Of a DNA stretch of 64,000 nt, positions 1 through 64,000 are shown one piece after another (the first letter of the stretch is position 1; each line of letters begins with the position of its first letter). This stretch comes from Alicyclobacillus kakegawensis NBRC 103104 (lineage in GTDB: Bacteria > Bacillota > Bacilli > Alicyclobacillales > Alicyclobacillaceae). The stretch spans positions 124,001-188,000 of the forward strand of contig NZ_BCRP01000004.1 in NCBI RefSeq assembly GCF_001552655.1, in the 5' to 3' direction. The position numbers and the translations under genes are program-made. The notes beneath the pieces were generated by a model, which saw nothing but the letters and a program-made list of their open reading frames with translations, had not been told where the DNA came from and did no database searches.

Positions 1-566
1 CGCCCGTCTGCCAACCGCACCGTTTTCCCTTGTTTGATATCCTGGTACACAGGGCCTGGGCGCACTCCGAGCGCCTCCAGGGATTCACGACGCAGGCGGC
101 CGGGCTTTGGCGGCTCGACGATCCGATAGCCATAGCAGGTCACGCCGTGGTTCAGCGCGCGCACGTGAACCGAAAAGCCGTCTGCCGCAAGCCGCTGGCC
201 ATCGCGAAGTTCATGAACATTCAGCGGATAGGTCAGGTGCACCCCGCTCGCGGCCAGCGTGGCTTCTAGATAGTCGCCGAGGCCGGGAGGACCATACACG
301 TGGAGCGGCCGCTCCGCGCTCTGGAAGGAACGGCTGGCCAGCAGCCCCGGCAAACCGTAAATGTGATCTCCATGCAGGTGGGTCACGAAGATGCGCGTCA
401 GCTTGCTCAAGCGGATGGGGCTGGCCAAGACGCGATGCTGCGTACCCTCGCCGCAGTCAAACATCCAGACCTGACCAATTTCCGCTTCCAGGCGCAGGCA
501 CAGGGAGCTGACGTTGCGCCGCTTGCTGGGCACCCCTGCGCCGGTGCCGAGAAAATACAGCCGCAT
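1..566 (-). CDS. rnz: Ribonuclease Z, C-terminal part outside the window
   Basis: Reading leftwards from the ATG at 566 gives a beta-lactamase-fold protein beginning MRLYFLGTGAGVPSKRRN. It carries the tRNase Z signature THLHGDHIYGLPGLL at about residues 62-76, which holds the zinc-binding HxHxDH core. About 188 residues are visible and the frame stays open to the window edge, so the gene is incomplete here. RNase Z matures tRNA 3' ends by cutting after the discriminator base. It is divergent from the dehydrogenase that starts at 638, and the roughly 70 bases between them must hold both promoters. Confidence 0.95.
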   Translation of the reverse strand, partial: MRLYFLGTGAGVPSKRRNVSSLCLRLEAEIGQVWMFDCGEGTQHRVLASPIRLSKLTRIFVTHLHGDHIYGLPGLLASRSFQSAERPLHVYGPPGLGDYLEATLAASGVHLTYPLNVHELRDGQRLAADGFSVHVRALNHGVTCYGYRIVEPPKPGRLRRESLEALGVRPGPVYQDIKQGKTVRLADG

Positions 567-637
567 GATGGCACCTCCGGTCTCCGGCGGCAACCGGAAC
601 GAAATCAATCCAACGCGATTGGATAAGGGGTGAAAGT

Positions 638-1627
638 ATGCCGACTGTCTACGTCACTCGCCGCTTGCCCGACGAGGTAATGAAACGCCTGCAGTCGTCT
701 GTCCACGTCTCATTTTACCCGAATGACGCCGAGCCGGTTCCACGTGCTCGGCTGTTGGCCGACGTGGCGGGCGCCGACGGCATCATCAGCATGCTGACCG
801 ACCGGGTGGACGCCGAGGTGATGGATGCGGCGGGACCTCAGTTACGGGTAATCGCCAACTTGGCGGTCGGATATGACAACATCGACGTGGCGGAGGCTGA
901 ACGGCGTGGTGTCGTGGTCACCAACACGCCCGATGTCCTGACGGAGACCACCGCCGACTTGACTTTCGCCTTGATGATGGCCGCCGCCCGCCAGCTGCCG
1001 AGCGCCGAGCGGAGCCTGCGCGCTGGGCAGTGGCGAGCGTGGAGCCTGCTTTCTTACACCGGAGTCGATGTGTACGGCAAGTGCCTGGGGATTGTCGGCA
1101 TGGGACGCATTGGGGAAGCGCTGGCCCGGCGCGCCGCCGGGTTTGGCATGCACATCCTGTACTTCAACCGCCATCGCCGCCCACAGGCGGAACAGGCGTC
1201 AGGGGCGGCCTTTTGTCCATTTGACGAGCTTTTGGCCACGGCTGATTTTGTGGTCGCTCTGGCGCCGTTGACAGCCGAAACACGTGGCATGTTTGACCGG
1301 CGCGCCTTTGGCTTGATGAAGCGAACAGCCGTGTTTGTCAACACCGCCCGCGGCCCCATCGTCGATGAAGAGGCGCTCGTGGAGGCGTTGAGGCGGCGGC
1401 AGATCTTCGCAGCCGGACTCGATGTCTATGCCGAGGAGCCATTGCCGCCCGAGCACCCTCTGCTGGAGTTGGACAACGTGGTGCTGCTGCCGCATATCGG
1501 GTCCGCCAGCGTCGAAACGAGGCTGGCTATGGCCCACCTGGCGGTGGACAACATCCTGGCGGTGCTGGGCGGGCACGCGCCGCCGACGCCGGTCGTGACT
1601 CCGACCAACAGGCTCCCCCGCGCCTGA
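638..1627 (+). CDS. D-2-hydroxyacid dehydrogenase (glyoxylate/hydroxypyruvate reductase type)
   Basis: 329-residue NAD(P)-dependent dehydrogenase of the D-isomer-specific 2-hydroxyacid family. Visible features are the N-terminal catalytic half, the nucleotide-binding motif GIVGMGRIGEALARR near residue 150, the NTARGPIVDE segment with the substrate-binding arginine, and LLPHIGSAS with the catalytic histidine near the C terminus. Family members such as GyaR and YvcT reduce glyoxylate, hydroxypyruvate or 2-ketogluconate; the substrate cannot be set from sequence alone. The start at 638 follows a reasonable AAGGGGTGA ribosome site. It ends six bases before the convergent iadA stop. Confidence 0.9.
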   Translation: MPTVYVTRRLPDEVMKRLQSSVHVSFYPNDAEPVPRARLLADVAGADGIISMLTDRVDAEVMDAAGPQLRVIANLAVGYDNIDVAEAERRGVVVTNTPDVLTETTADLTFALMMAAARQLPSAERSLRAGQWRAWSLLSYTGVDVYGKCLGIVGMGRIGEALARRAAGFGMHILYFNRHRRPQAEQASGAAFCPFDELLATADFVVALAPLTAETRGMFDRRAFGLMKRTAVFVNTARGPIVDEEALVEALRRRQIFAAGLDVYAEEPLPPEHPLLELDNVVLLPHIGSASVETRLAMAHLAVDNILAVLGGHAPPTPVVTPTNRLPRA

Positions 1628-1633
1628 GGCCCA

Positions 1634-2965
1634 TCAGCAGCAGTACTGCCGTCGCCGGCTGAGGCGCTGGCGCTCGTGCGGATCCGGGAAGTCGTCCGGA
1701 TCGTCCTCGTCGGGGCTGACCATGTGGCGCCCTCGCTGTTTATCCTCCTTCCCGGCAGCCGGTTTGCTGCCGGGAGCCCCGGGGACGGCGGAGGCGTTTT
1801 CGAACGTCCCGAATACAACGGGCTTTCCATTCTCCACCACTTGTTGGCCCTTGGCGAACACGTGTTGGATTTGAAACTTCTCGTCGGTGAGAATGAGGTC
1901 GGCGTCCAGCCCGGCGCGGATCATTCCCTTGTGGCCCAGCTTCAGCACCCGCGCGACGTGCCGGGTGACGATGGAGACGGCTGTCTCTACCGGTATCTCC
2001 TCTTCCACCACCATGTCGCGCGTCTCCTCCCACAGGGTCGCAATCGATCCGATGCCCATCGCGACGATTTTCCCCTGCTCATCAAAGATGGGGGAGCTGC
2101 CGTTGCTGTCTGAGCTCATGGTGATGAGCTGCGGTCGCACTCCGGCGTCGAGCAGTTGACGAACGGCGCGCGCCGGCTTGACGGAGATGTGGTCGTGCTC
2201 ATCCGGACGAATTCCCGACGTGACGTCGACAAATCCGCCCTGCCGGCCGTAACGGATGGCCTCCCGCAGCAGATCGGGGTTGCGGTTGAGGTGGGTGGGG
2301 ACAAACACCGAGCGAGGGAGCTCCGTTTGGGCCAGGACCTCAAACAGGATGTCCAGTTTGGAGTCGTCATCACCCACGTGCAGATGCAAAACCCCAGCCT
2401 TGCCCGCCAATAGCCCCCCGACGCGCGCCTCACTCGCCAACTCGGCGATGTCGTGCCGGGTTGGATGACTGGAGCGGGAATCGGAAATCGCGATTTCTCC
2501 AACACCTATCACCTTGTCGATGAGCACGAGGTCGGACCGCGGTGTGCCCGTGATGGTGCGTGTGGGGACCTGGTAGGCGCCGCTGTAAATGTAGGTGGTG
2601 ATGCCCTCAAACTCAAGGCCGTTGGCCTTGGCAAGGAGCTCGCGGGTACTGCGCGTGACGCCGTCGGTTCCCAGCACGCCCACGGCGGTTGTCACACCGG
2701 CGGTTGTCAGATGGCTGAGGGCGATCTCCGGCGTGCGGTAGTGAAACCCGCCTTCCCCGCCGCCGCCGGCCATGTGCACGTGTTGATCTATCAAGCCCGG
2801 GAACGCATACAGGCCCCGTCCGTCCAGCTGCTGGATGTCCGGCAACACGCCATGCAGCGACAGGTTGTCGGCGATGGCGATGAATTGTCTCCCCGCCATC
2901 AGGATGTCCTTATTGCCCATAGGGGTCGGGGCGTAGACGGTGGCCCCTTTGATGAGGGTGAGCAT
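1634..2965 (-). CDS. iadA: Isoaspartyl dipeptidase (beta-aspartyl peptidase)
   Basis: 443-residue amidohydrolase-superfamily metallopeptidase that hydrolyses beta-aspartyl dipeptides formed by protein ageing. Metal-site features are seen in order: the HVH motif in DQHVHMAGGGGEGG, the HLHVGDDD segment, PTHLNRNPDLL, and MSSDSNGSSP with the catalytic aspartate. The start at 2965 is preceded by AGGAGGT at good spacing; the frame extends upstream but without a ribosome site. The C terminus runs about 50 residues beyond the roughly 390 typical of the family and is rich in Asp, Pro and Arg, ending in two cysteines. That tail is unexplained. Confidence 0.92.
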   Translation of the reverse strand: MLTLIKGATVYAPTPMGNKDILMAGRQFIAIADNLSLHGVLPDIQQLDGRGLYAFPGLIDQHVHMAGGGGEGGFHYRTPEIALSHLTTAGVTTAVGVLGTDGVTRSTRELLAKANGLEFEGITTYIYSGAYQVPTRTITGTPRSDLVLIDKVIGVGEIAISDSRSSHPTRHDIAELASEARVGGLLAGKAGVLHLHVGDDDSKLDILFEVLAQTELPRSVFVPTHLNRNPDLLREAIRYGRQGGFVDVTSGIRPDEHDHISVKPARAVRQLLDAGVRPQLITMSSDSNGSSPIFDEQGKIVAMGIGSIATLWEETRDMVVEEEIPVETAVSIVTRHVARVLKLGHKGMIRAGLDADLILTDEKFQIQHVFAKGQQVVENGKPVVFGTFENASAVPGAPGSKPAAGKEDKQRGRHMVSPDEDDPDDFPDPHERQRLSRRRQYCC

Positions 2966-3003
2966 GGACGAGCGAATACCTCCTGTCAACCGTGGGGGTG
3001 ATA

Positions 3004-3020
3004 CCGGGTAGTCTACCCGG
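3004..3020. promoter_or_regulatory. Perfect 17-base palindrome upstream of iadA
   Basis: CCGGGTAG, one central T, then CTACCCGG: eight-base arms with no mismatch, 39 bases upstream of the iadA start. It could be an operator for a dimeric repressor or a short leader hairpin; no U-tract follows it in the iadA direction. No regulator gene lies beside it. Confidence 0.5.
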
Positions 3021-3188
3021 GGACGCCAGGATGGAATCGCTCGCAAAGTGGATTGGCAACCCCGCCGGGAAAGTCGCCGTGTGAGCCTCTGGTCCGGTTG
3101 TCGGGATCGGCTTCGTCCGATAAAGTAGACGATGGCAAGATTCTCGTGGGTGTCTGTGGATTACCGTTTCTCGGAACGGGGGAGTTGC

Positions 3189-3785
3189 GTGCAAAGCGTG
3201 TTCTTCGCGTTGCTGCATCGATTGCGTTCCACCATCCGCTGGGGCGGCATGATGGCTCTGCAGCCGGAGGATGTGGCGCAGCACAGTTTTGGCGTGGCGC
3301 TGATAGCCCATGCGTTGTGCGTGATTGACGAATCGGTGTACGGACAAAAGCCGGATGTGGCCAAGGTGTTGGCTGCGGCGTTGTTGCATGACGCATCGGA
3401 AGCCATCCTGACCGATGTGGTGGCGCCTGTAAAAAAGTACAACGAAGAAGTGGCGGAGGCGTTTGGCCGCTTGGAGCGGTTGGCTGAACGGCAATTGGTC
3501 GCTTCTCTGCCCCAGGAACTGCGTCCCGCCTATGCGCAGGCATTGGCGAGAGAGGACGAGCGTGTGGCCGCCTATGTCCATGCCGCGGACAAACTGGACG
3601 CCCTCTGCAAGTGTCGATTGGAAGTGCGGCGCGGCAACCAAGAGTTTGCACTGGCCGCTGAGCAGCTCTCCAAGCAGGTGGCCGCCATCGCGGAGACTAT
3701 GCCGGCCGTGAGATACTTCGTGGAACGGTTTTTGCCCGCCTTTGATCATACCGTCGACGAGTACAGGTATCTGCAGGAAAAATAA
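3189..3785 (+). CDS. HD-domain 5'-deoxynucleotidase, YfbR-like
   Basis: About 198 residues with the HD-superfamily metal ligands in order: His in VAQHSFGVA, the HD pair in ALLHDASEAILTD, and Asp in ADKLDALCKC. The N-terminal segment resembles E. coli YfbR, which dephosphorylates deoxyribonucleoside 5'-monophosphates. The GTG at 3189 is chosen because GGGGGAG lies five bases upstream and it aligns with the YfbR N terminus; the frame is also open from 3132. It is convergent with sodA and shares the hairpin at 3787. Its likely role is control of dNMP pools. Confidence 0.85.
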   Translation: MQSVFFALLHRLRSTIRWGGMMALQPEDVAQHSFGVALIAHALCVIDESVYGQKPDVAKVLAAALLHDASEAILTDVVAPVKKYNEEVAEAFGRLERLAERQLVASLPQELRPAYAQALAREDERVAAYVHAADKLDALCKCRLEVRRGNQEFALAAEQLSKQVAAIAETMPAVRYFVERFLPAFDHTVDEYRYLQEK

Positions 3786-3786
3786 C

Positions 3787-3810
3787 GGGGGACGACGCTT
3801 GTCGTCCCCC
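3787..3810 (-). terminator. Rho-independent terminator of sodA, shared with the HD gene
   Basis: Perfect 10-bp stem GGGGGACGAC with a GCTT loop. On the minus strand it is followed by GTTATTTTT, so it fits best as the sodA terminator. The plus strand has no U-tract, so termination of the HD gene would be weaker. Confidence 0.8.
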
Positions 3811-3845
3811 GCGGGCAGCCCTTGGTTTCGGCGCTTGCAAGCGGA

Positions 3846-4454
<609 letters not shown>

Positions 4455-4561
4455 GACAATCCCTCCAATGCAGTGTAATGGGTGCAACCATCACCACTCA
4501 TCTTACCGCAACGGACAGACTATTTCCACTCACGGCTTCAGCTTCACGCGATGCCCTCGAA

Positions 4562-4590
4562 TTGCTCACGGCGAGCATTGATGGTATACA
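4562..4590 (+). promoter_or_regulatory. Sigma-A type promoter of fabI
   Basis: TTGCTC at 4562 and TATACA at 4585 with 17-base spacing, giving a predicted transcript start near 4597. This placement excludes the GTG at 4600 as the translation start. Confidence 0.6.
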
Positions 4591-4644
4591 TAGAAGGAAG
4601 TGGACAAGGCGGCACCTCGTGAGTTATTGGAGGATGTTAGCAAA

Positions 4645-5442
4645 TTGTACAGGCGGGTGAACAGTTTGACACTGTTGCAAGGAAAAAATATCCTGGTGAT
4701 GGGTGTGGCGAACAAGCGCAGCATCGCCTGGGGAGTGGCCAAGTCGGCTTACCGGATGGGGGCCAGACTGGCGTTCACGTGTTTGAGCGAGCGTGAGCGG
4801 GGGAAGATCCAGGAATTGTTGGATGAAGCCATGCCGAACGAGGACTTTCCTATCGTTCAGTGCGATGTCAGTGATGATGCGCAGATGGACAGGGCGTTTG
4901 CGGAAATCGGCGAGAAGGTGCCGGTCCTGCATGGACTGGCCCATTGCGTGGCATTTGCCAAAGGCGAAGAGTTGCAGGGCGAATACGTGAACACCTCGCG
5001 TGACGGGTATTGGTTAGCCCAGAACATCAGCGCCTACTCGTTGGTCGCGGCTGCCCGGCGGGCGCGTCCCCTGATGCGGGAGGGCGGTTCTATTGTCACC
5101 CTGACGTACCTCGGCGGCGAGCGGGTGGTTGAAAGCTACAACGTGATGGGTGTCGCCAAGGCGGCCCTTGACGCCAGCATGCGTTACCTCGCCAAGGACT
5201 TGGGCAAGGACAATATTCGTGTGAACGCTATTAGTTCCGGCCCTGTGCGCACCGTGTCGGCCAAAGGGGTGCACGGATTCGATAAGATGCTGCACGTCTT
5301 GGCTGAACGCGCCCCGCTGGGCCGCGCCACGGATCCCGAAGAGGTCGGCGATGTGGCCTCTTTCCTGTTCTCCGACCTCTCCCGCAATGTCACAGGGGAG
5401 ATCATCCATGTGGACGGCGGGTACCACATCCTCGGCATATAG
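4645..5442 (+). CDS. fabI: Enoyl-[acyl-carrier-protein] reductase, FabI type
   Basis: Short-chain dehydrogenase-fold enzyme for the last reduction step of fatty-acid elongation. It carries the FabI nucleotide motif GVANKRSIAWGVA, and the catalytic pair in YNVMGVAK, in which Tyr and Lys are six residues apart, preceded by SIVTLTYLGG. The C-terminal end VTGEIIHVDGGYHI is typical. About 265 residues from TTG 4645, which lies 11 bases after GGAGG; GTG 4657 is the alternative and GTG 4600 is too near the predicted transcript start. Neighbours give no operon partner. Confidence 0.93.
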   Translation: MYRRVNSLTLLQGKNILVMGVANKRSIAWGVAKSAYRMGARLAFTCLSERERGKIQELLDEAMPNEDFPIVQCDVSDDAQMDRAFAEIGEKVPVLHGLAHCVAFAKGEELQGEYVNTSRDGYWLAQNISAYSLVAAARRARPLMREGGSIVTLTYLGGERVVESYNVMGVAKAALDASMRYLAKDLGKDNIRVNAISSGPVRTVSAKGVHGFDKMLHVLAERAPLGRATDPEEVGDVASFLFSDLSRNVTGEIIHVDGGYHILGI

Positions 5443-5494
5443 ACATTCATGACCGCCAGACGGCTTGGCCGGACCGGAAGTATGGGCCGGCCGC

Positions 5495-5522
5495 GCGCCC
5501 AGCCGAGCAGTGTGCTGGGCGC
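5495..5522. terminator. Hairpin between convergent fabI and pyrD
   Basis: Stem GCGCCCAGC with GCTGGGCGC, 9 bp, 10-base loop. It lies between two genes that end facing each other, so it may stop both. Neither side has a clear U-tract. A perfect 12-base palindrome CAATTATAATTG lies on the pyrD side. Confidence 0.5.
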
Positions 5523-5564
5523 CTGTCTCCTCACCTTTCCCATTCCAATTATAATTGTGTGGTT

Positions 5565-6662
5565 TCACAGTTGAGCCAGCGTCTGCGCGCGGCTGCCAAC
5601 CGCTTCCCGGATGTGCGAGAACCCGTCTTTCGCCAACAGGGATGGCAGTTCATGTACCAGGCTGCGAATAAGGGCGGGACCGTGGTAGATGAAGGCGGTG
5701 TAGATCTGCACCAGGCTTGCGCCCGCGCAAATCTTCTCATAGGCGTCTTGTGCGGACGAGACACCGCCGCAGCCGATGATAGGCGTTTGGTCCCCGATGG
5801 CCAGGTGCAGGCGGGCAATGACCTGGGTGGAGCGTGCGCGCAAGGGTTTGCCGCTGAGTCCGCCTTGTTCATTGCTGCGCCGCGAAGTGAGTCCCTCGCG
5901 CCGGGTGGTGGTGTTCGTTGCGATGAGGCCGTCCACCCCGGCTTCGCACAGCCGCCGGGCGACGCGGACGAGCGTGTCGTCCGGGAGGTCGGGTGACAGT
6001 TTGACGAGCACCGGCGGTCTATGGGCGACCATCGCCGTGCTCGCCTGGTACAGCTCGTCGCGCTTCGCCAGGATGCGGGCGACAAGCGGCAGCAGGGATT
6101 CTTCCGCTTGCAAATCGCGCAGTCCAGGCGTGTTGGGAGAACTCACGTTGATGACAATGTAGTCGGCGAGCGGATAGACGGTTTCCACGACCAAAAGGTA
6201 GTCCTCGGCTGCCCATTCGTTGCGGGTGGTCTTGTTGCGGCCGCAGTTCACACCGACGATTCCGCGGCGCCGGCGCCGCAACAGGTGTTTGCGCAGGGTG
6301 GCGGCGCCAAGATTATTGAAACCCATGCGGTTGATGAGCGCCTCATCCTCGAGAAGACGGAACAGGCGCGGCTTGGGATTGCCCGGCTGGGGCTTCGGTG
6401 TGACGGTACCGACTTCGAGAAAAGAAAAGCCGCACGCGAGCAAACCGTCGATGGCGATGCCGTCCTTGTCCAGTCCCGCGGCCAAACCAACGGGATGGGG
6501 AAAGGACAGCCCCCATAGAGTCTGGGACAACTGCGGCGATGCCGGCTCACTGCGTCCGAACATGCGCGCGACACCTGGAAACAGGGAGAGGGTGCGCAGG
6601 GTTATTCGGTGAGCTCGTTCTGGGTCCATATGAAAAAGAACGCTGCGAATCAGGGGGTACAT
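5565..6662 (-). CDS. pyrD: Dihydroorotate dehydrogenase (quinone), class 2
   Basis: 365 residues. The N-terminal helical extension MYPLIRSVLFHMDPERAHR is the membrane-associating part specific to class 2 enzymes, which pass electrons to quinone. FMN barrel features include NRMGFNN, VNVSSPNTPGLRDLQ with the catalytic serine, LVKLSPDLPDD and IIGCGGVSSAQDA. It performs the fourth step of pyrimidine synthesis at the inner membrane. The start at 6662 follows GGAGGAA. Class 2 here differs from B. subtilis, which uses the class 1B PyrD/PyrK pair; the gene is not next to other pyr genes. Confidence 0.95.
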   Translation of the reverse strand: MYPLIRSVLFHMDPERAHRITLRTLSLFPGVARMFGRSEPASPQLSQTLWGLSFPHPVGLAAGLDKDGIAIDGLLACGFSFLEVGTVTPKPQPGNPKPRLFRLLEDEALINRMGFNNLGAATLRKHLLRRRRRGIVGVNCGRNKTTRNEWAAEDYLLVVETVYPLADYIVINVSSPNTPGLRDLQAEESLLPLVARILAKRDELYQASTAMVAHRPPVLVKLSPDLPDDTLVRVARRLCEAGVDGLIATNTTTRREGLTSRRSNEQGGLSGKPLRARSTQVIARLHLAIGDQTPIIGCGGVSSAQDAYEKICAGASLVQIYTAFIYHGPALIRSLVHELPSLLAKDGFSHIREAVGSRAQTLAQL

Positions 6663-6787
6663 GCAGTTCCTCCTGGGCTGAAATAGTGGCGCCTGAGCGG
6701 CTGGGTAAACAGTCGGGTGCCTTTGGATTCCAATATACGTTTTGGCACATGAATTGACAAATCTCGCTCTGTCTCTGGGGCATGGAT

Positions 6788-6816
6788 TTGATTTATCCGA
6801 ATATCATGCCTATAAT
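6788..6816 (+). promoter_or_regulatory. Sigma-A type promoter of the permease gene
   Basis: TTGATT at 6788 and TATAAT at 6811 with 17-base spacing, about 70 bases before the permease ribosome site AAAGGAGAG. Confidence 0.7.
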
Positions 6817-6894
6817 GGTGGCACCAAGCACTCACCCAATCAGTCATCTTATTTCTTTCATTATTTATCTTTTTTAGTCGAAAGGAGAGAACTT

Positions 6895-8496
6895 ATGGCT
6901 GGGCCGGCTTCATTCAAAAAAAAGCTGAACCTGCTCGACCTCACGTTCTTAGGGGTGGGGTCCATCGTCGGTTCGGGCTGGCTGTTTGCAGCCCAGGGGG
7001 CGGCTGCGTATGCAGGCCCGAGTGCATGGTTGGCGTGGGTCATCGCTGCAGTGGCATTCATTCTGATTGGTTTAACGTACGCGGAACTCGGGGGCATGCT
7101 CCCGCGCGCCGGAGGTTTCGTCCGCTATCCCAATTATACGCACGGCAGCCTGACTGGGTATCTCACGGGATTTGCGGCGATGCTGGCGTATTCCAGTGTC
7201 GCCGGCGTCGAGGTGGAAGCGGTGCGCGGGTACGCATCGCGCTGGCTTCCCGGCTTGGCCAGCGGCAATGGGCCGTCCGCGTGGGGTTACATCTTGGAAA
7301 TCGCGCTGTTGGTTGTCTTCTTCTTGTTGAACTATTGGAGTGTCAACGTGTTCGGGAAGGTCAACTCGATTGTAACGGCCATCAAGTTCATCGTTCCCCT
7401 GTTGACTCTCATCGTGCTGTTGTTCAGCTTTCATGGCGCCAACTATTCGGTGGGCGGCGCCAGTCCCGGTGGCTTCAAGGGCGTCATGCAGGCGGTGGCG
7501 GTGGCAGGCATCGCGTTTGCGTTTCTCGGTTGGCGCCAAGCGGTAGACTTCGGCTCTGAGGCAAGAAACCCGCAGCGGCACATCCCGCTCGCCATCATTC
7601 TTGGGATTTCGGTCAGTGCGTTGCTCTATATCGCGTTGCAGCTGGTGTTTATCGGCGCGGTGCCACCGGACGTTCTGGCCAAGGCTGGCGGCTGGGCCCA
7701 CCTGCAGTTCCAAGAGGCGCCTTACGCTGAATTGGCGACCTCGCTCGGCATGGTGTGGTTGGCCAATGTGCTGTTTGTCGATGCCGTCATTTCCCCGTCA
7801 GGCACAGGCAACATCTATGTTTCCGGAACTACTCGTGTCCTGTTCGCGTGGGCCAAGACGGGGTTGTTCTATTCGCTCTTTGGCAAGGTGGACCGCCGCA
7901 CCGGTATTCCGCGTGGCGCCCTGTGGTTGTCGTTAATTTTGGCCATCGTATGGGTGCTGCCGCAAAACTACAGTGTCTGGAGTGGCTTGGTGGGAGCTGT
8001 CACTGGGGCCACAGTGTTGACCTACGTCTGCGGACCGATTTCGGTAACTTCTCTGCGCAAAACGTCTCCTGATCTCCATCGTCCGTTCAAACTGGCCGGA
8101 TTGTCGGTGATTGCACCGCTGGCCTTCATCGCCGGCTCGTTCATCATCTACTGGGGCGGTTGGAACAACAATAGGTTCCTGATTGGCTTGACGCTGGCGT
8201 CGCTGGTCCTGTATTTTGCCTTCATGGACCGGGATGAGCATTGGCACCAAAAGCTGAAGTCAGAGTGGCGGTCGGGTATCTGGTTGGTCGTCTATTACGT
8301 ATTTATGATGGTGATGTCCTACATTGGATCGTTTGGTCCCATGAAGAACCCCATCATCCCATATGGATGGGATTTGCTGGTGGTTGCTGCGGGTGCCATT
8401 ATCATCTATTATTGGGCGGTTGCCAGCGCCCTGGCGCAGCCGATCATAGATACCGATGATGAAGAGGACGCCACAGTCAAAGCAGCCAACGTTTGA
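6895..8496 (+). CDS. APC-superfamily amino-acid permease
   Basis: 533-residue polytopic membrane protein with about 12 hydrophobic segments. The first helix contains the APC substrate-binding glycine motif in LGVGSIVGSGWLF, followed by AELGGMLPRAGGFVRYPNYT. The length and N terminus resemble the Bacillus YveA-type (aspartate/proton) group, but substrate choice is inference. Start 6895 is preceded by AAAGGAGAG; an upstream ATG at 6742 lies before the promoter and is rejected. The charged C-terminal tail ends in DTDDEEDATVK. A hairpin follows at 8513. Confidence 0.88.
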   Translation: MAGPASFKKKLNLLDLTFLGVGSIVGSGWLFAAQGAAAYAGPSAWLAWVIAAVAFILIGLTYAELGGMLPRAGGFVRYPNYTHGSLTGYLTGFAAMLAYSSVAGVEVEAVRGYASRWLPGLASGNGPSAWGYILEIALLVVFFLLNYWSVNVFGKVNSIVTAIKFIVPLLTLIVLLFSFHGANYSVGGASPGGFKGVMQAVAVAGIAFAFLGWRQAVDFGSEARNPQRHIPLAIILGISVSALLYIALQLVFIGAVPPDVLAKAGGWAHLQFQEAPYAELATSLGMVWLANVLFVDAVISPSGTGNIYVSGTTRVLFAWAKTGLFYSLFGKVDRRTGIPRGALWLSLILAIVWVLPQNYSVWSGLVGAVTGATVLTYVCGPISVTSLRKTSPDLHRPFKLAGLSVIAPLAFIAGSFIIYWGGWNNNRFLIGLTLASLVLYFAFMDRDEHWHQKLKSEWRSGIWLVVYYVFMMVMSYIGSFGPMKNPIIPYGWDLLVVAAGAIIIYYWAVASALAQPIIDTDDEEDATVKAANV

Positions 8497-8512
8497 TGAA
8501 CGAATCCTGTGT

Positions 8513-8554
8513 GCGGTCCCGGGCTCGGCGCCCGTGGGCCGCATCTTTGATTTT
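8513..8554 (+). terminator. Probable terminator after the permease
   Basis: Imperfect GC-rich stem-loop, GCGG at 8513 pairing with CCGC ending at 8542 and an inner CGGGC/GCCCG stem, followed by the T-rich stretch ATCTTTGATTTT. Confidence 0.55.
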
Positions 8555-8636
8555 GGCCGGTGCGGTTGCGCGGTCGGTTCTGTCACGCGGGTGCTGAGAT
8601 CGACGTCTAAAAGAGTGACACGGGGGGTGGCGTCCT

Positions 8637-9173
8637 TTGTTCGAGGTATCCAATACCCCACCCGTCGATCCGATGGCCCTTCTCGACGAATGGATGCGCC
8701 TGTATGGTCAGGACGTCCTAAATCTGGCTTATTCTTATGTCCGCAACTATCATCAGGCGGAAGATATCGCCCAAGATGTGTTCTTGCGCGCGTTTGCCAA
8801 GATGGACTCATTTCGCGGGGATAGCAGCGTGAAAACCTGGTTGTTAACCATTACCGCCAACCGTTGTAAAGACTATCTGCGCTCGTGGGTGGTTCAGCGT
8901 GTCGTCGTGGATGATGAGCATCTCAACCAGGTCGTGGATGACGCTTCGCCGGAACTGAAGGTCGCACGGAAGTTGGAGGAGGATGGACTGTGGGCGGCTG
9001 TGCATTCGTTGCCGGCCAAGTATAGCGAGGTATTGATTCTCTACTATCGCCATGACCTCAGCAGCCGGGAGATCGCCGAGGTGCTGAACACGACAGACCA
9101 GAACGTCCGTACGAGACTGCATCGAGGCCGACTGATGTTGAAACGGCTTCTGGAGGGGGAAGGGAATCTGTGA
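8637..9173 (+). CDS. ECF-type RNA polymerase sigma factor
   Basis: 178 residues with region 2 (NLAYSYVRNYHQAEDIAQDVFLRAF is the core, followed by FRGDSSVKTWLLTITAN) and region 4 (LPAKYSEVLILYYRHDLSSREIAEVLNTT, then an RTRLHRGR recognition helix). ECF factors direct transcription of a stress regulon when released by an anti-sigma factor. The TTG at 8637 follows GGGGGGTGG at six bases. The stop overlaps the GTG of the next gene, indicating translational coupling to the probable anti-sigma factor. No promoter of its own class was recognised upstream. Confidence 0.92.
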   Translation: MFEVSNTPPVDPMALLDEWMRLYGQDVLNLAYSYVRNYHQAEDIAQDVFLRAFAKMDSFRGDSSVKTWLLTITANRCKDYLRSWVVQRVVVDDEHLNQVVDDASPELKVARKLEEDGLWAAVHSLPAKYSEVLILYYRHDLSSREIAEVLNTTDQNVRTRLHRGRLMLKRLLEGEGNL

Positions 9174-10183
9174 ACAAGCATCCGCATGATGTGGAGAGAC
9201 TCAGGGCGCTTCCGAAGATCCCGTTTTCCCAGGCACTGCATCAGAGGATATTGGCGGCCGCCCAGTCTGCCCGTGAGTCCGAATCGGCGGGCCGCCGGCC
9301 GCGCGAACGGCGTTGGAACCAGTTATTGGGTGTGTCCGGCATGCTGGCGGCGGCTGCCATGGTGGCTGCGGTTCTCTCTTCGGACGTGGTCTCCGCTCGT
9401 CATGGCCAGCGCTTGCAGGCTGTCCAGCAGTCAGATTTCAAGGCCGGGCAGAGCGAGGCTGGGGGCCGGACGGGGTTGCCCATCCCGGCATCGGTTTCCC
9501 CTCAGCACGTCCAGGCGGCGCCGCTGGAAGTCGAATCAATCTGGATTGGGTCTGATGCCGAGCACCCTGGAAACGTGGTTTACGCGCGTTTACGGAATAA
9601 CGGCTCCCGCTCCTTGGGACGCTACGATGTTATAGGGGTGTTGGGCTTTGGTCCTGGTGCGGATAAGCAGGATATACTGGGCTATGAGCACCTGATTCTC
9701 ACGAATGGGCCGGATCGGCCGATTCGTCCCGGAGCGGAGGGGACGTGGTCCTTTCGTCCCCTCGGCGTGAGCGAGAACGAATGGGACAGCACCGTTTTAC
9801 CGCATCTGTGGTTTTTACAGGGCGCGTCCGCGTCGGCACAGCCGTCGCCACCCTGGCAGTCGGTGCCGGGACTGCAAGTGCAGGACTTGCACGTTCAACC
9901 AGGGGTTCATCCCGGCCAAGTGGAGGTAGGTGGCTTCTTGCTCAATGACCGCCGCACTCGGGTCTCGTTGGACGAAGTGTGGGCGATTGTCTGGTTGGCG
10001 CCTCCTGGAGTATCCGATTGGACGAATTCGCATTCTATCCGCTTCATCAGCAGCCTGCGGGGGGCGGCGGGCGTTCGTTCGCTTGCCGCCGGCCAATCGC
10101 ACGCAGTATACTTTCCGCTGCTGGGGCCCGATATCGATTACCGTCAACTGGTGCCGCACCTGATGCTGGTGCAGCCGTCGTAG
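9170..10183 (+). CDS. Probable membrane-bound anti-sigma factor with large extracytoplasmic domain
   Basis: 337 residues. About 48 charged residues lie inside, then one hydrophobic span (LLGVSGMLAAAAMVAAVLSS, about 47-66), then roughly 270 residues outside. I recognise no family in the outer domain. Its start GTG overlaps the stop of the sigma gene, the usual arrangement of a sigma/anti-sigma pair, and this position is the main reason for the call. No zinc-binding HxxxCxxC motif is seen in the N-terminal part, so it would not be a classic ZAS-type anti-sigma. The outer domain would be the signal sensor. Confidence 0.6.
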   Translation: MNKHPHDVERLRALPKIPFSQALHQRILAAAQSARESESAGRRPRERRWNQLLGVSGMLAAAAMVAAVLSSDVVSARHGQRLQAVQQSDFKAGQSEAGGRTGLPIPASVSPQHVQAAPLEVESIWIGSDAEHPGNVVYARLRNNGSRSLGRYDVIGVLGFGPGADKQDILGYEHLILTNGPDRPIRPGAEGTWSFRPLGVSENEWDSTVLPHLWFLQGASASAQPSPPWQSVPGLQVQDLHVQPGVHPGQVEVGGFLLNDRRTRVSLDEVWAIVWLAPPGVSDWTNSHSIRFISSLRGAAGVRSLAAGQSHAVYFPLLGPDIDYRQLVPHLMLVQPS

Positions 10184-10203
10184 GAGGAAGGCGGGGTGGT
10201 TGT

Positions 10204-10479
10204 GTGACGACGCGGTTCAGTTTGAGCGAACTCGCACAGATGCTGCAGGCGCCCGTGGAAGTGGTCCGGCAGGCGGTGGATGATCTGGCTGATCATGGGG
10301 AATTGACCGCGGAGTCGTTCGTGTTCGGAGATCGAAACTGGCGTGTCGCCCCGAGCGATGTGAAGCGGGTTCAGGACTGGATAGCGGAACACGGTGCAAA
10401 AGGTGAGACGGGCAATCGAAAACCTGTACGCAGAGTGCGGCGGAAGGTGGTCCGACAAGCGGACACTGCGTGCGATTGA
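10204..10479 (+). CDS. Small helix-turn-helix-like protein of unknown function
   Basis: 91 residues from GTG 10204. The N-terminal half (FSLSELAQMLQAPVEVVRQAVDDLADHG) resembles a winged-helix or MerR-like reading head, and the C-terminal end is strongly basic (KPVRRVRRKVVRQ). It lies 20 bases after the anti-sigma gene in the same direction, so it is probably the third gene of that operon. Function is not known. A regulator or nucleic-acid-binding accessory of the sigma system is a guess. Confidence 0.55.
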   Translation: MTTRFSLSELAQMLQAPVEVVRQAVDDLADHGELTAESFVFGDRNWRVAPSDVKRVQDWIAEHGAKGETGNRKPVRRVRRKVVRQADTACD

Positions 10480-10628
10480 GGGCCGCCCGGTGTCGTTGGT
10501 TGCAGTCCCCGGTGGCCTGATCTACACTGGGGGCAGTTTCAGAGCGGTCTGTACAGGATTAGGTCGCCTGCGCGGGTGCAGGATGTGACGTCGCCCGGCG
10601 GATGTGAACGTGAAGGAGTAAAAACAGC

Positions 10629-11747
10629 ATGAAGATCGGCGTGCCGAAAGAGATCAAAAACAACGAAAATCGGGTGGCCATGACTCCGGCTGGCGTGCAT
10701 ACTCTGGTTGGAGCGGGTCACGAGGTTTACATTGAGAGCGGAGCGGGGGAGGGCAGTGGATTTTCCGACGAGGACTTTGTCCAGGCGGGAGCGCAGATCC
10801 TGGCTGCTGCCGAGGATGTCTGGGACCAGGCCGACATGGTCATGAAGGTCAAAGAGCCGCTCCCGGACGAGTATCGGTACTTCCGGTCCGGGCTTGTCCT
10901 GTTCACCTACCTGCATTTGGCTCCGCTTCCCGAACTGACCAAGGTGCTGATGCACAGTGGAGTGACCGCCATCGCCTATGAGACGGTGCAACTGCCGGAC
11001 GGGACATTGCCACTGTTGACGCCGATGAGCGAGGTCGCTGGTCGGATGTCCATTCAAGTTGGGGCCCACCATTTGGAGCGCCCTCATCGAGGCCTGGGCG
11101 TACTGCTCGGCGGCGTTCCCGGCGTACCGGCCGCCAAGGTGGTCGTTGTCGGCGGCGGCACGGTGGGGCTGAACGCGGCCCGCATCGCGCTGGGCATGGG
11201 TGCCCACGTGTCCATATTGGACATCAACCCGGCGCGGCTGGCGTACATCGACGAAGTCTATCAGGGCCGGATTCAGACCATCATGTCCAACGATTACAAT
11301 CTTTACCATGAGCTGCAAGATTGCGACCTGCTGATTGGCGCTGTGCTGGTCCCTGGGGCTCGCACGCCGAAAATCATCAAGACCGATATGGTGCGGTCCA
11401 TGAAGCAGGGCAGTGTGATTGTCGATGTGGCCATTGACCAAGGCGGATCGGTGGAGACGATTGATCGCATCACCACCCACGATGACCCGACATACGAAAA
11501 GTTTGGCGTGGTCCACTACGCGGTCTCCAACATGCCGGGAGCCGTACCGCGCACTTCCACGTTTGCCTTGACCAATGTGACCATTCCGTACGCCTTGCAG
11601 ATAGCCAATAAGGGGATCCAGCAGGCCATCCGCGACAATGCCGCGCTGGCGCGCGGGGTGAACGTGATGGACGGCAGACTGACGTATGAGGCGGTGGCCC
11701 AGTCGTTAAACTTGCCGTACACGCCGCTCGCCGATGTGGTTGGATAG
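10629..11747 (+). CDS. ald: Alanine dehydrogenase
   Basis: 372 residues starting [20 protein letters not shown], the characteristic Ald N terminus with the pyruvate-binding arginine and lysine. The NAD fold motif [22 protein letters not shown] and the catalytic His in [11 protein letters not shown] are present. It interconverts L-alanine and pyruvate plus ammonia, giving carbon and nitrogen from alanine, and in Bacillus is needed for normal sporulation. GAAGGAG precedes the ATG. A strong terminator follows at 11859. Confidence 0.97.
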
Positions 11748-11858
11748 CGTGCGGCGGGGACTCGGGGTGTCGAACCGGGGCCAGGTTGGTGCCCCATTCC
11801 ATGTTGATGGTTTGGGATAGAAGCAGGGTGGAAGTACGCTGTGCGTTTTGGGGTGGCG

Positions 11859-11895
11859 CGCCCGCTTGGAGGGGTTCCAAGCGGGCGTGAATTTT
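11859..11895 (+). terminator. Rho-independent terminator of ald
   Basis: Perfect 11-bp stem CGCCCGCTTGG / CCAAGCGGGCG with a seven-base loop, followed by TGAATTTT. It separates ald from the CuA lipoprotein gene. Confidence 0.8.
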
Positions 11896-11969
11896 ATGCC
11901 CACAGGGCATGTTTGGTGTATGATAGAAGTGTACCGGGAATGACACCGCTCGGGCTGGGGGGACTGCGA

Positions 11970-12344
11970 ATGAAGAGAGGCTGGGCTGCGCTGGCGGCGG
12001 CGACGGTCGTGCTGACGGCGGGCGGCTGTGGGCAGGCCCATCAGTCCACGCCCAAGGTCCCGGCCGACGCCGTGAAGGTGAAAGTGGTGGCGTCCGATTT
12101 TAAATGGTCGCTGAGCCAAACCGACTTCGCGGTAGGGAAGCCGATAGATTTTGTCGTCAGTTCGAAACAGGGGACACATGGATTTTCCATTGATGGCACA
12201 GACATCAGTCAAACTGTGTCGCAAGGGGATGCCCCGGTGAATGTGGTGTTCACCCCGAAGAAGGAGGGCACCTATACGATTCGCTGCGATGTGTATTGCG
12301 GTTCTGGACACCAGGACATGATTGCCAAGTTTCATGTGCATTGA
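11970..12344 (+). CDS. Free-standing CuA-site cupredoxin lipoprotein (cytochrome oxidase subunit II-like)
   Basis: 124 residues. A signal peptide ends in a lipobox-like LTAGGC, so the protein should be lipid-anchored outside the membrane. The cupredoxin domain carries the full CuA ligand set: a His in GTHGFSIDGT and CDVYCGSGHQDM, which fits C-x3-C-x3-H-x2-M. The closest pattern I recall is subunit II of ba3-type oxidase of Thermus. No oxidase subunit I or III gene lies beside it, and no transmembrane helix is present apart from the signal. It could be a subunit of an oxidase encoded elsewhere or a soluble-domain electron carrier. A weak promoter may lie around TATGAT at 11919. Confidence 0.85.
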   Translation: MKRGWAALAAATVVLTAGGCGQAHQSTPKVPADAVKVKVVASDFKWSLSQTDFAVGKPIDFVVSSKQGTHGFSIDGTDISQTVSQGDAPVNVVFTPKKEGTYTIRCDVYCGSGHQDMIAKFHVH

Positions 12345-12374
12345 GCGGGTTTGGATGATGAAAGGGTGAGGTGA

Positions 12375-12683
12375 ATGGTAACTGAGGAACAGGTGCGCAG
12401 CGCCCTGACGGAAGTGGTGGATCCTGAGATTCAAATTGACATCGTCAATCTCGGCATGGTGTACGGGATCGACATATCGGAGGACGGAAAAAAGGTCAAA
12501 ATCACTATGACCTTGACGACCATGGGTTGCCCGGCGTATGACATGCTGCGCGACGACATCATTGAACGGGTTGGCAGCTTTGAGGGTGTGGAGGACGTCG
12601 AAGTGGAATTGACGTTCGATCCGCCCTGGGATAAGGAAATGATGTCCGAAGAAGCGAAACTGGTTTTTAAGTATTTGTTCTGA
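12375..12683 (+). CDS. DUF59 (MIP18/YitW-like) Fe-S cluster assembly factor
   Basis: 102 residues starting MVTEEQVRSALTEVVDPEIQ, the standard start of the DUF59 family, with VNLGMVYGI and the conserved cysteine in TTMGCPAYDML. Members (YitW, SufT, PaaD) help deliver Fe-S clusters to target proteins. It sits 136 bases before the suf operon, in the same direction but ahead of the suf promoter region, which supports a role in Fe-S maturation. AAGGGTGAGGTGA precedes the ATG. Confidence 0.9.
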   Translation: MVTEEQVRSALTEVVDPEIQIDIVNLGMVYGIDISEDGKKVKITMTLTTMGCPAYDMLRDDIIERVGSFEGVEDVEVELTFDPPWDKEMMSEEAKLVFKYLF

Positions 12684-12722
12684 CGGTCGGCGGCCCATAA
12701 AATTCGGGTATACGCCTTGCAA

Positions 12723-12746
12723 TTGACAGCGTATATGGTACGCTGT
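12723..12746 (+). promoter_or_regulatory. suf promoter region with operator-like dyad
   Basis: A consensus TTGACA at 12723 overlaps a perfect dyad: ACAGCGTA (12726), five bases TATGG, then TACGCTGT ending at 12746. The position on the -35 element is right for a repressor. The -10 is poor (TGGATG at 12746 with 17-base spacing), which suggests either activation or a weak promoter. The obvious candidate binder is the Rrf2 protein encoded at the end of the same operon; this is inference. Confidence 0.6.
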
Positions 12747-12819
12747 GGATGAAAACATGACCCCATAAGTCAACTTTTAGGTATGCGCCAGAGATCTTGC
12801 TGGGAAAGAGGTTGGTCAC

Positions 12820-13605
12820 ATGTCATCGCCGGTATTGACAATTGAAGATTTGCGTGTGTCTGTTGAAGACAAGGAGATTGTGAAGGGCTTGAGCCTGCAG
12901 ATAAAAGGCGGTGAAATCCACGCCGTCATGGGTCCCAATGGAACCGGGAAAAGCACCCTGGCATCCGCGCTCATGGGTCACCCTGCTTATTCGGTCACGA
13001 GTGGTCGGGTGACGTTGGACGGTGAAGATGTCCTGACCATGTCGGTGGATGAACGCGCTCGTGCCGGTCTGTTTTTGGCGATGCAGTATCCTGCGGAGGT
13101 ATCGGGTGTATCAAATGCCAATTTTCTCCGCACCGCTTTGAATGCACGGCGAGGAGAAGGCAACGAACTGCCGGTCATCAAATTCCACAGGCTGCTGCAG
13201 CAGAAGATGAAGGATCTCAACATCGACCCATCGTTTGCTGAGCGTTATTTGAACGAAGGCTTTTCCGGCGGTGAGAAAAAGCGCAATGAGATTTTGCAGA
13301 TGAGCCTGCTGGAGCCGAAGATTGCCATTCTGGACGAGATTGATTCGGGCCTGGACATTGATGCGTTGAAGCTGGTGGCCGATGCGGTCAATCAACTGCG
13401 TTCTCCGCAGACCGGGTTCCTGATTATCACGCACTATCAGCGGTTGCTGCAGTACATCGTTCCGGATTATGTACACGTGATGATGCAGGGCCGAATCGTG
13501 AAGTCTGGCGACAAAACGCTGGCAGAGTACCTGGAGGCCAACGGATACGACACACTGAAACGGGAACTCGGCATCGTCGACGAGACGGTCGGCGCCGAAG
13601 CGTGA
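12820..13605 (+). CDS. sufC: Fe-S assembly ATPase SufC
   Basis: 261-residue ABC-type ATPase of the SUF system. Walker A is GPNGTGKSTL, the signature is NEGFSGGEKKRNEILQM, and Walker B with the catalytic Glu is AILDEIDSGLDIDAL, all in the SufC-specific form. It binds SufB and SufD and drives scaffold rearrangement during cluster assembly in the cytoplasm. It is the first gene of sufC-sufD-sufS-sufU-sufB, the Bacillus order, about 75 bases after the dyad promoter. The next start is 12 bases downstream of its stop, with AGGAGGT between. Confidence 0.98.
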   Translation: MSSPVLTIEDLRVSVEDKEIVKGLSLQIKGGEIHAVMGPNGTGKSTLASALMGHPAYSVTSGRVTLDGEDVLTMSVDERARAGLFLAMQYPAEVSGVSNANFLRTALNARRGEGNELPVIKFHRLLQQKMKDLNIDPSFAERYLNEGFSGGEKKRNEILQMSLLEPKIAILDEIDSGLDIDALKLVADAVNQLRSPQTGFLIITHYQRLLQYIVPDYVHVMMQGRIVKSGDKTLAEYLEANGYDTLKRELGIVDETVGAEA

Positions 13606-13617
13606 GGAGGTAGGACG

Positions 13618-16571
<2,954 letters not shown>

Positions 16572-16616
16572 CCCTTCCGGTAATATCATGGACGGGCAAA
16601 AAGGAGGAGACGGAAA

Positions 16617-18014
16617 ATGGCCAAGTCGCTTCCCGAAATAGAGGAGTACCAGTATGGCTTTCGGGATCGGGACGTGTCAGTCGTCAAGTTCCAAAAGGGA
16701 TTGAACCGCAAGGTCGTCGAGGAGATCTCCATGATGAAGAACGAACCGGGTTGGATGACCGATTTCCGGCTGCGTTCGCTTGAGATCTTCCAGTCCAAAC
16801 CGATGCCGACGTGGGGTGGAGATCTGTCGGAGCTGGACTTTGACGATATCACCTATTACGTGAAGCCAACGGAGCGGCAGGGCAAGACCTGGGATGAGGT
16901 GCCGGACGAAATCAAACAGACCTTCGACCGTCTCGGCATCCCGGAGGCGGAGCAGAAGTTTTTGGCCGGTGTTTCGGCCCAGTACGAGTCCGAAGTGGTG
17001 TACCATTCGATGAAGAAGGACCTCGAAGAGCAGGGCATCCTATTCATGGACACCGACTCCGCGCTGCGGGAGCATCCGGAAATCTTCAAGGAGTACTTTG
17101 GGACGGTCGTGCCGCCGGAGGACAATAAGTTTGCTGCACTGAACAGTGCGGTCTGGAGCGGCGGCAGTTTTATCTATGTCCCCAAGGGTGTGAAGGCGGA
17201 GGTGCCGCTGCAAGCCTACTTCCGCATCAACTCCGAGAACATGGGTCAGTTTGAACGCACGCTCATCATCTGCGACGATGACAGCTTTGTGCATTATGTC
17301 GAGGGCTGCACGGCGCCTATCTACAGCACCAATTCGCTGCACAGTGCGGTGGTCGAAATCATTGTCAAGGATAGGGCGCGCTGCCGCTATACGACCATCC
17401 AAAACTGGGCGCCCAACATCTATAACTTGGTGACGAAGCGGGCCGTGGCCTATAAGGACGCGACCATGGAATGGGTTGACGGGAATATCGGATCGAAGTT
17501 GACCATGAAATACCCGAGCGTGTACATGATGGACGAGGGCGCCAAGGCGATGGTGCTGTCGATTGCGGTCGCCGGAAGGGGCCAGCATCAGGACGCCGGT
17601 GCGAAGGTGATTCATAACGCACCCAACACCACGTCGACCATCGTCTCGAAATCCATCAGCAAGCACGGGGGCAAGACGACGTATCGGGGGTTGGCCAGCT
17701 TTGGCCCGAATGCGCGCGGTGCCAAGGCGAACATCAAGTGTGATACGCTCATCTTTGACGAAGATTCGACGTCCGATACGATTCCGCACAATGATATCCG
17801 GAACGACACCGTGACGCTGGAACATGAAGCGTCGGTTTCAAAGGTCAGCGAGGAACAGCTGTTCTACCTGATGAGCCGCGGGATCTCGGAAGAGGACGCG
17901 ACGCGGATGATTGTGATGGGGTTCATTGAACCGTTCACGCGCGAGCTGCCGATGGAATATGCGGTGGAGATGAACCGTTTGATCAAGTTTGAGATGGAAG
18001 GGTCTGTTGGCTGA
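16617..18014 (+). CDS. sufB: Fe-S scaffold protein SufB
   Basis: 465 residues, the main scaffold of the SUF machinery. Seen: [10 protein letters not shown] at the N terminus, [17 protein letters not shown], a cysteine in [27 protein letters not shown], and the C-terminal [21 protein letters not shown]. The family functional residues (Cys and Glu of the beta-helix) lie in this well-conserved core. AAGGAGGAG precedes the ATG. It closes the canonical suf gene set; a Rieske gene starts three bases after its stop. Confidence 0.98.
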
Positions 18015-18017
18015 CAT

Positions 18018-18326
18018 ATGAGTTGGATAAAGGTTGCGGGCGCTGCCCAGATTCCAACCGGGCACATGATGCGTGTGCAGGTGGAGGATGAGGACATCGC
18101 TCTGTACCATCTGGATGACGGATGGTACGCGACGTCTGCCATTTGTACCCATGCGTACGCCGACTTGACGACCGGCCGCCTGCAAGACGCGGTGGTCACC
18201 TGCCCAAAACACGGCGGACAGTTCAACGTGAAGACTGGCGCGGCGGTCAAATTCCCGTGCGTCGTTGCGCTCGCAACCTATCCGGTCGAAGTGCGCGGAG
18301 AGGACGTGTTCATCGACTTTGAATGA
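18018..18326 (+). CDS. Small Rieske-type [2Fe-2S] ferredoxin (NirD-like)
   Basis: 102-residue single-domain Rieske protein. The cluster ligands are CTHAYADLTTG (Cys and His) and CPKHGGQF (Cys and His), matching C-x-H and C-x2-H. No signal or membrane anchor is seen, so it is cytoplasmic, unlike bc1/b6f Rieske proteins. It begins three bases after sufB and is therefore part of the suf transcript. Related small Rieske proteins serve as electron carriers for oxygenases or as nitrite-reductase subunits. Supplying electrons for Fe-S assembly is a hypothesis from position only. Confidence 0.88.
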   Translation: MSWIKVAGAAQIPTGHMMRVQVEDEDIALYHLDDGWYATSAICTHAYADLTTGRLQDAVVTCPKHGGQFNVKTGAAVKFPCVVALATYPVEVRGEDVFIDFE

Positions 18327-18412
18327 CTGTGTCCGACCGCGGTGATGAACCGGCGGTGGCCGCAGACGGGGGCATGGGGCCAGTCCTTATCCGCAGCAAC
18401 GGAGGGATTCTG

Positions 18413-18859
18413 GTGCGAGTTTCGAGCAAAACGGAGTATGGATTGCGCGCGATGGTGGCGCTGGCGCAGTTGGCCAGCAATCAACGGCCGGTGCCGTTGC
18501 CGCGGGTTGCGGACCAAGAAGGGATTCCCGAACAGTATCTCGATCAGATCATCGCGCGGTTGCGACGAGCCGGTTTTGTCAAGAGCGTGCGTGGGGTCAA
18601 TGGCGGTTACCTGCTCACCCGCTCGCCTGAGGACATCCGGATTGGCGAACTGGTGCGGGTTCTGGAAGGCAGTCTGTCGCCCATCGGTTGTGTCAGTGAG
18701 GAAAATGAGTCGCCCGCCGATTTCTGCGGGCTGTATAAACAATGCCACACTCGCAGTGTCTGGCTCCGTGTGATGGGCGCCGTGACACAAGCGCTGGACA
18801 GCATTTCTCTGGCAGACGTGATGCATGATGAAGTTCCGCTGATCGTGAAAGTCAAGTAG
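18413..18859 (+). CDS. Rrf2-family transcriptional regulator with Fe-S-type cysteines
   Basis: 148 residues from GTG 18413, which has GGAGGG six bases upstream. The winged-helix head VSSKTEYGLRAMVALAQLA and the wing VRGVNGGYLLTRSPEDI are typical of Rrf2. Three cysteines occur as CVSEENESPADFC and then CGLYKQC, a C-x11-C-x5-C spacing followed by His. IscR, NsrR and RirA use three cysteines in this region for a cluster, so an Fe-S-sensing role is likely. Being last in the suf operon, with a dyad on the suf promoter, suggests autoregulation. CymR-type regulators lack these cysteines. Confidence 0.85.
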   Translation: MRVSSKTEYGLRAMVALAQLASNQRPVPLPRVADQEGIPEQYLDQIIARLRRAGFVKSVRGVNGGYLLTRSPEDIRIGELVRVLEGSLSPIGCVSEENESPADFCGLYKQCHTRSVWLRVMGAVTQALDSISLADVMHDEVPLIVKVK

Positions 18860-18876
18860 CGGGATGGCGTAAAGAG

Positions 18877-18911
18877 GAAAAGGCGGTCCCGGACGCGGGA
18901 ACCGCCTTTTG
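18877..18911 (+). terminator. Rho-independent terminator of the suf operon
   Basis: Stem AAAAGGCGGTCCC with GGGAACCGCCTTTT, one bulged A, followed by TTTTGCTTT. It closes the transcript after the Rrf2 gene. Confidence 0.85.
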
Positions 18912-18972
18912 CTTTATCCGCTTGACGGAGTCGTCCACCATGACATCGCGCCATAATGCCGCCCGAGACACA

Positions 18973-19257
18973 CTATTCGTTGCTGAAGCCCAGGTCAATC
19001 TTGGGAAGCTGTTGCACCTCTTTCAGGGATTTATCCCGCCGCGCGCAGGCATCAAGGTACTCACGGTAAAGCGCATCCAAATCGGGGTGTTGTTGCAGCA
19101 GTTTGGTGTCCAGGACCAAGTGGTTGCCCGACCGGTCATACGATATATGGTTGCTCGGGTTGTATCCGTGGTCTCGGAGCGTCGACAGCAGCTTGGACAA
19201 GAGTTCTGTCACTTGGAGATGAGCAGCACTCCAGGTTTCCGAAATCGGTCCGCTCAT
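18973..19257 (-). CDS. Hypothetical protein, 94 residues
   Basis: Reads MSGPISETWSAAHLQVTEL from ATG 19257, preceded by AAGGGTGGG at good distance. The protein is soluble and charged, probably helical, with no cysteine, no signal and no motif I recognise. It is divergent from the peroxiredoxin gene, whose promoter region at about 19274-19308 lies between them. The reading frame extends further upstream through that promoter, but without a ribosome site. Function unknown. Confidence 0.6.
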   Translation of the reverse strand: MSGPISETWSAAHLQVTELLSKLLSTLRDHGYNPSNHISYDRSGNHLVLDTKLLQQHPDLDALYREYLDACARRDKSLKEVQQLPKIDLGFSNE

Positions 19258-19273
19258 GGCGACCCACCCTTTC

Positions 19274-19308
19274 TTGATTTGAAGCGCTGATACTGGGTAT
19301 AGTATAAT
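19274..19308 (+). promoter_or_regulatory. Promoter region of the peroxiredoxin gene
   Basis: TTGATT at 19274 and TATAGT at 19298 (18-base spacing), with an overlapping TATAAT at 19303. The -10 area is AT-rich and partly symmetrical, but does not reach the PerR consensus of two seven-base arms. Confidence 0.5.
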
Positions 19309-19369
19309 CCAGTTGAAATGCTTTCGCCAACTTTTGGTTGTCCAATTCCGAATAGAGGAGGTCATGGTC

Positions 19370-19909
19370 ATGCCGTTGGTAGGTAGCCCGGCTCCCGATT
19401 TCGACATGTTGTCGACAAAGAACCTGAAGACCCTGAATGAACGGGTCAAGTTGTCGGATTACAAAGGCAAATGGCTGGTTCTGTTCTTTTACCCGCAGGA
19501 CTTTACGTTTGTCTGTCCGACCGAGATTTTGGCCATGAACGAGCGGCTGCAGGAGTTTAAGGACCTGGATGCGGAAGTCCTAGGTGTGAGCACGGATAGC
19601 GTACACAGCCACAAGGCGTGGATTCAGACCCCGCGGGACAAAAATGGCCTAGGCGGCATTGATTACCCACTGGCGGCCGATTTCACGAAGGAGGTCGCCC
19701 GCAAATACGACGTCCTGGTGGAGTCGGAAGGTGTGGCTCTGCGCGGGCTGTTCATTATCGATCCGGAGGGTATTCTGCGCTATCAGGTGGTCCATGATTT
19801 GAATATCGGGCGCAGTGTGGACGAGACGCTGCGTGTGCTGGAGGCGTTGCAGGCGGGCGGCCTATGCCCGGCCAACTGGAAGCCTGGCGACAAGCTGTTG
19901 GAAGTGTGA
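19370..19909 (+). CDS. 2-Cys peroxiredoxin (AhpC/TSA type)
   Basis: 179 residues. The peroxidatic cysteine lies in FYPQDFTFVCPTE and the resolving cysteine in GGLCPANWKPG, so it is a typical 2-Cys enzyme reducing hydrogen peroxide and organic peroxides. The DFTKEVARKYDVL and GLFIIDPEGILRY segments are family-typical. GAGGAGG lies eight bases before ATG 19370; the ATG at 19364 is too close to it. No AhpF or thioredoxin reductase gene is adjacent. A clean terminator follows. Confidence 0.94.
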   Translation: MPLVGSPAPDFDMLSTKNLKTLNERVKLSDYKGKWLVLFFYPQDFTFVCPTEILAMNERLQEFKDLDAEVLGVSTDSVHSHKAWIQTPRDKNGLGGIDYPLAADFTKEVARKYDVLVESEGVALRGLFIIDPEGILRYQVVHDLNIGRSVDETLRVLEALQAGGLCPANWKPGDKLLEV

Positions 19910-19945
19910 ACGCGTAATCGGCGCCCAGAAGCTGTCCGCCAAGAG

Positions 19946-19975
19946 AAGGGGTTCGGATTTGACCGAACCCTTTTG
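19946..19975 (+). terminator. Rho-independent terminator of the peroxiredoxin gene
   Basis: Stem GGGTTCGG / CCGAACCC, 8 bp extended by A-T pairs, six-base loop, followed by TTTTGTGTT. Confidence 0.85.
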
Positions 19976-20008
19976 TGTTGGCCTTGTGCGGATGGTGCGC
20001 GAGCGCGA

Positions 20009-20037
20009 TTGACACGCTTGGGTCCAACCGCTACAAT
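20009..20037 (+). promoter_or_regulatory. Promoter of fadR-etfB-etfA
   Basis: TTGACA at 20009 and TACAAT at 20032 with exactly 17 bases between, a near-consensus sigma-A promoter. Predicted transcription starts near 20044, just before the FadR operator. Confidence 0.8.
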
Positions 20038-20050
20038 GAGTCACATCAAC

Positions 20051-20068
20051 TGAATGAGCATTCATTCA
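20051..20068 (+). promoter_or_regulatory. FadR operator
   Basis: TGAATGAGCATTCATTCA matches the Bacillus FadR box, with perfect TGAATGA and TCATTCA arms around four bases. It lies just after the predicted transcript start of fadR, so the regulator should repress its own operon until long-chain acyl-CoA releases it. Confidence 0.85.
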
Positions 20069-20084
20069 TTGGGAGGGGAGGCGC

Positions 20085-20726
20085 ATCGGAAACCGTCGGG
20101 ACGAATCCAAGTATGACGCGATTCTTCGCGCTGCGGTGCAGGTCATGGCGGAGTCGGGGTACCATCACGCCCAGATTTCCCGCATCGCGCGGGCGGCCGG
20201 GGTTGCGGACGGAACCGTCTACTTGTACTTCAAGAACAAAGAGGACATCCTGGTGTCGCTTCTGCGCCGCTCCATTCAGAAGATTGTATCGACCCTGCAA
20301 GACGCCTTGGGCTCCATCGACGGCGCGGCGGAAAAGTTGCAGTTTTTGGTCCACCTGTATCTGCGTGAACTCGGTGCGGATCCAGAACTCGCCATGGTGA
20401 CGCAGGTGCACATGCGCCAGGTGGATGCCGGGATTCGCAGGGCTATAGGGGAGTTTATGAAACCGTTTTATTCGGTGCTGGACGAGATTGTGGAGGCTGG
20501 TGTCACGCAGGGTGTCTTCCACGAACCGATGGACCGGCGCATCGCCAGGCGCATGATTTTTGGCACGATGGATGAAACCGTGACCGCCTGGGTGCTCAGT
20601 GGCAGCAAGTATGACCTGTACGCGCAGGCGGATGCTGTGGTGGACGTCTTGCTCCACGGTTTGTGTGGCAAGCCCGTCGATTGCCAGCCTGTCAATTCTG
20701 GGAAGCAAGAGAGGTGTCCCGGGTGA
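20085..20726 (+). CDS. fadR: TetR-family fatty-acid regulator FadR (start codon uncertain, possibly ATC)
   Basis: TetR-family repressor closely resembling B. subtilis FadR (YsiA): SKYDAILRAAVQVMAESGY, then IARAAGVADGTVYLYFKNKEDIL as the HTH, and later RMIFGTMDETVTAWVL, a FadR hallmark. Acyl-CoA relieves its repression of beta-oxidation genes. The homologous N terminus needs translation from about 20085, where GGGAGGGG is followed six bases later by ATC; no ATG, GTG or TTG occurs in frame between the stop at 20055 and GTG 20136. Starting at 20136 would delete most of helix 1. The stop overlaps the etfB start as GTGA. Confidence 0.85.
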   Translation: MGNRRDESKYDAILRAAVQVMAESGYHHAQISRIARAAGVADGTVYLYFKNKEDILVSLLRRSIQKIVSTLQDALGSIDGAAEKLQFLVHLYLRELGADPELAMVTQVHMRQVDAGIRRAIGEFMKPFYSVLDEIVEAGVTQGVFHEPMDRRIARRMIFGTMDETVTAWVLSGSKYDLYAQADAVVDVLLHGLCGKPVDCQPVNSGKQERCPG

Positions 20727-21493
20727 ACATCATCGTGTGTTTGAAGCAGACGTTTGACACAGAGGAACGGATTGTCCTGGAAAATGGGGGCATCAAGGAA
20801 GAGGGCGTCCGCTACGTGATCAATCCGTACGACGAATATGCGGTTGAGGAAGGAATCCGCTTGAAGGAAGAGCATGGCGGCGAGGTGGTGGTGATCTCGG
20901 TCGGGCCCTCCCGGACCGAAGAGGCGTTGCGGACCGCCTTGGCGATGGGGGCCGATGAGGCCATCCTGGCGGATGACCCCGAGTTGTTCGGGGACGAGTA
21001 CACCATTGCGCGGGTGCTGGCGGCTATTATTCGGCAGCGTGAATACGACATCATCCTCGCCGGGAATCAGGCGGTGGACGACGGCTCTGGGCAGGTGGCC
21101 GTGCGTCTGGCGGAGGAATTAAGCATTCCCCATATCTCCACATTGACCAAACTGGTGGTGGAAGGGGATCGGGTAATCGGCTACCGGGACGCCGAGGGGA
21201 ATGAAGAGCATGTGGAAGGGAAGCTGCCTATCCTGGTCACGGCGCAGCAGGGCCTGAACGACCCGCGCTACCCGTCCTTGATAGGCATCCGCAGAGCGAG
21301 CAAGAAGCCATTGAGTCACGTGACCAGGGCGGACCTGGGATTGTCCCGGGACGATATCCGTCCCCGCACGGAAGTCGTCGAGACGTTCCTACCCGCAGCC
21401 AAGCAGGGTGGACGCATCTTGAGCGGGGATCTGGACGCCCAGGTGAATGAGTTGATCACGGCCCTGCGTACCGTAGAGAAGGTCATAGATTGA
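20723..21493 (+). CDS. etfB: Electron transfer flavoprotein, beta subunit
   Basis: 256 residues starting with NIIVCLKQTFDTEERI, then INPYDEYAVEEGIRLKE, typical of EtfB. The AMP-binding region contains ILAGNQAVDDGSGQVAVRLAEEL. With EtfA it takes electrons from acyl-CoA dehydrogenases and passes them to the quinone pool. GTG 20723 overlaps the fadR stop and has AGAGGTG upstream. The fadR-etfB-etfA order matches the B. subtilis locus, but fadB and lcfA are not here. Confidence 0.96.
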   Translation: MNIIVCLKQTFDTEERIVLENGGIKEEGVRYVINPYDEYAVEEGIRLKEEHGGEVVVISVGPSRTEEALRTALAMGADEAILADDPELFGDEYTIARVLAAIIRQREYDIILAGNQAVDDGSGQVAVRLAEELSIPHISTLTKLVVEGDRVIGYRDAEGNEEHVEGKLPILVTAQQGLNDPRYPSLIGIRRASKKPLSHVTRADLGLSRDDIRPRTEVVETFLPAAKQGGRILSGDLDAQVNELITALRTVEKVID

Positions 21494-21513
21494 CAGAATG
21501 GGAGGGGACCGGC

Positions 21514-22500
21514 ATGGCCAAAAAGGTGCTGGTGGCGGCCGACGTGCGCGGCGGGAGACTGCGCAAGGTCACATATGAAATGCTGGCAGCGGCGGGACGC
21601 GTGGCTGACGGGGGGACAATTGCAGTCGCCATCCTCGGACACCAGGTGGAGAACCTGGCAACTGGACTCGGCGATTTTGGCGCTGATATGGTATACGTCG
21701 CGGATGCCCCTCAGCTGCAGGAGTATACGCCTGCGGCTTATCGCAAGGTATTTCTGGAAGTGGTGCGAGGTTTTGCGCCGGACGTGATATTGTTCGCCCA
21801 CTCGGCGGTCGGGCGGGATTTGGCGCCGATGGTCGCTATGCGGCTTGGCGCCGGCCAGGTGTCGGACGCCGTGGACGTGGCGATGGAGAACGGACAAATC
21901 GTGTTCACGCGGCCCATCTATGCCGGCAAGGCGTTCACGAAAGTGGTGGTGCGTGAAGGTGTGACCGTGGCGACCCTTCGCCCGAACAACCTGGAAGCGG
22001 CTTCCGGAGGGCAGGGTAAATCTGGAACGATACAAAAGGTCGACGTCCAGTTGGAGCCGGTGGACCTGAGTACGACGGTGCGGGAAATCGTCCAGAAAGC
22101 CACCGGCGGGGTAGACCTGGCCGAAGCCCGAATCATCGTCTCCGGCGGCCGCGGCGTCAAGAGCGCGGACGGATTCAAGCCCCTGTATGAATTGGCCGAG
22201 GCTTTGGGCGGGGCGGTTGGCGCATCCCGCGGCGCCTGCGACGCCGGCTATTGCGATTACGCCTTGCAGATTGGTCAAACGGGCAAGGTGGTGACCCCGG
22301 ATTTGTACATCGCTTGCGGCATTTCCGGGGCGATTCAGCACTTGGCGGGCATGTCGAATTCCAAGGTGATTGTGGCCATCAACAAGGACCCGGAAGCGCC
22401 CATTTTTCAGGTGGCGGATTATGGCATTGTCGGCGATTTGTTTGAAGTGGTGCCGAAGATCACGGAGGCCGTGCGCCAGCTAAAAGCGCAAGGCGTATGA
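21514..22500 (+). CDS. etfA: Electron transfer flavoprotein, alpha subunit
   Basis: 328 residues. The C-terminal FAD domain shows IIVSGGRGVKSADGF, GAVGASRGACDAGY, IGQTGKVVTPDLYIACGISGAIQH and AINKDPEAPIFQVADYGIVGD, all standard EtfA segments. ATG 21514 follows GGGAGGGG at seven bases. It ends the FadR-controlled operon; three stem-loops follow. Confidence 0.97.
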   Translation: MAKKVLVAADVRGGRLRKVTYEMLAAAGRVADGGTIAVAILGHQVENLATGLGDFGADMVYVADAPQLQEYTPAAYRKVFLEVVRGFAPDVILFAHSAVGRDLAPMVAMRLGAGQVSDAVDVAMENGQIVFTRPIYAGKAFTKVVVREGVTVATLRPNNLEAASGGQGKSGTIQKVDVQLEPVDLSTTVREIVQKATGGVDLAEARIIVSGGRGVKSADGFKPLYELAEALGGAVGASRGACDAGYCDYALQIGQTGKVVTPDLYIACGISGAIQHLAGMSNSKVIVAINKDPEAPIFQVADYGIVGDLFEVVPKITEAVRQLKAQGV

Positions 22501-22511
22501 CTCCTGTTTGT

Positions 22512-22629
22512 CGCACAGCCCGAGACGGGGATGGACGTGACTGGCCGTTCTGCCCCCGTCAGGGCTTGTGCGGTTTCCGTCTCCTCGTTGCCGGAGACGC
22601 AAAAGAGATGGGAACGAATGCCCATCTCT
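22512..22629 (+). terminator. Three successive stem-loops after etfA
   Basis: Hairpin 1 spans 22512-22572 (CGCACA, GCCC and GACGGGG paired with their complements). Hairpin 2 is CGTCTCC/GGAGACG at 22578-22599. Hairpin 3 is AGAGATGGG/CCCATCTCT at 22604-22629. No U-tract follows any of them, so they may be 3'-end stabilisers or weak terminators rather than classic intrinsic terminators. Confidence 0.55.
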
Positions 22630-22683
22630 GTTCGCTGAGGCACTATGTATAGACGGACAGACGCTTAAGCTGTCCTTGGCCCA

Positions 22684-22824
22684 TCACTTTCCGGGGAAGA
22701 CCTGCAGTAAGGATACCACAGCGTCCGTGCCAGCGACGTCTGGAAACGGTGGCTGCGGCCGGAAGGTGAAAAAGGCGACGATGATGAGGATGACCACAAA
22801 CAGAATCTCGAAGACCCTCCGCAT
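22684..22824 (-). CDS. Small single-span membrane protein, 46 residues
   Basis: Reads MRRVFEILFVVILIIVAFF with one strong hydrophobic helix (residues 5-21), then a Pro-rich stretch FRPQPPFPDV and a short polar tail. AAGGGGGTG precedes the ATG at 22824. It lies convergent to etfA in an intergenic space that has no other candidate. Function unknown. Its short length, clear helix and good ribosome site are the only support. Confidence 0.55.
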   Translation of the reverse strand: MRRVFEILFVVILIIVAFFTFRPQPPFPDVAGTDAVVSLLQVFPGK

Positions 22825-22920
22825 GATGCGCACCCCCTTGACACGAGTATACTTCCGGATGGCCGTCCCTAGCGGTCTTACGGGATTATTGTAGCAGACT
22901 GGACGGTAGGCTGCACTCGC

Positions 22921-22950
22921 TTGCAGGACCATGGTGTGAATCGATACACT
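22921..22950 (+). promoter_or_regulatory. Candidate promoter for the 22996 gene
   Basis: TTGCAG at 22921 and TACACT at 22945, 18-base spacing, about 40 bases before the coding start. Confidence 0.45.
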
Positions 22951-22995
22951 GAGTGAGATGACGACAGTCACACTGCGGCATAGGGGGCGCGGGGG

Positions 22996-23334
22996 TTGGA
23001 CCCGTTGGATTGGACGCATCAATGGGATGACTACGAGATGATGATGTATGTATGCGACGATCCGGATGAGGAAGGCATTCGCATGCAGGTGAGCCGCCGC
23101 CGGCAGCGGGATGGTGCGGAGGAGTGGGAGCTTCTTTATGACCGCAAACTCGCCGATCTTCCTTCGCGTCCGCCGCAGACGGAACATCCCAAGGAGCGGG
23201 AGGACTGGGAGGAGTCGCTGTTGCGCACCCACCTGCGCGAGCACCCGCACCTGGTCGACGAGGAAAAACAGTATCTGGCGGATTGGCGGCGTAAACGGTC
23301 GGACGAGGAACGGACGGACGGCGGCGAAAGGTAA
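22996..23334 (+). CDS. Hypothetical acidic/charged protein, 112 residues
   Basis: Soluble, very hydrophilic protein beginning near MDPLDWTHQWDDYEMMMYV. The C-terminal half is almost all charged residues (EERTDGGER end), probably helical. TTG 22996 or TTG 23005 could start it; GGGGG at 22991 suits 23005 better. It is followed 43 bases later by a DUF3886 gene in the same direction. No family recognised and no function proposed. Confidence 0.55.
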   Translation: MDPLDWTHQWDDYEMMMYVCDDPDEEGIRMQVSRRRQRDGAEEWELLYDRKLADLPSRPPQTEHPKEREDWEESLLRTHLREHPHLVDEEKQYLADWRRKRSDEERTDGGER

Positions 23335-23377
23335 AGACATAAATAATATCCAGGCGCTTGCAGGGAGAGGATGCGAG

Positions 23378-23818
23378 ATGGGGAAGCGGCGCAAAAAACC
23401 GGCGCCCCAAAACGCCGATGTCGTGGATAAGCCGGATGAAGCATGGGACAGGATGGAGGACGCCAAATCCTTCAGCCGACAGCGGGGCCCGCACCGTGCC
23501 GCCACTGCTCGGACGGCGGACGCGGGCAGCGCCAGTGTGCGCGATACCCTGTCTCCACAGGTCGTGGAAAAGCTGGAGCGCCTGCGCCGCGAAGCGGAGC
23601 AACAGGCGGCTGCAACTCAGTCCAAGCTGCAACGCAGACGTCCGTCTGCAACCGCAGGCGGAGCAGGCCGCAAGCCCGGAGAGGCGGGCGCAGACGAGGC
23701 ATTAGCCGAGGCCGAGCCGACCTTTGCCGAGTTGTTCGATCCGCAACCTGAGTCTGAAGAACCTTCCTTCGCCGAGCTGTTACGCGAGTCCCGGCTGGAT
23801 TGGAGAAAATTCAAGTGA
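23378..23818 (+). CDS. DUF3886 (YqkK-like) protein
   Basis: 146 residues starting MGKRRKKPAPQNADVVDKPD. The family end motif FAELLRESRLDWRKFK is clear, matching the DWKKFK-type end of Bacillus YqkK. LSPQVVEKLERLRREAEQQA is the conserved coiled segment. A partial duplicate of the motif (PTFAELFDPQ) lies just before it. The protein is longer than Bacillus YqkK because of a low-complexity Ala/Gly/Arg insert. Function is unknown in the family. GGGAGAGG precedes the ATG. Confidence 0.75.
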   Translation: MGKRRKKPAPQNADVVDKPDEAWDRMEDAKSFSRQRGPHRAATARTADAGSASVRDTLSPQVVEKLERLRREAEQQAAATQSKLQRRRPSATAGGAGRKPGEAGADEALAEAEPTFAELFDPQPESEEPSFAELLRESRLDWRKFK

Positions 23819-23898
23819 CCGGTTCCGGGTGTGAGGCATACAGGACAGTGTGAGATATCGAGGGGTATCGGGCGGAGGCTGCAGGGCGATGTGTGAGT

Positions 23899-23970
23899 TT
23901 GACCCACTGTATGGAAAATTATGTATAATTATGGCGAAGCTGAGACCCGCTGTTGCGGGTCATTTTTTAT
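23899..23970 (+). promoter_or_regulatory. Promoter followed at once by an intrinsic terminator, upstream of hutH
   Basis: TTGACC at 23899 and TATAAT at 23924 (19-base spacing) predict a start near 23936. The terminator GACCCGC-TGTT-GCGGGTC with ATTTTTTAT runs from 23944 to 23970. Transcripts from this promoter would stop within about 35 bases unless the hairpin is bypassed, an attenuator layout. Alternatively the hairpin simply ends the upstream transcript. Confidence 0.6.
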
Positions 23971-24062
23971 GGAGTTAAAGCGCTGCTGCGATGCGTGAGG
24001 ATTGAGGTATGGGGATTGAGGCAAACCCATGGGCAGACACTGACACGGAGGAGGACATCGAA

Positions 24063-25580
24063 ATGGCGCATCCGGTAGTTGTGCTGGACGGCGAGGGCTT
24101 GACGCCTGAACAGGTGATGGACGTGGTAGCGGGTGCCACCGTAGAGGTGAGCGAGCAGGCTTGGGACAAGGTGCAAAAGAGCCGCCAGCGGATAGAGGAG
24201 CAGGTTAAGGCGGGGCGCGTGGTGTACGGGGTCACGACCGGGTTTGGCAAGTTAGCCGACGTGCGGATCGACAGCCAGGATGTCGGTCGATTGCAGGTGA
24301 ACCTGGTGCGCTCTCACGCGATCGGGGTCGGGAAGCCGTTTGCGACCGATGTTGTGCGGGCGATGTTGACCCTGCGTGTCAATGCCTTAGCCAAAGGATT
24401 TTCCGGCGTGCGTCCGGAAACGCTGTGCCTGTTGGTGGAAATGATCAACCGGCGGGTGCACCCGATTGTCCCGGCTCAGGGATCCCTGGGCGCCAGTGGG
24501 GACCTGGCTCCCCTCGCGCACGTTGCGCTGGTGATGATTGGCGAAGGCCAGGCCGAGTTTGGCGGGCAGGTACTGCCAGGCCACCAGGCGCTGGCCGCCG
24601 CCGGGTTGACGCCCGTGCGTCTATCAGCGAAGGAAGGGCTGGCGCTGATCAACGGGACCCAGGCGATGACCGCCGTCGCTGTCCTGGCGATGATGGAGGC
24701 GACGCGAGTCGGGCTGGCGGCCGACGCGGCGCTCGCTTTGACCATGGAGGCGTTGCAGGGGATTGTCGACGTCTTCGATGAAGAACTGCTGGGGGTGCGA
24801 CCGCACCGGGAGTTTGTCGAGGTGGCCCAGCGGATGAAGGCCTGGCTCCAGGGCAGTTCGCGGGTCTCTCGACAGGGGGAGCTGCGGGTTCAGGATGCCT
24901 ATTCCATTCGCTGCGCTCCCCAAGTTCACGGGGCGTCCTGGCAAGCCGTTGGATACACGCGGGAACGCGTGACGGTGGAGATGAATTCGGCCACCGACAA
25001 CCCGATAGTCCTGGGGGACGGACGCATCCTTTCCGGCGGGCACTTTCACGGCCAACCGATTGCGTTGGCGATGGACCTGTTGAAAATTGGGGCGGCCGAA
25101 TGGGGCAGCATTTCAGAGCGGCGCGTGGAACGTCTGGTCAATCCATCACTGAGCGGGCTTCCGGCATTCCTGGCGGCTGACCCCGGGCTTCAGTCGGGCC
25201 TGATGATTTCCCAGTACGTGGCAGCGGCGCTCGTCTCTGAGAACAAGGTGTTGGCCCACCCGGCCAGTGTCGATTCGATACCTTCCTCCGCCAATCAAGA
25301 GGATCACGTCAGCATGGGGACGATTGCCGCCCGCCAGTGCCGGGAAATCGTGCACAATGTGGCGCGTGTGGTGGCGATTGAGATGGCCTGCGCGGCTCAG
25401 GCGGTGCACCTGCAGCAGTGCGCGGACCGTTTGGCCCCGGCCACCAGGCGTCTGCTGGCACAGGTGCGGCGTTTTGTCCCACCTCTCACGGAAGACGCGT
25501 CGCTCTCTGAACCCATCGAGAAGCTCGCCGAGGCGATCTTGTCCGGCGAGGTTCCCGGGTTCTTACCCGCGGGCGCGTGA
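24063..25580 (+). CDS. hutH: Histidine ammonia-lyase
   Basis: 505 residues. The Ala-Ser-Gly that forms the MIO cofactor is in GASGDLAPLAH near residue 142. YGVTTGFGKLADV, NSATDNPIV and SQYVAAALVSENK are standard family segments. The enzyme converts histidine to urocanate, the first step of histidine degradation. ATG 24063 follows GGAGGAGG; the ATG at 24009 lacks one. No hutU, hutI or hutG is next to it, so the rest of the pathway must be elsewhere or absent. A promoter-terminator element precedes it. Confidence 0.96.
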   Translation: MAHPVVVLDGEGLTPEQVMDVVAGATVEVSEQAWDKVQKSRQRIEEQVKAGRVVYGVTTGFGKLADVRIDSQDVGRLQVNLVRSHAIGVGKPFATDVVRAMLTLRVNALAKGFSGVRPETLCLLVEMINRRVHPIVPAQGSLGASGDLAPLAHVALVMIGEGQAEFGGQVLPGHQALAAAGLTPVRLSAKEGLALINGTQAMTAVAVLAMMEATRVGLAADAALALTMEALQGIVDVFDEELLGVRPHREFVEVAQRMKAWLQGSSRVSRQGELRVQDAYSIRCAPQVHGASWQAVGYTRERVTVEMNSATDNPIVLGDGRILSGGHFHGQPIALAMDLLKIGAAEWGSISERRVERLVNPSLSGLPAFLAADPGLQSGLMISQYVAAALVSENKVLAHPASVDSIPSSANQEDHVSMGTIAARQCREIVHNVARVVAIEMACAAQAVHLQQCADRLAPATRRLLAQVRRFVPPLTEDASLSEPIEKLAEAILSGEVPGFLPAGA

Positions 25581-25645
25581 GAGAAACCGCGTGTTGGCGG
25601 GTGGGGCCGGGCGGAAGGAGGAGAGTGCGCCCGATGGCCTGTGAT

Positions 25646-27121
25646 TCAATCGCCGCCGTCCGGATTGGACAATGAGGGAAAGCGCGGCGGTGTGTCGAGG
25701 GGCATGGCGCTACCCTGGGTCACGGTTCTGGGTACCACCTGGGACAGGCGGTCGATGTCCAACGCCCGATCGATGACGCTGGGTTGTATCCCCACCTGGA
25801 TGGCCGCTTCGCGCAAGCTCAAGTTGTGGGCAAGGGCGTGTTTGACAATGCGTGCGGCGGTGTCGTACCCCAATTCCACGTTGAGCGCGGTGGCCAGGGA
25901 CAGGGAGCGCTCTGCGTACGCCCGGCAACGGTCGGCGTCGGCCACAATCCCGCGCACACATTTTGTGGTAAAGGCCTCCGTTGCAGTCGCCAGGATGTGA
26001 ATCTCGTGTAGGAAATTGGCGGCCATGACCGGCATCATGACGTTTAACTCAAGCTGTCCGGCACCGCCAGCTTGAGCGATTGCCGCGTCGCAGCCCTGCA
26101 CCTGGAACGCCACCATGTTCAGCATCTCGGCCATGACGGGATTGACCTTGCCTGGCATGATGGAAGAACCTGGTTGGACAGCGGGCAGCTCAATCTCGGC
26201 CAGGCCCGTTCTCGGTCCGGAGGCCAAAAGGCGCAAGTCGTTGGCGATGCGCTGCAAAGCCAGGGCCAAGTTGCGCAGCGCGGCGCTCACCCAAACCACC
26301 TCGTCTGGATTCTGGTTGAATGTGAACGGGTTCTCCGCCAGGCGAAAGCCAAGACCGGTGAACTCGGCGACGTTGCGGGTTGCCACCTCCGCAAACCCAG
26401 CGGGCGTATTGATGCCCGTGCCCACCGCGTTGCCGCCCAACCCGATTTCCAGCAGGTTGGCCGCGGCTTGTTCCAGCCAGCGCCGGTGCCGTTCCACATT
26501 GTGGGCATAGGCGAAGAATTCGTCGCCCAAACGCATGGGCACCGCATCCTGCAAGTGTGTCCGTCCGGATTTGACTACGCCAGCGAACTCCTGCCCCTTT
26601 TGTCTCAGCGCTTGCGCCAGCTGCGCGAGGGCGGGGTCCAGCCTGTGCGCCAAAAGCTCCACGCCGGCAATCTGCATCGCCGCGTGGATGGTGTCGTTGG
26701 TCGATTGCGAGCGGTTTACATCGTCGTTTGGATGTATCAGGCTGTAGTCCCCGCGCGCGCCACCCAACAGTTCGGCCGCGCGGGACGCAATCACTTCATT
26801 GGCGTTCATGTTCTGGGATGTGCCGGCTCCCGCCTGGTACACGTCGACCAGGAACTGATCATCCAGCTTGCCTTCGATAACTTCAAATGCCGCCTGGCAG
26901 ATGGCGTTGGCCTTGGGTCCGTCCATGACGCCCAGTTGGGCGTGGGCCTTGGCGGCAGCCCATTTGATGATCCCTTGCGCACGAATGAAGGCGCGCGGCA
27001 GGCGCAGGCCGCTGATAGGGAAGTTTTCTATGGCGCGGGCGGTCTGCGCGCCGTAGTAGGCGCTTTGCGGGATGCGCAGTTCACCGAGCGAATCGCGGGC
27101 AATGCGTGTGGTTTCCGTCAA
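25646..27121 (-). CDS. aspA: Aspartase/fumarase-family lyase, probably aspartate ammonia-lyase
   Basis: 491 residues of the class II fumarase/aspartase superfamily. The signature GSSIMPGKVNP carries the catalytic serine loop, followed by VMAEMLNMVAFQV. YYGAQTARAIENFPISG favours aspartase, while GAGTSQNMNANEVIASRA and HPNDDVNRSQSTND mix aspartase and fumarase features. It would remove ammonia from aspartate to give fumarate, or hydrate fumarate. TTG 27121 is chosen because AGGAGGG lies seven bases upstream. It is divergent from the inositol-phosphatase-family gene and convergent with hutH. Confidence 0.75.
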   Translation of the reverse strand: MTETTRIARDSLGELRIPQSAYYGAQTARAIENFPISGLRLPRAFIRAQGIIKWAAAKAHAQLGVMDGPKANAICQAAFEVIEGKLDDQFLVDVYQAGAGTSQNMNANEVIASRAAELLGGARGDYSLIHPNDDVNRSQSTNDTIHAAMQIAGVELLAHRLDPALAQLAQALRQKGQEFAGVVKSGRTHLQDAVPMRLGDEFFAYAHNVERHRRWLEQAAANLLEIGLGGNAVGTGINTPAGFAEVATRNVAEFTGLGFRLAENPFTFNQNPDEVVWVSAALRNLALALQRIANDLRLLASGPRTGLAEIELPAVQPGSSIMPGKVNPVMAEMLNMVAFQVQGCDAAIAQAGGAGQLELNVMMPVMAANFLHEIHILATATEAFTTKCVRGIVADADRCRAYAERSLSLATALNVELGYDTAARIVKHALAHNLSLREAAIQVGIQPSVIDRALDIDRLSQVVPRTVTQGSAMPLDTPPRFPSLSNPDGGD

Positions 27122-27387
27122 CGGATATCCCTCCTGGCAAGGATCGTCTCCTCCAAGCATGGGCAAAAATGGTTTCCTTTACAATCTTCCCAATCCGCTG
27201 CGGTTCGCAATCTCCTTACATCATTACGCGGAGCATGGCGATTTTGCACAAAGTATGTTAAAGATCTAGGAAGCAGTGGTCGCTGGTTGACGGTTTTCAT
27301 CCGATATTGCCACCTGCCAAGGGCGTTTGCCAGCCACGGGGTAGGGCGACGAGCTGTATACCGTAAAATGACGAGAGGTTGTTGACA

Positions 27388-28284
27388 TTGGCGCACTCTG
27401 CAGAGCAAGCCAGGTTAGCTGTGGCTGTGGCAGCAGCACTAGAGGCGGGGCGTTACTTTTCCTCCCGCCTATATACCGACAAACAGGTCAAGAGCAAGTC
27501 TTCGCCCAGCGATCTAGTCACGGATGTGGATCCGAAATGTGAGGACATCATTCGCCGTCATATCCGTTCGTCGTTTGCCGAGGATGCGATTTTGGGGGAG
27601 GAGACAACACAGCCCGGTTCCGCCGCCGCCCGGGCCGCGGCGAGTCAGGCGGTCGACCAGGATCGGGTTTGGGTGGTTGATCCGCTCGACGGCACGACCA
27701 ACTTTGTCCAGCAGATTCCCCTCTCGGCGGTTTCCATCGCTTATGCCGAGCGGGGATTGCCGGTTGTCGGTGTGGTGTTTGATCCTTACCGGTCCGAGGT
27801 GTTTCTCGGCTTGCGCGGCCAAGGCGCGTATCTGTGCAGCGCCGAGGCGGCGGAGGCCTGGATGGGCAGACCGGACGGACCGCTGCCCGGATCGCGCCTC
27901 ACTACATCCGCGCAGGAGACGGTGGGACGCAGTGTGGTCGCCACCGGCTTTCCGTCGCGCCAGCCGGTGCGTGAGAGTCGAGCTGCGGCACTGGCGATAG
28001 CTTCCCAGGTCAAGAGCCTGCGCGTGTTGGGCACAGCCGCCCTTGAAATGGCGTACGTCGCCGCGGGCCGTCTGGACGCGTATTGGGAATACGACCTGAA
28101 CGCCTGGGACCTAGCGGCCGGTGCCCTGTTGGTAACCGAGGCCGGCGGGAGTGTCCTCGATGTCGAAGAAAACCCATATGATCTCACGCTGCGCAACGTG
28201 GTGGCGGCCGGACGGGAGAGTCTGGCGCGCGCGTTATGCGCACGCATTCAGCATGCAGCGCGAACAGGGGATGAGCGAGCATGA
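27388..28284 (+). CDS. Inositol monophosphatase-family phosphatase (SuhB-like)
   Basis: 298 residues with the Li-sensitive phosphatase motifs VVDPLDGTTNF (metal-binding Asp residues), LGEET upstream of it, and NAWDLAAGALLVTEAGG near the C terminus. Substrate may be inositol phosphate, 3'-phosphoadenosine phosphate or another sugar phosphate; it cannot be told here. TTG 27388 has AGAGG nine bases upstream; TTG 27379 is another possibility. ATGA overlap with pncB shows a shared operon. Confidence 0.85.
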   Translation: MAHSAEQARLAVAVAAALEAGRYFSSRLYTDKQVKSKSSPSDLVTDVDPKCEDIIRRHIRSSFAEDAILGEETTQPGSAAARAAASQAVDQDRVWVVDPLDGTTNFVQQIPLSAVSIAYAERGLPVVGVVFDPYRSEVFLGLRGQGAYLCSAEAAEAWMGRPDGPLPGSRLTTSAQETVGRSVVATGFPSRQPVRESRAAALAIASQVKSLRVLGTAALEMAYVAAGRLDAYWEYDLNAWDLAAGALLVTEAGGSVLDVEENPYDLTLRNVVAAGRESLARALCARIQHAARTGDERA

Positions 28285-29855
28285 CCAGCGAGGTGCGGCA
28301 GCCCCTGCGATGTGAGGTGCCCAAGCCGGAGAGGACCGTCGTGGAGCGGGCGCGGCAGCGGGTGGAGGAGATATCGGGCAACGCGGTGTACCGCGACCGC
28401 CGCCTGTCGCTGCTGACGGACCTGTACCAGTTGACGATGATGTACGGTCAATACCGCCATGGGCGGGATGGCCAAAGGGTTGTCTTTGACCTGTTTTACC
28501 GCAACAATCCCTGCGGTAACGGCTACGTGATTGCGGCCGGATTGGAGCAGGTTGTGTGGTACCTGCACAACCTGCGGTTTACCGATGAGGACATCGCGTA
28601 TTTGCGCAGCCTGCAGTTGTTCGATGAGGATTTTCTCGACCGTTTGCGGCGTTTGCGTTTTACGGGCGACCTGTACGCAGTGCCTGAGGGCACAATCGTA
28701 TTTCCCAATGAACCTTTGCTGCGCGTGGAAGGCCCGGTATTCGAGCTGCAGTTTGTGGAGTCGGCAGTGCTCTCTTTTATCAATCACCAGAGCCTCATCG
28801 CCACCAAGGCGCAGCGCATGGTGGACGCCGCCCGGACGGACAGGCGCCATCCGGGCGCCAAGGTGCTGGAAATGGGGCTGCGCCGGGCCCAGAACGCCGA
28901 TGCCGCGGTTTTTGGCGCGCGGGCCGCGTTTATCGGCGGGTGTGCGGCGACGAGCAACCTGCTGGCGGCGCAGGCATACAACATCCCCGCGGTGGGCACC
29001 ATGGCGCACAGCTGGGTTCAGAGTTTCCCGAGTGAACTTGAGGCGTTCCGCGCTTACGTCGATACGTTCCCTGACCATGCGGTCTTGCTGGTGGACACGT
29101 ATGACGTGCTGCACAGCGGCGTTCCCAACGCAATTCAGATTGCCCACGAATTGGCGGCCAAAGGCAAGCGGCTGCTCGGAATCCGCATCGACAGCGGAGA
29201 TCTCGCCTATTTGTCCAAGCGGGCTCGGGCGATGCTCGATGAGGCCGGGTTGTATGACGTGGGCATCATTGCCTCGTCCGATCTTGATGAACGGACCATC
29301 CGCGAGCTGGTTATTCAGGAGGCTGAGATCACCGATTGGGGCGTCGGCACCAACCTCATCACCAGCAGCGGCTGCCCGGCGTTGGGGGCCGTGTACAAGC
29401 TGGTGGCGCAGGAAGCGGGAGGCTATATGGTGCCTAAGATTAAGGTCTCCGAAAACCCGGCGAAAATCACCAATCCAGGGCGCAAGCAGTTGCTGCGCCT
29501 GTATGTGCACGGATACGCATCCGCCGACTTGATTGCGCTGGCTGACGAGACCTACACAACCAGTCAGCCTCTGGAACTGTTTGATCCAGTGCACACGTAC
29601 AAGCGCAAGGTACTGAGAGAATATGAGATGGAGCCGCTGTTGACCCCGATTTACCTAGGTGGGGAATTGGTCTATGAGCTTCCTGACCTGCGCGCCATTC
29701 GCCGGCGCGTGGAGGACAACATCAGCCGCTTTTCGTCGGAGGTGCTGCGACCGGTCAACCCGCACATCTATCATGTCGACTTGTCGCAGCCGTTGTGGGA
29801 GTTGAAGCAACGGCTCCTGCATGAATGGCGGCCTCAGCAGACGGCTGGCGAGTAG
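28281..29855 (+). CDS. pncB: Nicotinate phosphoribosyltransferase
   Basis: 524 residues. [17 protein letters not shown] is the typical N terminus of the family, and [11 protein letters not shown] with the phosphorylation-related histidine, [16 protein letters not shown] and SSDLDE are the active-site segments. It makes nicotinate mononucleotide from nicotinate and PRPP, for NAD salvage. The start overlaps the previous gene by four bases, so it is cotranscribed with the SuhB-like gene. ispH follows after 46 bases. Confidence 0.95.
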
Positions 29856-29901
29856 CCGCAGGCGCGCAGCGGGGCTGGTTTCTACGAAAGGAGGAGCAGC
29901 C

Positions 29902-30846
29902 ATGAAGGTCATTCGCATTGCTCCCAGGGGCTATTGCCACGGTGTGGTGGACGCGATGGTGCTCGCGCGGCAAGCCGTCGAGGACCCCTCTCTGCCTCGA
30001 CCCATCTATATCTTGGGCATGATTGTTCATAATCAGCACGTGGTGGAGGCGTTCGAAAAGGTGGGCATCATCACCCTGGACGGGGCCAATCGCCTGGAAT
30101 TGTTGGAGCAGGTGAAAGAGGGCACGGTGATTTTCACCGCGCACGGGGTCTCTCCGGAGGTAAGGCGGCGGGCCGCGGAGCGGGGGTTGCGCGTCATTGA
30201 CGCGACATGCCCGGACGTGACGCGCACGCACGATTTGATTCGCGACAAGGCCGAGCAAGGGTATGACATTGTTTACATTGGCCGCAGAGGCCATCCAGAG
30301 CCGGAAGGGGCTTGCGGTGTCGCGCCTGAGCGCGTGCACTTGGTAGAAAATGAACAGGATATTGAGCGACTCAACCTCAGCAATCCGAAGATTGCCGTGA
30401 CCAACCAGACCACCATGAGCCAGTGGGATACCGCTCACTTGATGGCGGCGGTTAAGGCAAAGTATCCGCAGGCTGAGGTGCATAACGAGTTATGCATGGC
30501 CACGCAGACCCGGCAACAGGCGGTGGCCGAGCAGGCCAAGGAGGCCGACCTGTGCATTGTCGTCGGCGATCCGCGCAGCAACAACTCCAATCGCTTGGCG
30601 CAGGTGTCCGAGGAAATTGCCGGCACAAAGGCCTATCGGGTCGCGGATGTCACGGAAATCCAGCGCGACTGGCTAAAAGGTGTGAAAACGGTCGCCGTGA
30701 CGGCCGGCGCTTCCACGCCGACCGCTGTCACCAGCGAGGTCATCGCCTACTTGGAACAGTTTGATGAAAATGACCAGGCGACCTGGGTGCCAGTGCGGAC
30801 GGCCAGCGTGGACAAGATTTTGCCCACGCCGCGTCGGCACGCTTAA
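29902..30846 (+). CDS. ispH: 4-hydroxy-3-methylbut-2-enyl diphosphate reductase
   Basis: 314 residues. The three cysteines binding the Fe-S cluster are in [24 protein letters not shown] and [13 protein letters not shown]. The [10 protein letters not shown] and SNNSNRL segments are also typical. It makes IPP and DMAPP in the last step of the MEP isoprenoid pathway. AAAGGAGGAG precedes the ATG. It needs Fe-S clusters, so it depends on the suf system. The third gene in a run with suhB-like and pncB. Confidence 0.97.
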
Positions 30847-30872
30847 CGTCGAAATGGTTGGGAGAGGTGTGC

Positions 30873-31067
30873 GTGTTCCTCACGGTGACCTTGGTCGTGA
30901 TGTTCCTGCTGGCGGTGGTCTGTTGGCTTGTGCGCAAGAAAACCCTGCGCGGACTGTTTGCCACCCTGGCGGTTCTCTTCTTTCTGGCTTTTATGGGGCT
31001 GCTGGGATACGACATCGGCTATCAGGCGGGGGTGCGCGGCGTGCACATTTTGGGTTTCCTGGTATAG
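30873..31067 (+). CDS. Small two-span membrane protein, 64 residues
   Basis: Two hydrophobic segments, FLTVTLVVMFLLAVVCWLV and GLFATLAVLFFLAFMGLLGY, separated by RKKTLR, so the ends should face out with the loop inside. GTG 30873 has GGAGAGGTG just upstream. It starts 26 bases after ispH and probably shares its transcript. No family recognised. The proS promoter overlaps its last codons. Confidence 0.6.
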   Translation: MFLTVTLVVMFLLAVVCWLVRKKTLRGLFATLAVLFFLAFMGLLGYDIGYQAGVRGVHILGFLV

Positions 31068-31250
31068 TGAACAACCGGCGGAGGCGCCAGTCCGCTCCGT
31101 GTGTCAGGTTCAGGCAAGCGTGAGGGGTTAAGAACAAGCCTATCCGTCCGATACTGACGACGTAGGAGACAGTGGCTACGACGGCTGAGCGGCGGCCGGC
31201 GGCGATGGGTCATGGATAGGTGTTGGTGATGAACGTGTGGGAGGATGCAG
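31060..31250 (+). promoter_or_regulatory. proS promoter and long leader
   Basis: An extended -10 TGGTATAGT at 31060 predicts a start near 31075, giving a leader of about 175 bases. Inside it GCGGA/TCCGC, CGTAG/CTACG and a long-range CCTATCC (31139) with GGATAGG (31214) could pair. The T-box antiterminator consensus is not present and no intrinsic terminator is seen. I cannot assign a riboswitch class. Confidence 0.4.
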
Positions 31251-32702
31251 ATGGCGAAGCAGGATAAAGAGTTTGTGAAGGAAATCACGCCCCAGAGTGA
31301 GGACTTTTCACGGTGGTACATTGACGTGATTCAGAAAGCCGACTTGATGGACTACGCGCCGGTGCGCGGCTGCATCGTGTTCAAGCCGGACGGGTATGAA
31401 TTGTGGGAGGCTTGCCAACGCGAGCTGGATGTTCGCTTCAAGCGGACAGGCCACCGCAACGCCTATTTTCCGCTGTTTATTCCGGAGAGCTTCCTTGAAA
31501 AGGAAAAGGAGCACGTGGAAGGGTTCAACCCCGAGCTGCCCTGGGTGACCGAGGCGGGCGGAGAAAAACTGGAGGAGCGGCTGGCCATCCGCCCCACATC
31601 GGAGACGGTCATCGGCTACATGTATGCGCGCTGGATTCATTCCTACCGCGACCTGCCTGTGCTCATCAACCAATGGGCAAACGTCGTGCGCTGGGAGAAG
31701 CGGACCCTGCCGTTTTTGCGCACCAGTGAATTCCTCTGGCAGGAGGGACACACGGCCCACGCGACGGCCGAGGAGGCGGAGCAGGAGACGCGCCAGATGC
31801 TTGATGTGTACACCGACTTTGTCGAAAACGTGCTGGCGGTTCCGGTTTTCCGCGGGCAGAAGACGCCTTCCGAGAAGTTCGCCGGTGCGGTGGCCACGTA
31901 CTCGCTGGAGGCGATGATGAAAGACGGCAAGGCCCTGCAGGCGGCCACGTCCCACTACCTGGGGCAAAATTTCGCCAAAGGGTTTGAGATCAAGTATTTG
32001 GACAGGGACAACCAGCTGAAATATGTGTACACCACCTCCTGGGGCATCAGCACCCGCATCCTGGGGGCCATCATCATGGTGCACGGCGACGACAAAGGCT
32101 TGGTGCTGCCGCCGAAAATTGCGCCCACGCAGGTGATCATCGTGCCCATCGGCCCGCAGAAGGAGCGGGCGCGAGTTGTCGAGCACGCCACTACGCTGCG
32201 CGATCAACTCCTGTCGGCCGGGTGGCGGGTGCGCATGGATGACCGCGAAGATTTCAGCCCCGGTTGGAAGTTTAACGAATACGAAATGCGGGGCGTCCCG
32301 ATTCGCCTGGAGCTGGGACCGCGCGACATGGCCAGTGGTCAGGTCACCTTGGCGCGCCGCGACACCGGGGAGAAGCTGGCCGTGCCGGAGAGCGAATTGG
32401 CGGCCAGGCTGCCGCAGTTGATGGACGATATCCAGGCGACGATGTATCAAAAGGCCAAAAAATTTGCCGACGACCATTCGCATATCGCGCACAGCCTCGG
32501 CGAGATCACCGAGATCATCCAGAGCCAGCGAGGTTTCGTGTTGGCCGGATGGTGCGGCGATGACGGGTGTGAGCGGCGGATTAAGGAAGAAGCGGGGGCG
32601 ACCAGCCGCAACATCCCGTTCCAGCCGCCGCAGACGCTGCCGACTTGCGCGGTTTGCGGCCGGCCGGCCGCGCATTCTGTGTGGTACGCAAAAGCATACT
32701 GA
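31251..32702 (+). CDS. proS: Prolyl-tRNA synthetase, archaeal/eukaryotic type
   Basis: 483-residue class II synthetase of the short ProS type without the bacterial editing insertion. Motif 2 is in RWEKRTLPFLRTSEFLWQEGHTAHA, and motif 3 in YTTSWGISTRILGAIIMVHGD. The C-terminal domain has the zinc-type cysteines WCGDDGCERR and TCAVCGRPA. It charges tRNA-Pro. GGGAGG precedes ATG 31251 by six bases. Its neighbour is proline dehydrogenase, so proline use and proline charging sit side by side. Confidence 0.96.
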   Translation: MAKQDKEFVKEITPQSEDFSRWYIDVIQKADLMDYAPVRGCIVFKPDGYELWEACQRELDVRFKRTGHRNAYFPLFIPESFLEKEKEHVEGFNPELPWVTEAGGEKLEERLAIRPTSETVIGYMYARWIHSYRDLPVLINQWANVVRWEKRTLPFLRTSEFLWQEGHTAHATAEEAEQETRQMLDVYTDFVENVLAVPVFRGQKTPSEKFAGAVATYSLEAMMKDGKALQAATSHYLGQNFAKGFEIKYLDRDNQLKYVYTTSWGISTRILGAIIMVHGDDKGLVLPPKIAPTQVIIVPIGPQKERARVVEHATTLRDQLLSAGWRVRMDDREDFSPGWKFNEYEMRGVPIRLELGPRDMASGQVTLARRDTGEKLAVPESELAARLPQLMDDIQATMYQKAKKFADDHSHIAHSLGEITEIIQSQRGFVLAGWCGDDGCERRIKEEAGATSRNIPFQPPQTLPTCAVCGRPAAHSVWYAKAY

Positions 32703-32723
32703 GTGGATAGGGGGGACGCACAC

Positions 32724-33638
32724 ATGGAAGCCATGCTGAGGTCGTTTTTTCAGGCGTTGGCGGCCAACTCGTTGGCGAATCGCTGGGCCAAGCGGTACGG
32801 CTTGCGACTGGGCGCCCAGCGGTTTGTCGCGGGCGAGAGCATCACGGATGCCATCGACACGATTCGCGCCCTCAACCGCTCCGGCATGAAGGTGACGCTC
32901 GACCATTTGGGGGAGTTTGTCCGCGACGAGGTGGAGGCCCGGGATGCCGCCAAGGTGTGTGTGCGGACACTGACTGCTATCCACGAGTCTGGCGTCGATG
33001 CCACACTTTCGTTGAAGATGACGCAGTTGGGGCTGGACATCCGGCGCGAGCTGTGCATGGAAAACATGCGTTGGATTCTGGATACGGCCGGCCAGTATGG
33101 GATCTTGGTCACCATCGATATGGAAGACTACCAACACTGTCAGGTGACCCTCGACATCTTGGACGAGTTGCGCCGCGACTACAGCAACGTGGGAACGGTG
33201 ATTCAGGCTTACCTCTTCCGCAGTCTGGAGGACGTCAAGCGTCTGGGAGCAGAGGGAGTGCACCTGCGCATCGTCAAAGGCGCGTACAAAGAGCCGGCGT
33301 CGGTCGCCTTTCAGGACAAATCGCAGGTGGATGCCAACTACCTGCGCCTGCTGGAGACACAGCTGCAAAGCCGCGGCTTCACCGCCATCGCCACGCACGA
33401 TCCGGCCATCATTGCGCACGCCAAGCGGTTCATCGCTGAACACCGCATCCCGCAGGACAAATACGAGTTTCAGATGCTGTACGGCATTGCCACGCAGCTG
33501 CAGAGCCAACTGGTTGCAGAAGGGTATCCGTTGCGCATCTACGTGCCGTACGGAAACGACTGGTTTGGCTACTTCATGCGCAGGCTGGCGGAACGGCCGG
33601 CGAACGTGGCGTTTGTGCTGCGGGGGCTGTTTCGCTGA
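32724..33638 (+). CDS. Proline dehydrogenase (monofunctional)
   Basis: 304-residue FAD-barrel enzyme oxidising proline to pyrroline-5-carboxylate and feeding electrons to quinone. Typical motifs are DMEDYQHCQVTLDIL, LRIVKGAYKEPASVAF with the flavin-contacting residues, ATHDPAIIAHAK, and the C-terminal VPYGNDWFGYFMRRLAERPAN. It is the short single-domain form; the partner pyrroline-5-carboxylate dehydrogenase is not in the window. AGGGGGG lies eight bases before ATG 32724. It follows proS by 21 bases. Confidence 0.94.
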   Translation: MEAMLRSFFQALAANSLANRWAKRYGLRLGAQRFVAGESITDAIDTIRALNRSGMKVTLDHLGEFVRDEVEARDAAKVCVRTLTAIHESGVDATLSLKMTQLGLDIRRELCMENMRWILDTAGQYGILVTIDMEDYQHCQVTLDILDELRRDYSNVGTVIQAYLFRSLEDVKRLGAEGVHLRIVKGAYKEPASVAFQDKSQVDANYLRLLETQLQSRGFTAIATHDPAIIAHAKRFIAEHRIPQDKYEFQMLYGIATQLQSQLVAEGYPLRIYVPYGNDWFGYFMRRLAERPANVAFVLRGLFR

Positions 33639-33686
33639 GCTTTCGCATACGGATCCGCACGTACAAGCACGGCGCTATGAGAGGAC

Positions 33687-33703
33687 GGGGGCCAAGCGCC
33701 CCC
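33687..33703 (+). terminator. Weak hairpin after proline dehydrogenase
   Basis: GGGGGC, five-base loop, GCCCCC. No U-tract follows, so termination is uncertain. Apart from this, 33639-33747 contains nothing I can assign. Confidence 0.35.
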
Positions 33704-33747
33704 TGCTTGCGATTCCATCCCTTAGAACGTGGTCATCTCCACCTTGA

Positions 33748-33975
33748 TTAGGGACGCGTGTCTCCACCGCGCAGCGCGCGCCACAACCACTTCGGGTCGA
33801 GGGCCCGGCTCATGTGGAAGCAAAATCCGCCCAAGCTTGCCGCCAGCAACGTCGAGAATAGCACCAGTCCCCATGTCCAACCGACGGCGGCGGAAATGCA
33901 AAAGCCGATGAAACCTGGTCCATACAGCGCGTGATTCGCTCGACGCGCCCCTGTTTTTCTCCTATTTTTTAGAGA
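33748..33975 (-). other. Open hydrophobic reading frame continuing in frame after the DUF2249 stop
   Basis: Directly after the UGA that ends DUF2249, the same frame stays open for 75 codons. It reads a short basic stretch and then LYGPGFIGFCISAAVGWTWG and LVLFSTLLAASLGGFCF, which look like two membrane spans, ending RGGDTRP and TAA. A TAGGAGA site lies a few codons in, but no ATG, GTG or TTG follows at usable distance. It may be a small membrane protein with a rare start, a decayed gene, or readthrough. The amino-acid composition looks protein-like rather than random. Confidence 0.45.
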
Positions 33976-34215
33976 TCATGCTTTCCGGCCAATCTTAACC
34001 TGGAACGTCTCCGGGCCCTGTTCAATGTAATCCCAGCTGAACTGTCCAGGGCGTTCAAACTGGAACTGGTAGCGGAGCGGGACGGGATCGTGATCGTTAA
34101 TCAAAAGCATCGCTTCACCCGGCTTCAACCGGTCGAATGTCTCGAAAATCACCTTGTGCTTCAATTGCGGTGGATACTCGGTGGCGCGAACCGTTGCCGC
34201 GAACTGTTCACTCAT
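33976..34215 (-). CDS. DUF2249 domain protein
   Basis: 79 residues with the DUF2249 core: HKVIFETFDRLKPGEAMLLINDHDPVPLRYQFQFERPGQFSWDYIEQGP split over the middle of the protein; the NDHDPVPLRYQF part is the family signature. These proteins resemble TusA/SirA folds and are often found with denitrification, hemerythrin and NO-stress genes. It is divergent from the Crp/Fnr gene, with two Crp-type sites in the 240 bases between them, so it is probably in the same regulon. A hydrophobic frame follows its stop. Confidence 0.85.
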   Translation of the reverse strand: MSEQFAATVRATEYPPQLKHKVIFETFDRLKPGEAMLLINDHDPVPLRYQFQFERPGQFSWDYIEQGPETFQVKIGRKA

Positions 34216-34281
34216 TCCAAACGGCCTCCTCAGAACAGTGTGCTTGCTCCCTCGACTTTACTCATCCAAATTGGCAGCGTG

Positions 34282-34295
34282 GTGATCTGGGTCAC
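34282..34295. promoter_or_regulatory. Crp/Fnr-family binding site 1
   Basis: GTGATCTGGGTCAC, a perfect GTGA-N6-TCAC palindrome about 67 bases upstream of the DUF2249 start. It fits the recognition helix of the adjacent regulator. Confidence 0.7.
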
Positions 34296-34350
34296 ACACA
34301 GCGCGCAAAGCCCGTTCGCGTGAGCGAGCGCATGCCGTAAGCAACCTGGC

Positions 34351-34364
34351 GTGATGTACCTCAC
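34351..34364. promoter_or_regulatory. Crp/Fnr-family binding site 2
   Basis: GTGATGTACCTCAC, again GTGA-N6-TCAC. It lies just upstream of a possible promoter GTGACA (34368) and GATAAA (34390) for the regulator gene, near position -44 from a predicted start around 34402. Confidence 0.7.
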
Positions 34365-34458
34365 ACTGTGACAAAACAGAAAGGGATAAGATAAAACGGG
34401 GTCAGTGAATGAGGGCATAGGTCATACGGAATGTGATGTGGGAAGAAGGGACCCGTTG

Positions 34459-35154
34459 ATGTCCGATAACGGACTGGAAGTTCTGCGCGAGTTCGAGCTG
34501 TTCAAGGACTTGACCCTTGAGGAATTGCAACACGTGCACAAGCTTGTCTTCGAACGGAGTTATGAGCGTGGCGAGTACGTGTTTTTGGAAGGGCAAGAAC
34601 GCGAATCGGTGTACTTCATTCGCCGCGGAATGATCAAAATCTTGAAGACGGACAAAGACGGCCGTGAACATATTGTCAACATTCTGGGGAAGGGGCAAAT
34701 GTTCCCCCACGTGGGTTTCTTTCAAGATTCACCGTATCCCGGCACGGCCCAGGTGATGGAGTCTGCCGCGTTGCTTGGCATCCGCTGCCTTCCATTTGAT
34801 GCATTGCTTATGGAACGTCCAGGCATCATGCGCAAGTTGATGCGGGTGATGGGGGAGAAGCTCGTCCAGTTACAAGAGAAGTTGCAGCAATTGGCGGTGT
34901 TTGATGCGCATGATCGCGTCATTGCCTTACTCCGGCACTTTGCGGAGGAATACGGACGACCGGAGCCTGATGGCATCCATGTCAAGCTACCGGTTACACA
35001 CGGGGAAATGGCGCACATGATTGGCATCACGCGCGAATCGGTGAACCGCGTGTGTAACCAGCTGCGGAGGGATGGAGTCCTCAGTGGAGATCGGAATGAA
35101 TGGGTCTCCCATATTGATCGGCTTGGCGGATACGGTGTAGGGGGACATGAATGA
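34459..35154 (+). CDS. Crp/Fnr-family transcriptional regulator
   Basis: 231 residues. An N-terminal cyclic-nucleotide-like beta-roll (YERGEYVFLEGQERESVYFIRRG) is followed by a long dimer helix and a winged helix whose recognition helix reads GITRESVNRVCNQL. The RExxxR pattern is that of Crp, which reads GTGA half-sites, matching the two palindromes upstream. No N-terminal cysteine cluster is present, so it is not a classical [4Fe-4S] Fnr; the ligand is unknown and might be haem, NO or none. ATG 34459 is favoured over 34408. The gene overlaps the NnrS-like gene by four bases. Confidence 0.9.
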   Translation: MSDNGLEVLREFELFKDLTLEELQHVHKLVFERSYERGEYVFLEGQERESVYFIRRGMIKILKTDKDGREHIVNILGKGQMFPHVGFFQDSPYPGTAQVMESAALLGIRCLPFDALLMERPGIMRKLMRVMGEKLVQLQEKLQQLAVFDAHDRVIALLRHFAEEYGRPEPDGIHVKLPVTHGEMAHMIGITRESVNRVCNQLRRDGVLSGDRNEWVSHIDRLGGYGVGGHE

Positions 35155-36518
35155 TGCATTCGACGACCTTTGTGAGCAGACTACCCCGGGCATTCATCTA
35201 TCTCGCGTTTTTCAATTTTCTGATCGGTTCCTCCCTGGGCGGTTGGATGGCTGAGGCGCCCGCTATGTGGTCGACGGTTGGGCCGATTCACGGCGAGATC
35301 AATCCATTCGGGTGGTTGACCATGCTCATCTACGGTATGACGTACGCGGTCCTGTCGCTGTTCGCCGGGATCCGGCCAGCGCGTGCATGGGTGGGTTGGC
35401 TGCACGTATGCCTGGCAGAAGCTGCTGTCATATGGATTGTCGTCGCGTATATCTTGCAGTCGCGACCCGTGTTGTCCGTGGGATTGACGTTTCAAGCTAT
35501 CGCCCCCGTCCTTTTTTTCGCCAACATCTGGTCAGCAGTGGTTTCCTCCAGACGCGATTCTCGCGGGGGAAAAGCCCTGCCAAACGCCAGCGTGGATGCG
35601 AAGAGCAGCCACGGTTTGGGCACAGGCGCCTCGGAGCGGTCGTTTCGTTCGCGGGATGCCCAGTATCTAGCCACGGATAGACTGGCGCGCCGCGGAACGG
35701 ACATCGCGCTGATCATCTTTGTCGTCGGTGCTTGGTGGGCGGCGCTCACAACGCTTTTTGGACGGACCTATCCACAAACCCTTAAACCGCAGGGGGCCAT
35801 TTTACTTGAATATTACGGATGGATCGCCGCGACTGTCCTCGCAGTGTCCCTGCATATGCTTCCACGCCTCACACAGTTCAAGGGAATAAGAGCCCAAGCG
35901 ATACGCGTCGGACAGGCCCTGTGGGGGATTGGGTTGCTGTTGGCTGTTGTGGGCACTGTGGCTCCCGTTGTCGCTTCGGCCGGGTCACGCCTGCTCGGGG
36001 CCTCCTTTATTTGGAATGCATCTATTTACTTATGGACGATGGCCGCTTCACGCCCTTCTGCAGATGGTGGCGTGCCGATAAGTCTACCAACCCGCCTCGC
36101 CTGGTTGGTCAGTTTTGCGTTCGCCTGGCTGCTGGGGGGATGTCTGCTATTCGGGATCCCTCCGCTCTCACTGTTCTCCCTACACCTTTTGTTTCTCGGT
36201 TGGATCACGACGCTTGTCTATGGAATTGGATACAGGCTGTTCCCATTGATCTTGAACAGGCCGTCGCCGCGTCGCTTCATTGCATTGGCCCAACTCCTAT
36301 GTTCTGTCGTGGGTGCGACGTTGATGGCCATCGCGTTCAGTCCCATGTCACATGGGATAGGGGCACAAACTATGCGAACGACGCTCGCCACTGGGGGAAT
36401 ACTGGCGGCGCTTGGCGCGGTCACATTTTTGCTCCAGTGGCTCCTGCCCTATGGTACACTGGGACAGAAGGGATGGGCCGGGACGCCTGCGACAGCTTTC
36501 GGTCCTCGCCGGTCTTGA
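35151..36518 (+). CDS. NnrS-like polytopic membrane protein
   Basis: 455 residues with about 12 hydrophobic segments. Histidines occur inside helices as in NnrS and haem-copper oxidase subunit I: VGPIHGEINPFGWLTMLIYG, VSLHMLPRL, and LHLLFLGWITTLVYGIGYRLFPL. NnrS is a haem and copper protein that protects against nitric oxide. The two halves look related to each other. A hydrophilic insert of about 50 residues sits near 130-180. It overlaps the Crp/Fnr gene by four bases, so regulator and membrane protein are coupled. Confidence 0.7.
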   Translation: MMHSTTFVSRLPRAFIYLAFFNFLIGSSLGGWMAEAPAMWSTVGPIHGEINPFGWLTMLIYGMTYAVLSLFAGIRPARAWVGWLHVCLAEAAVIWIVVAYILQSRPVLSVGLTFQAIAPVLFFANIWSAVVSSRRDSRGGKALPNASVDAKSSHGLGTGASERSFRSRDAQYLATDRLARRGTDIALIIFVVGAWWAALTTLFGRTYPQTLKPQGAILLEYYGWIAATVLAVSLHMLPRLTQFKGIRAQAIRVGQALWGIGLLLAVVGTVAPVVASAGSRLLGASFIWNASIYLWTMAASRPSADGGVPISLPTRLAWLVSFAFAWLLGGCLLFGIPPLSLFSLHLLFLGWITTLVYGIGYRLFPLILNRPSPRRFIALAQLLCSVVGATLMAIAFSPMSHGIGAQTMRTTLATGGILAALGAVTFLLQWLLPYGTLGQKGWAGTPATAFGPRRS

Positions 36519-36532
36519 GGGGGGAAGCCGCC

Positions 36533-38140
36533 GTGGAGACGACGATTCTATGCATCTTGCTGGTTGTTGTCATCGTACCGCCGATTGCGTTTGTTGGGTA
36601 CATGTACGCGCTCTCCAAGAAACCGCAGCATTCGGTGATTCGCGCTCACCCTTATCTGGGGTGGCTGCGCTATTTGCTGGAGAAGCTGGGCCCCGAGTTC
36701 CGCCAGTACTGGTTTGACCACGATACCGCCGGCAAGCCGTTTTCGCGGGCGGATTACCTGGGGGTCGTGTTTGCCAGCAAATACCGAACGGATCTCATCA
36801 GTTTTGGCGCCAAGCGCGATTACGAACAGCCCGGTTTCTATCTCTCCAACGCGTTGTTTCCGAAGTTGGCCGAGGAACTGCGAGTGGACAACGGCGCTGT
36901 GGTGCCGGCACGCAAGTATGAAATCGTCAAGGAAACCTTGTTCACCCGGCACGAGCGAATGGTCGCCGACAAGGCGCGGAAGTGGTTGTATACGGATGAG
37001 GATGCGATAGTGGTCGGCCCGCAGCGGCGTCACCCGTGGCGATTGCAAGGCATGTTTGGCGCGTCGGCCACATCCTATGGGGCAGTGGGCGAGCATTACA
37101 TCCGAAGCACCGGAAACGGCGTGCGGATGGCGGGCGGATCGTGGATTAACACGGGCGAAGGGGGCGTGGCCCCGGAGCACCTGGAAACGGGGGCCGATGT
37201 GATTGCCCAGATTGGCCCGGGCCTGTTTGGGTATCGGGACGATGCGGGGAACTTCTCGCTGGCAGAGTTTGTCAAGAAGGCGAACGAGCCCAACATCAAG
37301 GCGTTTGAACTGAAGTTTGGGCAAGGGGCGAAGATTCGCGGCGGACACCTGGAGGGCACCAAGGTCAACGCCAAAATTGCCGCCATCCGCAAGGTGTCGC
37401 TCGGCCAGACGGTGAACTCCCCCAATCGCTTTCCGTTTTTACAGAACGAGGAGCAGGCGTTGCGTTTTGTGCGCACCCTGCAGGTGGAAGGCGGGAAACC
37501 GGTTGGCATCAAGATTGTCGTAGGCGATGCCAAGCGCCTTGTGGCTCTGTTTGAGGCGATGCGGCGGCTGGACATTTATCCAGACTTTATCACCGTTGAC
37601 GGCGGCGAAGGGGGCTCAGGCGCCACCTTCAAGGCGATGGCGGACAGCATGGGTCTGCCGCTGTACGCCGCCTTGCTGACGCTGGACGATGTGGCCCGCG
37701 AGATGGGCGTGCGCGATAAGTTTGTCGTGTTCGCTTCGGGCAAGTTGATTACGCCGGACAAAGTCGCTATCGCGCTGGCGTTGGGGGCGGACTGTGTCAA
37801 TTCGGCCCGCGGCTTCATGATGGCCAACGGCTGCATCATGGCGTTGCAGTGTCATACGGGCAAGTGTCCGACCGGCGTGACCACGACGGATCCGAAGTAC
37901 CAGGCGGCGCTGGTGCCGGAGGAAAAACAGTGGCGGGTGATGAACTACATTCTGCAGATGCGTGAGAGCCTGTTCGCGCTGGCGGCCGCTGCCGGTCTGG
38001 AAAGCCCGCGCCAGTTGGGCCGCGAGCATGTGGTGTACAAGAATGAGTATGGGCGCAGCGTGCGGATCAGCGAATTGTTTCCCTATCCGGCTCCCGGGCA
38101 GAAAGCGAAGCCGGTGCCAGACGCGCGGGGAGCGGTGTGA
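36533..38140 (+). CDS. FMN-binding glutamate synthase-family protein (GltB-like)
   Basis: 535 residues. One N-terminal membrane helix (ILCILLVVVIVPPIAFVGYM) precedes a domain like the FMN barrel of the glutamate synthase large subunit: GASATSYGAVGEHYIR, INTGEGGVAPEHL, GQGAKIRGGHLEGTKVNAKIA, TVDGGEGGSGATF and a Cys cluster CHTGKCPTGV for the Fe-S site. It lacks the glutaminase domain, as in YerD, so it is probably not a true glutamate synthase. GTG 36533 follows GGGGGGAA. It lies 14 bases after the NnrS-like gene and may share its transcript. Confidence 0.88.
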   Translation: METTILCILLVVVIVPPIAFVGYMYALSKKPQHSVIRAHPYLGWLRYLLEKLGPEFRQYWFDHDTAGKPFSRADYLGVVFASKYRTDLISFGAKRDYEQPGFYLSNALFPKLAEELRVDNGAVVPARKYEIVKETLFTRHERMVADKARKWLYTDEDAIVVGPQRRHPWRLQGMFGASATSYGAVGEHYIRSTGNGVRMAGGSWINTGEGGVAPEHLETGADVIAQIGPGLFGYRDDAGNFSLAEFVKKANEPNIKAFELKFGQGAKIRGGHLEGTKVNAKIAAIRKVSLGQTVNSPNRFPFLQNEEQALRFVRTLQVEGGKPVGIKIVVGDAKRLVALFEAMRRLDIYPDFITVDGGEGGSGATFKAMADSMGLPLYAALLTLDDVAREMGVRDKFVVFASGKLITPDKVAIALALGADCVNSARGFMMANGCIMALQCHTGKCPTGVTTTDPKYQAALVPEEKQWRVMNYILQMRESLFALAAAAGLESPRQLGREHVVYKNEYGRSVRISELFPYPAPGQKAKPVPDARGAV

Positions 38141-38164
38141 CGGGAAGGGCAGGAGGATGAGAAG

Positions 38165-39265
38165 ATGGAAAATCGATTCGCGGACCGGCGTCAGCGCCTG
38201 TATCGATTGATGCAGGAACAGGGCGTCGAAACGGCGGTCGTGGCCTCGGTGCCGAGCATCTATTATCTGACCGGGGTGTGGGTGGTACCGGGCGAACGGG
38301 TGCATGCCCTCATTCTGCGGGCGGATGCAGACCCCGTTTGGGTGGCGGCGGAAATGTTCAAGCAGGAGACAGAGGGCAGCGGGGTGGACATGCACTATTT
38401 CCGGGATGGGGACAACCCGTACGACCGGTTGGCCGAGGTCATCGGCAGCGGCAAGAGCCTCGTTGTGGACGGAGAGTGGCCGGCCCGCCACCTGCTCGGC
38501 CTGGCGTCCGCCCTGCGCCTGGAACGGTTGCCGGGGAATGCGGATGGGCTCCTGCAGCGCTTGCGCGTCATCAAGGATGACCAAGAGATCCAGGCTCTGG
38601 AACAGGCCTCCCAGATGGCGGACCTGGTGGTCGGGAGACTGGCCGAGCAGTTGCGTCCCGGCATGAGCGAACGGGCGGCGGCCGAGCTGCTGGCTGGTCT
38701 GTGGCGGGAAGCGGGCGCCCTGCAGATGTCCTTTCCGCCCATAATCGCGTCCGGGAAGCAAGGGGCCGCCCCTCATCACGAACCGGACGACACCCCGCTG
38801 GCCCGAAACAGCACGGTGATTGTCGACACCGGAGGCGTTTACGACCACTATTGCAGCGACATCACGCGCACCTTTGTCTTGGGGTGCCCGAGCGAGGAGA
38901 TGGAGCGGGTTTACAAGGTGGTGTGGGCCGCTCAGCAGGCGGGCGTGCGGGCCGCCAGGCCTGGACGCACGCTTCACGATGTGGATGCGGCCGTGCGGGA
39001 AGTGATCACGGAGGCTGGATACGGAGAATACTTCACTCACCGCACTGGACATGGGGTGGGGCTGGACATCCACGAGGCACCGTACGTGATGGCGGGCAAC
39101 ACGCAGGTGTTGGAACCGGGCATGGTGATGAGCGTGGAACCCGGGGTGTACTTGCCGGGGAAGTTTGGGGTGCGCATTGAGGATCTGGTGGTGGTGGAAG
39201 AAGGAGGCGCCCGTTCATTGAACCGGGCGGCCAAGGCCTGGGAGTCGATACGCCTGGACGTATGA
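38165..39265 (+). CDS. M24-family metallopeptidase (Xaa-Pro dipeptidase/aminopeptidase-like)
   Basis: 366 residues, with the creatinase-like N-terminal domain and pita-bread catalytic domain. The five metal ligands are seen: Asp in VDTGGVYD, Asp in CSDITRTF, His in HRTGHGVGLDIHEAP, Glu in MSVEPGVYL and Glu in VRIEDLVVV. It removes N-terminal residues before proline or splits Xaa-Pro dipeptides. AGGAGGATGAGAAG precedes the ATG. It follows the GltB-like gene by 24 bases. Confidence 0.92.
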   Translation: MENRFADRRQRLYRLMQEQGVETAVVASVPSIYYLTGVWVVPGERVHALILRADADPVWVAAEMFKQETEGSGVDMHYFRDGDNPYDRLAEVIGSGKSLVVDGEWPARHLLGLASALRLERLPGNADGLLQRLRVIKDDQEIQALEQASQMADLVVGRLAEQLRPGMSERAAAELLAGLWREAGALQMSFPPIIASGKQGAAPHHEPDDTPLARNSTVIVDTGGVYDHYCSDITRTFVLGCPSEEMERVYKVVWAAQQAGVRAARPGRTLHDVDAAVREVITEAGYGEYFTHRTGHGVGLDIHEAPYVMAGNTQVLEPGMVMSVEPGVYLPGKFGVRIEDLVVVEEGGARSLNRAAKAWESIRLDV

Positions 39266-39375
39266 GCGCGGGGATGGACTTCGGCGCCGTAATTGCGCCG
39301 TAATGGACACGAAACAGGGAATGATGAGTGGCAGAACAGACAAGCCGAACCGGTGCCGCGAAAATCGCCGCCGGT

Positions 39376-39687
39376 TTATTCTGTGTCCTTTTCCAACATG
39401 GCGATGGGGACCGCGATTTCGGCGCCATCGGACATGCGGGTGCCCCATGCCATGACGCCTTTCACTTTTGACACAGTCAGTTGGTCGTACTCCTCGGCCA
39501 GTCGGTAGGTTTCTCCGATGGCAATGCGGGTGTCTTGCTGAATGAGGTACGATTTGGCCAAGTACCACTTTTTCATCAGGACCTCGTATTCGCTCCAGTT
39601 TTCTGTGTCGTAAGCGCGCTGCCCCTTTTGTTGCAACTCCTTCATCTCACGCTGCAGCTGTTCCGGCGTCATGTCGCTGTACAGCAC
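39376..39687 (-). CDS. yfhH: DUF1811 protein YfhH
   Basis: 103 residues, beginning MLYSDMTPEQLQREMKEL and including YLIQQDTRIAIGETYRLAEEYDQLTV and VMAWGTRMSD, close to Bacillus YfhH. The family is confined to Bacillales and its function is unknown. GTG 39687 follows GAGGAGGG. A -10 candidate TATAAT lies at 39716-39721 on the minus strand without a good -35. It is a single gene between the M24 peptidase and ytrI. Confidence 0.85.
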   Translation of the reverse strand: MLYSDMTPEQLQREMKELQQKGQRAYDTENWSEYEVLMKKWYLAKSYLIQQDTRIAIGETYRLAEEYDQLTVSKVKGVMAWGTRMSDGAEIAVPIAMLEKDTE

Positions 39688-39789
39688 GCCGTTTCCCTCC
39701 TCTTCTTGTACCCTGATTATACCGTATGCAGGGATGGCGTAGACGGGGCTCTGGGAGACCTGGAACCTGGCGGGGAATGTGGGGGTGTC

Positions 39790-40251
39790 TCATTCAGCTG
39801 CGGTCAGTGTCACCTGCAGGTAGGGGACCTCTCCTATGACCAGCGTCTTGACGTGGAATCGGTATGCCTTGTCGTCGATGGTGATGGTCCGCCCGTCAAT
39901 GATGGACGGGATGAAAGCCGGCGTTTCAACGAGCGGATCCAGCGGCAGGCCGACCAAAAACGCCAGTCGTTGTTTCACGTATTCTGCCGCCCTGATTTTT
40001 TGCAGTTCAGTCACGTCGCTGGGCGCCTGCACGATTTCGACGCTGAACTTTTGAATCGTCGGTTTTTGCACGGGCCTTTCCGCTTGGTCTTTGAGGTGCT
40101 GGATCTGCGCGTTGAGTTCTTCGATGGTTGTCTCCGATTTCTGCAGCTCGGTGGAGAGGGTGTCGATGCGTGACCCCAGCACGCACAGCATGGCCACAGC
40201 TCCCACCAGTGCCCCCAGGGTGAGGAGCGTGGCGGCAAATCGCAGCTTCAT
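39790..40251 (-). CDS. ytrI: Sporulation membrane protein YtrI
   Basis: 153 residues. One N-terminal membrane helix (FAATLLTLGALVGAVAMLCVLG) is followed by a coiled coil (STELQKSETTIEELNAQIQ) and a globular end with VEIVQAPSDVTELQKIRAAEYVK and VPYLQVTLTAAE. The layout matches B. subtilis YtrI, a protein needed for efficient sporulation. The ATG overlaps the ytrH stop, confirming the ytrH-ytrI operon. In B. subtilis this pair is beside dnaE and nrnA; here neither neighbour is present. Confidence 0.8.
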   Translation of the reverse strand: MKLRFAATLLTLGALVGAVAMLCVLGSRIDTLSTELQKSETTIEELNAQIQHLKDQAERPVQKPTIQKFSVEIVQAPSDVTELQKIRAAEYVKQRLAFLVGLPLDPLVETPAFIPSIIDGRTITIDDKAYRFHVKTLVIGEVPYLQVTLTAAE

Positions 40252-40592
40252 TTGGGGAACTCGCTCCCGTGCGCGCCGTAGAGGGTCTGAATCAGCCAAT
40301 AGCCGACCTGGCAGCCGAAAAAGGCGGCGGACAGGTAGGTGAATTGTTTGCCCAGCACATGGAGATTGGCGTTCAGGACACCCGTCTCGATGGCGCGCAG
40401 CGTGTCCATTGTGCCGCCCAAGGTGCTGACCATCGCCCAAATTTTGAGCCGGTCTGCGAGCTGCAGCATGTACCCCATAGGAGCGGGCCAGTGAATGAGG
40501 ACCGCTGCCACACCGCCAAGCAGGGAGCCGCCGAGAACCATGCCCATCGCGATAAAGAAGTAGGCGAACAGGTTGCCGAGAAAGCCGATCAA
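40248..40592 (-). CDS. ytrH: Sporulation membrane protein YtrH
   Basis: 114 residues with about three membrane segments: FAYFFIAMGMVLGGSLLGGVAAVL, KIWAMVSTLGGTMDTL, and FTYLSAAFFGCQVGYWLI. The LADRLKIWAMVSTLGGT block corresponds closely to YtrH. TTG 40592 lies eight bases after GGAGG and gives the length expected for the family. It overlaps ytrI by four bases. Its presence supports a spore-forming host. Confidence 0.88.
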   Translation of the reverse strand: MIGFLGNLFAYFFIAMGMVLGGSLLGGVAAVLIHWPAPMGYMLQLADRLKIWAMVSTLGGTMDTLRAIETGVLNANLHVLGKQFTYLSAAFFGCQVGYWLIQTLYGAHGSEFPK

Positions 40593-40710
40593 TCGTCTCG
40601 CCTCCAAAAACGGGTTTGCCGCTGCTGCCAATCGAGACAGGTCCGTCGCTTGTATTCAAACATACGGGACAAGGAAGGCGAATATGCGGTCGGTACCATC
40701 CTTGCCCGAG

Positions 40711-40719
40711 TGATATAAT
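40711..40719 (+). promoter_or_regulatory. Extended -10 promoter of the SNF2 gene
   Basis: TGATATAAT, a TGn-TATAAT extended -10, 22 bases before the ATG. No good -35 is seen. The ribosome site in the short leader is weak (ATAGGG). Confidence 0.5.
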
Positions 40720-40740
40720 GACGGAATAGGGTTTGACTGC

Positions 40741-43700
40741 ATGGAGGCGGACAACACGGTGGAGGACAGCCACATCAACGGGACATCTGAGCTTGTGGGA
40801 GTGGGGAATATCCGTCGCTGGCAGGATGGACAGGGCGATGTGCCGGTTAACGGGGTGTTTCTCGCGCAGGATCCATGGACACAGATGGGCACCGGGTTCC
40901 TCTGGCTGGATGGGGGTTCTGCCGCGCAATTGGAGGAACTGGCCTTGCTGTTGGGTGTGGCGAGCCGACCGCAACCTGGGCCGTTTCAGGCTGCTCCTGC
41001 ACTGGCCCTGCCCGGACGGGAGTTTGCACGGCTGCTGAGCGACGAGGAAATGTGGCGGCAGGCCGTTGTCGGCCCGGAGTTGGCCGTGCATTTGCGCCTG
41101 GCGCGATTGGCCCGGATCTTGGTACAGCGCGCGGATGTACTGCCGTTTGCCGCTTTATGCGATTGGGGCTGGAGGCAGGTGCTGCGGATGCCTGCACGGC
41201 TGGCGCAGGAAGACGGCGTTTTTGTCCGCCACGACGAAGGCCCCGCCGGCTGGTACGCGGGCATGCTGATCCCGGCCTGGCGTGTGGGAGCTGGATCTGC
41301 GCTATACCGGGCATACCTCGGCCAGGCCGCCGATTTGCCGAGGCTGGCCGGAAACGAGCACGCGCTGGGGGCATGGCTGTGGGTGTGCACGGACTGGTTG
41401 GGACGCCGCTCGCTTGTCGACTCGCCCCGGGTGAACGAGGTGTCCGCTCGCCAGCCGTTTCAAATCCGGTACCGCGGTGAAGAAGAGCTGTTGGCCAATT
41501 GGCGCCGCAGTTTAACCGATACAAGCCTGCAGGGCCCGTTGCCCGGGTTTGTGGCTGATCACTGGCTGATGATGCGGATGTTGGCATTGGAGCTGCGCGA
41601 CTCTGGGTGGGGGGACGCGCTGTTCGACACTACGGGGGAGGCGGATTGGCAGGTCGGTTTTGAACTCATCCCTCCCATACAGGACGAGAGCGGGACGTGG
41701 ACACTGCGCGCTCTGCTCGTGCATCGATGGTTTGCTTGGCGCGCGCCGCTCGCAGAGTGGTGGCAGCAACCAGAGCGGGGACGATGGCGGATTGGCCATG
41801 CGGTGCTCCGCGAGCCGGACCGTTGGTTTCTGCCGGAGCTGGCCAGGGCGGCTGAGGTGTGTCCGGCTGTGGCGCGCCTGCTCGTTCAGCCTGCGCCTGC
41901 ACAGACCGCGGTGGACGCGGGAGAGGTCATGGAGTTGGTGAATCAGCATGTTCCCCGTTTGCTGGAGGCCGGATTCGCCGTGTTCACCCCGAGGTGGGAA
42001 CACGTCGACCTGCGGGATGTCCGCATCCGCGTCTGGGTGCAAAGGGTAAACCGCCGGCGGCCGGCGGGCAGGAGAAGCGCCGCGATGGATTCGTGGTTTG
42101 ATGTGGACAGGTTGATTGAGTTCGACTGGTCTGTGGCGGTTGGCGACGAGGAACTGTCCAGCGAACAGTTTGAGGCGCTCGTGCGTGAACAGCAGCCGTA
42201 TGTACAATCGGGGGGGACATGGAAACGAGTCCCCGTGGAGGCCATTCTAGAAAGAATCCAGGATTTCACGAAAGGGGTGCGTGCGGGAACCTCAGTCTGG
42301 GATTTGGCCAGATCGGTGTTGCAGGCGGACGACACCGACGTGCCTGTGGAGGTTTCCTTTTCCGCCGAAGCGGCTCCCGCGCAGCAGTTCCTCAGGTCCT
42401 TGGCAGAAGCGAAAGCCCCACCGCCGCGCCCGTTGCCGAACGGGTTTCGGGGCGAGTTGCGGGATTATCAGAAGCACGGGGTGTTCTGGCTCTTGCAACT
42501 GCGCGATTTGGGCATCGGCGGGTGCCTGGCGGATGACATGGGGCTTGGCAAAACCATTCAGGTACTGTCGTTTCTGCTCAGCCTCAAGGAGCAGGGACAG
42601 GCGCGGGGACCGCACCTTTTAATCTGCCCGACCTCCCTTTTGTCCAATTGGCGAGCCGAAATGCAGCGGTTCACGCCGGACCTGAAGCTTTACATTCACC
42701 ATGGGGCTGCCCGCCACGGGTTGGACGAAGCGGGACGCACAACCCTGTCCAGAGCGGTGGCCACGGTCGACGTGGTGCTGACGACGTTTGCCACGCTTGT
42801 CCGCGACGCCGAAGAATTGGCACAGGTGGCGTGGGATACGGTGGTCGCCGACGAAGCTCAGAACATTAAGAATGTGGACACAAAACAGGCAGCCGCCGTG
42901 CGCAAGCTCAAGGCGCGGCAACGGATTGCCTTGACGGGGACGCCGGTGGAGAACCGGCTCGTCGAACTGTGGGCCATCATGGACTTCGTGAACCCGGGGT
43001 ATCTGGGGGGAGAGTCCTGGTTTCGGCGGCATTTTTCCGGCCCTGTCACCGCTCATCCCCAGGGGCCACAGGCTCGCCGCCTTAAGCGCTTGCTGACGCC
43101 GGTTCTGTTGCGGCGCCGCAAAACCGATCCGTCCATACAAGCGGAACTCCCGGAGAAATGGGAGGTGCGCGACACGGCCGGGCTGAAGTCGGAGCAGGCG
43201 GCGTTGTACCAGTCGATTGTCGACGATTTGTGGCAGCGCCTGCCCCATTCGAGATCGGACATGTCGCGCAGGGGGCGGATTCTGGCCGCTTTGACGCGCT
43301 TGAAGCAGGTGTGCGACCACCCTTGCCTGGTTGCCGGCGGCCGCGGGGATGTGGACAGGTCCGGGAAGCTGTCGCTGCTTCTGGACTTGGTGGCAGAGGT
43401 GGTTGAACAAGGGGAGGCGGGGCTCATCTTCACACAGTTTCGTGAGATGGGCGAAATCATTTGCGATGTCCTTGCTGAGAGGTTTGGCTGGAGACCGGGA
43501 TATCTGCACGGCGGGCTGCGCCCCGGTGAGCGCGGTGAATTGGTGGCCCGTTTCCAGGCGGGATCCCCAGCGCCGCCTATCCTCGTCCTGTCGTTGAAGG
43601 CCGGAGGGGTTGGGCTCAACCTGACACGGGCCAACCACGTGTTCCACTTCGACCGCTGGTGGAATCCGGCTGTCGAAGACCAGGCGACGGACAGGGCGTT

Positions 43701-43911
43701 TCGCATCGGGCAGACGCGGGATGTGCAGGTGCACAAGCTGGTTTGCTCGGGCACGCTGGAGGAGCGTATCGACGAACTGATTGCGGCCAAGCGGCATTTG
43801 TCAGCCGCTGTGGTCGGGGAGTCCGAGGGGTGGATTACGGAACTGGCCGACGCGGATTTGCAGGCCCTGTTCCGCTTGGACGTGGAGTCGGCGTTGGAGG
43901 AGGATGGTTGA
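40741..43911 (+). CDS. SNF2-family DNA helicase/translocase (YwqA-like)
   Basis: 1056 residues. A long N-terminal region of unknown fold is followed by the SNF2 ATPase: LADDMGLGKTIQVLSFL (motif I), VVADEAQNIKN (motif II), ALTGTPVENRLVELW (motif III), and in the second lobe FTQFREMGEIICDVL, LSLKAGGVGLNLTRANHVFHFDRWWNPAVEDQATDRAFRIGQTR (split here by motif V and VI). The family translocates on double-stranded DNA; its bacterial role is unclear. The stop overlaps the next start as TGATG, coupling it to a SWIM zinc-finger protein, as in B. subtilis ywqA-ywqB. Confidence 0.95.
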   Translation: MEADNTVEDSHINGTSELVGVGNIRRWQDGQGDVPVNGVFLAQDPWTQMGTGFLWLDGGSAAQLEELALLLGVASRPQPGPFQAAPALALPGREFARLLSDEEMWRQAVVGPELAVHLRLARLARILVQRADVLPFAALCDWGWRQVLRMPARLAQEDGVFVRHDEGPAGWYAGMLIPAWRVGAGSALYRAYLGQAADLPRLAGNEHALGAWLWVCTDWLGRRSLVDSPRVNEVSARQPFQIRYRGEEELLANWRRSLTDTSLQGPLPGFVADHWLMMRMLALELRDSGWGDALFDTTGEADWQVGFELIPPIQDESGTWTLRALLVHRWFAWRAPLAEWWQQPERGRWRIGHAVLREPDRWFLPELARAAEVCPAVARLLVQPAPAQTAVDAGEVMELVNQHVPRLLEAGFAVFTPRWEHVDLRDVRIRVWVQRVNRRRPAGRRSAAMDSWFDVDRLIEFDWSVAVGDEELSSEQFEALVREQQPYVQSGGTWKRVPVEAILERIQDFTKGVRAGTSVWDLARSVLQADDTDVPVEVSFSAEAAPAQQFLRSLAEAKAPPPRPLPNGFRGELRDYQKHGVFWLLQLRDLGIGGCLADDMGLGKTIQVLSFLLSLKEQGQARGPHLLICPTSLLSNWRAEMQRFTPDLKLYIHHGAARHGLDEAGRTTLSRAVATVDVVLTTFATLVRDAEELAQVAWDTVVADEAQNIKNVDTKQAAAVRKLKARQRIALTGTPVENRLVELWAIMDFVNPGYLGGESWFRRHFSGPVTAHPQGPQARRLKRLLTPVLLRRRKTDPSIQAELPEKWEVRDTAGLKSEQAALYQSIVDDLWQRLPHSRSDMSRRGRILAALTRLKQVCDHPCLVAGGRGDVDRSGKLSLLLDLVAEVVEQGEAGLIFTQFREMGEIICDVLAERFGWRPGYLHGGLRPGERGELVARFQAGSPAPPILVLSLKAGGVGLNLTRANHVFHFDRWWNPAVEDQATDRAFRIGQTRDVQVHKLVCSGTLEERIDELIAAKRHLSAAVVGESEGWITELADADLQALFRLDVESALEEDG

Positions 43912-44675
43912 TGGTGAACAGAAGCAGTCCGCCGGAGAAAGAGCCCCAGCCGGCAGGCGCCGCTGTGCGCTTTGATGAGACGTGTTGGCAGCCTGTGTGG
44001 GCCGTTGCGGACAAAGCGGTGTTGCGCAGGGCCAAGGCTTTGGCGGTGGACGGGGTGCTGGATTGGCGCTACGAGCCTGGGATGGTGGCGGCCAGAGTAC
44101 GTGGATACGGGCCAATCCCCGAATACGAGGTCCGCTTTCCGCTGGTCGATAATTGGCAGCCTCATGCCGAGCGGGTGGCGGACTGGTTTTCCCGCCATCC
44201 GGACTGGCTCGCGGGACTGATGGCTGGCAATCTGCCGTTTGTGTTCTTGCAGCGCCTGCACAGCGCAGGCATGGCGTTATGGCCGGATGATGCATACGTG
44301 GCGCGGTTTCGCGCTGGCGCCAGCTGCACCTGCCGGGGCTCCTCTTCGTGCGCACACGTCTTGGCGGCTGCACTGGCCTGGGTCCGGGAATTGGCGGAGG
44401 AGCCGGTGGAATTGTTGGCCTCGGTCGGATTGGATGTTGGACGCACGCTGGATGAGGTGCACCGGCTGACCTACGAGCGACTCTCCGGGTCCGGGGCAGT
44501 GGACGCAGGAATCCAAGACTCCGCGCAGGCCGTGGCCCGGCCATGGCAGCCGTGGCCCGAGGAGGAACGCGTACAGGTGAGCGGCGACGAATCGGGATGC
44601 AGACGGACTGAGGACTCTGTCATGCTGTCGCGCAACTTGTCCCTGTATCTGCGTACACCCTGGGGCCCGGTGTGA
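43911..44675 (+). CDS. SWIM zinc-finger protein (YwqB-like)
   Basis: 254 residues with the SWIM ligand pattern CTCRGSSSCAH, that is C-x-C-xn-C-x-H, at about residues 138-148. The N-terminal half contains VRGYGPIPEYEVRF, typical of SWIM proteins that accompany SNF2 enzymes. It likely binds DNA or the helicase itself. The ATG overlaps the SNF2 stop. The last 60 residues are low-complexity and poorly conserved in appearance. Confidence 0.85.
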   Translation: MVNRSSPPEKEPQPAGAAVRFDETCWQPVWAVADKAVLRRAKALAVDGVLDWRYEPGMVAARVRGYGPIPEYEVRFPLVDNWQPHAERVADWFSRHPDWLAGLMAGNLPFVFLQRLHSAGMALWPDDAYVARFRAGASCTCRGSSSCAHVLAAALAWVRELAEEPVELLASVGLDVGRTLDEVHRLTYERLSGSGAVDAGIQDSAQAVARPWQPWPEEERVQVSGDESGCRRTEDSVMLSRNLSLYLRTPWGPV

Positions 44676-44689
44676 TGCCGTGGCCGGTT

Positions 44690-44836
44690 TCACATCGCGT
44701 GCGGGGGATGGGTTGCATCGTCCGAGTCGGAAGTGTCCGTGCTGTGTTCGGCGGATTCAGCGGTGAGTGTTTGTCGGGCAAACAAGCCGAGCAGACCGCC
44801 GAGAAAGACGACCGTGACAATCAGGCCAACGCCCAC
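44690..44836 (-). CDS. Small single-span membrane protein, 48 residues
   Basis: From GTG 44836 it reads VGVGLIVTVVFLGGLLGLF as one membrane helix, then a polar acidic tail with TDTSDSDDATHPPHAM. AAAGGGG lies eight bases upstream. It is opposite to and just after the SWIM gene, in otherwise empty sequence. A GTG at 44845 is also possible. Function unknown; support is the clear helix and ribosome site only. Confidence 0.5.
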   Translation of the reverse strand: MGVGLIVTVVFLGGLLGLFARQTLTAESAEHSTDTSDSDDATHPPHAM

Positions 44837-45042
44837 AAGTGACACCCCTTTGCAGCGGTTCAGCCGGGCGCAGTGGAGAACGGATCGCCGAGCTGGCTGG
44901 TGGAGTTTTATTCCTCATATGTATAGACGGGAGACGAGGCTGGTTTGTTGCAGGCAATAGCCAAATCGAGATGAATTTGTTGGGCCGACTGAGGACTTAT
45001 GGCTTCAGACGGGGAGCGGAGAGCGGAAATGGAGGGTGGTGC

Positions 45043-46209
45043 ATGCGTGAAGCGGTGATTGTCGACGCGATTCGTACGCCGATTGGTCGCAGGCGGGGGG
45101 GCTTATCGAGTGTGCACCCGGTGGACCTGATGGCGGACTTGTTGAAGCAGCTGCTGCAGCGCAACCCGGTGCAGCCGGAGTTGGTGGAGGACGTCATCCT
45201 GGGGTGTGTCGATATGGTCGGGGAACAGGCGGCCAATGTCGCCCGCAACGCGTGGCTCAGCGCGGGGCTCCCGGAGTCGGTGCCCGGCGTCACCCTGGAC
45301 CGACAGTGCGGATCGAGCCTGCAGGCGTTGCAGTTTGCCGCCCAGGGGGTGATGTCCGGCGGGTATGATCTGGTCGTCGCCGGCGGGGTGGAGTCGATGT
45401 CTCGGGTGCCGATGTTCAGCAATTTCGGCCAGGGCGTGGGATCGCCGCTGGTGCCGCGCCTGGCGGCCAGGTATGGGGTGACGGGCGCGTGGTTCAGCCA
45501 GGCCGCGGGGGCTGAACGGATCGCCAAGGAGTGGGGCTTCGACCGTGAGGAATTGGATGCGTTCAGCCTCCGCAGCCATCAACGGGCGGCGCGGGCCCGG
45601 GACGACGGGCGGTTTGCGGAAGAAATTGTGCCGGTCAAGGTGAGTGTAGATGGGCAGTCGGTGTATATCCATGAGGATGAGGGGATTCGCGCGGACACGT
45701 CGATGGAAAAGCTGTCCGGGCTCCAGCCGGCCTTTCCGGACCTTAACCTGATAACAGCAGGCAATGCCAGCCAGATCTCCGACGGGGCGAGCGCGGTGCT
45801 GGTGGCTTCCCGGGAGGTGGCGGAGCGGCTGGGGCTGAGGGTGCGCGCCCGGCTGGTCTCCTTTGCGGTGGTGGGGGTCAATCCGGTGACCATGCTGACG
45901 GGGCCGATTCCGGCGACCGAGAAGGTATTGCGGCGGGCGGGCCTGTCGCTTGAGGATATCGACTTGTTTGAGGTCAACGAAGCGTTTGCTTCCGTCGTGT
46001 TGGCTTGGCAGCGCGAGACGGGGGTGGATTGGGAGCGCGTCAACGTCAATGGCGGCGCGATTGCGCTGGGGCATCCGCTGGGGGCTACTGGCACCCGCCT
46101 TGTGGCCACGCTGTTGTGTGAATTGGAACGGCGGCAGGGGCGTTATGGCCTCATCGCCGTCTGTGAGGGGGGAGGCATGGCCAACGCGGTGGTTTTGCAG
46201 CGCCTATGA
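45043..46209 (+). CDS. Acetyl-CoA C-acyltransferase (thiolase)
   Basis: 388 residues. The nucleophilic cysteine is in TLDRQCGSSLQAL, the histidine in [15 protein letters not shown] and the second cysteine in AVCEGGGMANA. FEVNEAFASV is also typical. It could be degradative or biosynthetic; it stands alone without neighbouring hydroxyacyl-CoA or acyl-CoA dehydrogenase genes, unlike the fadA copy at 59491. GGAGGGTGG precedes the ATG at 45043. No FadR box was seen upstream. Confidence 0.93.
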   Translation: MREAVIVDAIRTPIGRRRGGLSSVHPVDLMADLLKQLLQRNPVQPELVEDVILGCVDMVGEQAANVARNAWLSAGLPESVPGVTLDRQCGSSLQALQFAAQGVMSGGYDLVVAGGVESMSRVPMFSNFGQGVGSPLVPRLAARYGVTGAWFSQAAGAERIAKEWGFDREELDAFSLRSHQRAARARDDGRFAEEIVPVKVSVDGQSVYIHEDEGIRADTSMEKLSGLQPAFPDLNLITAGNASQISDGASAVLVASREVAERLGLRVRARLVSFAVVGVNPVTMLTGPIPATEKVLRRAGLSLEDIDLFEVNEAFASVVLAWQRETGVDWERVNVNGGAIALGHPLGATGTRLVATLLCELERRQGRYGLIAVCEGGGMANAVVLQRL

Positions 46210-46256
46210 ACCCGGGCGGTCGGGTGGCCGCACCGGTCGCGCCAGACGAAGGCGGC

Positions 46257-47492
46257 TTATTCGCCCGCGATGAATCGGTTGCGCCCGGCGGCGATGGCGG
46301 CTGCGCTCATCAGCACCGAGACGGCCGCCAGCAGGAAGAGCGGCAGCCGCCAGGTGTGGCTGTGGTCGTAGAGGAAGCCCAGGAGGACTGGGCCGGCGGC
46401 AGCCATCAGGTATCCTATGGATTGGGCCATGCCGGAGAGTATGGCTGCCTGACGCGCGTTACGGGTGCGCAGTCCCATGTACGCCAAGGCCAAGCTGATG
46501 CTCGCTCCCTGCCCGATACCGATGCCGATGATGGCCAACACGGCCAGCACGGGTGTGGAGAAGCACAGGGCGACAAACCCGCCTGTGTAAATCAGGCCAA
46601 GGATGAGCGCGAGCGAGCGTTGGTCCGCCAGGCGGGCGGCGAGAATGGGGGTGACAAACGTCGCCGGCAGGCCGATGAACTGTGTGACGGAGAGCAGCCA
46701 GCCAGCCGTGCTCACGCTGTACCCGTCCGCATGGAGGATGTCTGTGAGCCAAGCTACAGCCGAGTAGAACAGAAATGATTGCAGGCCCATGAACAAGGTG
46801 ACCATCCAGGCCAACGGTGCCCGCCAGACGCCGCCTGCGCGGCGGCTGGGCAGCGCCTGCGCCGGCTCCGCTGGCCGTTTTGCGCGCAGTTGCGGCGACC
46901 AGACGAGGATGGCGCACAGACCAAGCGCGCCCCAGCACAGCAGGGTGTTGCGCCAGCTCCAGCCGGCGCCGTGGGCAAGCGGGATGCTGATACCGGAAGC
47001 CAACGCCGCACACACGTTCATCGCTGTCGAGTAACTGCTGGTGAGAAGGCCGACTTGGTTGGGAAAACGGTGCTTGACGACGGCCGGTAAAAGGACGTTG
47101 GCCACAGCGATGCCCAGGCCGACAAGCGCCGTGCCGATAAACAGGGCCAGGGTCTGTCCGCCGGAGCGGACGAGGATGCCTGCGACCAATGCGGCGAGTC
47201 CCAGAATAAGGGTCCGCTCATTGCCGATGCGTTGTCCGAGGCGAGGCACCCAGGGCGAAAAGATGGCGAAGGCGAGCAGTGGCAGGGTAGTCAGGAGGCC
47301 GACCAGAGTGTTGCTCAAGGCAAGGGACGAGCGAATGTCGTCGACCAGCGGGCCGACAGAGGTCAGGGCCGGCCGCAGATTGAAAGCAATCAGAATGATT
47401 CCTGCAACCAACAGCACCTTGCGCCCCGTGTCGGCGGCGTGATGCATCCCGAGATCCGGGTTCCCTTCGGCAGGGGGAGAATTTGGCTTCAC
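46257..47492 (-). CDS. MFS transporter of the CynX/NimT (cyanate/nitroimidazole) group
   Basis: 411 residues with 12 membrane segments. The N-terminal FNLRPALTSVGPLVDDIRSSL is the hallmark of the CynX/YycB group, followed by an MFS-type loop PRLGQRIGNERTL. These proteins export or import small anions or drugs; the substrate is unknown. GTG 47492 follows AGGAGAA at suitable spacing. It is convergent with the thiolase and divergent from the SOS operon; the 280 bases between hold both promoters. Confidence 0.88.
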   Translation of the reverse strand: MKPNSPPAEGNPDLGMHHAADTGRKVLLVAGIILIAFNLRPALTSVGPLVDDIRSSLALSNTLVGLLTTLPLLAFAIFSPWVPRLGQRIGNERTLILGLAALVAGILVRSGGQTLALFIGTALVGLGIAVANVLLPAVVKHRFPNQVGLLTSSYSTAMNVCAALASGISIPLAHGAGWSWRNTLLCWGALGLCAILVWSPQLRAKRPAEPAQALPSRRAGGVWRAPLAWMVTLFMGLQSFLFYSAVAWLTDILHADGYSVSTAGWLLSVTQFIGLPATFVTPILAARLADQRSLALILGLIYTGGFVALCFSTPVLAVLAIIGIGIGQGASISLALAYMGLRTRNARQAAILSGMAQSIGYLMAAAGPVLLGFLYDHSHTWRLPLFLLAAVSVLMSAAAIAAGRNRFIAGE

Positions 47493-47690
47493 GGCGGGTT
47501 CTCCTATCTTAAATGAATCACCTATACAGGAGCATAATGGTCTTGTCGGGCTCACGCAAGGAATAAAGGGCTATGGCAGCCAATGGGTCGGCGAGGATTG
47601 GTGTGAAGGCCCGGCGTCACGCGCTCCCGGCCGAGATACGATTGGATCGCGGCTTTAACTGCGTACCCCAGAACAGGTGCAATTTGGACG

Positions 47691-47704
47691 GGAACATGTG
47701 TTTT
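47691..47704 (+). promoter_or_regulatory. LexA/DinR SOS box 1
   Basis: GGAACATGTGTTTT matches 12 of 14 positions of the Gram-positive consensus CGAACRNRYGTTYC. It overlaps the -35 area of the promoter whose -10 TATAAT is at 47724. Confidence 0.7.
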
Positions 47705-47741
47705 TTTTCGCTGCAGGCGGGGGTATAATAACCTCACAGAC

Positions 47742-47755
47742 AGAACATATGTTCC
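47742..47755 (+). promoter_or_regulatory. LexA/DinR SOS box 2
   Basis: AGAACATATGTTCC matches 13 of 14 consensus positions and contains the perfect palindrome GAACATATGTTC. It lies just after the predicted transcript start (about 47736) and before AGGAGG. With box 1 it brackets the promoter. Confidence 0.88.
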
Positions 47756-47772
47756 CATCAGGAGGTACCTGG

Positions 47773-49074
47773 ATGCGATACACACTGTTTGGCCTGGGGG
47801 AAGGGGTTCGCATCGATGACGGTCCTCACTTGTGGGCCTCCGTCGAGCGGGGGAGAGTCAGCGACGCATCGGCTGCGGTCCGTAAACAAGGGCTTCGACC
47901 GGGAACGCCGGCGTCCACCGCCAAGGCACTGGTTCCTGGACTGGCGCTGTACGAAGAACCTGCTTCCCCTTCGCGGATGATGGAGCAGGTTTGGAGTACC
48001 CTGTGGACTCATACCCCATGGTTGGAGACTGTGGGAAAAGACTCGTTTTTTATCCAAGTCTCAGGCTCCGCCCCTCCTTTTCAGGAAATCCGAGAGATCG
48101 TGCAACAACTGGACACGAATTTGCCCGCAGGGGCTCGCTTTTGTATGGGCCTGGCGGAGACGCCCAAATTGGCTCGTGCGTTGGTGCAGTGGGCGGCGAG
48201 TAGCGGGCGAACGGTGCCGGGGATCAGCCGCAAGATGGGCCGGCATCGGTTATGGATTTCCCCTGGACTTGCGGGGCGGCGGAGCATCTCTTTGAAGCAG
48301 GACGGGATTTGGCGCGCAGACAGTGGAGATAAGTCCGCAGCGGTTTCTCCTCCCGCTGTGACGCCGAGGTGGATTCTCGCCCTGCCGGTCGATGCTGTGT
48401 GGTTTCTTTCCAACGATGTGCGGGTACAACTGAAGGAGTTCGGCGTGTTTCGCTTGGCAGATCTGGTGGCTCTTCCCGATGCGGATATCGCGCGTTGGTT
48501 TGGGCGAGAGTCGCTGCTGTGGAAACAGGCGTTTGCCGAGGTGCCTCCTGGACAGATTCGGGTCAATTATCCGCCTGTATATTATTCGGAAATATGGAAA
48601 TCTTACGACTGTGAAACTATGCCAGCGGAGTACATTCCCAAGCTTGTGGAGTCGCTGATTGCAGCGGTTGTAAATCACCTGCAGAAGTCAGGGTGCGCTG
48701 CGCTGCGGGCAGGGATGGTTTGGAACTCCACATCTGGCGAGGGGCGGTTTACACAGGCGGCTGGGCGGCCGCTGTATCGCTTGTCCTCGTGGTTGGCGCA
48801 CCTGCAGGAAGGCGTTCGGCGGTGCCAGGAAGAGGCGGCGCGGGCCGGGGGGATTGCGTGCGTGGAGGTCCGCGCGGCCGATTTGCAACCGATTCGCGCC
48901 CGCCAGTCGAGGTTTGCTGTCAAAAACGGCTTGCTGGTTCCAGATGGATGGGGAACGAGGCGGAAGATAGAGCACATCATGACGCAGATCAACGACCGGT
49001 ATCCAGACAAGCTGCGCCTCGGGACACGCGGAAGCCTCCGGGAATGGCGCTGGCGGATGGTGGCGGAGGCGTGA
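47773..49074 (+). CDS. imuB: Degenerate Y-family polymerase, ImuB-like
   Basis: 433 residues from ATG 47773, eight bases after AGGAGG. The N terminus has DDGPHLWASVERG, corresponding to the palm motif DMDxFFAxVE of Y-family polymerases, and a second segment GKDSFFIQVSG stands where active enzymes have SIDEAYLDV, so the catalytic carboxylates appear altered. ETPKLARALVQWA and the helix-hairpin region LKEFGVFRLADLVALPDADI fit the thumb. Loss of catalysis, and linkage to DnaE2, are the defining traits of ImuB. It is directly behind two SOS boxes and overlaps the DUF6504 gene. Confidence 0.75.
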   Translation: MRYTLFGLGEGVRIDDGPHLWASVERGRVSDASAAVRKQGLRPGTPASTAKALVPGLALYEEPASPSRMMEQVWSTLWTHTPWLETVGKDSFFIQVSGSAPPFQEIREIVQQLDTNLPAGARFCMGLAETPKLARALVQWAASSGRTVPGISRKMGRHRLWISPGLAGRRSISLKQDGIWRADSGDKSAAVSPPAVTPRWILALPVDAVWFLSNDVRVQLKEFGVFRLADLVALPDADIARWFGRESLLWKQAFAEVPPGQIRVNYPPVYYSEIWKSYDCETMPAEYIPKLVESLIAAVVNHLQKSGCAALRAGMVWNSTSGEGRFTQAAGRPLYRLSSWLAHLQEGVRRCQEEAARAGGIACVEVRAADLQPIRARQSRFAVKNGLLVPDGWGTRRKIEHIMTQINDRYPDKLRLGTRGSLREWRWRMVAEA

Positions 49075-49313
49075 CGCGGATTGTCCGGCGTCCCATTCAG
49101 GTTGAATCATGGTGTGCGCGTATGCCTCAGCAGTTTCGCGATCAAGGGACCCTGTACCGGGTGGCCGATTGGATCGATATATGGAGAGAAATGGGGAACT
49201 GGTGGGAGGGGGAGGGAGAGCGGTGGATGATTCGGGTGATGACCGTGGACGGTCAAATCTTTGATCTGGAGTCGTCGGATGGACGATGGTGGCTGTATAA
49301 GGTATGGGATTAG
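49071..49313 (+). CDS. Stand-alone DUF6504 protein
   Basis: 80 residues from GTG 49071, whose bases overlap the stop of the ImuB-like gene. RRPIQVESW, GTLYRVADWIDIWREMGNWW and ERWMIRVMTVDGQIFDLE match the DUF6504 pattern that I recall from actinobacterial DinB/ImuB neighbours. Small, Trp-rich, probably an SH3-like or beta-barrel domain. Its place between ImuB and DnaE2 suggests an accessory or adaptor of the mutagenic polymerase; the function is not known. Confidence 0.75.
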   Translation: MTRIVRRPIQVESWCARMPQQFRDQGTLYRVADWIDIWREMGNWWEGEGERWMIRVMTVDGQIFDLESSDGRWWLYKVWD

Positions 49314-49324
49314 GGGGATGCCAG

Positions 49325-52300
49325 GTGTTCGTGCACCTTCACTGCCATTCTTCTTTTTCCTTTCAGGACGGCGCCTCCACGATTGAATCCTTGGTGGCGC
49401 AGGCGGCTGCTGAAAACATGCCGGCAATGGCATTGACAGATCACAATACGATTGCCGGCCTGCCCGAGTTTCATCACTGGGCGTCCGTGTATGGGATTCA
49501 GCCGATTTCGGGAGCGGAGTTGACGCTGGAGGACGGGACGCACCTGACCGTGCTCGCGGAAACCCCTTTGGGTTACGAAAACCTCTGCCGATTGTTGACC
49601 ATCGCTCACGAGGGCCGTCGGCGGCAGCCGGCTTTGCCGGAGCCGGAGCTGTTTCGCCACGCTCAGGGGCTGATTGTGCTGTCCGGATGCCGCCGCGGCC
49701 GCATTCCTCAACTGGTTCTACAGCACCGGGCATCCGAGGCTAAAGAGACCGCCAGGCGCTATCATGAGCGATTTCCAGGGGCGTTTTATTTGGAACTGCA
49801 GGGAGACGAATATCCCCGGACCCACTGGCTGAATCGGCAATTGGCAGAGCTCGGGGGAGAACTCGGGATTCCCTTGGTGGCCAGCAGCAATGTCCATCAC
49901 GCAACGCCTGAACAATTTCCTGTTTACGACATCCTGTCCTGCATTCGTACAGGCATTACCATCTATGATCCGTCTGGCGAGCGGCCGCTCAATCCCAACC
50001 GTTGGCTGCATGGCGCGGCGGAAGCAAGGCGGCGATTCTCGGCGTATCCGCAAGCGTTGGAGAATACAATGCGGATTGCAGAACGCTGCCAAGTGGTTGT
50101 GCGGCTGAACCAGTCCTTGTTTCCAGCCTATCGGCTGCCTCGTGGCGAGACCAGTGCTGCCGCCTATCTGCGCAGGTTGGTTTGGCGCGGGGCGCGTGAG
50201 CGGTATCCACATGTGGACGGGGAGCTGCGGGCTCGGCTGGATCATGAATTGGGCATCATTGAACGTTTGGGCTATGTGGATTATTTCCTCGTGGTATGGG
50301 ATATTGCCAACTTCGCGAGAAGCCGCCGCATCCGCTACGCTGGGCGGGGGTCCGCGGCAGATTCGGCCGTCGCATATTGCCTGCACATTACCGATGTCGA
50401 TGCGGCGGGGCGCGGATTGTTGTTTGAACGGTTTTTGAGTCTGGAGCGGGCCGAAAAACCGGACATTGATATCGACTTCGACAGCCGGCGTCGGGACGAG
50501 GTGATGGAGTATGTGTATCGGACGTATGGGGATCAGAATGTGGCGAGGGTTGCGACGTACCAAACGTTTCGGGGCAAATCGGCCATTCGCGCGGTAGGAG
50601 CTGCGCTCGCCCTGCCCGAGGGTCTGGTGGACCAGCTGGCCAAGCGGATTCCTTGGGGGACACGGGCAGATCGGCTGGAGGAAATGCTGCAACAGGTGCC
50701 AGAACTTAGGCCATATCGGGCGCACCAGCGGCAATTCGCCTGGCTGTGGCGATTGGCCGCCGGAATTGCCGGCTTTCCCCGCCACTTTGGTTTACACCTG
50801 GGGGGTGTGGTCATCAGCAGTCGCCCCTTGTTTGCGGTGACTTCATTGCAGCCGTCCGCCAAAGGAGAGCGGATGATCCCGTTTGACAAAGAGGCGGCAG
50901 AGATGGTGGGCCTGGTCAAGCTGGACTTATTGTCGCTGCGTACAATGTCCGCGATTGACAATGCCATCGGATTGCGGGAGAGTCAAAAGATGACCTTGGA
51001 TTACGAAGCCATACCGCTGGATGATCAGGCGACGTTCCGCAGACTGGGGCGGGGAGAGACGGTCGGGGTGTTCCAGTTGGAGAGCCCCGCACAGCGCGCA
51101 CTGCAAACCCGCCTGCAACCGGATCGCTTGGAAGACATTGTGGCCAGTGTCGCCCTGATTCGGCCTGGCCCCATCAAAGGCAATATGGTCGATCCGTTTT
51201 TGCGCCGCCGCAAAGGGCTTGAACCGGTTTCTTATTTGCACCCAAAATTGGAGCCTATTCTTGGAAAAACCTATGGAGTGGTCTTGTTTCAAGAACAGGT
51301 GATAGAGATTGCCACAACGATTGCCAAATTCACGCCCGGCGAGGCTGACCAGCTGCGGAGGGTGATGAGCCATGCCCGCTCCGCCGCAAAGATGGAGAGG
51401 ATAGGCGAGCAATTCCTCGCCAAGGCGGCGCAAGCGGGGGTGGGGGAGGAGGTGGCGAAAACCATCTTCTCGTACATCCAAGGATATGCCAGTTATGGAT
51501 TTTGCGAGGCGCACGCTGCAGCTTTTGCCACCACCGCGTATAAGACGGCGTATTTGCTGGAGCATTATCCGGTCGAATTTTATGCGGCCGTCTTGAATCA
51601 GTACCCGATGGGGTATTACCCGATTCACGTGATTGTGGCAGAGGCCAGGCGGAGAGGGATCTCTGTGCTGGGTGTGGACATCAATGCCAGCGAGTGGTCC
51701 TGCCGTGTCACCGATGGGCAAATTCGATTGGGGTTTCGTTTGCTGAAGGGAAGCCAAGAGACGCTGATTCGCACTCTAGTGGACGAGCGCCAGGCTCACG
51801 GGCCCTATCGTTCGGTCTTCGACGCGCTTTGCCGTGTTCCGCAACTGGACGCCCTCTCAGCTCAGCACCTGATTCGGGTGGGGGCGTTCGATGCTTTGGA
51901 CCCCCGACGGCGGCACCTGCTGTGGCGGCTGCCGGAATGGCTGCGTCTGCGCCACGCTCGGCACGCGAGGCTGCCCCTGTTGCCGGATGCTTCGATGGAC
52001 GGCGAGGGCGGGCGGACGCGTCGAGACGGTGGGCACGGGGATTTACCGTTCGTTGTGAAGTTGGCGGATGAGTACAGCTTGGTGGGGGTGGGCCTTTCCG
52101 GACACTGGCTGGAACTGTATCGCCCTTTTTTGACCCAGAACGGTTACGTTCCCATCCGAAATTTAGATTGTGCTGAGGACGGGGACGAGGTGTTGGTAGC
52201 CGGTTTGGTGGTTTGTCCCCATCGCCCCCCTACCCAGAGCGGGCGTACGGTCGTCTTTTTCTCATTGGAGGATGAAAGTGGCATCGTCGATGCGACGATG

Positions 52301-52447
52301 TTTGAATCGGTGTATCGGCGAAGCGGTGCTGTCGTGTTTACTCCCCAAGGCCGCATTGTCGGTGTGCGCGGGCGGATTCAGCGCCGGGGCGGTGACCGTC
52401 CCAATCTGTTGACGTGGGAGGTTCTGCCGCTTCACACCGGTCTATGA
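49325..52447 (+). CDS. dnaE2: Error-prone DNA polymerase III alpha-type subunit, DnaE2
   Basis: 1040 residues. N-terminal PHP domain VHLHCHSSFSFQDGAS and ALTDHNTIAGLPEF is in the DnaE2 form; the polymerase core has RYAGRGSAADSAVAY and the catalytic aspartates in KPDIDIDFDSRRRDEV, FPRHFGLHLGGVVIS, and GEADQLRRVMSHARS. A C-terminal OB domain follows (VFFSLEDESGIVDATMFE). It is shorter than replicative DnaE of about 1150 residues and matches DnaE2. GTG 49325 with AGGGGGA six bases upstream is favoured; ATG 49304 would overlap DUF6504. It should perform translesion synthesis after SOS induction. Confidence 0.88.
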   Translation: MFVHLHCHSSFSFQDGASTIESLVAQAAAENMPAMALTDHNTIAGLPEFHHWASVYGIQPISGAELTLEDGTHLTVLAETPLGYENLCRLLTIAHEGRRRQPALPEPELFRHAQGLIVLSGCRRGRIPQLVLQHRASEAKETARRYHERFPGAFYLELQGDEYPRTHWLNRQLAELGGELGIPLVASSNVHHATPEQFPVYDILSCIRTGITIYDPSGERPLNPNRWLHGAAEARRRFSAYPQALENTMRIAERCQVVVRLNQSLFPAYRLPRGETSAAAYLRRLVWRGARERYPHVDGELRARLDHELGIIERLGYVDYFLVVWDIANFARSRRIRYAGRGSAADSAVAYCLHITDVDAAGRGLLFERFLSLERAEKPDIDIDFDSRRRDEVMEYVYRTYGDQNVARVATYQTFRGKSAIRAVGAALALPEGLVDQLAKRIPWGTRADRLEEMLQQVPELRPYRAHQRQFAWLWRLAAGIAGFPRHFGLHLGGVVISSRPLFAVTSLQPSAKGERMIPFDKEAAEMVGLVKLDLLSLRTMSAIDNAIGLRESQKMTLDYEAIPLDDQATFRRLGRGETVGVFQLESPAQRALQTRLQPDRLEDIVASVALIRPGPIKGNMVDPFLRRRKGLEPVSYLHPKLEPILGKTYGVVLFQEQVIEIATTIAKFTPGEADQLRRVMSHARSAAKMERIGEQFLAKAAQAGVGEEVAKTIFSYIQGYASYGFCEAHAAAFATTAYKTAYLLEHYPVEFYAAVLNQYPMGYYPIHVIVAEARRRGISVLGVDINASEWSCRVTDGQIRLGFRLLKGSQETLIRTLVDERQAHGPYRSVFDALCRVPQLDALSAQHLIRVGAFDALDPRRRHLLWRLPEWLRLRHARHARLPLLPDASMDGEGGRTRRDGGHGDLPFVVKLADEYSLVGVGLSGHWLELYRPFLTQNGYVPIRNLDCAEDGDEVLVAGLVVCPHRPPTQSGRTVVFFSLEDESGIVDATMFESVYRRSGAVVFTPQGRIVGVRGRIQRRGGDRPNLLTWEVLPLHTGL

Positions 52448-52653
52448 CTTCCCCTTCCGGTTGGCCTAGCCTTGTTTCATCGGGTAAGATGGATTTTGTT
52501 GTCGCGTGCATCCGGGTAGGTGGATGCCAAGTCACTATCCGATAGAACACTAAAATACTTTTTTGTGAATGATCGGATTGAAAATAGGAGATTACCAATC
52601 AGTTGCGGAATACATGGGCGTGCCAGACCAATCTGAACGAGGGAGGATGACGG

Positions 52654-53730
52654 ATGCATCTGTCCACTGTAACCAGGTTTTCCTGGCTGCGCTCCACTGT
52701 ACTGGCCGCCGCCCTCACTATGGCGACAGGGCTCGTGCCGGCTTGCGGGAAGACCACGTTGGCTGCAGACAACAGTCGTTTTCCTGCGCCGGTCGAGGAA
52801 GGCGGGGCGACGCTCGACTGGGGGCCGTATGTCAAGGCGCAGGCCCTGCGGATGATTCGCCACAGCCACCGTTATTGCTATCTTGACGTTTATGAGTTGT
52901 CGGACCCGGATATCCTCAAGGCCCTTGTCGCGGCGAAACGACGCCAGGTGGATGTGCGGGTGGTCGTCGATGCGACAGAAAGCCATTCGCAGCAAGTTGC
53001 TGTCCCCATGCTGGAGCATGCTGGGGTTCCCGTACAATCCCTGCACATTCATCAAGGGATTTCGCACATCAAGATGTTGCTGACGGATGGCCGCGACTCC
53101 GGGGTGTTGCTGGGCGGGATGAACTTTGGAGACAGCAGTTGGGAAAACAATGACGCGTCCGTTTACATCCGGCACCCCAATCCGTCGTTTCTTGCGTTGT
53201 TTCATTGGGACTGGAAACGCGCCCAGGGCCTGCCCGCCGCAGCACCCAAGACTCAATTACCTCTCATCACCGATGGTCAGATTGAGGCACAGGTCATCCA
53301 GGCGATTCAATCAGCCCACCAGCTGGTGTGCCTAGAGGCGTTTGATCTGACGGATCGTGGCGTCCTCGACGCTCTCACCGCGGCCGTCAACCGTGGGGTC
53401 ATCGTGGAGGTGCTGCTGGATCCCAATCAATCCTACAACCGCCAAGCCGCCGAGGAGCTGCGCGACGCGGGGGCGACCGTTCGCTTCTACCGCTCCTATG
53501 GCCAAGAGTGGATGCACGCCAAGATACTCGATGTGGACCATGGAGATACCTTCATCATCGGGAGTGCCAATTTCAGTCATCAAGCGTATGCCTACAACCA
53601 TGAAGGCGATTTGGAATTTCATCATATGAAGCGGTTCGACGCCTCTTTCCAGGCCGATTTCTCAATCCAGATTTCACGCGGCACCGACTATCCGGTGGCC
53701 AGCGCCCGGTCCGATGAGGGTGAAGACTGA
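52654..53730 (+). CDS. Secreted phospholipase D-like protein with two HKD motifs
   Basis: 358 residues. A signal sequence (LRSTVLAAALTMATGLVPAC) may end in a lipobox-like Cys. Two PLD domains follow: ISHIKMLLTDGRDSGVLLGGMNFGD and WMHAKILDVDHGDTFIIGSANFSH, each H-x-K-x4-D. Such proteins include cardiolipin synthase-like enzymes, phospholipases and endonucleases; with a signal peptide it acts outside the membrane. GGGAGGATGACGG precedes the ATG. It overlaps or touches the PAP2 gene. The 206 bases upstream are AT-rich with a small GCATCC/GGATGC hairpin but no clear promoter. Confidence 0.82.
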   Translation: MHLSTVTRFSWLRSTVLAAALTMATGLVPACGKTTLAADNSRFPAPVEEGGATLDWGPYVKAQALRMIRHSHRYCYLDVYELSDPDILKALVAAKRRQVDVRVVVDATESHSQQVAVPMLEHAGVPVQSLHIHQGISHIKMLLTDGRDSGVLLGGMNFGDSSWENNDASVYIRHPNPSFLALFHWDWKRAQGLPAAAPKTQLPLITDGQIEAQVIQAIQSAHQLVCLEAFDLTDRGVLDALTAAVNRGVIVEVLLDPNQSYNRQAAEELRDAGATVRFYRSYGQEWMHAKILDVDHGDTFIIGSANFSHQAYAYNHEGDLEFHHMKRFDASFQADFSIQISRGTDYPVASARSDEGED

Positions 53731-53734
53731 ATCG

Positions 53735-54271
53735 ATGACGTTCGAACGTGTGCAGCCGTACGATGAGCGATGGGTGATGTATGTATGCGGTCTGTGGAGG
53801 CGATGGCCTGCACTCAATGCCTATATGGTAGTCATTGCGCTCTGGACACCGATTGTCATGGTCTGCGTCATCGCTGCGGGCGCCTTATTCCTGGCGCCGC
53901 CTGCGGCACATCCTCGCCTCGCCGGGTTTTCGGCGATAGCGGCCGCCGTCTTGGCGCGTGTCATGAACGAATGGGTGACCCGAGTGTTCTGGCGTCCGCG
54001 CCCGTTTGAGCGACTGCCGTTTTTGCCGTTGCTTGCGCATGAGCGCGGCGGCTCCTTTCCCAGCAACCATGCGACTGGCGCCTTCGCTTTGGCGGTCAGC
54101 ATGGCGGGAGTGCCTGGAGTGGGGCTCATCCTGTTTGTACTGGCCGTGCTCTTGGCCATATCGCGCGTGTACGTAGGCCTGCACTATCCCACAGATGTTC
54201 TGGCCGGCGCTTTGCACGGGACCTTTGTGGCGGTCGTGGTTTCCACTGCTGTGAGCGTGTGGGTAGCGTAA
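53735..54271 (+). CDS. PAP2-family membrane phosphatase
   Basis: 178 residues with about five membrane segments. The three PAP2 motifs are present: VFWRPRPFERLP (KxxxxxxRP type, first residue varies), GGSFPSNHATGAFAL, and ISRVYVGLHYPTDVLAG. Typical substrates are undecaprenyl pyrophosphate and phosphatidate. ATG 53735 is chosen for spacing from GAGGGTGA; ATG 53714 would overlap the PLD gene. Together the PLD-like and PAP2 proteins may act on phospholipids outside: PLD makes phosphatidate and PAP2 removes the phosphate. Confidence 0.88.
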   Translation: MTFERVQPYDERWVMYVCGLWRRWPALNAYMVVIALWTPIVMVCVIAAGALFLAPPAAHPRLAGFSAIAAAVLARVMNEWVTRVFWRPRPFERLPFLPLLAHERGGSFPSNHATGAFALAVSMAGVPGVGLILFVLAVLLAISRVYVGLHYPTDVLAGALHGTFVAVVVSTAVSVWVA

Positions 54272-54323
54272 TGCATAGTTCCCCATGCGCCTGTGCACGG
54301 TAGAGGCCAGGAGGCTGATCAGC

Positions 54324-54758
54324 ATGCGCTGCCGCTCGTTCGTTTGGCGTGCGCCGAGGTTTTGGCGTCGCTGCCGCTGGTCTGCGGCGGTATCCATCAT
54401 TTTCATTGGAATCGTCTCGGTCGGACCGCTTCCGTTTGGCCTTTTCCTGAAGGTTCCCCAGGTGTTCGCGCAGACCGCCGTGCGAGTGGTGCTCCGCGAT
54501 GGATCTATTTCTCCTGGGCGGATTGCAGCGCGTGCGGGCCAAACCGTCAATCTGACGGTGGTCAATCAAGGCCGCCAGGTGCATAACTTGGTCATCCCGG
54601 ACTTTTACGTGTTCTTGCCCAATCTACCTGCCGGGGGACAGACCACCGCCTCCTTCACACCCGACAGACCCGGACGGTTTCCGTTCTATTCGGATCGACT
54701 GATGCAGGGAAAACGTATGCCCGAACCCGGAATGCAGGGGACCCTTGATGTACACTGA
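54324..54758 (+). CDS. Exported cupredoxin-like protein lacking the copper cysteine
   Basis: 144 residues. After a basic start and a hydrophobic stretch (AAVSIIFIGIVSVGPLPFG) the mature part has the cupredoxin strands VRVVLRDGSISPGRI, VNLTVVNQGRQVHNLVIPD and GRFPFYSDRLMQGKRMPEPGMQGTLDV. It has the first His (VHNLV) and a Met, but no Cys, so a type 1 site cannot form; other copper or no metal is possible. AGGAGG lies nine bases before ATG 54324. It follows the PAP2 gene by 52 bases. Confidence 0.65.
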   Translation: MRCRSFVWRAPRFWRRCRWSAAVSIIFIGIVSVGPLPFGLFLKVPQVFAQTAVRVVLRDGSISPGRIAARAGQTVNLTVVNQGRQVHNLVIPDFYVFLPNLPAGGQTTASFTPDRPGRFPFYSDRLMQGKRMPEPGMQGTLDVH

Positions 54759-54784
54759 GGGGGAACCTGGATGCCGTGATTTCG

Positions 54785-54793
54785 TGCTATACT
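54785..54793 (+). promoter_or_regulatory. Extended -10 promoter of the OsmC gene
   Basis: TGCTATACT, a TGn extended -10 about 82 bases before the coding start. No convincing -35. Confidence 0.45.
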
Positions 54794-54874
54794 TTGGTGT
54801 GGCATGATGGCTGGCTATCAGTGGTCTAACCGCAGGGCAGGAAGGTTCAGTCCGGTAGATAGGGGGCCGACACG

Positions 54875-55321
54875 ATGGCAAGCACGATGCGGGTCACGGC
54901 AAACTGGTTGGGGCGGCGCCACTTTGCTGCAGTGGGTCCCTCCGGCTGCCAAGTTGAAATGGATGCGGCGGCCGAGGTTGGTGGCGAGGGCCATGGAGCA
55001 CGCCCCATGGAGTTATTGCTGATGGGACTCATCGGATGCACCGGCATTGACGTCACCATGATTCTCGAACGTATGCGCCAGCCCTTAAGTTCCTTGGCGA
55101 TTGAGGCGGACGGGACGCGGCGCGAGGAGCATCCGCAGAAGTTTACGGAAATCCACCTCTACTACCGGATGGCAGGGGATGTGGATGCGGATAAGGCGTG
55201 GCGCGCGATTCACCTGAGTGAGGAAAAGTACTGCAGCGCTTCGGCCTCGCTGCAAGCGCAGATTGTGCCCCATTTGATTCTCAACGGGCGGGAAATCGCA
55301 GACGTCAGGACGTCCGGGTGA
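54875..55321 (+). CDS. OsmC/Ohr-family peroxidase-like protein
   Basis: 148 residues with the two OsmC cysteines in LIGCTGIDVTMIL and KYCSASASLQAQI. ARPMELLLMGLIGC is typical of the YhfA/OsmC subgroup. Family members reduce organic hydroperoxides with thiols. ATAGGGGGCC precedes the ATG. It is followed by a HIT gene on the other strand. Confidence 0.9.
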   Translation: MASTMRVTANWLGRRHFAAVGPSGCQVEMDAAAEVGGEGHGARPMELLLMGLIGCTGIDVTMILERMRQPLSSLAIEADGTRREEHPQKFTEIHLYYRMAGDVDADKAWRAIHLSEEKYCSASASLQAQIVPHLILNGREIADVRTSG

Positions 55322-55400
55322 GGTTCAGCGTGCGGGCGGTGGGCTGCCGCCCACCCAGCTGTCTCGCTCATGGGTGCGGCGGCGCCGTTGTGCGACGGAT

Positions 55401-55745
55401 TCAGCCGGGCGGCCACTGCAGTTGCCGGCCGCCGATGACGTGGTAGTGCAGGTGTGGGATGGTCTGCTGCCCGTGGCGCCCTATGTTGGTCACGATGCGG
55501 TATCCGTCCTCAGCAATGCCCAGCTTTTGTGCGACCCTCTGGGCCGCCAGGTGCAGCCGCCCAATCAAGGCGCAGTCCTCCTCCTGAATGTGGTGTGCGG
55601 AGGGAATGTGCTTTTTCGGGATGACCAGGACATGCACGGGAGCCTGCGGCTGAATGTCTTCAAACGCCAGCAGGTCCTCGCTTTCGTAGACCTTTTTGGC
55701 TGGCACCGCGCCCGCGACGATCTTGCAAAACAGGCACTCTTCCAC
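55401..55745 (-). CDS. HIT-family nucleotide hydrolase
   Basis: 114 residues starting VEECLFCKIVAGAVPAKKVYE. The histidine triad HLHYHVIGG lies near the C terminus, and VIPKKHIPSAHHI is the other family segment. HIT (HinT-type) proteins hydrolyse AMP-linked amines and are found in all kingdoms. GTG 55745 follows GAGGTGG. The first residues CLFC form the zinc-type pair seen in many members. Confidence 0.93.
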   Translation of the reverse strand: MEECLFCKIVAGAVPAKKVYESEDLLAFEDIQPQAPVHVLVIPKKHIPSAHHIQEEDCALIGRLHLAAQRVAQKLGIAEDGYRIVTNIGRHGQQTIPHLHYHVIGGRQLQWPPG

Positions 55746-55852
55746 TTTTCCACCTCGTTTTTCGGCAACGTTGACTTCAGCAAAATTGTAGGCCAATCGG
55801 GCGTCTGCTTCAAACGCTGAGTTCCAAGCCCGTCTGTGAGCGCGGCATTGGA

Positions 55853-55882
55853 TTGATTCCTGTCTTGTTTCTCTCGTACTGT
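55853..55882 (+). promoter_or_regulatory. Candidate promoter of dat
   Basis: TTGATT at 55853 and TACTGT at 55877, 18-base spacing, 43 bases before the coding start. Confidence 0.4.
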
Positions 55883-55924
55883 ATGGGCAAGCAACAGTAT
55901 GTCCTGGATGCGGAGGTATGCAGT

Positions 55925-56863
55925 ATGTCCACCCTTTATTATTATGACGGTCACTTTTACGACGAAGACCCGGCGAAGGTGTCTCTGGAAGACAGGGGTC
56001 ATGAATTTGGCGACGGCGTGTATGAGGTTGTGCGGGTGTACGGTGGTAGGCCTTTTCTTCTGGAATGGCACCTGGAGCGGTTTGAACGCAGCTGTTCCGC
56101 CATCGGTTTGCACAACCCGTTGTCGCGCGAGGATTGGATCCGGCTGATCCACGAGGCCGTCCGCCGCAGCCATGAATCGGAGGCCCAGGTGTACTGGCAG
56201 CTGACACGAGGGGCGGCGCCGCGTGTTCACTGGTTTCCCGGGAGCGATTCGAAGGTCACATTGATTGTTCGAGCGCAGACCGCCGCTGCGCCGACAGGCG
56301 GCGCCACGCTGCTGGCGTACCCGGATGAGCGGTGGGCCCATGTCTTCGTCAAGACCATCAACCTTTTACCCAATGTCTTGGCGAAGGAATCGGCTCACCG
56401 CGCCGGCGCTGACGAAGCCCTGTTGGTGCGCGGCGGCGTGATCACTGAAGGAGCGGGCAGCAACGCCTGGTTTGTCTCGGATGGAAAGTTGTACACGCAT
56501 CCAGCGGATCGCCACATCCTTCCCGGGATCACGCGCCGCCTGGTGCTGCAGTTGGCCCAATCCCTCGGCATCCCGACGCTGGAACGAGCCGTGACGCTGT
56601 CCGAGCTGAGGAATGTCGAGGAGGTCTTTATGACGGGCACAACCACGGAAATCTTGCCCGTACAAAAAATTATCGCCGAGTCATCACGGCTCACCCAATT
56701 GTCCGAACTGGAGGACGCCCCGCCGGAATCTTTGCTGTACGAGTGTGTCAATCCGGTGGAACTCTGGGCGCAGACGGGCGAGGCGCCGCTGACGGAGCGG
56801 CTGCGCGCCGCCTTCGCGGACGCGGTTGCCCACTGCCGTAACCAGTCGCCTATGAATCCCTGA
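55925..56863 (+). CDS. dat: D-amino acid aminotransferase
   Basis: 312 residues of fold-type IV PLP enzymes. GHEFGDGVYEVVRVY is the N-terminal signature, the PLP lysine is in VFVKTINLLPNVLAKESA, and EGAGSNAWFVSDGKLYTHPAD and FMTGTTTEILPV bind the cofactor phosphate. It exchanges amino groups between D-alanine and D-glutamate, supplying cell-wall precursors. A branched-chain aminotransferase is less likely given the DAAT-like motifs. GGAGG lies eight bases before ATG 55925. Confidence 0.9.
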   Translation: MSTLYYYDGHFYDEDPAKVSLEDRGHEFGDGVYEVVRVYGGRPFLLEWHLERFERSCSAIGLHNPLSREDWIRLIHEAVRRSHESEAQVYWQLTRGAAPRVHWFPGSDSKVTLIVRAQTAAAPTGGATLLAYPDERWAHVFVKTINLLPNVLAKESAHRAGADEALLVRGGVITEGAGSNAWFVSDGKLYTHPADRHILPGITRRLVLQLAQSLGIPTLERAVTLSELRNVEEVFMTGTTTEILPVQKIIAESSRLTQLSELEDAPPESLLYECVNPVELWAQTGEAPLTERLRAAFADAVAHCRNQSPMNP

Positions 56864-57002
56864 AGGGATGGGAAGCCATGGACCACGCGTCCATGGCCCG
56901 CACGTTTGGCGCCGGTTGCGGATTTATCCGTCCAGCCGCCATCCGGCGCCCCAGCTCAGATGCGGATTGTTTCCAGGTGGTCTGTTCAATCCGGCAGCGG
57001 TT

Positions 57003-57038
57003 TGCTATGATAATAAAGAAATCTACCGACTGGTCGGT
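57003..57038 (+). promoter_or_regulatory. Promoter and palindromic operator of fadNAE
   Basis: Extended -10 TGCTATGAT at 57003 and, from 57025 to 57038, the perfect palindrome ACCGACTGGTCGGT (six-base arms, two-base centre). It sits at the predicted transcript start, as expected for a TetR-type repressor. It differs from the TGAATGA FadR box at 20051. Confidence 0.65.
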
Positions 57039-57070
57039 TTGGATTGAGTCGGTGCGAGGGGGATGAGACG

Positions 57071-59476
57071 GTGAATCGACGAATTCGCAAGGCGGCCGTG
57101 CTCGGTGCAGGTGTTATGGGCGCAGCCATTGCGGCTCACCTGGCCAACGCTGGCCTCTCCGTCCTGCTTTTGGATATACCTCCAGACCACTTGACCGATG
57201 CGGAGCGGGCACGCGGCCTCTCACTCCATGACCGCAAGGTGCGCAATCGTCTAGCCGAAAACGGGCTGGCTGCGGCTTTGCGGGCAAAACCAGCCGCGCT
57301 GTACGACGCGGCCGACGCCGAGCGGATTGAAACCGGCAATCTGGATGATGACCTCGGCCGCTTGCGTGATTGCGATTGGGTTGTGGAGGCGGTGGTCGAA
57401 AACCTGGACATTAAAAGGAACCTCTTCCTCAGGGTGGCCGAAGCGACGGGCGAGCACACCATCGTCAGCTCCAACACCTCTGGCATCTCCATCGCCGCCA
57501 TGGCGACCGATTGCCCTGTCTCCTTCCGGCGGCGTTTTCTCGGGACGCACTTTTTCAACCCCCCCCGCTACATGAAGCTGCTCGAAATCATCCCGGGTCC
57601 GGAAACCGATTCCGAGGTCGTCACCGCGATGGTCGAGTTTTGCCAACGCACATTGGGCAAAGGGGTTGTGGTGGCCAAGGACACGCCCAACTTTATCGCC
57701 AACCGCATCGGGACGTACGGATTGATGGTCACGTTGCAGGCGATGGAGAAATACGGCTTGGGCGTCGACGAAGTGGACGCCATCACAGGCCCGGCCATGG
57801 GGCGGCCCAAGAGCGCGACTTTTCGCACCCTCGACTTGGTGGGATTGGACACCATGGTGCACGTCGCCCGCAACGTGCAGCAGGCTGTGACGGACGACCA
57901 AGAAAGGAAAGCGTTTGCCATCCCTCCTTATATCGAACAGATGGTGTCTCGGGGGTGGTTGGGCGAGAAAACCGGCCAAGGGTTTTTCCGCCGTGTGGAA
58001 ACCGACAAGGGCCGCGAGATCCTTGCCCTCGACCTGCAGACGATGGAATATCGGCCGCGCAAAAAATTCGCCTCCGCGTCGCTCACGGCGGCCAAGCGCG
58101 CTCAGGACGCCCCGTCCAGATTGCGGGCGTTGGTGTATGGGGAGGATGCGGCAAGCCGATTCGCGTGGGACGTGCTCAAGTCGGTCTTGCTCTATACGGC
58201 TCGCAAGCAGGGTGAAATCGCCGATGACATCCTGTCGGTGGATCGGGCGATGAAATGGGGGTTCAATTGGGACCTGGGGCCGTATGAGACCTGGGATGCA
58301 TTGGGGGTTCGCCGTTCGGTTGAACGGATGCGGCAGGAAGGTGAAGAGATTCCAGACTTTGTCTCGGAAATGTTGGCCTCTGGACAGGAAGCGTTTTACC
58401 AGCGCAGTGTCGCCTCCAAACCCCGGTTTTACGTCGGTCGCGGCCAATACCGGGACGTTGACGAGCCCAAGCAGATCATTTCGCTCGCCCGCCTGAAGGA
58501 GCAGGGAAAGGTCATCCGCAAGAACTCGGGGGCGAGCCTGCTGGATATCGGCGATGGGGTGGCTTGTCTCGAGTTTCACTCGTTCAAACAGGCGATTGGA
58601 ACCGATGTGATACAGATGATTCAGCAGAGCGCCGACGAGGTGGAAAAGAATTGGCGGGCCCTGGTCATCGCTAACGAGGCTCCGAATTTCTGTGTCGGCG
58701 CCAACCTGATGATGATGTTGATGGAGGCCCAGGACGAGAACTGGGACGAGATCCAACTCGCTGTGCACCAGTTTCAACAGGCGATGATGCGCTTGAAATA
58801 CCTGTCCAAGCCGGTCGTGGCTGCTCCCCATCAGATGGCGCTGGGGGGAGGTGCTGAGGTCTGCCTGGCCGCTCATCAGGTGCAAGCGGCGGCCGAGACG
58901 TACATCGGCTTGGTGGAGGTCGGTGTCGGTTTGATCCCTGGCGGCGGCGGCAACAAGGAGATGTTGATCCGGGCGCTGGAGGGAGTCCCGGATGGTGTCC
59001 ATGAGCGCCTGGACAGTTTTGTGCAAAAGACTTTTGAGACGATTGCTCTGGCCAAGGTTTCCACCAGCGCCAAAGAGGCTAAGCGGCTTGGCATCCTGCG
59101 CCACCATGACGGCATCACCTTGCAGCGGGATTTCTTGCTGCACGACGCAAAACAGGTGGCTATCGGTCTGGCTGACAGCGATTTCCGCCCGATGCAACCG
59201 CGGCTCGTCCCGGTCGTCGGCGAGGCGGGCGCGGCCCGATTGAAGGCGGGCGTCTACGGCATGCGCGTGAGCGGGCACATCTCGGAGCATGACGAGAAAA
59301 TCGCGCACCACCTCATCCGTGTGCTGACCGGCGGCAGTGTGGCGAGGGGGACAAAGGTGTCGGAACAGTATCTGCTGGACCTCGAGCGAGAGGCGTTCTT
59401 GAGCTTGATTGGTGAGCCCAAAACGCAGCAGCGGATGCAGTACATGCTCAGCCATGGCAAACCGCTGCGCAATTGA
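57071..59476 (+). CDS. fadN: 3-hydroxyacyl-CoA dehydrogenase/enoyl-CoA hydratase FadN
   Basis: 801 residues. The N-terminal dehydrogenase has [21 protein letters not shown] as NAD site, SSNTSGISI and [19 protein letters not shown]; the C-terminal hydratase domain has [13 protein letters not shown] and [13 protein letters not shown] with the oxyanion hole. The order dehydrogenase-then-hydratase is the FadN (YusL) layout, reversed from E. coli FadB. It catalyses the middle steps of beta-oxidation. GTG 57071 follows GGGGGATGAGACG. First gene of fadN-fadA-fadE. Confidence 0.95.
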
Positions 59477-59490
59477 CGGGGGGAGATTGT

Positions 59491-60672
59491 GTGAGAGAAG
59501 CGGTGATTGTCGCCGGCGCCCGGACTGCCATCGGCAAAGCGCCGAAAGGCAGCCTGCGCACCACTCGGCCGGACGATTTGGCGGCGCTGGTCGTCACGGA
59601 TTTGTTCCGCCGCGTTCCACAGGTCGCAAAAGAAGAAGTGGACGATGTCATCATGGGCTGCGCCATCCCCGAAGCGGAGCAGGGCATGAACGTCGGCCGC
59701 ATCGTGGCCCTGCGCTCCGGATTACCGACCACAGTACCGGGCATGACGGTCAACCGGTTCTGTTCATCCGGTTTACAGGCCATCGCGATCGGAGCCCAGC
59801 AGATCATGCTGGGAGCGGCCGAGGTGGTGGTCGCCGGCGGCCTGGAGACGATGAGCCTCGTGCCCATGGGGGGATACAACCTCTCGCCCAATCCTTACTT
59901 GGTTGAGCACCTGCCGGCCGCCTATATGTCGATGGGCAACACGGCCGAACAGGTGGCGGCCCGGTTCGGCATCACGCGCGAGGATCAGGACGCCTTTGCC
60001 CTGCGCAGCCATCAACGCGCGGCCCGAGCCATCGACGACGGGAAGTTCAAAGACGAAATCGTGCCGGTGCCGGTGAAATTCACGGAAACCGATGCGGACG
60101 GGCGGCCGCACACGGTCGAAAGCGTGTTCGACACCGATGAAGGGGTGCGGCGGGACACCTCAATGGAGGCACTTTCCAAGTTGCGCCCGGTTTTTCACGC
60201 ACAGGGCACGGTCACGCCTGGCAACTCGTCGCAGACCAGCGACGGTGCGGCCGCTGTGCTGCTCATGTCGGGCGAGCGGGCGGCCCAGCTCGGGGTCCGG
60301 CCCATCGGCGTTTTTCGCTCCTTTGCGGTCGCCGGGGTCGATCCGGACGTCATGGGCGTGGGACCGGTGGAGGCGGTTCCCAAGGCGCTTCGGATGGCCG
60401 GTCTGAAGCTGGCCGACATCGACTTGATTGAGCTCAACGAGGCGTTTGCCTCGCAGGCCGTGCATGTGGCGCGCACCCTGGAGTTTCCGGACGACCGGCT
60501 GAACGTCAACGGCGGCGCGATTGCGCTTGGCCACCCGATGGGTTGCACGGGCGCTCGGCTCACCGTCTCCATACTCAACGAGCTGGCGCGCCGGGGCGGC
60601 CGTTACGGACTCGTCACCATGTGCGTTGGCGGTGGCATGGGAGCGGCCGGCGTTTTCGAACGCGTGGGCTAG
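59491..60672 (+). CDS. fadA: Acetyl-CoA acyltransferase FadA
   Basis: 393 residues. Catalytic Cys in [14 protein letters not shown], His in [15 protein letters not shown], second Cys in [21 protein letters not shown] and [13 protein letters not shown] are also typical. It performs the final thiolytic step of beta-oxidation. GTG 59491 has GGGGGGAG just upstream and lies 14 bases after fadN, so they are one operon, as in B. subtilis yusL-yusK-yusJ. Confidence 0.96.
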
Positions 60673-60783
60673 AACGCGTAGTTTGAGAGGAAGCAAACAG
60701 CAGGCGTGTTTCTGACCGATGCGCAGCCCGATGCGCCGGCGGGATGTGCTTAGGGGTCAAAATGGCCAGAGGGGGAATCTGCC

Positions 60784-62562
60784 ATGACGGCAACTGGACA
60801 CGAATTGACCAAAGGAGCGGCGTTCTTGATCTCCGAGACGGATTCGGGACGGGTGTTCACGCCGGAGGATTTCAACCAGGAACACCAGATGATCATCGAA
60901 ACGACTCGCTCCTTCGTGGAACGTGAAATCCTTCCAAACGCGGAGGAACTGGAGCACCAGAACTGGGATTTGACTGTGTCGCTGCTCAAGAAGGCAGGGG
61001 AACTGGGGCTTTTGGCGGCCGATGTCCCGGAGGCGTTCGATGGACTGGGCGCAGACAAGGTGACGTCGGCTTTGATTATGGAGTACATGACGCGGGGCGG
61101 ATCATTCGCGGTCGGGCTCGGTGGGCATGTCGGCATCGGTACGCTGCCCATCGTGTATTTCGGAAACGAGGAACAGAAGAGAAAATACCTGCCGCTGTTG
61201 GCCAGCGGCGAGAAACTCGCGGCCTACGCCCTGACCGAGCCGGGGTCGGGTTCGGACGCGCTGGGCGCCAAGACGACAGCCCGCCTGTCGGAGGACGGAA
61301 AGCACTACATCCTGAACGGAACCAAGCAGTTCATCACGAACGCGGGCTTCGCCGACCTGTTCATCGTGTACGCCAAGATCGACGGGGAAAAGTTCTCGGC
61401 GTTTATCGTCGAGCGCGATTTCCCCGGCGTGTCCACCGGGCCTGAGGAGCGGAAGATGGGCATCAAGGCATCGTCCACCCGCCCGCTCATCCTTGAGGAT
61501 GCCAAGGTGCCAGTGGAAAATCTGTTGGGAGAGCCCGGGCGCGGGCACGTGATAGCCTTCAACATCTTGAACATTGGCCGCTACAAACTCGCTGTCGGCG
61601 CGGTCGGCGGCATGAAAGCGGCGATTGAGACGTCGGTGAAATACGCGAAAGAACGCAGACAGTTCCAAACAGCCATCGCCAACTTCCCGCTCATTCAGCA
61701 AAAGCTGGCGGATATGAACATCCGCTGCTATGTGACGGAAAGCATGTCCTACCGCTCCACCGGCGATATCGACGCCCGTCTGGCGGCCCTGCCGGATACG
61801 GCTGACGGGCGCGAGGCGGCGCGCGCCATTGAAGAATACGCGTTGGAATGTTCTGTGAATAAGGTCTACGCCTCGGAAGCCCTGGATTTCGTGGTCGATG
61901 AAGCGGTTCAGATTCACGGCGGGTACGGGTTCATTCAAGACTACCCCGTCGAGCGGATGTACCGCGATTCCCGCATCAACCGCATCTTCGAGGGGACCAA
62001 CGAGATCAACCGGATGCTCATACCGGATATGCTGATGCGGCGCGCGATGAAGGGGGACCTTCCGTTGCTGCAGGCCGCCGAGGGCCTGCAGGAAGAACTG
62101 ATGGGCATGTTGCCGCTGCCAGACGAGAGTGTGCCGCTGGGGGTGGAGATGCATCTGCTGCGAATGGCCAAGAAGGTGCTGTTGTTCGTGGGAGGTAGCG
62201 CAGTGCAGAAGTACATGCAGGCGCTGAAGGAGGAGCAGGAAATCCTGGCGGGTTTGGCCAACATCATCATCGAAATCTACGCTCTGGAGAGCGCCTTGCT
62301 GCGGGCGGAGAAGGAACTGGCTCGCAGCGGTGAGACGGCTGCCGCCAACAAGATCGACATGGTGCGGGTGTATGCCCGCGAGGCCATGGCCCGCGTCGAT
62401 CAACAGGCGAAATTTGTCTTGGCGGCGATGGAGGAAGGTGACGTGTTGCGTACGCAACTGGCCGTACTGCGCAAGCTGACCCGCTTTGAGCCGGTCAACA
62501 GCAAGCAGATAAAACGGCAGATTGCCGCCCGCGTCATTGAGGCTGAGGGTTACCTGGCCTGA
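60784..62562 (+). CDS. fadE: Acyl-CoA dehydrogenase FadE
   Basis: 592 residues, the long form like B. subtilis YusJ. Seen: YALTEPGSGSDALGAKTTA and the FAD-binding segments, KERRQFQTAIANFPLIQQKLADM, the catalytic-type region with QIHGGYGFIQDYPVERMYRDSRINRIFEGTNEINR split over 61910-62010, and an extra C-terminal helical domain of about 170 residues. It does the first step of beta-oxidation, reducing ETF. It follows fadA by 111 bases; AGAGGGGG precedes the ATG. Confidence 0.95.
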   Translation: MTATGHELTKGAAFLISETDSGRVFTPEDFNQEHQMIIETTRSFVEREILPNAEELEHQNWDLTVSLLKKAGELGLLAADVPEAFDGLGADKVTSALIMEYMTRGGSFAVGLGGHVGIGTLPIVYFGNEEQKRKYLPLLASGEKLAAYALTEPGSGSDALGAKTTARLSEDGKHYILNGTKQFITNAGFADLFIVYAKIDGEKFSAFIVERDFPGVSTGPEERKMGIKASSTRPLILEDAKVPVENLLGEPGRGHVIAFNILNIGRYKLAVGAVGGMKAAIETSVKYAKERRQFQTAIANFPLIQQKLADMNIRCYVTESMSYRSTGDIDARLAALPDTADGREAARAIEEYALECSVNKVYASEALDFVVDEAVQIHGGYGFIQDYPVERMYRDSRINRIFEGTNEINRMLIPDMLMRRAMKGDLPLLQAAEGLQEELMGMLPLPDESVPLGVEMHLLRMAKKVLLFVGGSAVQKYMQALKEEQEILAGLANIIIEIYALESALLRAEKELARSGETAAANKIDMVRVYAREAMARVDQQAKFVLAAMEEGDVLRTQLAVLRKLTRFEPVNSKQIKRQIAARVIEAEGYLA

Positions 62563-62661
62563 TACGCCTTTTTGGCCTTGGCCCTGCGTCTGGAAGTATG
62601 CGCGGAATTCCGGTATAACGGGATACAAGGAATATTCCATCAGGCAGAGGTGACGACGGAC

Positions 62662-62931
62662 GTGTTCAGCTCCATGGGTCTTGTGGCGGGATGGTTCCCG
62701 TGCCTGGCGTTTTGCCTGGGCTTTGCCTTCTACTTTCGCAAGCGTATGGTCTGGACTCCGACCCTGTTGGTCGCCGCCGGAAGCGCCTGGTTTTTGTGGG
62801 CGTACTCGGTTGCCTACCAAGCCTATGTGATGCTTTACTTTTTCCTCTGTTGGTTCGGATGCTGGGCCGCGTCCGCCGCGCGACGCTGGGCGGACGGGCG
62901 TCGGGACGGCCGGCGTTCCGACATGCCCTGA
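62662..62931 (+). CDS. Small two- to three-span membrane protein, 89 residues
   Basis: Reads FSSMGLVAGWFPCLAFCLG, then TLLVAAGSAWFLWAYSVAY and YVMLYFFLCWFGCWAAS as hydrophobic spans, with a basic C-terminal tail (RRWADGRRDGRRSDMP). GTG 62662 is preceded by AGAGG. Function unknown. It lies after fadE on the same strand but about 100 bases away, and ends facing the LysM-3D gene. Confidence 0.55.
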   Translation: MFSSMGLVAGWFPCLAFCLGFAFYFRKRMVWTPTLLVAAGSAWFLWAYSVAYQAYVMLYFFLCWFGCWAASAARRWADGRRDGRRSDMP

Positions 62932-62984
62932 CCCTGTCCCCCACGCCTTGGAAAGGGATTGGACCGACCCTTGACTGCCGCGCG

Positions 62985-63713
62985 TCAGGGCGTCGGGAAC
63001 CAATCTGGCAGGACGTACACGTCGCCGTACCGGACACCGAACTGAATGGCTTCGCTGAGGCTCTGCATATAGATGTCGATATGGTGTCCTTGAATCGCTC
63101 CTCCCGTGTCCTGGGCGATACGGAAGCCGATGCCAGGGATGTAGAGCTTGCTGCCGTACGGAATGACGGACGGATCGACGGCGACGGTGACGCCCGCCTG
63201 CACCGGTACTCCTGTGGACGTAATCCCGTATGACGGGTCACCGGGGCGCTTGCCGGTGGATTCGTAGCCGGCCGTGTATGCCGTCAGCTCGCAACGCATC
63301 GGCGAAGCGACGCGGGTGGCCAAAGAGGCTAAAAGGGACGCGCTGATATCGCCATCGCGGCTGACCAGCTGCCGGATGCTGGCGGAATCCTTGGCTGATG
63401 CCGACCCGCTCGCACTCTTGGTCAACTGGCTCATTTCCGGAGAGGGCTGCCAGACTTGATAGGACAGCTTTTCCCCGATCTGCAGGCTACGTGGATTGGT
63501 AATATGGTTCTCGGCGATTAAATCCTTGAGCGGGACACCTAACTGTTGCGAGATCCCCCACAGCGTGTCTCCAGCCTTCACCGTGTACGTTCCCTCCAGG
63601 GTGGCTCCCGGCCAAACCTGTTGTCCGCCGTTGACAATGCTGGCCCATCCCACCAGCGGCATCGCCGCCAGTGCCACCAATCCTGCCGAGATGCACAAAC
63701 TCTTTCGGAACAA
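62985..63713 (-). CDS. LysM and 3D-domain cell-wall protein
   Basis: 242 residues. A signal peptide (LCISAGLVALAAMPLVGWAS) precedes one LysM domain (YTVKAGDTLWGISQQLGVPL through LQIGEKLSYQVW), then a linker, then a 3D domain with AVDPSVIPYGSKLYIPG and QDTGGAIQGHHIDIYM carrying its three conserved aspartates. These resemble Bacillus YocH/YuiC-type lytic transglycosylases or muralytic enzymes. TTG 63713 follows GGGAGGGGGAG. Confidence 0.93.
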   Translation of the reverse strand: MFRKSLCISAGLVALAAMPLVGWASIVNGGQQVWPGATLEGTYTVKAGDTLWGISQQLGVPLKDLIAENHITNPRSLQIGEKLSYQVWQPSPEMSQLTKSASGSASAKDSASIRQLVSRDGDISASLLASLATRVASPMRCELTAYTAGYESTGKRPGDPSYGITSTGVPVQAGVTVAVDPSVIPYGSKLYIPGIGFRIAQDTGGAIQGHHIDIYMQSLSEAIQFGVRYGDVYVLPDWFPTP

Positions 63714-63906
63714 CGGATTTCTCCCCCTCCCAGGGGCGGATTGTGTCCGCTTTCCTGGCGTTTTGTACTAGCAGGATGGACAAGGAATCAAAGTCTTAAA
63801 CCTCTCTGCAAAAGGGCGCCTAAAATTCGTAGAGTTTGGCGGGAGTGGTAGGGTACACTGGAGAGAGGCGGGCGCTTGGCCCCGCATACGGAAATGGAGG
63901 CCGACT

Positions 63907-64000
63907 ATGGAACAGAAGACGATTTCGTTGCCACGTCTGGGAGGACTGACCCCCACCTTGGAATCGACCATGCTCAAGATCACCGAAGAGGTGGGCGAAC
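63907..64000 (+). CDS. MazG-like protein, start only
   Basis: ATG 63907 follows GGAGG and reads MEQKTISLPRLGGLTPTLES and then MLKITEEVGE before the window ends. The ITEEVGE segment resembles the first metal-binding helix (EExxE) of MazG-like NTP pyrophosphohydrolases. Only 31 codons are present, so the call is tentative. Confidence 0.6.
   Translation, partial: MEQKTISLPRLGGLTPTLESTMLKITEEVGE

Follow-up and report, generated by a model that had tools for sequence, protein, structure and literature searches.

A conserved Crp/Fnr module of Alicyclobacillus with a DUF2249 gene and an oxidase-fold membrane protein, probably autoactivated and of the nitrogen-oxide kind

Proteins with the domain of unknown function DUF2249 are encoded next to denitrification genes in Thermus, haloarchaea and proteobacteria. 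In Thermus thermophilus NAR1, anoxia together with nitrate induces drpAB, whose expression requires the CRP-family activator DnrT (PMC6282519; PMC7694296), which is oxygen-insensitive and binds near -43 (PMC6282519; PMC7694296), while DrpA and DrpB are themselves required for nitrate control (PMC6282519). On the Thermus plasmid pTHTHE1601, we found the order Crp/Fnr and GAF proteins, narGHJI, DUF2249 (DrpA), DrpB and a COX1-like half protein, followed by a protoglobin, an ortholog of a second oxidase-fold family and DUF59; the Crp/Fnr protein of this nar plasmid sits at the DnrT position. The half-length COX1-like protein (144 aa; L173:15001-15435), encoded between the DrpB and protoglobin genes, matched PF00115 at E 7e-5 over profile positions 344-405, below the cut-off. 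Elsewhere, DUF2249 genes of Haloferax mediterranei rise under denitrification (PMC11218638), and in Eleftheria we found DUF2249 followed by an NO reductase, an Rrf2 regulator and a true NnrS. Given the Thermus, Haloferax and Eleftheria cases, DUF2249 is associated with nitrogen oxides beyond the locus described here, and this association is already known. Among regulators, Desulfovibrio HcpR recognises TGTGA-N6-TCACA (PMC1274295), and the haem axial ligand of Porphyromonas gingivalis HcpR is Met68 (PMC12750200). Nitrogen-oxide regulons include dnrN (RIC), nir, hemerythrin-like and nnrS genes, with RIC and nir genes as core members (PMC1274295).

We analysed a window of 64 kb (the whole stretch of DNA under study), in which a DUF2249 gene is divergent from a Crp/Fnr regulator gene, with two perfect GTGA-N6-TCAC palindromes in between, and the regulator gene overlaps the gene for a membrane protein by 4 bp (ATGA). 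This layout of genes, palindromes and overlap had been described in the original prediction, and every element was found in its place:

33976-34215, minus strand: DUF2249 protein, 79 aa, single domain, DrpA-like (PF10006, E 8.1e-26, 90.1 bits against a cut-off of 29.5)
34255-34260, minus strand: probable -10 element TAAAGT of the DUF2249 promoter (by its spacing to operator 1)
34282-34295, unstranded: predicted operator 1, GTGATCTGGGTCAC, an exact palindrome assigned to the DUF2249 promoter
34351-34364, unstranded: predicted operator 2, GTGATGTACCTCAC, an exact palindrome assigned to the regulator promoter
34387-34392, plus strand: probable -10 element TAAGAT of the regulator promoter (by its spacing to operator 2)
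34459-35154, plus strand: Crp/Fnr transcription regulator, 231 aa (PF00027, PF13545, PF00325)
35032-35049, plus strand: recognition-helix code RESVNR (R192, E193, R197), invariant in 39 homologues
35151-36518, plus strand: 12-TM haem-copper-oxidase-fold protein, 455 aa (AF2 model, structure superposition)

The ATG at 34459 is the best start for the regulator; a longer alternative from the GTG at 34405 is disfavoured because it would begin only about 6 nt after the predicted transcription start.

Across the window, GTGA-N6-TCAC had three matches against a mean of 0.89, and at least three occurred in 6 of 100 shuffles, so that this number of matches per 64 kb is alone compatible with chance and not remarkable; the third site, at 31275, is coding. 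Two palindromes within the 243-bp intergenic region had a probability of about 5e-6 in mononucleotide shuffles. We compared the locus with neighbourhoods from other genomes of the order, in which genes were called and proteins clustered. Order-wide, 19 of 25 single-domain DUF2249 genes had a palindrome no further than 250 bp away, versus 1 of 231 unclustered genes, counts that span ten genera and, the genomes being related, are not independent. GTGA-N6 was also by far the commonest 4-mer palindrome (spacers 2-10) in DUF2249 promoters (18/25; the runner-up, at 7, is a shifted reading of that very site), and operator 1 was the best-scoring place in the window for a matrix derived from the relatives. 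Chance was thus ruled out by the comparative data rather than by the whole-window count alone, and because of this conservation the palindromes look like real operators and are treated below as putative ones.

Promoter spacing was conserved as well. A TATAAT-like hexamer (at least 4/6 matches) starts 29.5 nt downstream of the palindrome centre in 18 of 23 operators, against a background mean of 0.85 per offset. An operator centred at -41.5 is the class II activator geometry of CRP and FNR promoters. At operator 2, the first base of TAAGAT is 29.5 nt from the centre, the exact family distance, which gives the -41.5 geometry; at operator 1, the first base of TAAAGT is 28.5 nt away, giving -40.5, 1 nt under the family mode, and this shorter spacing also occurs in the congener G022 and at one site of G025. 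Relative to transcription starts predicted near 34248 on the minus strand and near 34399 on the plus strand, both operators therefore lie near -41.5 and just upstream of the -10 element, and each palindrome would fit one of the two promoters as its class II activator site. Given one palindrome per promoter, the regulator is predicted to activate itself and probably acts on its own gene in this way.

The regulon content of relatives is the best guide to the signal of the regulator. Operators with the right -10 spacing were found upstream of genes for RIC/ScdA (Fe-S repair) in three genomes, one of these genes scoring above the NCBIfam cut-off, and upstream of nirK-like genes in two genomes (TIGR02376, 184-189 bits, under the cut-off of 296). 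Further operator-preceded genes in relatives encode DUF59, tandem DUF2249 and both oxidase-fold families; a SLAC1 gene near nar and a gene for a haem-synthase-like radical SAM protein carry the same operator and spacing, and the operator also precedes a gene whose cupin product falls into one cluster with cupin-hemerythrin proteins. Over 59 genomes, the regulator, DUF2249 and the membrane protein co-occur (Fisher P = 4e-8 to 5e-6), as does narG with DUF2249 (22 of 24 narG genomes, P = 0.007), all P values being uncorrected for relatedness; DUF2249 without narG was seen in 20 genomes, the window genome among them. Operators before RIC, nirK-like, DUF2249 and DUF59 genes are best read as marking an NO/nitrosative regulon.

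Two other groups of genes were observed in these neighbourhoods. Two unnamed small families (~110 and ~125 aa) often lie downstream of the single-domain DUF2249 gene in relatives (L036:15437-16170; L046:13200-14085; L089:9227-9934; L092:8919-9782; L094:9378-10114); two representatives had no Pfam match at E 0.001, and both families are absent near the DUF2249 gene of the window. An IspH/LytB gene is located at 29821-30846 of the window, about 4 kb from the module, and the operator is found upstream of IspH in three relatives (L041:6277-7290; L042:6071-7105; L036:12447-13418), and in L036 and L042 a nirK-like gene is close by, an arrangement that hints at a link between IspH and the regulon.

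The window genome carries a reduced version. The genome scan proposed earlier for defining the regulon was run on exact sites and yielded no further promoter-like operator among those inspected: 47 exact GTGA-N6-TCAC sites outside the window were inspected, of which 39 were inside called genes and none of the others was promoter-like, these lacking TGTGA/TCACA-type flanks or a nearby start, with one at a contig edge. A larger regulon in this genome was accordingly rejected for perfect sites. Searches of the genome for narG and RIC gave no match, the nirK-like protein has three relatives there, all distant at 25-30% identity, and the four COX1 matches all scored like oxidases and none was NOR-like. 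Since narG, RIC and a NOR-like hit are missing, the NO source would be external or chemical. Together, these results make the window module look like the minimal core of a larger regulon.

The same gene content bears on the first of the alternatives, a nitrate/nitrite circuit like that of Thermus DrpAB, in which DUF2249 would be the sensor and the regulator a signal-blind activator working through its concentration, as reported for DnrT. We consider this unlikely. The Thermus requirement for DrpA/DrpB and the oxygen insensitivity of DnrT (PMC6282519; PMC7694296) speak for it, as do the 55.7% identity of the window and Thermus DUF2249 proteins and the predicted autoactivation, which fits a concentration switch. 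However, the window genome has no narG match, and its single DUF2249 match leaves no DrpB-like tandem DUF2249; moreover, a pocket motif, MFPH-GFF-PYPGTA, is conserved in the regulator homologues, more than a signal-blind activator would need.

The second alternative concerns the membrane protein, which had originally been called NnrS-like. As a family membership this name needs correcting: PF05940 had no match in the window protein or in its own genome at E 10, its best E value among 33 homologues was 0.07 (1/33), and a true NnrS scored 373 bits, so NnrS family identity was rejected on the lack of a PF05940 match. The AF2 model (pLDDT 88) instead has the 12-TM subunit I fold of the haem-copper oxidase superfamily (Foldseek, E 1e-6) and superposed on the cbb3 oxidase 8smr_E (VIA Z 34.7, rmsd 3.0, 382 residues) and on the NO reductase 4xyd (VIA Z 32.4, rmsd 3.0, 375 residues). 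With HHalign, the protein could not be meaningfully aligned to the local COX1 cluster, to a NOR or to an NnrS sequence, a PDB sequence search with the membrane-protein and DUF2249 profiles returned nothing useful, and the plasmid collection held no relative of the membrane protein. The only invariant histidines are H47 (TM2), H235 (TM6) and H345 (TM10), with none in TM7 by helix count, compared with six in a catalytic haem-copper oxidase or NOR. In a mapping by helix number and motif only, H47 and H345 would match the low-spin haem ligands, whereas the other TM10 histidine and the TM7 pair appear to be absent. Because the subunit I fold keeps only three invariant histidines, the protein is probably non-catalytic.

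Its oxidase fold would suit an oxygen or respiratory-chain module, with the regulator responding to low oxygen or redox state and adjusting a quinol/cytochrome oxidase and its haem supply, and with the oxidase-fold protein as an assembly or haem-handling factor. The genomic setting agrees in part, as the membrane-protein gene, mostly together with the regulator gene, was located within eight genes of ctaA/ctaB (cytochrome oxidase cluster) in 13 of 33 loci. We nonetheless regard this reading as quite unlikely, given that operators were absent upstream of the tested cox genes (0/15 CoxA1, 0/16 Cox3, 0/14 Cox4) and are found instead before DUF2249, RIC, nirK-like and DUF59 genes. In the window genome, the cox cluster is located elsewhere (core genes 95-99% identical to those of the congener G022), and neither it nor the adjoining second oxidase-fold gene has an intergenic operator. 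That gene, the window genome's member of the second family (c2), lies beside the cox cluster on another contig (G000:C7:11024-12307, in L176:5880-7328).

We further examined the regulator for its code and its sensing pocket. It is a Crp/Fnr protein by domain content (PF00027, E 3e-19; PF13545, E 2e-14), and its AF2 model (pLDDT 89) has GlxR and MtbCRP as best structural neighbours (Z 25). In the recognition helix R192-E-S-V-N-R197, R192, E193 and R197 are invariant over 39 homologues, in agreement with the proposed RExxxR code for GTGA and with the reported correlation between R180/E181 of CRP and G3/A6 in the site (PMC1274295). The HcpR-type operator code TGTGA-N6-TCACA, read by R180/E181, is present too, but it is common to CRP and thus not diagnostic. 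In G016, the DUF2249 gene (L093:9435-9674) has a perfect operator and the -10 spacing, yet a search for the regulator at 1e-40 gave no match in that genome, so the operator can probably also be used by a different Crp/Fnr protein. As first predicted, the Fnr cysteines are missing: the regulator has only C109 and C199, neither of them conserved among the 39 homologues, and Fnr proper, with its four cysteines for 4Fe-4S, was rejected (Fnr model, 60.8 bits versus 228). A classical TGTGA regulator answering to cAMP, suggested by the CRP-like DNA code and by the cAMP-binding GlxR and MtbCRP as closest solved structures, is highly improbable and was rejected, because the family has PHVG...PYPGTA in place of the contact stretch GELS...PRTSSA, with the pocket Glu and Arg-Thr/Ser replaced, the CRP equivalog score was 84 bits versus a cut-off of 266, and the targets are not catabolic. 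The position of the CRP pocket Glu is occupied by the near-invariant His84, a candidate haem ligand by virtue of its conservation, and a haem site is the likeliest sensor of this regulator.

We therefore favour, at somewhat better than even confidence, a small Crp/Fnr regulon under positive autoregulation and of the NO/nitrate-respiration type. The earlier view of an NO/low-oxygen module holds for the module itself, its operator code, its operon structure and its NO/nitrate-respiration flavour, and fails for the third gene as a member of the NnrS family. The genes, operator, predicted fold, promoter spacing, conservation and neighbourhood described above are computational observations. From them we infer a scheme of DNA binding, activation, signal, haem and protein roles, in which a regulator dimer would bind GTGA-N6-TCAC and bring RNA polymerase to a divergent pair of class II promoters; operator 1 would drive DUF2249, and operator 2 the regulator gene with its translationally coupled oxidase-fold gene. 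The signal would most likely be NO, or NO with low oxygen, sensed through neither Fnr cysteines nor a cAMP pocket, and the DUF2249 protein may be a DrpA-like accessory protein or sensor. In the membrane protein, one low-spin b-haem (H47/H345) is probably retained and the binuclear centre is not; because that centre is missing, we propose that the protein may handle haem, electrons or NO, by binding or relaying them, instead of catalysing. Overall, the locus is a real and conserved Crp/Fnr module, probably autoactivated and of the nitrogen-oxide kind. A bolder reading, speculative and in our view rather unlikely, is that the regulators are haem-based NO sensors forming a new orthologous group in acidophilic and thermotolerant Bacillota, with a catalytically dead oxidase subunit as membrane NO/haem sensor or relay alongside DUF2249, in a minimal NO-sensing circuit that outlasts the denitrification enzymes.

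On the favoured NO-type reading, DUF2249 is here the target that recurs most regularly for a single regulator whose operator is precisely defined, in a genome that gave no match for narG or RIC, and the module offers a small testable system of two promoters, one regulator and two targets. For Alicyclobacillus relatives, these findings also predict a regulon in which Fe-S repair and a nitrite-reductase-like gene take part, and they bring out a family whose members have the oxidase fold and are seemingly devoid of catalysis.

Compared with known systems, the membrane-protein model shares the full-length 12-TM fold with subunit I of haem-copper oxidases and NO reductases, whereas their binuclear centre is not expected in it. 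NnrS is likewise a polytopic membrane protein beside an NO-type regulator, but PF05940 is absent here. The window regulator has the Crp/Fnr fold in common with the NO-responsive HcpR, DNR and NnrR; the sites of NnrR and of most HcpR proteins are of the TTG or GTAAC type, unlike the GTGA sites of the window, and the loci inspected showed no hcp gene. The Thermus Crp/Fnr protein is 32% identical to the window regulator, and because its helix reads PEAVSR rather than RESVNR and drpA has no GTGA palindrome, unlike the DUF2249 gene of the window, the regulatory link in Thermus is analogous, not identical. The window locus differs further from the Thermus module in having no nar, DrpB or protoglobin genes. 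Like Thermus dnrST/drpAB, however, it pairs a Crp/Fnr activator with a single-domain DUF2249 protein, and the Thermus module shares with Alicyclobacillus relatives the tandem DUF2249, the second oxidase-fold ortholog (HHalign 99.8%) and DUF59.
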